A model generated the notes under the pieces. The model saw only the letters and a program-made list of their open reading frames with translations, did no database searches and was not told where the DNA came from. A stretch of 21,772 nt of DNA from a virus, in IMG/VR virus record IMGVR_UViG_3300039047_000009, positions 8,987-30,758 of that record. One strand, given 5' to 3'. A program made the translations under genes and the position numbers. The first letter of the stretch is position 1. Each line of letters begins with the position of its first letter. Positions 1-21,772 of the stretch are shown piece after piece.

Positions 1-628
1 TAGCTAATGCACCATTGACTGTTAGTTTTTCAGTAGGGCTACTCGTACCAATTCCAACGTTGCCTGAAGAATCAATAGTCATCCTTTCAGTATTAGCTGT
101 TTTGAATTGAATGACACCATTATCAGCTAAAACAATTTCTGAATCAGGAGTATCGTCTGTATCAGCTAAAACTAAACGACCATTACCTGAACCATCGTTG
201 TAAATATTAAATTCTCTTGTGTCACCACTTTCTGTTAATTTTATATGTGGAGAAGCATTTGTTCCTGTTTTTGTAATAGTGGTAGCACCATCAACAGTCA
301 AACCATCAAAAGTTGGAGTTCCTGCAACATCTAAACCTGTAAGTGTACCAAGACTTGTAATATTAGGTTGAGCTGCTGTAGCTAGTGTACCTGTTATAGA
401 TGTATTAGCTGTAAGGGTTGTAAATGTACCTGCTGCTGGAGTTGTGCCACCAATGACAGAGCTATCTATTACTGCTCCGTCTAAGTTCATGGCTACTGAA
501 GTACCAGTAGAACTAAACAATGCGTCAACTGAATCTAAATTATTATTGAGTTTTGTACCCCAAGTATCAGTTGATGCCCCTACCTCTGGTTTTGTAAGGT
601 TTAAATTAGTTGTAAATGTATCTGCCAT
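1..628 (-). CDS. Tail fibre-like protein, C-terminus cut by the left window edge
   Basis: The minus-strand frame opens at ATG 628 ([17 protein letters not shown]) and stays open to base 1, giving 209 visible residues. The N-terminal stretch with [17 protein letters not shown] is a motif I know from phage fibre and structural proteins that start with a short virion-binding region. The body is rich in Thr, Ser, Gly and Asn. At the visible end there is a [17 protein letters not shown] motif, common in fibres just before a trimerising or chaperone C-terminal domain. A GAGG Shine-Dalgarno lies about 8 bases upstream of the ATG, and the preceding tail gene stops 10 bases away. Likely role: part of the tail fibre or tail tip contacting the host. 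The receptor-binding part, if any, is outside the window. Confidence 0.75.
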
Positions 629-638
629 AAAATATCCT

Positions 639-1289
639 CTATGCTGCGTCAGTCCAGGTTGTTGTTGTTACGGACTGATCTGTCCAAGTTGTTGTAGCTG
701 GTGTTTGATCTGTATAAGAGGTAGTTGCTACAATCTCTTCCTCCCATTTTAGACCTCCTTCAGCAGAAAATCCACTTGTTTGTGCAAATGTTCCTGCTCC
801 TCTATCTATCTGTCTGCCTACGGCAACTACAGATCCTACCGCCGCAATAGTAGATTGACCTGTAAAAGTAAACCTACCCTCTGCTGTCATGTTTGAAACT
901 ACAGGTCCAATACTTGCACCAAGATCAATTTGATGGCCTGTAGCTGTCATGCTAGATGACGCTGCTATGACTGATGCACCTAAATCTATCTGAACTCCAG
1001 ATGCAGTCATACCTGATGATGCAGCTATAGTTGCTACGCCGTCATGTATAAGTGTGCTGTCTGCTGTAAATCCTGAAGATGCTGCTATAGTAGAAGCACC
1101 CGTAATTACAAATCTACCTGTTGCTGTAACTGCTGATGTGCCAGCTATTGTTGATGCGCCTGTAATAACAAAACGGCCAGTCGCAGTAAAACCTGATGAT
1201 CCAGCCGCAGTTGCCTGCGCAAATTGGTAAGATGGTGTACCCCAATGACTCCTGCCGTATTTACTAAAGCCGTAGCCTACTGAGGCCAT
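639..1289 (-). CDS. Repeat-rich phage structural (tail) protein
   Basis: A 216-residue protein starting [19 protein letters not shown]. Residues about 28-185 are built of roughly eight degenerate repeats of about 20 residues with consensus [19 protein letters not shown]. One 15-residue unit, [15 protein letters not shown], occurs twice. The regular Gly/Ala/Ser/Ile spacing suggests a beta-helix or beta-roll. The C-terminus ([17 protein letters not shown]) is the Thr-Trp-Asp-rich type seen in phage tail proteins. It sits 4 bases after the preceding gene and 10 bases before the fibre, so it is probably a tail or fibre-associated protein. No enzyme motif is seen. The exact role is not recognised. 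Confidence 0.6.
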
Positions 1290-1293
1290 TGTA

Positions 1294-1686
1294 TTAAGCT
1301 AATGTAATATCTAAGTCGCCAGCATCAAATCTAAACACATCACCACTACTTACTGTTTTGTTTGCAGTAAGAGCAGCATAAGCAAGTAAATTACCGCTTG
1401 ATGATGCGTCAAAAATACCAACTGCAACTACTGTTCCATAGTCAGCTGTAGCTGTTGGATATTCAACTGCTGCTGCGTTTGTTGCGGTTGTTGGGTTTGT
1501 GCCAGAAACATTAAATGTAGCTGTTTGCCTTGCGTATGCGCCACCGCTTACTTCTGTTCCACCACCAGTATCAGTTGGTGCTACAGTAAACAAAGCAACA
1601 TGTAAAGTTGATGGTGCTGTGAAAGCATTTCCACCAAATACATGGTCTAAAACTTTATCTTCTAAATAATCGCTAAATCCAGACAT
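1294..1686 (-). CDS. Small phage tail/virion protein (putative)
   Basis: A 130-residue protein starting MSGFSDYLEDKVLDHVFGG with an excellent ribosome binding site (GGAG about 7 bases before the ATG). The opening, an amphipathic helix followed by TAPSTLHVALFT and ending with FRFDAGDLDITLA, matches a widespread uncharacterised phage tail protein family that I recognise by pattern only. There is no signal peptide, transmembrane segment or catalytic motif. It lies between the adaptor and the repeat-rich tail protein, which supports a role in tail or head-tail assembly. Confidence 0.6.
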   Translation of the reverse strand: MSGFSDYLEDKVLDHVFGGNAFTAPSTLHVALFTVAPTDTGGGTEVSGGAYARQTATFNVSGTNPTTATNAAAVEYPTATADYGTVVAVGIFDASSSGNLLAYAALTANKTVSSGDVFRFDAGDLDITLA

Positions 1687-1696
1687 TTATATTCTC

Positions 1697-2347
1697 CTAA
1701 TTGTTCTTCATATAATATATGTTTTTACCAGCTTTGCCATAAGTTTTTCTTCTTTGCATAAGAGATCCTTTGCCAAACTCTGCTTTTTCTTGTTGTAATC
1801 TTATTTCTTCTAAGGCTTTTTCAAACTGTGTTGTAAATAAAGGTATTCTTTCATCCTCCATTAAAAATACAGACGCGTGCTTCAAAGCACCATACAAATA
1901 TGCGTCTGGATGATTTAGTGAAACAAAGTTTGTTGTGTTGCTATCACTCAAAGAATCTATTTTGCCATAGTATGTCAGTTGTAAAGTGTAGCTTGTATCT
2001 GGTGTTGGTGCTAATTCTAAACTTTTGTCAACTATTGCATAATAAATAGGTTGTCCTGTTGAATTATCATTTGATTTTCTATATACATCTAGTGATTCTA
2101 TTGATTGTTGAAATAATGGTCTGAAATCATTTGATGTTATTTCTATGTTTATTGCCTCTAACCAATCAGTTGGTAAAGTTAGATATTGCGAATCAGCCGT
2201 TGCTGTCGCTCTTTTGACCATATCTTTTGTTCTTAATCTTCTATTCAGTTCGCCTTCAGTTGCGTCAATAAAAAAATCTAATTGATCTGTAAGGTCTGAT
2301 CTATTTAAAAAACTAGCTATGTTTGTTTTTAACTCTGCGTATGTCAT
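1697..2347 (-). CDS. Head-tail adaptor protein (SU10-adaptor-like)
   Basis: A 216-residue protein starting MTYAELKTNIASFLNRSDL. The N-terminal helix pair (FIDATEGELNRRLRTKDM), a central beta-rich part with LTLPTDWLEA, and a helical end containing HPDAYLYGALKHASVFL match the phage adaptor family that sits under the portal in SU10-like podoviruses. Its start overlaps the stop of the upstream gene by four bases (ATGA), which implies coupled translation. The position after the capsid gene is typical. It is assigned by motif and context without a search. Confidence 0.7.
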   Translation of the reverse strand: MTYAELKTNIASFLNRSDLTDQLDFFIDATEGELNRRLRTKDMVKRATATADSQYLTLPTDWLEAINIEITSNDFRPLFQQSIESLDVYRKSNDNSTGQPIYYAIVDKSLELAPTPDTSYTLQLTYYGKIDSLSDSNTTNFVSLNHPDAYLYGALKHASVFLMEDERIPLFTTQFEKALEEIRLQQEKAEFGKGSLMQRRKTYGKAGKNIYYMKNN

Positions 2348-2634
2348 ATTCTACCTTTCCAAGTTCTGAATGGTTTATTGTCAGGATCATTTAACCATTT
2401 TTTCAATGCTTTTTTATCATTGATTGATCCGTCCCTAACCATCTGTTGATATATTACCATAGGAATCTCTGCAACATGACGAAATTCTTTGCCTGGTTTG
2501 TACTCAGACAAATTTTTTACATAGTCTAGGGTGGGTTGTATGTTTTGTTTGGTATGACAAATCATCTTATCTTCTTCAGTAGCAAAGATGTTTTCACTAT
2601 TCCTAGAATAATCTAATACAGTTTTATTTGCCAT
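2344..2634 (-). CDS. Conserved phage protein of unknown function, between capsid and adaptor
   Basis: The likely start is ATG 2634 (MANKTVLDYSRNSENIF), giving 96 residues. The frame is open further upstream to 2664, but that extension runs through a terminator hairpin and is probably not translated. The protein is soluble, with a basic C-terminal part (NDKKALKKWLNDPDNKPF, then RTWKGRI). No motif is recognised. Genes of this kind often sit between the major capsid protein and the adaptor in marine podovirus-like phages. The ribosome binding site is poor, and the stop overlaps the adaptor start. Confidence 0.65.
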   Translation of the reverse strand: MANKTVLDYSRNSENIFATEEDKMICHTKQNIQPTLDYVKNLSEYKPGKEFRHVAEIPMVIYQQMVRDGSINDKKALKKWLNDPDNKPFRTWKGRI

Positions 2635-2641
2635 AATAAAG

Positions 2642-2663
2642 TGTGGGGGCATACACCCCCACA
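2642..2663 (-). terminator. Rho-independent terminator after the capsid gene
   Basis: A perfect 8-base inverted repeat (TGTGGGGG at 2642-2649, CCCCCACA at 2656-2663) with a 6-base loop lies 11 bases beyond the capsid stop. Read on the minus strand, the stem is followed by CTTTATT. It is probably a partial terminator that lowers transcription of the tail genes relative to the capsid gene. Confidence 0.7.
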
Positions 2664-2673
2664 TTACTAGCTA

Positions 2674-3624
2674 TTAACCAGCGTCAGTTGATGAAACTTT
2701 AACATCAGCAATAATACCATGTGCTGCTTCATTCTTCATTTCAAGTCCGTATTCTACGACTATCATTTTAGTTTGAGCGTCACCGATTGTGCTTATGTCA
2801 ATGGTTTCAAAATTTCTGAGGTATGCTACACCAGCAAATTCTGGATCTAACAGATGAACTGCTTGTTCTCTACTTCTGTTTGATGGCACAACTTGTAGTT
2901 CGCCAAAATCACCTGAGTAGATAGATACAGATGCTTCGATAGTGTTTGCATCCACAAACTGTCTAGCTTGTGATCTGCCTGTGAAACCAGAAATAACAGA
3001 TTTGTTATATGGTCCGCACATTAAGATTGATGGTTCAGCGCCACTTGCAAAACATTGTTGCTGAACATCTTTAAGCATATCTTCAGTCAAGTCTCTTCTA
3101 GTACCATTAGTTCTAGCAGCAGAAGCAGATCCGTTTGCGCCGTCAGATGCTTTGTTCACATTGGTTTGATACCAAGTTTCTAAAGATCTTGTTTGACGCG
3201 CAGCTGAAGCTGTACCTGTTACTTTAGCAATATTCTGTGTAAGGGCTTCTTCCATATCTCTTTTGAGGGCTTTTGCCATCAAAGCTAATTGGTGTGCCAT
3301 TTCAGAATTTTTGCCAGCAGCATCAGATGCTTCTTGCGATCCTGTTACTGTTGCATCTCTGGAAGAGATCATACATACATTAGATTCTCTGACAGTAGCA
3401 GTAGAAGCTGTTCTACTTAACTCAAAACCCTCTAACTGACCAGTTGAGGATGGAGTTGGTAGGCTTTCTGTTTGCCAGTCAAAGACCACATTACTTACAT
3501 TACTAGTACCGACACTTGATAAAAAAGGTGTTTGCATTGGTGATATGTTATAAATTATATCACTTAGCTGTTCTCTATCGGCGGTAGCAGTATATGTATC
3601 AAAAGCGTTAGTTACTTTTGCCAT
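2674..3624 (-). CDS. Major capsid protein (SU10-like, HK97 fold family)
   Basis: A 316-residue protein starting MAKVTNAFDTYTATADREQL. The segments IIYNISPMQTPFLSSVG, WQTESLPTP and the following GFEL are the hallmark start of the SU10-type (DUF5309) major capsid family, and the later SILMCGPYNKSVISGFTGR also fits. The family forms HK97-fold capsid shells. It has the strongest ribosome binding site in the region (AAGGAGT before the ATG), follows the scaffold gene directly, and is followed by a terminator, all consistent with a very highly expressed virion protein. No N-terminal protease segment is seen; the separate scaffold gene replaces it. Confidence 0.9.
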   Translation of the reverse strand: MAKVTNAFDTYTATADREQLSDIIYNISPMQTPFLSSVGTSNVSNVVFDWQTESLPTPSSTGQLEGFELSRTASTATVRESNVCMISSRDATVTGSQEASDAAGKNSEMAHQLALMAKALKRDMEEALTQNIAKVTGTASAARQTRSLETWYQTNVNKASDGANGSASAARTNGTRRDLTEDMLKDVQQQCFASGAEPSILMCGPYNKSVISGFTGRSQARQFVDANTIEASVSIYSGDFGELQVVPSNRSREQAVHLLDPEFAGVAYLRNFETIDISTIGDAQTKMIVVEYGLEMKNEAAHGIIADVKVSSTDAG

Positions 3625-3642
3625 TTTTTTACTCCTTAAAAA

Positions 3643-4665
3643 TTATATTATTTTTTCAAATACTTTAGCCGCATCTGTAATTTTTCCAGACTTAGCCAAC
3701 TTTTGTTTTGCTTTAGTCACAGGAGTTGCCGTTTTTGGTCGGTTTGTCGTACCAGGCCGTGCCACCTTTCTTGCTGGTGCTTTTTGTGTTGGTTTTTTCT
3801 TTGTGGCTGCAACTGTTTTAGAGTTTAGCCAAGCATTTCTCAAACCAAGTAAAGCACGATAATCATAAACCTGTTGTATCTCTTGCGGTGTATATTCCAA
3901 CACTTTAATAGCATACTCGCTAATAGCAGCTTTTTCTTTGGCAGCAACCTCTGGGTTTTGCCATTCTGGGATAAGTTCCATGAGTCTTTGATTGCCGTAT
4001 TCAACTTGTTGTTTTATAAGTTGTTGCTGTTTTTGAAATTCCTCTTGTTTGATTCTTTCCTGTTCAGCACTTACTGCGTTCAATTTTTCTTTTTTTTCAT
4101 CCCAAAGTTGCTTTTCGCGAACATAACCAACAGGATCATCTTTATAAAGTGTGTCCCAGTCTGGCTCGTTTGCCATTTCGCCCTTTAATTGGGCTTCCAT
4201 CTTCGGTAACAACTGCGAATAAATCGCATCCCTTTGCGCTACTTCTTTGGCTTGCTCTTCAATAGTTTTTCGCTGTTGAGAGAGTTCTTGTGTTTTGCGC
4301 GTATAATCTTGCTGACGAGAATAGCCATTGATAAGTTCTTCTTGCGTGACCTCTTGTTCAATTCCGTTTACATTAACTGTAAACATTTGAGGTTGCTCGA
4401 TTTCCTCATCAATATTTGTTTGTTCTTCATCTAAATTTTCGTCCTCTTCTATAGGCTCTTCTTCAACTTCTATATCTTCTTCAAGATCTTCTGTTTCTGT
4501 TTCCTCTATTTCAGGGACATCTTCGGTAGGTGTTTCCACCACCTCAACTTCTTCGTTTACTTGCTCTTCTTCCTTATCCTCTTCGGGGGTCAAAAAACTT
4601 TCAAACATAGCGGTAGTTGTTTCGCCTTCTGTTTTTAGTGCAGTCGGTTTTTCCGTTGTTGCCAT
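3643..4665 (-). CDS. Capsid scaffolding protein
   Basis: A 340-residue protein. Residues about 25-93 are extremely acidic (long Glu runs). The motif TVNVNGIEQEVTQEELINGY, then SRQQDYTRKTQEL, is typical of phage scaffold proteins. It is followed by a Gln/Lys/Glu-rich coiled coil (about 115-225) and a basic, Pro/Ala/Lys-rich tail (about 285-325). In this type of phage the scaffold organises the capsid protein during procapsid assembly and leaves before DNA packaging. It lies just upstream of the capsid gene, and an AAAGGAG ribosome binding site precedes the ATG. The 62-base gap before it (4666-4727) shows no clear promoter. Confidence 0.85.
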   Translation of the reverse strand: MATTEKPTALKTEGETTTAMFESFLTPEEDKEEEQVNEEVEVVETPTEDVPEIEETETEDLEEDIEVEEEPIEEDENLDEEQTNIDEEIEQPQMFTVNVNGIEQEVTQEELINGYSRQQDYTRKTQELSQQRKTIEEQAKEVAQRDAIYSQLLPKMEAQLKGEMANEPDWDTLYKDDPVGYVREKQLWDEKKEKLNAVSAEQERIKQEEFQKQQQLIKQQVEYGNQRLMELIPEWQNPEVAAKEKAAISEYAIKVLEYTPQEIQQVYDYRALLGLRNAWLNSKTVAATKKKPTQKAPARKVARPGTTNRPKTATPVTKAKQKLAKSGKITDAAKVFEKII

Positions 4666-4727
4666 ATAAATACTCCTTTACTGTATTTATGAATATTTTA
4701 AACCAATATTCTACAAAAAGGGAATAT

Positions 4728-4994
4728 TTATCCTAAATTTCTAATTTTGTTTATATGTGTTTTTGTAAGTTTGCCTTTTTCTACCATGATGCGTAGATGC
4801 CGTTCTACTTCAGGTAACAACAATAATGATCTGTGTAAATCTTCTCTTATCTGTGTATCTTTAATATCTCTGGTGTTTAACCAAATATTTGTGTATTCGT
4901 TTTTTAAATTTTCTAGTGCTTCTTTAAAAACATCAGAATCTAGTATTGCTTCAGCTTGTGCAGCTTTTACAGCTTCTTCGTGGGTTATGCTCAT
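4728..4994 (-). CDS. Small helical phage protein of unknown function
   Basis: An 88-residue protein starting MSITHEEAVKAAQAEAILD. It appears entirely alpha-helical: an N-terminal helix, then a segment with IREDLHRSLLLLPEVERHLR, and a basic end. The pattern matches small proteins encoded just before scaffold/capsid genes in other marine phages, whose role I do not know. The start overlaps the upstream gene stop by four bases (ATGA), so translation is probably coupled. Confidence 0.7.
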   Translation of the reverse strand: MSITHEEAVKAAQAEAILDSDVFKEALENLKNEYTNIWLNTRDIKDTQIREDLHRSLLLLPEVERHLRIMVEKGKLTKTHINKIRNLG

Positions 4995-5788
4995 GCAAAT
5001 AAGCCCATTGGATCTTGACGCTCTATTGAAAATCTGCTACCAGTAGGTCCTTGTTGCAAATCAAAAAGACCTTGTTCAAGACTTGCCAATCTTTGGTCAA
5101 AAGGTGTTAGATCAGGCATCATTGGCATTGTTGGTATATCAATATTTTGTATTGCTTGGTCAATATCTTTTTGTGTTACAAATTTTGACACATCTGGTAT
5201 CTCAGGCATATCTTGTCGTTCTATAGAGAGCCTACCTCCAGTAGGTCCTTGCGATAACAAAGTATCAATTTCGTCCCTTGATATAAATTTTGTCAAATCT
5301 GGTTGTTCTTGTGGTGGTATCAATGATGTTATTTCATCACGCAAACCTTGTCGCAAAACATCTACATCTATTTGTGGAACAAAATTAAAACCACCTAAAA
5401 TGTCTCTTGGCGGAGGAAAACGCAATTGATCTTGTAATATTGTAATGTTATCACCCATACCACCGCCTATAATATTTGGTGGTAATTGTGAATAATCAGG
5501 TGCGTCTGCGTCACTAAATGGCATATCTGGTGGCGCATCTGTAACAATGGTTGGCATATCTGATATAACTGGACCAAGTTGTGCTTGTGTATAACCACCT
5601 GCTTGTTCTGGTGAAAAACTTACGCCTGGTGCAATAACTTGTTCCATAGGCAATCCACCAGCTATTGATCTTGCATAATTAAAACCGCTTGCAAAACTTG
5701 GATCTACAGTTGGTGTAACAACTGGTGGTCGATTTACTGGTGGTAAACTATCTTCTCTTATGTTTGGTCCTAAAATTCCTATAGACAT
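4991..5788 (-). CDS. Proline-rich protein with internal repeats, unknown function
   Basis: A 265-residue protein from ATG 5788 (MSIGILGPNIRED). A TTG at 5806, with a closer AGGAG, would add six residues and overlap the endolysin gene by 16 bases. The protein is rich in Pro, Asp, Gln and Gly, with no signal or membrane segment. Two near-identical modules, QGPTGGRLSIERQD (about 180-193) and QGPTGSRFSIERQD (about 246-259), alternate with three PD(L/V)(T/S)xF units (about 163, 198 and 225). This modular, probably disordered design suggests a binding or structural protein. It lies between the endolysin and the scaffold region. The function is not recognised. Confidence 0.65.
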   Translation of the reverse strand: MSIGILGPNIREDSLPPVNRPPVVTPTVDPSFASGFNYARSIAGGLPMEQVIAPGVSFSPEQAGGYTQAQLGPVISDMPTIVTDAPPDMPFSDADAPDYSQLPPNIIGGGMGDNITILQDQLRFPPPRDILGGFNFVPQIDVDVLRQGLRDEITSLIPPQEQPDLTKFISRDEIDTLLSQGPTGGRLSIERQDMPEIPDVSKFVTQKDIDQAIQNIDIPTMPMMPDLTPFDQRLASLEQGLFDLQQGPTGSRFSIERQDPMGLFA

Positions 5789-5790
5789 AT

Positions 5791-6234
5791 CTATATCGTA
5801 CTCCAATCCTCTCCTGTAAACAATAGCGATTCTGCTTCTCTTCTTCTAATCAAACCTTGTAGTACCTTGCCACCAGCTTTATTCCATCTTTTAATTTGTG
5901 CTGGTACGCCTTCATAATCTTTTGCATTTAAAACTTTCAATAAAGTTGAGGCTTTTAAATTTGCTGGCCCAAGGTTGAATACCCATGATACTAATGCATC
6001 AAATTGATTTTGTTCCAAATCAACTTCTACAAGATCATTTATATAACCTTCATATTCTTTCATTTCATGCAACAAAAGATTGTCAGCTTCTTCTTGCGTT
6101 ATAGTGTCGTTTTCTTTTACACCTTTAGTTGAGCCGTAGCCTATTGTCCACACATTTGCTGCACATTTATAAGCCTCTAACTCACAGCCCTCAAATTTCT
6201 TTATCAAGGCTAAACCTTCTTGTGAAATTTCCAT
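5791..6234 (-). CDS. Endolysin, GH24 phage lysozyme (T4-like)
   Basis: A 147-residue protein from ATG 6234 (MEISQEGLALIKKFEGCELE). I chose this start over an upstream in-frame one because GGGGGGAG lies 5 bases before it and it begins just after the nuclease stop. The GH24 signature runs from KKFEGCELEAYK through TIGYGS. The catalytic positions read Glu15, Cys24, Thr30, which fits the Glu-8-Asp/Cys-5-Thr pattern of this family. Here Cys takes the place usually held by Asp. The enzyme cleaves glycan bonds in peptidoglycan. There is no signal peptide or SAR-type N-terminal membrane segment, so release must depend on a holin. Neighbours are nuclease and holin-like genes. Confidence 0.9.
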   Translation of the reverse strand: MEISQEGLALIKKFEGCELEAYKCAANVWTIGYGSTKGVKENDTITQEEADNLLLHEMKEYEGYINDLVEVDLEQNQFDALVSWVFNLGPANLKASTLLKVLNAKDYEGVPAQIKRWNKAGGKVLQGLIRRREAESLLFTGEDWSTI

Positions 6235-6235
6235 A

Positions 6236-6628
6236 TTACTCCCCCCAGACTTTTGTTTTTGTTCCGCCATCATAGTCAACGGCAAGATTTTCTTTTTTAA
6301 GTAATTCAGCAACATTTCCTTGTTCGCAAAATATATCGCCTAATACTCTACCATATTTATCAGTACCATACGATTTCAATGTTATATCGCCAACTAACCA
6401 TTCTTTTAATTTTGATTTAGCAAGCAATCCAAGTTCTTTTTCTTTTGTTCTATGTGGTTGTCTTTTTGTGTTTATTCTTGATTCTGGCGTGTCTATGCCT
6501 GCTATACGAACAGATTTATTGTGTAGTTGCACGGAAAAACCAAGATCAATGCTTTTTAAACGAACAGTATCGCCATCAATAACTTTCTGTAAAGTTACTT
6601 TATATACAAAAGCGTCTGGGTTTGTCAT
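6236..6628 (-). CDS. SNase-like (thermonuclease family) nuclease
   Basis: A 130-residue protein starting MTNPDAFVYKVTLQKVIDGD. Staphylococcal-nuclease fold motifs are all present: VIDGDTV (Asp18, Asp20), RIAGIDTPE (Arg41, Asp46, Thr47, Glu49) and DKYGRVLGD (Arg94). These match the calcium-binding and catalytic Arg/Glu/Arg positions of the family. Family members hydrolyse DNA or RNA. No signal peptide is present, so it probably works in the host cytoplasm, for example degrading host nucleic acid, or is released at lysis. It overlaps the holin-like gene by four bases and is followed directly by the endolysin, so it belongs to the lysis cassette transcript. Confidence 0.85.
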   Translation of the reverse strand: MTNPDAFVYKVTLQKVIDGDTVRLKSIDLGFSVQLHNKSVRIAGIDTPESRINTKRQPHRTKEKELGLLAKSKLKEWLVGDITLKSYGTDKYGRVLGDIFCEQGNVAELLKKENLAVDYDGGTKTKVWGE

Positions 6629-7101
6629 TTGTCGTCAGACGAGTGTGATGCACCAAAATAAAAAGATATGATTGCACTAGCCAAGCCACCCAAATAACCA
6701 AGCACTAAATTAATAAGTGCCTCGCTGTTCTGTTCTGGTGGTTGTAGTGTTACTAAAAATATGTAGCCAAGAAAACCGCCTATAGTTACCAAACCTATAA
6801 TTCTTGCAGTCCAGTCTTTACTGAACATACTTCTTGCATTTTGTTTATCTTGTGTTTCTAGTTTAAAAACATCAACATCAAGTTCCTTCATTTTAACTTC
6901 AAAGTCTTGTTCGGCTTTTTTAAGTTCAAGCATCTGTTCTGGTGTTGCGTTTTGTATTGCTTGTTGTATAGATTTTTGATCGTTTGGCACACCAAGAACA
7001 TCTGCAATCATGTTTGCAGCCATGCCACCCATAGGTCCACCTAAAGCTGTTCCAAGAGTAGGTGCTACTGTACCAACTATATTTTTAAGTATATTTTTCA
7101 T
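6625..7101 (-). CDS. Putative 3-TM holin
   Basis: A 158-residue protein. There is a Gly/Ala-rich hydrophobic N-terminus (about 8-36, including GGPMGGMAANMIADVLG), a charged coiled coil (about 42-92), a conserved-looking SKDWTARIIGLVTIGG before a transmembrane segment (about 101-119), and a last transmembrane segment (about 128-150) ending in a charged tail. This architecture matches the phage 3-TM holin family found in marine phages and gene transfer agents. Holins make the inner-membrane lesion that frees the endolysin. The endolysin is two genes downstream, which supports the call. Confidence 0.75.
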   Translation of the reverse strand: MKNILKNIVGTVAPTLGTALGGPMGGMAANMIADVLGVPNDQKSIQQAIQNATPEQMLELKKAEQDFEVKMKELDVDVFKLETQDKQNARSMFSKDWTARIIGLVTIGGFLGYIFLVTLQPPEQNSEALINLVLGYLGGLASAIISFYFGASHSSDDK

Positions 7102-7102
7102 A

Positions 7103-7318
7103 TTAAACCAACATTGATGTTACAACTGCTATAGACAAAGCGCCAAGAAAACCAAACACGCCAAAGGTTGCAGTTTTTATTGTTAAATTAATTCTAGTGA
7201 TTTCTTCTTTGATGTCTGAAAATTCATTGAAAGCAGTTTTCCAACGCTCGTGTGATATTGTTTCTAACTTTGTAAGTCTTTCTGCAACATCTTTGACTGT
7301 CATTTTTTTTATTGTCAT
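7103..7318 (-). CDS. Small coiled-coil membrane protein, XhlA/holin-like
   Basis: A 71-residue protein starting MTIKKMTVKDVAERLTKLET. A charged amphipathic helix (about 8-45) precedes one C-terminal transmembrane segment (about 50-70, TFGVFGFLGALSIAVVTSML). This is the topology of XhlA-like haemolysin/holin accessory proteins. It overlaps the cyclase gene by one base (TGATG) and sits 1 base from the 3-TM holin. It is probably a lysis accessory protein or antiholin. A membrane anchor working with the cyclase is an alternative. Confidence 0.65.
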   Translation of the reverse strand: MTIKKMTVKDVAERLTKLETISHERWKTAFNEFSDIKEEITRINLTIKTATFGVFGFLGALSIAVVTSMLV

Positions 7319-9069
7319 CAGACTGTATATATTTTTAAATAATCTTTTTTACCTTTCACCTTTATAGGTTTTAGTGATTTTAACTCAAAATCACAATTTT
7401 TTGCAGTATTTTCACCAATCAATATATCCTCGCCGACTTCTTTTGTTGCTGATTCAAGTCTTGCAGCTGTATTTACCGCATCACCAATAGCAGAATAATC
7501 AAACCTAGTATCTGATCCCATGTTGCCTATGACTGCTTCACCAGAGTTGACACCAATACCTATAGCAACTGGTTCTGGTAAGGTTTTTTGTAATCTATTT
7601 ATAGCTGTTCTCATATCTTGTGCGCAAGCTATTGCTCTTTTTTCATGTTCATCAATGTCCAGCGGTGCATTAAATATTGCCATACAAGCATCACCTATAA
7701 ATTTATCAACCATGCCACCATGCGCTTGTATGCAAGTTACCTGTTCTGTCAAAACTTTGTTCATTATGTCTGTAACTTCTTCTGGTGATAATTTTTCAGA
7801 TAGATTTGTAAATCCTCTAACATCTGTAAATAAAAAAGTGCAGTATCTTTTTTCGCCACCAAGTTTTAAAAGTTCTGGATTGTCTTGTAACTGTTTTACT
7901 TGTCTAGGATCAAGATAGTGTTCAAATTGTTTTTTAATCTGCTGACGCAATTTATATTGTTTTTGGTAGTTTAAATAAAAAGCAATAGTAGATGTAAAGA
8001 TTTGTGACACAAAAGTCCATGAAAAATCCAATAAAATGCCCTTTTGGATGCTAAAAACTCCTGAGAAGCCCGTAGTGAGCAAGAAAATTACAACTATACT
8101 TGCACCCTTAACTACATTGAAATAATTGATTGTGAGCCATGTCAGAGTGACAAAAATTGTCAAAATCAAGATTTCGGCCGCTTTTGACCAATCAGGTATG
8201 TATGGAGAGTTCTGTACAAGTATTGATTCAGATAATGCAGCTTGAACCTTATGTGGTTCTACTAAACCAACTGGAGTTGCAATTTGTGGCATGACTCCGT
8301 TAGCAGTTACGCCAACAAAAACAAACTTACCTGCAACATGCATTTCTTCAAGAGTTGTTTGTGGAGTATCAACCCAGCTGATCCACTTACGACCAAAACT
8401 ATCTGTTTTGACTGGTGGTATTCCTCGTATTGATATTTCTTCAATACCATTATCATTAGTTTTTATAATGTAAGTTTCTACACCTAATAGAGATTTATAT
8501 ATTTGTGTTCCAAAACTAGGTATCCATTCGTTGTTTGGTGTTTTAACTAATAAAGGTATTCTGCGAACTAGATTATCAATATCTGTGGGAGCAACGGCTA
8601 AACCTTGTAAAGCGTGGTTTGATAGTAGAGGTAGGTTTTCCTTCACTCCCGAAGAAATTATACCACCATTATCATTACCAATAACAACTGTGCCTGGTGA
8701 ACTTGGATAGTTGCCTTTGCCATCTTCAAACATAGCTAAAACAGATGGAGCAAACTTTAATGATTCTGCAAATATTTCATCACCACCCATACGATCAGCT
8801 TGTGGAAAACTAACAACCCAGCCAACACCTATTGCACCATTGTTGATTAAATCTAGCTGAATCTCAGCTAATCTTTGTCTTGGTAATGGCCAACCACCTT
8901 CACGCTCAATATCATCTTCAGTAATATTTAGTATTACAAAATTGCCTGATTCTTCTGGTGTTTTTACAAAAGCATCAAACACTTTTAGTTTTAGTATTTC
9001 TGTAGGCGTTGATTCAAAGATCAAAGGAAAAGAAAGTAATATAAGTAAAGGTAATAATAGTTTGTTCAT
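7318..9069 (-). CDS. CHASE2-domain class III adenylate cyclase (membrane sensor)
   Basis: A 583-residue protein. A signal anchor (about 3-20) leads to an extracytoplasmic CHASE2 domain (about 28-285, with GGWPLPRQRLAEI and FVFVGVTANGV), then about three transmembrane helices (298-318, 322-342, 348-367) and a cytoplasmic class III cyclase (about 405-583). Active-site residues are complete: metal ligands Asp416 (FTDVRGF) and Asp460 (KFIGDACMAIF), Lys456 and Ser526 at the purine-selecting positions (as in bacterial adenylate rather than guanylate cyclases), and Asn533/Arg537 for the transition state. It should turn ATP into cAMP in response to an unknown periplasmic signal. FecR and CHASE2-cyclase genes are often neighbours in bacteria, as here. 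Its presence in a phage genome is the odd part. Confidence 0.92.
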   Translation of the reverse strand: MNKLLLPLLILLSFPLIFESTPTEILKLKVFDAFVKTPEESGNFVILNITEDDIEREGGWPLPRQRLAEIQLDLINNGAIGVGWVVSFPQADRMGGDEIFAESLKFAPSVLAMFEDGKGNYPSSPGTVVIGNDNGGIISSGVKENLPLLSNHALQGLAVAPTDIDNLVRRIPLLVKTPNNEWIPSFGTQIYKSLLGVETYIIKTNDNGIEEISIRGIPPVKTDSFGRKWISWVDTPQTTLEEMHVAGKFVFVGVTANGVMPQIATPVGLVEPHKVQAALSESILVQNSPYIPDWSKAAEILILTIFVTLTWLTINYFNVVKGASIVVIFLLTTGFSGVFSIQKGILLDFSWTFVSQIFTSTIAFYLNYQKQYKLRQQIKKQFEHYLDPRQVKQLQDNPELLKLGGEKRYCTFLFTDVRGFTNLSEKLSPEEVTDIMNKVLTEQVTCIQAHGGMVDKFIGDACMAIFNAPLDIDEHEKRAIACAQDMRTAINRLQKTLPEPVAIGIGVNSGEAVIGNMGSDTRFDYSAIGDAVNTAARLESATKEVGEDILIGENTAKNCDFELKSLKPIKVKGKKDYLKIYTV

Positions 9070-10188
9070 TTAATCACTCTGAGTGATAGTAATTATACTA
9101 TCGCTACCTCCATTTATTTTAATAACATTAGATACACCATCTTGTATTAAAATTACTGTATAAGCATTACTGCCATTAACATCAACTCTTACGCTTTCAT
9201 TTACCTGCCTACGCAAACTAACAACATTACCTGTAATCAAAGCAGTTATTTGTGTGTCTGGATCTTTACCTAACAAAGTACCAGCAATTTGTGTGCTTGT
9301 TGCTTGTGCTAGCACATCTTCATCTTCATCTATTGCTAAAGCATCTAATACATTTAGCAAATCTTCAAGAAAGTTTACATCTAAGTAATTTATATCAAGT
9401 TCAGTAAATTCTAAACTATCGTTCTCTAAATAATCTTCTGCTAAATAATCAATATCAAGATCATTAAAATCTAAAACACTATCTGCTTTTGTTGTAGTGG
9501 TTTCTTCTTGGACTAACGCTTCTTCTTTTGGTGGTGAAACAATTAACATATTATCAATAATATCAAGTGTCAGATCCAAAATAACTGGTTTGGTAGGTGC
9601 TGATTCAAATACGCTTACAGTAGTTGCTTCGTAGGGTTTGTTGAGTATGACAGTTCCCATAGCTGTAACAACTTCTATTTCTCCACTAGATAAACCAAAA
9701 GGATCTGGCAAAAGAATAATTAGACTTCTGCCAAGTTCATCTACAGTTGCAGTAAAGTCTGTACCACGAATAGCTATATTAGCTGTAGGTGTTTTAAGAG
9801 AAATATTTTGTTTATCTATACGATTTAGATTGCCTGTGATAAATCTTGCCGTACCAAGACCGAAGGTAAGAGCCATTTTTGCTTTGCTTGGGTCTGGATC
9901 GTATATATATTCGTCTATAAGTAATTTAGACCATTCAGTAAGTTTGACAGTAGATTTATCAAGAAAAGTGATTGCCATACGGCCATCTTTTGTTATGGCT
10001 TCATCATTACTTTGTATAGCAAAATCAACATCAGCAACATAGGATTTATCTCTGACTATTTCGGCCTTGCCGTTTAGTTCAGATATATCTCCAATATCAA
10101 CAGCTTGTGCTTGTACCCTGGTCGTTTTGAATGACGCAAACAGTAGAAGCAGCAGTACCAGAAATGGATATGATTTTAAGCCAGTCAT
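9070..10188 (-). CDS. FecR-domain periplasmic protein with curlin-like C-terminal repeats
   Basis: A 372-residue protein with a clear signal peptide (MTGLKSYPFLVLLLLLFASF, cleavage probably after VQA or AQA, about 27-29). A FecR domain spans about 60-165: the part DGRMAITFLDKSTVKL and the part TPTANIAIRGTDF are diagnostic. Residues about 237-282 form an acidic Leu-rich tandem repeat (DLDIDYLAEDYLEND, then ELDINYLDVNFLEDL). The last 40 residues contain curlin-like strands with Gly-Ser/Gly/Val-x-Asn spacing (VDVNGSNAYTVILIQDG, then VSNVIKINGG) and end ITITQSD. The start lies within the curlin-like gene (92-base overlap), and the stop abuts the cyclase start. It probably sits in the periplasm, bridging the secreted repeat protein and the CHASE2 sensor. 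Confidence 0.85.
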   Translation of the reverse strand: MTGLKSYPFLVLLLLLFASFKTTRVQAQAVDIGDISELNGKAEIVRDKSYVADVDFAIQSNDEAITKDGRMAITFLDKSTVKLTEWSKLLIDEYIYDPDPSKAKMALTFGLGTARFITGNLNRIDKQNISLKTPTANIAIRGTDFTATVDELGRSLIILLPDPFGLSSGEIEVVTAMGTVILNKPYEATTVSVFESAPTKPVILDLTLDIIDNMLIVSPPKEEALVQEETTTTKADSVLDFNDLDIDYLAEDYLENDSLEFTELDINYLDVNFLEDLLNVLDALAIDEDEDVLAQATSTQIAGTLLGKDPDTQITALITGNVVSLRRQVNESVRVDVNGSNAYTVILIQDGVSNVIKINGGSDSIITITQSD

Positions 10189-10822
10189 TGTCTTGTGTGC
10201 TTAGTTGTGAAACATTAAATGTTCTTGATCCGCCTGTATGGTCCAAGTAAAAATATCCACCAGCTGATGCAGTTACGCCTGTTCCTGTATAAGTTACTGT
10301 ATTGTCAGATCCATCAATATCCATATAGTTGGTAGCGCCATCTATATTAATATTTGATGTAACAGTATTATTAGATCCGTTAATAATCCAATCTAAGTCT
10401 AGTTGTGAAGCCAAAGCAGTTGTGCCTTGATTTAGAGTGAATGTGTTGCCACTTCCTGTGACATCAACATTTTGGTTTGATCCGTCAGAACTATAAGTAT
10501 CTGTTGGATCTACTTGAATGGTAAAAGTATTAGTGCCACCATCAAACTCATAAAAACCTGTAAAAGTATCAGCAAATATGTCACCTAAGAATTTGTTACT
10601 ACCACCAATCATGTTTATATCTAATGTCATGGTATTACCATCTAAATCAAAAGGATTTAGACTACCTGCTGTAGAGTTAAGACCGCCAATAATATTTGAT
10701 ATGCCAAGTTGTTCCAGGTCTATGTTTGCACCTGTGCCAGATTGATCTATGTAAATTTCATTGTCAGCCGCGTATGTTGTCAATGCAGTCAGCATCACAA
10801 TCAGGCTTATCAATTGTTTCAT
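10097..10822 (-). CDS. Secreted curlin-like repeat protein (CsgA/CsgB-like candidate)
   Basis: A 241-residue protein with signal peptide MKQLISLIVMLTALTTYA and cleavage near residue 19. The mature N-terminus has the curlin spacing Gln-x-Gly-(n)-Asn...Gln-x-Gly-x-x-Asn (IDQSGTGANIDLEQLGISN, 25-43). About ten further short beta-strand units follow with Gly-Ser/Gly-x-Asn turns (for example IIGGLN, GGTNTF, GSGNTF, NGSNNTV, DGSDNTV). It is strongly acidic and Asn/Thr/Gly-rich, as in amyloid-forming or beta-solenoid surface proteins. Two Cys near the end (229, 241) may form a disulfide. AAGGAG about 13 bases before the ATG fixes the start inside csgG (59-base overlap). It is the likely cargo of the neighbouring CsgG pore. 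Confidence 0.78.
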   Translation of the reverse strand: MKQLISLIVMLTALTTYAADNEIYIDQSGTGANIDLEQLGISNIIGGLNSTAGSLNPFDLDGNTMTLDINMIGGSNKFLGDIFADTFTGFYEFDGGTNTFTIQVDPTDTYSSDGSNQNVDVTGSGNTFTLNQGTTALASQLDLDWIINGSNNTVTSNINIDGATNYMDIDGSDNTVTYTGTGVTASAGGYFYLDHTGGSRTFNVSQLSTQDNDWLKIISISGTAASTVCVIQNDQGTSTSC

Positions 10823-11663
10823 GTTTTAATTCTACTCCTTCATTATTGTTTTGTAAAACCCAAAAACCTTTTTCATAACCTTGTTCTATAATTTCTAAAA
10901 CAGCACCCTCTATAGCTTTCATCAAAGCTATGGTTGATGATTCGTTGCTAGCGTTACCAAGTTCTATTTCTACTAACTCGGTGTTTGCCTCTATAAATCT
11001 AAATACATCCTCTGATTTACCATAGCTAAATATAGTTTTTTGACTCAATACTTCTAGCAAAACCTCACCAGTTGCAACAGATACCATACGCAAACTAACA
11101 GTAATATTATCTTCTCTGTATTGCACACTGTTGCCAATGCCTAAATATCTTGCACCAACACCGCCACTTTCTAAGTTTGCTTCGTAAGATATGACAGCGC
11201 CTTCAATCAATATACCAGCAAACAACAAAGGTCTAAGTGCTTTTTTCTTTTCTTCTTCTGTTGCAGTTTGTTCTCTTGCTGATCTAATTAGTTGACGCTC
11301 TTTGGTTAAATTATCTAAACCAACTCGTTCAACTACCCTAAAAAACTTGCCGTCTCCAGCGTGCTTCAAGGCTCTTATTAACAAAGCATTGGGCTGTTGT
11401 GTAATAGCCGTACTAAACAAAGCAAACTCACTATTACTTTTTCTTTGTCCAGTCTGATCTGTAAAAGCTGTAGGATAAACCGCCACTACAGGACTCACTA
11501 GGGGAATTGCTGCGTTTTTTAACTCAGGAGATTGCAAGTCCTGTATTGACGCTATATCTTTTGCTTCAAACCTTTGCTCATAGGTATCGTCTAGTTGGTA
11601 AAATAAAGAACAACTAGAAAGTAAAAGTACCGATAGGTATAACGATAGTTGTGATTGTTCCAT
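10764..11663 (-). CDS. csgG: CsgG-type curli secretion channel, outer-membrane lipoprotein
   Basis: A 299-residue protein, a little longer than the bacterial CsgG as I remember it. A lipoprotein signal ends in the lipobox LSSC with Cys18 as the lipidated residue. The diagnostic block SGGVGARYLGIGNSVQY (167-182) and SLRMVSVATGEVL (190-202) match CsgG closely, as do ISYEANLESGG, ALKHAGDGKFFRVVER and EKGFWVLQN. The family forms a nonameric beta-barrel pore that exports curlin subunits. Against my memory of E. coli CsgG, the constriction tyrosine and asparagine are not kept, while the phenylalanine is (Phe83). The C-terminus carries an extra tail with CDADC. It overlaps the CsgF gene (50 bases) and the curlin-like gene (59 bases). 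Confidence 0.93.
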   Translation of the reverse strand: MEQSQLSLYLSVLLLSSCSLFYQLDDTYEQRFEAKDIASIQDLQSPELKNAAIPLVSPVVAVYPTAFTDQTGQRKSNSEFALFSTAITQQPNALLIRALKHAGDGKFFRVVERVGLDNLTKERQLIRSAREQTATEEEKKKALRPLLFAGILIEGAVISYEANLESGGVGARYLGIGNSVQYREDNITVSLRMVSVATGEVLLEVLSQKTIFSYGKSEDVFRFIEANTELVEIELGNASNESSTIALMKAIEGAVLEIIEQGYEKGFWVLQNNNEGVELKHETIDKPDCDADCIDNIRG

Positions 11664-12036
11664 CTTGCTCGGTTATAGTTAGGGTTAATGTTGTGCCATC
11701 ACTTGTATATTCTATGGTATTACCCTCTAAAGTTATAGTGCCAGAGCTTTGTGGTGTTTCACCAAATAAATTATTTACTAACTGTCTTGATAGTTCTGCA
11801 TAGACTCTTGATTCAAGATTACGCATAAACCTAGCAAGTGTAGAGTTTTCTTTGTCCCTTTCTATTTCATCTTGTAAGGCTTTTATTTCTTCTTTGATTG
11901 TAAGTTTGCGAGTATGTTCTTGGTTTTCTATGGTTAGGTAATGACTTGATGTACCTATGCCATTAAAACTTGGCGACTTAAATTTATGAACTATCTGATC
12001 TGCTTTTATATTTATTGAAATAATACCAATTAACAA
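11614..12036 (-). CDS. csgF: CsgF-like curli assembly factor (start uncertain)
   Basis: The conserved region begins at DQIVHKFKSPSFNGIGTSSH, which aligns by eye with the mature start of bacterial CsgF (a Phe-Arg-Asn-Pro-x-Phe-Gly-Gly pattern). This is the part that plugs into the CsgG barrel. The C-terminal strands (NTIEYTSDGTTLTLTITEQD) also fit CsgF. A helical linker (about 47-90) lies between. CsgF holds the curlin nucleator at the cell surface. The first usable codon is TTG 12036, which leaves a hydrophobic leader of only 12 residues. The frame is open up to 12093 and encodes a better basic-plus-hydrophobic signal peptide, so the true N-terminus is probably longer (see the frameshift entry). 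It directly precedes csgG. Confidence 0.85.
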   Translation of the reverse strand: MLIGIISINIKADQIVHKFKSPSFNGIGTSSHYLTIENQEHTRKLTIKEEIKALQDEIERDKENSTLARFMRNLESRVYAELSRQLVNNLFGETPQSSGTITLEGNTIEYTSDGTTLTLTITEQDGTITTIVIPIGTFTF

Positions 12037-12074
12037 ACCAATACCAATTATAAATACGGCTTTTGCAATTTGAT

Positions 12075-12113
12075 CTTTTTGATGTCTCTTGATTTAGTCT
12101 TTTCTTTGGTCAT
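12075..12113 (-). other. Possible -1 frameshift site supplying the CsgF signal peptide
   Basis: An ATG at 12113, preceded by AAGG 9 bases upstream, opens a short frame (MTKEKTKSRDIKK) that ends at a TAA near 12051. Slipping back one base on CAAAAAG (12081-12075) moves it into the CsgF frame and yields ...KKDQIAKAVFIIGIGLLIG..., a textbook signal peptide. A-AAG is a known bacterial slippery motif. A sequencing error in the A5 run, or a non-ATG start, would explain the same pattern. Confidence 0.4.
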
Positions 12114-12444
12114 CCCTATCCGCCTTTGCTAATTTTTCTATATCAATCAAGTTTGGCACACCTAACAAAGTTTTTAACAATACATCCTGTCTAATACTTT
12201 GATTGTCAACGGCTCTAACTCTATCAATAAGACTTACAATAATACCATATTGACTGTCTAATTTAGTTGTCACGCGCTCTTCCATAGTATCTAAACTTGT
12301 TTGTACCTTGTCATCTAAGGTATCTAACTTAGTTTCCATACCATCAATGATCCTGTTGATAAGTTTCCACACAAAAACTCCAAGACCAAGCGCTGCCGCT
12401 ATTGGAAAACCAACCTCGGTAATTAGTGCAACAGCATCACTCAT
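12094..12444 (-). CDS. Small membrane protein, BhlA/holin-like
   Basis: A 116-residue protein. One N-terminal transmembrane segment (about 8-33, GFPIAAALGLGVFVWKLI) is followed by a long charged coiled coil with TKLDTLDDKVQTSL and a helix containing IDRVRAVDNQSIRQDVLL. The GFPIAAALGLG-x-FVWK start resembles the phage holin / bacteriocin-like BhlA group. The start overlaps the preceding gene by four bases. It lies directly upstream of the curli genes, so it may be a holin, or a membrane partner of that module. Its stop is in the same frame as csgF, so readthrough would fuse the two. Confidence 0.65.
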   Translation of the reverse strand: MSDAVALITEVGFPIAAALGLGVFVWKLINRIIDGMETKLDTLDDKVQTSLDTMEERVTTKLDSQYGIIVSLIDRVRAVDNQSIRQDVLLKTLLGVPNLIDIEKLAKADRDDQRKD

Positions 12445-12581
12445 TTATGAGTTTTTATAACTTTAAAGTCTGCTGTTTGTGAAGCCCCTTTGTGTGGCAC
12501 AAACTTACCTTTGTTTTTCATCAACTTGTAAGATTTACCAACTTTCATAAAGTGGTAGCCTTTTGGTGCTTTTACTTTCAT
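12441..12581 (-). CDS. Conserved phage micro-protein, 46 aa, basic
   Basis: Starts MKVKAPKGYHFMKVGKSYKL and continues Lys-rich to KTHK. The order MKVKAPKGYHxMK...Y.LM....GKF.PHKGAS is one I recognise as a recurring small family in marine phages; the function is unknown. It is linked to both neighbours by overlapping stop/start codons (TAATG upstream, ATGA downstream), strong evidence for real coupled translation. Confidence 0.7.
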   Translation of the reverse strand: MKVKAPKGYHFMKVGKSYKLMKNKGKFVPHKGASQTADFKVIKTHK

Positions 12582-12700
12582 TACTTTTTCTTTTTCTTTT
12601 TAGCTCTAAGTTTTGCAAAATCAGCACCCGTAATTTTATTACGAGGTTTTGCTACCCGAGCAAGTTTTTTTTGTTTTGGTGAATATTTTTTAAATGGCAT
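12581..12700 (-). CDS. Conserved phage micro-protein, 39 aa, lysine-rich
   Basis: Starts MPFKKYSPKQKKLARVAKPR, has ITGADFAKLRA near the end, and finishes in six lysines. The Pro/Lys-rich start and the ITGADF motif recur in small marine phage proteins of unknown role. It shares a TAATG overlap with the next gene. It could bind nucleic acid; no motif proves this. Confidence 0.65.
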   Translation of the reverse strand: MPFKKYSPKQKKLARVAKPRNKITGADFAKLRAKKKKKK

Positions 12701-12702
12701 AA

Positions 12703-12759
12703 TTATTTACCTTTTTTCTTTTTACCTTTTTTCTTTTTCTTTTTTCCTGTGTGATACAT
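12703..12759 (-). CDS. Lysine-rich micro-peptide, 18 aa
   Basis: MYHTGKKKKKKGKKKKGK: 12 lysines in 18 residues, preceded by a strong GGAG 7 bases before the ATG, and placed 2 bases from its neighbours on each side. The perfect position and ribosome binding site argue that it is translated. A DNA-condensing or virion peptide is possible but is only a guess. Confidence 0.55.
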   Translation of the reverse strand: MYHTGKKKKKKGKKKKGK

Positions 12760-12760
12760 A

Positions 12761-12934
12761 TTATTTCTCCTTTTTCTTTTTAGTTGTTTTTTTAACTCTA
12801 ACAGTTTTGTAAGCCTCATTCACCTTTGGTGTCGACTTATCGTCAGGTATGTATTGGCCTTTTTTGTTTCTGGTTCTAACTTGTACCTGTTCTGTATTAG
12901 TTAGTTTACCCCATAAGTTACTAAAAAATTTCAT
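12761..12934 (-). CDS. Conserved phage protein, 57 aa, Lys-rich C-terminus
   Basis: Starts MKFFSNLWGKLTNTEQVQVR, then has PDDKSTPKVNEAYKTV and ends in an 11-residue basic tail. The MKFFSNLWGK and DDKSTxxxNEAYKTV parts recur in small marine phage proteins, function unknown. AGGAGT lies before the ATG, and the gene ends one base upstream of the next start. Confidence 0.7.
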   Translation of the reverse strand: MKFFSNLWGKLTNTEQVQVRTRNKKGQYIPDDKSTPKVNEAYKTVRVKKTTKKKKEK

Positions 12935-12944
12935 AATATTACTC

Positions 12945-13208
12945 CTATTTCTTTTTTTTAATAATGGTTTTTACATTTGTTGGTTTACCACCAACGCCTT
13001 GTTTCACAGCCCGCTTTCTTCTTACTGCACTAGCTATTTGTTTTGCCGTCATCTTGGCAGCTTTTGCTTTGGGTACACATTTTGGGTATTTTCTTTTGCG
13101 ATCAGATTTTAGTTTTGATCTGCCACACTTTTTGTAGCCGCCACCTTTTTTAGGTGCGCCAATATCTACCCATTCTTCTTCAAACCATTCTTTGAGTCCT
13201 TTGGCCAT
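12945..13208 (-). CDS. DUF5872-like basic protein
   Basis: An 87-residue protein starting MAKGLKEWFEEEWVDIGAPK, then GGYKKCGRS, KRKYPKCVPKAKAAKMTAKQ and GKPTNVKTIIKKKK. I recognise this as the DUF5872-type family, found in marine phages and giant viruses. Two Cys (CGRS and PKCVP) could bind a metal or form a disulfide. It is highly basic. The function is unknown; DNA binding is a guess. The start overlaps the upstream stop (TAATG). Confidence 0.75.
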   Translation of the reverse strand: MAKGLKEWFEEEWVDIGAPKKGGGYKKCGRSKLKSDRKRKYPKCVPKAKAAKMTAKQIASAVRRKRAVKQGVGGKPTNVKTIIKKKK

Positions 13209-13363
13209 TATCTATATCCACCGCCTCTTTTTTTGTATTCACGAACCAACCAAGCGTTTGCATACGCACTTGGATATACCTTAAATTTTCTTTTTGCTTC
13301 AGCTTTCACTCTGGAATATAGAGTTGGGTTTGTAGGAGTTGGACCTTTTTTCTTTTTTGCCAT
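13208..13363 (-). CDS. Small conserved basic phage protein, 51 aa
   Basis: Starts MAKKKKGPTPTNPTLYSRVK and contains RKFKVYPSAYANAWLVREYK before the ending RGGGYR. This sequence pattern is strongly conserved among marine phages and some large viruses as I recall, often next to DUF5872-like proteins, as here. The function is unknown. Confidence 0.75.
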   Translation of the reverse strand: MAKKKKGPTPTNPTLYSRVKAEAKRKFKVYPSAYANAWLVREYKKRGGGYR

Positions 13364-13369
13364 ATTAAT

Positions 13370-13621
13370 TTACCAGTTTTTACAAGACCAATATCTTGCT
13401 GTTAGTTTACTTGGTGGACTTGTGTCGCACTTATGTCTAGCCCTAAAAGATTTTCTTCTAGCTGGACTGCCTTTTTTGATTTTCATGTTGGGATCGCCAA
13501 AGCGAATAAGTTTTGTTTTGTCACCTTGCTTTGCTAGAACAGCAAACTTCTTTGATTTACCAGGCGTTCTTTTTGGTTTGTTGTAACCGCTAAATCTTTC
13601 GCCTCTGTATGTTATTGCCAT
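13370..13621 (-). CDS. DUF6321-like small phage protein
   Basis: An 83-residue basic protein starting MAITYRGERFSGYNKPKRTP. The blocks KFAVLAKQGDKTKLIRFGDP, RRKSFRARHKCD and TARYWSCKNW at the C-terminus are diagnostic of this conserved phage/virus family, function unknown. Two Cys (CDTS, WSC) and a His suggest possible metal binding. It belongs to the chain of basic mini-genes by a TAATG overlap. Confidence 0.8.
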   Translation of the reverse strand: MAITYRGERFSGYNKPKRTPGKSKKFAVLAKQGDKTKLIRFGDPNMKIKKGSPARRKSFRARHKCDTSPPSKLTARYWSCKNW

Positions 13622-13797
13622 TAATGTAACCTCTGTTCTTCTATAAAAATCACTTTTGAGTCTTCTTTTATCTCACCTCCAGATAAAATTGTCAAAATTT
13701 GTAACGCGTGATCTTGGTTTCTGGCCATTATATCTTTTGCTATATAAACTAAATCTCCTTCAAGAACTTCTAAATTATATATTTTGTGTTGGCACAT
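13621..13797 (-). CDS. Small acidic protein after the portal gene, 58 aa
   Basis: From ATG 13797 (MCQHKIYNLEVLEGDLVYIA), overlapping the portal end by 23 bases and sharing a TAATG with the next gene. A second ATG at codon 23 is possible. Unlike its neighbours it is not Lys-rich. No family is recognised; the overlaps on both sides support it. Confidence 0.5.
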   Translation of the reverse strand: MCQHKIYNLEVLEGDLVYIAKDIMARNQDHALQILTILSGGEIKEDSKVIFIEEQRLH

Positions 13798-15928
13798 TGT
13801 TTGTAAACAGTCCTTGGGCTTGATTTTTTGCAGTCTGTCTTATGACTTCACGATCTCGCTCCATAATAGCGTTGATTTCAGCAATATTTATTTGTGATCC
13901 GTATTTACCTTGCAATTCTATTGCTTTCAATCGGATCTGGGCCTCTTCTATGTCCCTTTGCCTATCATCATCCATAATTATTTTCATTCTGTCTGTTTCA
14001 GCGTCTATGATTGCTTTTTGTGCCAAGTTTTGCGCTTTTTGTGCTTCAGCAGTAGCTAAAATTTCTTCCGCAGACGGCTTTTGTGCCTCAGGCGGGGTGG
14101 GTGGTAGTGGCGGAACTTCTGTATTTATAAAGGATTGTGCGTCCTGGAAGCCTGCCATTTCGATCATTCTGGTCAAAGTATTGGCATATTGTTGTAAATT
14201 TACCAAAGGATTGTTTGGTCCAAGCGTGGTCATAATTTGTTCTTGTTTGCCAGCTAAAGAACTAAGAACTTGAAACTTTTCTTCGTCAGATGACTTAGAT
14301 ATGGCCACATTGACTACAATATCCTTGTCATTGTCCCAATATCTTGGATCAACTGGTACAAATTTGCCGTTCAATCTAAACACATCTTGTGCGTTTTGGT
14401 GCTTGATTACTAGATTATTGACTGTTTTGAACATAGTTTTCAAACCACCTTCTGCAAAATGCCTACAAATTAGTTCTACTCTGCCTTGCGCACCGCTCAT
14501 AGTTGCTGATACAGCTGCTTTGGTTGTAGATTGTAGGGCATCTGCATTTAATCCAGCGCTTGCCTTTGATACACCAGTTCTGTTTTCTTTTTGTTCGTCT
14601 AAATAACCAAGAACAGGAAAAGCCTCTTTACCTACAAAAGGTACTGCAAAAGGTTGCACCATGCCTGGCGCTCTCATTCTTATTGGTTGTCCTATGTCTG
14701 TGTTCAATACATCATCAATATTGACTTGTCCTTCAACAATACCCATTCTTGGGAAGATTGAGTGACCAAGTGAGTCTAAAGTATCACGCATAATTTGTGA
14801 TTTAGCTGCTTGAATGGGTTTGAGATAGTCAGCTGGACATGAGCCGATAGCTGTATGTGGTTCTGGATCAGGACAGAACATACATATTGGTAAATCATCC
14901 CATTGTTCTACCATCAAAACATGTAGTCCGTCACCAACAGTACATACTCTTACACGCTCGTCTATGCCGTCATTATCAAAATCAAAAAATAAATAATGCT
15001 CAATGTATAACACATCTTTACCGCCTGGGTCGGCCCTATCTGGATACACCATATTGTCGTATGGGTTTCTTGCTTCTTGTTCTTCGTAGCTTTGTGGGTC
15101 AATAGCGCTACCGCCATAGCCAGCATACTGCATCATTTCTTCTTGGTCATACCCCATAGCAACTAAATCAGATACAGACTTAATCATGCGGTGTGCAACA
15201 TAAGATGAAGTTTCAAGATCGCGTGCGTGTCTTGATATTAATACTTCTTCTGGTGGTATTGCTTCAATACATACTTGATCTTTTGGCATAAGCCTTCTGA
15301 TAGTTAAATCATAACTGGTAGGAATTTCTTGGGTAATCTCTTCTTCTGTTACAGGGTCAATCGTAGTGATAGATTCTTTGGTTGCTTTTTCTTTTAGTAC
15401 CTCAACATTTTTATCAAGTATCAATGCTTGGTAAGACTGCGGATCTAAGTCTGTGTATTCGTGGGTGCTAGCCATAACGCTGTCATCCCAGAACACTTTG
15501 ACAAAGCCTGTTTTTCTAACAAGCGCATCTTTGAATACTTCATACAAAACTTTGAAACCAGGATTCTTTTGTTGAATGATGTAATTAATATAATCTGTTT
15601 GTTGTTCTGCTAGTGGTATATCTTCTGGACCTTTTGGTACAAACTCTACAATCTTTTTAGTACCAAAGAATGTTCTCATAATCGAGGGCAACATAAACAG
15701 TACGCTCTCTCTTACATCTGTTGACACAAACTCAGACTGCACACTTGATGTGCTGCTTGGTTCTGTACCTAAATAATATTCTGTTGACTCGGCTCTATCT
15801 GCGCCTACTTGATGAATAAAATCTCTAGCGTCATCCATTTCTGATTTGATGACACCGACAAGATCAAGCATATTTTTTTCTTCCTCAACAGCAGCCTTCA
15901 TGTCTTTTTCTTTTATTTTTTCTGCCAT
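13775..15928 (-). CDS. Portal protein (P22/SU10-like podovirus type)
   Basis: A 717-residue protein with the order expected of a large podovirus portal: an N-terminal helix, then VRESVLFMLPSIMRTFFGT (about 72-90), a Pro- and Asp-rich clip/wing region, CPDPEPHTAIGSCPADYLKP, a stem region and a long Gln/Ala/Glu/Lys-rich coiled-coil C-terminus. The portal is the dodecameric ring at one capsid vertex through which DNA is packaged and ejected. It follows the large terminase by one base and is followed by the mini-gene chain. The C-terminal helical extension probably forms a barrel, as in P22. Confidence 0.88.
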   Translation of the reverse strand: MAEKIKEKDMKAAVEEEKNMLDLVGVIKSEMDDARDFIHQVGADRAESTEYYLGTEPSSTSSVQSEFVSTDVRESVLFMLPSIMRTFFGTKKIVEFVPKGPEDIPLAEQQTDYINYIIQQKNPGFKVLYEVFKDALVRKTGFVKVFWDDSVMASTHEYTDLDPQSYQALILDKNVEVLKEKATKESITTIDPVTEEEITQEIPTSYDLTIRRLMPKDQVCIEAIPPEEVLISRHARDLETSSYVAHRMIKSVSDLVAMGYDQEEMMQYAGYGGSAIDPQSYEEQEARNPYDNMVYPDRADPGGKDVLYIEHYLFFDFDNDGIDERVRVCTVGDGLHVLMVEQWDDLPICMFCPDPEPHTAIGSCPADYLKPIQAAKSQIMRDTLDSLGHSIFPRMGIVEGQVNIDDVLNTDIGQPIRMRAPGMVQPFAVPFVGKEAFPVLGYLDEQKENRTGVSKASAGLNADALQSTTKAAVSATMSGAQGRVELICRHFAEGGLKTMFKTVNNLVIKHQNAQDVFRLNGKFVPVDPRYWDNDKDIVVNVAISKSSDEEKFQVLSSLAGKQEQIMTTLGPNNPLVNLQQYANTLTRMIEMAGFQDAQSFINTEVPPLPPTPPEAQKPSAEEILATAEAQKAQNLAQKAIIDAETDRMKIIMDDDRQRDIEEAQIRLKAIELQGKYGSQINIAEINAIMERDREVIRQTAKNQAQGLFTNNVPTQNI

Positions 15929-15929
15929 A

Positions 15930-17462
15930 TTACCCTACTCGTATAATTCGTGATTTAAGTGGTTTTTTAAAATTATACCCTAAAAAGCTGGTACTACCAC
16001 CAAAACTTGCAGCTGAACTTGCCATAGTCAAAGCCAGAGCGTCAGCTTTATCAGGGGATTTGATTCCTCGCTTACGCATTTCTTCTTTGGACTCTATTTT
16101 TATTTTGCCTGTAGAGGTATATTTATACATAGGCGCGGCCAGTTCAGCTACCAAGTCGTCATCTACGGGTAATCTACAATCTCGTTGGGTAAGATAATCT
16201 TTGATCGCAAACCACAACTCAGCACGCAAGTTTAAAAAATTTTTTTTCGTGGATGGTGCTTCGGCAACATTGATACCGCGCACGGGTAAGTTTTGCTCTG
16301 CCAGTCTGTCCACCACGCCCGCGCCGAGTCCAATAACATCTACTAATATTTCTTGCGGTCGCTCTATTGCGGTGCAATCGTCATACTTATTTTTTATCAC
16401 CCCACATAGTTGCATTAAATCCATAGACTTGAACGAAGTAATATCCATAACATGATTACCTTGTCTGATACAGAGCGCGGAGTTGTCACCGCCAAAGCGC
16501 GCGACATCCAAGCCCCAGATTATTGGTTCGTTGGCCGCAAGAGCAACATCCCTGTCAATCGCGGACTTGATAAGATCCATTGGTATTACTGTATCGTCAT
16601 CAGCTTTTGGAAACTCGCCCATCACCTCCACGCGCGCGACAGTTGAATCTTCGCCGTACTGCTCAATCATTTTTTGAAATAACTCTTTGTCTGTACCCTC
16701 AACATTACGCGAATCTATTTGTTGGTTTTTCCAGAACGAACTCTTGCTGTTAAAACTGTCATAGAAAGGCCCTGTATTTCTTCTAGGGTTAGAGAATGTA
16801 AACCAGTAGCGGTTGCGCGTGGGTTCTGAGAAGAAACCTTCTGACACGCTGTAGATGGGAGCGGGGATACCAGATGCTTCATCCATGATTAAACAAACGC
16901 CGTATGACGAGTGGATGCCTGCAAACGCGTCTGGATTCTCCTCGCTCCAAAGTTGTGCTTGCGCGTAATAGTAACCTGTATCTATTTTTAAATCTTTGAT
17001 AAGTGCATCTTCAAACCAGCCTGCTGGTTTTATCGTGGTGGCTGTTTTGGTAAACCAATGTGAGTTGATTGCAAGTGTAAGCCATTTACCAAGTTCCGCC
17101 CATGTTCTTGATCTAAGCTGTTGTTCTGTGTTGGCTGTAACAATTATGGTTGATCCTAGTCTGGTAGAAAGCATCCACATAATAATCCAAGCCACCAAAG
17201 CTGATTTACCTATACCACGGCCAGAGGCTACAGCAAGTCTAAACATTTCTGGTAAATCAAGCGCGTTGTTGCGCTCTATGTGTATTGCCATTTCTCGCAA
17301 AATTTTTTCTTGCCACTTCCTTGGTCCACTAAAGTTTTCAAGGGGGGTGTCCTTTTGTTTCCAAGGGAACACATATTTAACAAAGTTTACGGGATTGTCT
17401 TTGATTGGTCCTGACCAGATCTCGGTCATCAATTCTTTTTCTTGTTTCACTCCGTATTTCAT
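15930..17462 (-). CDS. Terminase large subunit (DNA-packaging ATPase/nuclease)
   Basis: A 510-residue protein. The ATPase carries a Walker A at SGRGIGKS (80-87) and a Walker B at VCLIMDEA (about 189-196, Asp194/Glu195). The C-terminal nuclease shows its first acidic ligand in WGLDVARFGGD (Asp319), a second in ILVDVIGLGAGV, and a late acidic patch in SPDKADALALTM. It drives DNA into the procapsid at the portal and cuts the concatemer. It is encoded between the small terminase and the portal. No intein or break is seen. Confidence 0.95.
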   Translation of the reverse strand: MKYGVKQEKELMTEIWSGPIKDNPVNFVKYVFPWKQKDTPLENFSGPRKWQEKILREMAIHIERNNALDLPEMFRLAVASGRGIGKSALVAWIIMWMLSTRLGSTIIVTANTEQQLRSRTWAELGKWLTLAINSHWFTKTATTIKPAGWFEDALIKDLKIDTGYYYAQAQLWSEENPDAFAGIHSSYGVCLIMDEASGIPAPIYSVSEGFFSEPTRNRYWFTFSNPRRNTGPFYDSFNSKSSFWKNQQIDSRNVEGTDKELFQKMIEQYGEDSTVARVEVMGEFPKADDDTVIPMDLIKSAIDRDVALAANEPIIWGLDVARFGGDNSALCIRQGNHVMDITSFKSMDLMQLCGVIKNKYDDCTAIERPQEILVDVIGLGAGVVDRLAEQNLPVRGINVAEAPSTKKNFLNLRAELWFAIKDYLTQRDCRLPVDDDLVAELAAPMYKYTSTGKIKIESKEEMRKRGIKSPDKADALALTMASSAASFGGSTSFLGYNFKKPLKSRIIRVG

Positions 17463-17589
17463 AATAAAAATTTAGTTATAGTGTTATACATATATCGCAC
17501 CTGCCTGCGCACGCAAGGGGGGGGTAAATTTGCATTATTGAGAGATGATTCATATTAGTTAAGAGGGAGAAAAAACTAACACTGCAAAC
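17463..17589. other. Intergenic region between terminase genes with a G8 tract
   Basis: This 127-base gap holds no credible gene. A run of eight G (17517-17524) follows ACGCAA in a locally GC-rich patch, flanked by AT-rich DNA. It could be part of a packaging or cos signal, or only a leader. Nothing proves either. Confidence 0.35.
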
Positions 17590-18030
17590 TTACCCTTTAT
17601 TATCTATATCGCTACCGCTCGCGCGCTTGCGCGGGGCTATCGCGGGCGCGGTTTCGTGGTCTATCACGCGAGCGCGTGCGCTGTCCAGGATTCCTGCTAA
17701 ATTTAAGTTGTGGTCAACTTGTGTTTTCTCGGCCCAGGTATCGCGGTCTGCTGATTTTAAATAGAATTGGATTGAATTAAAGTCTCCGTCCTCTATCTTT
17801 TCCATTAATTTACTCGTTGCCAACTGTAAACCTTTTGCCCTTCCTCTGGCCAATGCGTCCGCTAATTCCGAATTTTTTTTATTTCTATGTTTGTTAAATG
17901 TATCCCAACCAACGCCGATAGCCCGCGTAATGTCCATAATTCCCATATTTAAAGACGCTAAATATTCAACCCTGTTATAGTCAATAACAATAGGTTTGCG
18001 TCCGCGTTTTTTAGGTGTTTTTTTTGTCAT
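17590..18030 (-). CDS. Putative terminase small subunit
   Basis: A 146-residue protein: a basic N-terminus with an AT-hook-like RGRKP (MTKKTPKKRGRKP), a helix-turn-helix-like region (about 22-45, ASLNMGIMDITRAIGVGWDT), helices containing LADALARGRAKGLQLATSKL, and an Ala/Arg-rich tail. Placement directly upstream of the large terminase and the DNA-binding fold make it the small subunit that recognises the packaging site. Codons for the last 30 residues are far richer in GC than the surroundings, which may mark a packaging sequence inside the gene. Confidence 0.75.
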   Translation of the reverse strand: MTKKTPKKRGRKPIVIDYNRVEYLASLNMGIMDITRAIGVGWDTFNKHRNKKNSELADALARGRAKGLQLATSKLMEKIEDGDFNSIQFYLKSADRDTWAEKTQVDHNLNLAGILDSARARVIDHETAPAIAPRKRASGSDIDNKG

Positions 18031-18040
18031 ATTCCGATTA

Positions 18041-18046
18041 ATTATA
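18041..18046 (-). promoter_or_regulatory. Possible -10 box for the terminase (leftward) transcript
   Basis: The minus strand reads TATAAT here, 10 bases before the small terminase ATG. No good -35 is visible and the leader would be very short, so this is only a candidate. Confidence 0.3.
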
Positions 18047-18108
18047 GCTTAAATACCTTGTTTTTATGCTATTTATAAAGAAATATACATAAATATTGAG
18101 TATTAGTA

Positions 18109-18136
18109 TTGACAAAAGAGTAAAAGTAAGTAATAT
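18109..18136 (+). promoter_or_regulatory. Sigma-70-type promoter for the rightward small-gene block
   Basis: TTGACA (18109-18114) and TAATAT (18131-18136) are separated by 16 bases, and the first gene starts about 30 bases downstream with a good ribosome binding site. This is probably an early promoter used by host RNA polymerase. It sits in the 139-base divergent gap with the terminase unit. Confidence 0.65.
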
Positions 18137-18143
18137 AGTAAGT

Positions 18144-18172
18144 ACATATTAACTAAACGGAGAATAAATATG
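18144..18172 (+). repeat. Translation leader repeat, copy 1
   Basis: A 29-base leader and start codon. The core ACGGAGAATAAATATG contains the GGAG ribosome binding site and the ATG. Copy 2 matches it at 28 of 29 positions. Confidence 0.85.
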
Positions 18173-18367
18173 ACAAGAAAACATTTTATAAAATTAGCTA
18201 AACTAATAAAAGACAATGGCAGAATGGCCAATGTTAGAAATAAACCAATGTTTGTAATAAATCAAGCAGAATTTATAGATGGCCTTTGCGATTTCTTACA
18301 ACAAGAAAACCCTAATTTTGATGAAGTAAAATTCAGACAAGCAACAGGTCAGGTTATAGGAATGTAA
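18170..18367 (+). CDS. Small phage protein, 65 aa, unknown function
   Basis: Starts MTRKHFIKLAKLIKDNGRMA; basic N-terminal helix, then FIDGLCDFLQQENPNFDEVK and an ending FRQATGQVIGM. The pattern (a Lys-rich helix, then FID.L.DFL...NPNFD..KF) recurs in small phage and plasmid proteins of unknown role. First gene after the rightward promoter, with GGAG 7 bases before the ATG, and followed by a terminator. Confidence 0.7.
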   Translation: MTRKHFIKLAKLIKDNGRMANVRNKPMFVINQAEFIDGLCDFLQQENPNFDEVKFRQATGQVIGM

Positions 18368-18386
18368 ACTAAGCCCCAATTAAAAC

Positions 18387-18409
18387 AAGCCCGCTTATGT
18401 GGGCTTTTT
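18387..18409 (+). terminator. Rho-independent terminator after the first rightward gene
   Basis: AAGCCCGC and GTGGGCTT form an 8-base stem (one G-U) with a TTAT loop, followed by T5 at 18405-18409. It lies 20 bases after the stop, so later genes depend on readthrough or another promoter. Confidence 0.8.
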
Positions 18410-18419
18410 GGGTAGAAAC

Positions 18420-18448
18420 ACATATTAATTAAACGGAGAATAAATATG
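18420..18448 (+). repeat. Translation leader repeat, copy 2
   Basis: Differs from copy 1 (18144-18172) at a single base over 29 bases, although the genes that follow are unrelated. Confidence 0.85.
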
Positions 18449-18634
18449 AAAGTAACAAAAGAACAAGCTAAAAAGCATTTATCTAATTTAATTGATAATT
18501 TGTTAGATAGCGAGGAAACACATTATTCAGAACACTTTAATATTGATTATGAAAAAGTAGATTTAACAGCTACGGAAAATTTACAAGAACATAATTATAA
18601 AGATTTAAGAGTTCTACAAGATTATCTCAAATAA
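18446..18634 (+). CDS. Small acidic phage protein, 62 aa, unknown function
   Basis: Starts MKVTKEQAKKHLSNLIDNLL and continues with an acidic, Asp/Glu/Asn-rich part to QDYLK. Probably helical at both ends; no motif recognised. It uses leader copy 2. Confidence 0.65.
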   Translation: MKVTKEQAKKHLSNLIDNLLDSEETHYSEHFNIDYEKVDLTATENLQEHNYKDLRVLQDYLK

Positions 18635-18656
18635 CTTTTTATATAACGGTATAAAC

Positions 18657-18672
18657 ACGGAGAATAAATATG
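18657..18672 (+). repeat. Translation leader repeat, copy 3 (core only)
   Basis: The 16-base core ACGGAGAATAAATATG is identical to copies 1 and 2; the upstream half is not conserved. Confidence 0.8.
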
Positions 18673-18969
18673 AATAACATAATTGAAAAAACTAAAAAAC
18701 TTTGTGCAGACATTGATGAAGCATATATCAATGAATGGCCAAACACAAAAGGCAAAATACAACACATAGCAAAAACTGGTAAAAAATACATCAAGATAAT
18801 TAGATGTGGTGAAAATGAAAAATGCGTATGGGGATTTGTAAATATTGAAAACGGAGATATTTTAAAGGCGAGCAGTTGGAACGCTCCCGCAAAACATTCA
18901 AGAGGTAACATATATGATAATTATCAAATAAATGGTATGCGTATATATGGACCTGATTATTTGAGGTAA
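18670..18969 (+). CDS. Conserved phage protein, 99 aa (GD-LKASSW / AKHSRGNI family)
   Basis: The C-terminal half has a motif I know from many tailed phages: GFVNIENGDILKASSW, then NAPAKHSRGNIYDN and a Tyr-Gly-Pro near the end. The first half is a short helix and a strand KYIKIIRCGENEKCVWGF with two Cys. The family function is unknown to me. It uses leader copy 3 and ends three bases before the next ATG. Confidence 0.75.
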   Translation: MNNIIEKTKKLCADIDEAYINEWPNTKGKIQHIAKTGKKYIKIIRCGENEKCVWGFVNIENGDILKASSWNAPAKHSRGNIYDNYQINGMRIYGPDYLR

Positions 18970-18972
18970 ACA

Positions 18973-19146
18973 ATGACTAATCCACAACACATAAGCACGC
19001 ACATAGACAACTGGTTTAAGGCTAGGTTCTTTAACCACCTATTACACAAATATAAGGCTAAATCACTAGATGACTTGCATATAAGAATGTTTAATGAACT
19101 AGAACAAGAAATTTACTTTAAAATCATAAACAAAAGGAGAACATGA
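18973..19146 (+). CDS. Small protein, 57 aa, unknown function
   Basis: Starts MTNPQHISTHIDNWFKARFF; likely helical and basic, ending IINKRRT. The stop overlaps the next start (ATGA, 19143-19146), and the previous gene ends just before it, so it fits the operon. No family recognised. Confidence 0.6.
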   Translation: MTNPQHISTHIDNWFKARFFNHLLHKYKAKSLDDLHIRMFNELEQEIYFKIINKRRT

Positions 19147-19352
19147 TAACCATAAAACAAATAGAGCATCAAAAACAAATAAAAGACCAGGCGCAAGACA
19201 AAGCAAATGAAGAGCGCAACAAATGGTTTTTAATGATTGCACAATACAACAAAGAAAACGAGGTAAAGTATGAAGATAGACCGCAGAAGAATACCAAAGC
19301 ATCTAAGACACTTGTCGGACCATGTTCTTGGTTTATTAATGTATATTTTTAG
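19143..19352 (+). CDS. Small protein with charged helix, 69 aa
   Basis: Starts MITIKQIEHQKQIKDQAQDK; a long charged helix to about residue 42, then an unrelated-looking hydrophobic tail (PCSWFINVYF). AGGAG five bases before the ATG supports translation. The C-terminal part overlaps another small frame (19270-19362), so one of the two may not be real there. Confidence 0.6.
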   Translation: MITIKQIEHQKQIKDQAQDKANEERNKWFLMIAQYNKENEVKYEDRPQKNTKASKTLVGPCSWFINVYF

Positions 19353-19362
19353 AGCGCGCTGA
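19270..19362 (+). CDS. Possible overlapping micro-gene, 30 aa
   Basis: MKIDRRRIPKHLRHLSDHVL is the start of a very basic frame with a hydrophobic end. It begins inside the previous gene, after an AGG-rich stretch, and its stop shares TGATG with the next gene, a pattern typical of coupled phage genes. Weakly supported. Confidence 0.35.
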   Translation: MKIDRRRIPKHLRHLSDHVLGLLMYIFRAR

Positions 19363-19484
19363 TGTCTAAAGGCTCACAACCAAGACCGCACGACAAAGAT
19401 AAATTTAATAAGAACTTTGATTTAATATTTAACAAAAGAAAGGGAGTAAAAAAAAATGATAACAAAAAAACAATTAAAAAATAA
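19362..19484 (+). CDS. Conserved phage micro-protein (SKGS.PRP family), 40 aa
   Basis: Starts MSKGSQPRPHDKDKFNKNFD, followed by LIFNKRKG and a Lys-rich tail. The SKGSxPRPxDxxxFxxNxDxIF pattern is one of the commonest tiny conserved proteins in tailed phages; its function is unknown. The last 29 bases overlap the next gene. Confidence 0.65.
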   Translation: MSKGSQPRPHDKDKFNKNFDLIFNKRKGVKKNDNKKTIKK

Positions 19485-19653
19485 TAACTGGACTGTCGTA
19501 CCAAACGGAGTTTGGTTTGGCGTTGATTATGCTGAATCTCACAAAGTAAATGTATTAGATATACTTACTGATTTATTAGATTTAGATACAAACGCAGAAG
19601 GCTACAATTTTGTAGTATGTGCATATAAAAGGGAGGACACAGACAAAAAATGA
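19456..19653 (+). CDS. Small protein, 65 aa, unknown function
   Basis: Starts MITKKQLKNNNWTVVPNGVW; a central helix LDILTDLLDLDTNAEGYN and a strand FVVCAYKRE. GGGAG about 9 bases before the ATG. The stop overlaps the next start by four bases (ATGA). No family recognised. Confidence 0.65.
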   Translation: MITKKQLKNNNWTVVPNGVWFGVDYAESHKVNVLDILTDLLDLDTNAEGYNFVVCAYKREDTDKK

Positions 19654-19868
19654 TAACAGTAAAAGAACTAATAAAAGAACTAAAACAATTTAGTCCTGAT
19701 GCGCCAGTAGAATATTGGGATGAAGAGAAAGGCTTTCTCGGTATTTATGTAAATGGACAGAATGTTGATGAAATAGATTATCAAATGTCAGAAGAAAACT
19801 TAACGCGCAGACAAGCATTGAATAAAGTAGCTGTTGAATTAATGTATGACCACCATGACAATGTTTAA
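19650..19868 (+). CDS. Conserved small phage protein, 72 aa
   Basis: Starts MITVKELIKELKQFSPDAPV. The opening (M.VKELI.EL..F.PDAPV) is a very common phage/bacterial small-protein motif, function unknown. Acidic, with a Tyr-Trp-Asp cluster. Preceded by GGGAGG, and coupled to the upstream gene by ATGA. Confidence 0.7.
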   Translation: MITVKELIKELKQFSPDAPVEYWDEEKGFLGIYVNGQNVDEIDYQMSEENLTRRQALNKVAVELMYDHHDNV

Positions 19869-19950
19869 CTTCTTATGGGATATATTCATAGCCTTTGCGA
19901 TTGTCTTATCGCTCACGGCCATAATATTAGTTGTCAATGATCGGAGATAG
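19846..19950 (+). CDS. Tiny membrane protein, 34 aa (putative)
   Basis: MTTMTMFNFLWDIFIAFAIV followed by more hydrophobic residues and a charged NDRR end: a single transmembrane helix. Starts at ATG 19846 or 19855 inside the previous gene. There is no clear ribosome binding site, so translation would depend on coupling. Confidence 0.45.
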   Translation: MTTMTMFNFLWDIFIAFAIVLSLTAIILVVNDRR

Positions 19951-19962
19951 TTTATAGTTTTA

Positions 19963-20023
19963 GTGCGGGCGCGCTAATTAACTCCGTGTATATATATCTA
20001 ATTAGCACCTCTACCGCCCGCAC
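19963..20023. terminator. Nested palindrome between convergent genes (bidirectional terminator candidate)
   Basis: An outer 9-base perfect repeat GTGCGGGCG/CGCCCGCAC (19963-19971, 20015-20023) encloses an 8-base perfect repeat GCTAATTA/TAATTAGC (19973-19980, 19999-20006) around an AT-rich loop. It lies between the end of the rightward block and the end of the leftward gene, where a shared terminator is expected. There is no long T-run, so a structural role or an origin-like role is also possible. Confidence 0.55.
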
Positions 20024-20047
20024 GCCTTACCGCACACCCACGCACAA

Positions 20048-20482
20048 CTACTCGCGCACCAGGTCAATTAAACCAACTAACAAAAAATGTTTCCTACCCT
20101 TTGCCTGCGAGCGCCTGAGTCTCTTTTGCTCGCCCTCTAACACACACCAAATGATTTCTTGATCTATTAACTCGCCTACCCCACGCCCCGCAGTTTTCCT
20201 ATTTACCCCTGTCATCTTTGCATAGTAACTTATCGCGTCATGCGAAGACCAAGTCTCGTATCGCCAACGCTCGCACAAAGCCCACAACATCAACTTCGCA
20301 CCTACACTTAACTCCGTCCTTCCGCACTCGCGCCTAAACCAAGCCCACACAATACTACGCACGCGCGAAAAATCATTTTCTTTTCGCGCTAGCGCTATCG
20401 GAACTAGCGTGCCTTTACCTTGCTCTTCCGCGCGCGCTGTGATCCACCAATGTTCCTTATCAACTGCATTAAATCTTTTCAT
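20048..20482 (-). CDS. Winged-helix-like DNA-binding protein (possible replication accessory)
   Basis: A 144-residue protein from ATG 20482 (MKRFNAVDKEHWWITARAEE), chosen over an in-frame GTG at 20542 that falls inside a hairpin. The central part, LSVGAKLMLWALCERWRYET to YYAKMTGVNRKTAGRGVGEL, has the helix and helix-turn-helix spacing of replication-initiator-like or helicase-loader-like proteins. It is strongly basic, with many Arg and Trp. It lies next to the replicative ATPase gene. Base composition is clearly GC-richer than most of the window. No family is named with confidence. Confidence 0.6.
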   Translation of the reverse strand: MKRFNAVDKEHWWITARAEEQGKGTLVPIALARKENDFSRVRSIVWAWFRRECGRTELSVGAKLMLWALCERWRYETWSSHDAISYYAKMTGVNRKTAGRGVGELIDQEIIWCVLEGEQKRLRRSQAKGRKHFLLVGLIDLVRE

Positions 20483-20513
20483 ACTTCTTCTCTCTTCGTG
20501 CGCTTCCGCGCGT

Positions 20514-20545
20514 GGAGTGTGAAACCCCTCCAGGGTTTCCACTCC
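20514..20545 (-). promoter_or_regulatory. Hairpin in the leader of the winged-helix gene
   Basis: GGAGTG + one bulged T + GAAACCC pairs with GGGTTTC + CACTCC around a CTCCA loop (13 paired bases). It lies 32 bases upstream of the ATG and has no T-tract, so it looks like an operator or an RNA control element, not a terminator. Confidence 0.5.
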
Positions 20546-20548
20546 CCT

Positions 20549-20663
20549 ATATCATATGACTATGATATGGATATATGAGGCGATCTTACTCATGTTATGT
20601 CCAAGTTCTACTATAGTTATGGGTAGAACTTACTATAGTTATGTCCAATATCGCCCATAGTAG
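20549..20663. repeat. Repeat-dense control region
   Basis: Contains a perfect inverted repeat ATATCATA/TATGATAT (20549-20568, 4-base spacer), an inverted repeat GTTCTAC/GTAGAAC (20605-20629), direct repeats TACTATAGTTATG (20609-20621 and 20631-20643) and GTTATGTCCAA (20594-20604 and 20638-20648). AT-rich and without a gene. Probably the promoter/operator of the downstream gene or part of a replication origin. Confidence 0.55.
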
Positions 20664-20664
20664 C

Positions 20665-21772
20665 CTAAAATTTATCATACAAATTAAATGGTTTTTGTAA
20701 ATCATCTAAGAGTTCTAACACCGCGTTTTTTCTAAACAAAGTCTTAATTTTATAATCTACATTACCTGTATTTGATTTAACTAGACTGGCTTTCACAACC
20801 GCCATTCTGTCAAACTCAATACCTTGTTCCTCACAAATGCGCTCGCAAGTTTCAGTATCCGCCAACCACATAGCGATAGCCCAACGCACGCTGTCTGTGA
20901 TTGAACTTGCGCCCCTTATCTCGGCTCTGTGACTCATTGCGTCGTCAGAGTCGTTAGAGAGCGCACTTTTGTTAAGATGATGAACTGTCAGCGTTGTTAC
21001 GCCCAACCTAGCGCTTATATTTGCGCAATAACTACCCCACAATTGACCAACTTCGTTAGAACTAGATACATTACCCGTGGTAAATGCTTGGAGCGGATCA
21101 AAACACACTAGCTTTAAATTTGGTATGGCTTGCAGTTCATCTACCAGTTCTTGTGCTATGGGTGTCACGCCCTCTTCACGCAACAATATCATTGGTTCTT
21201 TTTGTTCTGGTACAGGAAACACATAAACCTCATACTCTGAATCAAAGCGTTTACCCTTTGGATCTAACATATCTATTCTTCTATGAATCTCTGACATATC
21301 ATCTTCCGCACAAAAAATAACTGTATTACCCTTCTGTTTGATGTCTTTACCCCACCAGCGCCCGCCGTTGCATATTGTCAATGCCAACTGTATGACACTT
21401 AATGATTTACCCACGCCACCTACGGCCGCCAAAATGCCTGGTTTACCAAGTGGGATAAAAGAATCTACAAGCCATTCTACTGGCTCTGGTTTATCAACTA
21501 AGTTTCTTATGGCATAACGCTTGATACCTAGTTTATGATCTATGATTTCATTACTCACGCGCTCCAGACCATGTTTTAAATATAAATCATTGTAGTCGCC
21601 AACCTCACTAGGCAAACGCACGGCACAATTATTAATCGCCGTAGCACATTCTTGGGCTTTTTTATCTCCAACTCCGCTTTCATCATGGTCTAATGCTAAT
21701 ATAAAACGAGTGCCTGTAGCTATACTTCTCAATTTAGTGGCCGCATCAAACAAGAAGTTTGCACTAAATACG
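20665..21772 (-). CDS. TOPRIM-AAA replicative ATPase (RepA/primase-helicase type), N-terminus beyond the window
   Basis: The frame is open to the right edge, so the true start is outside. A TOPRIM-like stretch with FILALDHDESGVG (Asp-x-Asp) comes first, then a RecA-like AAA_25 domain with Walker A VGGVGKS, a Walker B-type strand in LKLVCFDPLQAF, and TLTVHHLNKS with the conserved His pair. The motif order matches RepA-like hexameric helicases fused to a TOPRIM region, as in phage and plasmid primase-helicases. It would unwind and prime phage DNA. Its end is followed by the repeat-dense control region. Confidence 0.8.
   Translation of the reverse strand, partial: VFSANFLFDAATKLRSIATGTRFILALDHDESGVGDKKAQECATAINNCAVRLPSEVGDYNDLYLKHGLERVSNEIIDHKLGIKRYAIRNLVDKPEPVEWLVDSFIPLGKPGILAAVGGVGKSLSVIQLALTICNGGRWWGKDIKQKGNTVIFCAEDDMSEIHRRIDMLDPKGKRFDSEYEVYVFPVPEQKEPMILLREEGVTPIAQELVDELQAIPNLKLVCFDPLQAFTTGNVSSSNEVGQLWGSYCANISARLGVTTLTVHHLNKSALSNDSDDAMSHRAEIRGASSITDSVRWAIAMWLADTETCERICEEQGIEFDRMAVVKASLVKSNTGNVDYKIKTLFRKNAVLELLDDLQKPFNLYDKF

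Follow-up and report, generated by a model that had tools for sequence, protein, structure and literature searches.

A FecR-domain protein encoded in a phage-borne curli operon carries an export signal and a C-terminal tail that occurs only in curli-linked FecR proteins, ends in a short strand motif found in all of these tails and, in the clade examined here, matches most core positions of a curlin kernel if a shortened second arc is allowed. The tail likely ends in a curlin-like degenerate repeat, and its resemblance to curlin is too weak to prove that it joins the fibre. The cassette itself is known; this clade of phages differs from the published ones in its FecR tail with the curlin kernel and in having no second curlin gene.

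A curli cassette in a podovirus-like phage

The stretch of DNA analysed (the window, 21,772 nt) is part of the virus record IMGVR_UViG_3300039047_000009, which is 30.8 kb in its entirety. The virus is a marine, podovirus-like phage. Its portal is of the SU10 type and shares no more than about 43% identity with those of the closest isolates listed; its terminase is a distant relative of the epsilon15 enzyme. Five consecutive genes, in the order csgF-csgG-curlin-fecR-CHASE2 cyclase, form a type VIII secretion (curli) cassette:

11614-12036, minus strand: CsgF (PF10614, 2.9e-16)
10764-11663, minus strand: CsgG outer-membrane secretion channel (PF03783, 6.9e-46)
10097-10822, minus strand: curlin-like exported protein, 241 aa (weak curlin matches)
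9070-10188, minus strand: FecR-domain protein, 372 aa (PF04773, 7.9e-9)
7318-9069, minus strand: CHASE2 - adenylate/guanylate cyclase (PF05226, 3.6e-28; PF00211, 5.7e-23)

The window thus holds together the genes for CsgG, CsgF, a curlin-like protein, FecR and a cyclase that characterise phage T8SS cassettes, and the start of the cyclase gene abuts the stop of fecR. The operon is essentially invariant, with csgG and csgF upstream of fecR in 126/126 cases and the cyclase downstream in 148/149.

The same cassette was published for Pelagibacter phage HTVC008M, Methylophilales phage Melnitz and metagenomic pelagiphages (PMC9599517, PMC9004378, PMC7029224), with FecR and the cyclase already included (PMC9599517), so the cassette as such is not new. 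In the pelagiphage and methylophage cassettes (HTVC008M, Melnitz), csgF, csgG and the curlin-like, fecR and cyclase genes occur in identical order, and their FecR is 36-38% identical to the window FecR over 86-92% of its length. By comparison, a second curlin gene is missing from the window's clade, its FecR tail contains the curlin kernel, and its phage is podovirus-like. Phage curli cassettes are widespread in the ocean, viral CsgG and FecR having been reported at all 65 GOV2.0 stations (PMC9599517).

A 92-nt stretch (10097-10188) is shared, in different reading frames, by the curlin-like gene and fecR, so that the code for the FecR signal peptide lies over that for the curlin C-terminus; an identical overlap was found in 72 distinct loci of the window's clade. 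Upstream of csgF, 12094-12444 encodes a 116-aa membrane-anchored coiled-coil protein without a kinase domain; the gene matches by position the 'histidine kinase' of PMC9599517, a label that may be a misannotation. Farther away, 639-1289 encodes a 216-aa protein with internal repeats, with a 60-nt tandem repeat at 1057-1205, which is probably a structural beta-repeat protein.

The FecR protein has an export signal and a conserved acidic linker

The FecR protein is a full-length member of phrog_37870, with 596 relatives in IMG/VR, and comprises the following parts:

10105-10188, minus strand: Sec signal peptide, residues 1-28 (hydrophobic core, AQA cleavage-like end)
9574-10101, minus strand: FecR domain, residues about 30-205 (Pfam, AF2, Foldseek)
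9292-9573, minus strand: acidic linker, residues 206-299 (AF2, conservation)
9073-9291, minus strand: C-terminal beta domain, residues 300-372, only in curli-linked FecR proteins
9079-9162, minus strand: curlin-like 1.5 repeat, residues 343-370 (YTVILIQDGVSNVIKINGGSDSIITITQ; kernel score)

All representatives of the family have hydrophobic leaders, and PF04773 was found in 34/34 members. The FecR domain directly follows the signal peptide, no other Pfam domain being present, and its AF2 model (pLDDT 83-94 for residues 31-120 and 64-91 thereafter) has a predicted fold like that of the PupR periplasmic signalling domain (Foldseek 6ovk_R, E 1.1e-4). The protein thus has this fold in common with the FecR / PupR cell-surface signalling proteins but, unlike them, showed neither an N-terminal cytoplasmic anti-sigma domain nor a membrane helix before the FecR domain in Pfam and sequence analyses.

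This architecture bears on the published view of FecR as a transcriptional regulator, of the iron/citrate type, that controls the curli genes. The FecR Pfam domain agrees with that view, and the protein was called an iron-dependent regulator in PMC9599517; nevertheless, the label is unlikely because the protein lacks both the anti-sigma domain and the membrane helix, and has instead an N-terminal signal peptide. Moreover, many exported proteins with no relation to FecI have a FecR domain, and we consider regulation of this type very improbable. The protein would rather be an exported accessory of the phage-borne type VIII system, with a FecR domain that would be located periplasmically or on the outer membrane and act as the putative partner of the neighbouring CHASE2 cyclase.

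Pairs of FecR and CHASE2 cyclase also occur without curli in Campylobacterota (PMC9239204), with an exported FecR beside the cyclase as here, and we found fecR directly upstream of a CHASE2 cyclase gene without nearby curli in four loci (L191, L197, L214 and L226) from bacteria of several phyla. Unlike the window FecR, the FecR proteins of pairs without curli have no such tail or terminal motif. The simplest reading is that a FecR partner of the cyclase may have gained a tail for the curli apparatus.

The sequence-only reading had described an acidic, Leu-rich linker before the last strands, and this linker is real. Within residues 239-278, nine Leu/Asp positions (L239, D240, L244, L249, L264, D265, L269, L274 and L278) do not vary among 33 diverse relatives, and the Leu residues have a period of 5 residues (P 0.008). 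AF2 modelled residues 215-297 as disordered, and such conservation is unusual for a linker predicted to be disordered.

An acidic and strongly conserved linker would also fit a protein that replaces the missing CsgE, as a periplasmic gate or chaperone at CsgG, with the linker in the basic pore and the beta tail holding curlin subunits until secretion. CsgE is indeed absent from these cassettes (PMC9599517), and the CsgGF channel is predicted to be positively charged (PMC9004378). However, we found no sequence or fold link to CsgE, and FecR-cyclase pairs occur without any curli pore, making this replacement quite unlikely.

The tail is restricted to curli-linked FecR proteins

We searched genomes at three taxonomic levels around the Caulobacteraceae relatives (class, 385 genomes; family, 149; phylum, 399; the sets overlap) and obtained full-length FecR matches in two Caulobacteraceae only, the other FecR proteins aligning over residues about 27-205. 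Since FecR from outside curli loci aligns only over these residues, the tail belongs to curli-linked FecR. Both Caulobacteraceae contain csgF-csgG-curlin-curlin-fecR-cyclase between ordinary chromosomal genes, indicating that the arrangement is not a phage invention. With the Caulobacteraceae FecR as query we found no viral relatives, and CsgF searches across Alphaproteobacteria yielded short loci, with flanks too small to show a FecR neighbour. Contigs binned as Planctomycetaceae and Candidatus Pelagibacter (L162 and L206) carry the cassette, and these may be misbinned phage contigs. Additionally, a 1.5-kb 'Salmonella phage' record, OR851715.1, encodes a CsgG that is probably host DNA contamination.

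The C-terminus of the window FecR reads VDVNGSNAYTVILIQDGVSNVIKINGGSDSIITITQSD, and both this string and its strand-turn spacing had been correctly described from the sequence alone; likewise, the neighbouring protein (10097-10822) does carry the units that had been compared with it, such as INGSNNTV, besides its weak curlin matches. We defined a terminal motif as hydrophobic-x-hydrophobic-x-Q, followed by 0-3 residues to the C-terminus. This motif was present in 203/203 distinct curli-linked FecR tails, which are not independent because of common ancestry, as compared with 0/79 unlinked FecR proteins and 25/4082 other ORFs. Among the curlin-like proteins of the same cassettes, the motif was found at the very end in 80/242 and at no more than 12 residues from the end in 212/242. 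For instance, a Caulobacteraceae curlin ends in GTDHNITITQ, as compared with GSDSIITITQSD in the window FecR, and a myophage second curlin ends in CTITVNQN. Neither Q232, the last Gln of the curlin-like protein, nor Q370 of FecR varies.

Resemblance of the tail to curlin

A curlin kernel, N-x-hydrophobic-x-hydrophobic-x-Q-X-G-X-X-N-..., with a repeat near 23 residues, was derived in PMC10192328 from 53,574 segments of curlin repeats. Residues 343-370 match 11/13 core positions of this kernel as a degenerate 1.5 repeat when arc 2 is given 3 residues, a length that we chose after inspecting the sequence, the published arcs having 4-5 residues. On those terms, just one of 4082 background ORFs scores 11/13, and that ORF is a true curlin; one shuffle in 5000 does so. 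Among the tails, 115/172 attain this score, equalling true phage curlins. By both comparisons, of the terminal motif and of the kernel score, the resemblance exceeds chance. With the published arcs of 4-5 residues, the score of the window protein drops to 9, which 8% of the background ORFs reach. The distance from Q349 to Q370 is 21 residues, versus the published repeat near 23, and the 21-residue self-similarity of the tail is weak (P 0.007-0.02). Of the published strict signatures (PMC10192328), QX10Q occurred in 13/172 tails and NX5QXG in 0/172.

Profile methods did not support homology. Pfam Curlin_rpt (PF07012) had no match in 34 family members at E values up to 10, and no curlin was recovered when the tail was scanned against NCBIfam and PHROGs. 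Comparison of the FecR C-terminus with the curlin-like profile, proposed in the sequence-only reading as a check of their similarity, produced hhalign scores of 19-23, above the 99th percentile of shuffled sequences (18.3) and no better than the CsgF control (19.6); we thus rejected this score as evidence of homology. With a single-unit HMM made from the curlin-like proteins, FecR tails ranked just below true curlins, with E about 1.7 each. An apparent high-scoring background in this search proved to consist of second curlin genes.

In the best of five AF2 models, residues 300-372 form six strands with pLDDT 77-84; only this model was good, mean pLDDT being 70, 58, 48, 42 and 38 for the five. 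Its predicted strands are joined by two 2-residue turns, which suggests antiparallel hairpins, of which such turns are typical, rather than the beta-arcs of curlin with its left-handed parallel beta-solenoid. Both faces of strand 343-349 are hydrophobic, the outward I346 and I348 being nearly fixed, and in the model these turns and the two-faced hydrophobicity point to a small antiparallel domain. Core-facing positions of the tail showed no significant excess of conservation over the remaining positions (P 0.16), and a Foldseek search with the whole FecR model returned, for the tail, insignificant antiparallel matches only.

It is hence possible, if somewhat doubtful, that the tail is a small antiparallel beta domain of an ordinary kind with another job, for example as a binder of the CHASE2 domain or of the cell envelope, its curlin likeness being convergent or compositional (Gly-Ser-Asn turns, beta-branched strands). 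The hairpin turns and six-strand layout of the model, the outward hydrophobic isoleucines, the lack of a curlin Pfam match and the CsgF control equalling curlin all agree with such a domain, as do the myophage and Caulobacteraceae tails, whose kernel scores of 7-9 are at background level. Conversely, the exact terminal motif is common to the tail and the curlin-like subunits of the same cassettes, and no non-curlin background ORF reaches 11/13 of the kernel. From the choice of arc, the Pfam result, the CsgF control, the turn lengths and the hydrophobic faces, the homology of the tail to curlin is not established. What stands of the curlin likeness first noticed in the sequence is the resemblance of the end to a degenerate half-repeat and an ordered, beta-rich best model, but not homology by profile.

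The kernel and the second curlin gene

The kernel is confined to the window's clade, a single branch (support 100/99), and this clade lacks a second curlin gene, which in the other phages follows fecR. The kernel occurs without a second curlin in 120 loci, and a second curlin next to fecR occurs without the kernel in 40. Seven loci depart from this pattern: L368 and L369 have a one-residue deletion in the kernel, in L162 and L306 the second curlin was missed by our search, the two Caulobacteraceae have both curlins upstream of fecR, and the seventh is L309. Gain of the kernel and loss of the second curlin make up one event on one branch, so their link is unreplicated and the pattern is suggestive.

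We tentatively favour a role for the FecR protein as an exported accessory of the curli system: its beta tail would contact the fibre or the pore, and its FecR domain would serve the cyclase. The conserved acidic linker would carry the C-terminal beta domain, the last strands of which may imitate the terminal half-repeat of curlin, and the tail could dock on the curlin-like subunit, on the growing fibre or on the CsgG-CsgF pore. In the window's clade, the tail would have acquired a near-complete 1.5 curlin kernel in phages without a second curlin gene and, since the kernel appeared where that gene is absent, FecR may do a CsgB-like job, anchoring or nucleating as a minor subunit and reporting the state of the fibre to cAMP signalling. 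We infer the contact of the tail (fibre, CsgF or CsgG) and its mode of action (nucleating, capping or anchoring) from these comparisons; the original proposal, that the tail templates the amyloid and connects it to the sensor, is a plausible hypothesis.

CsgB, the curli nucleator, and the window FecR are alike in being exported and encoded beside the major curlin, and the degenerate C-terminal curlin repeat of CsgB (PMC10192328) can be likened to the FecR tail. CsgB, however, consists wholly of curlin repeats, whereas in the window FecR no more than 1.5 repeats follow a FecR domain and a linker. An extended version, in which this signalling protein stands in for the second curlin, with the 1.5-repeat tail capping or nucleating the phage-directed amyloid and the acidic linker possibly threading through the CsgG-CsgF pore, thereby coupling fibre growth mechanically to the CHASE2 cyclase and to cAMP in the infected host, seems to us unlikely. 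If the tail does engage the curlin fibre, the cassette would be a fibre-plus-sensor unit, and the current reading of the FecR protein as an iron regulator would be corrected.

The second curlin of HTVC008M (L158:7019-8341) contains a PA14 domain before its curlin repeats, suggesting that this fibre protein may bind sugars.
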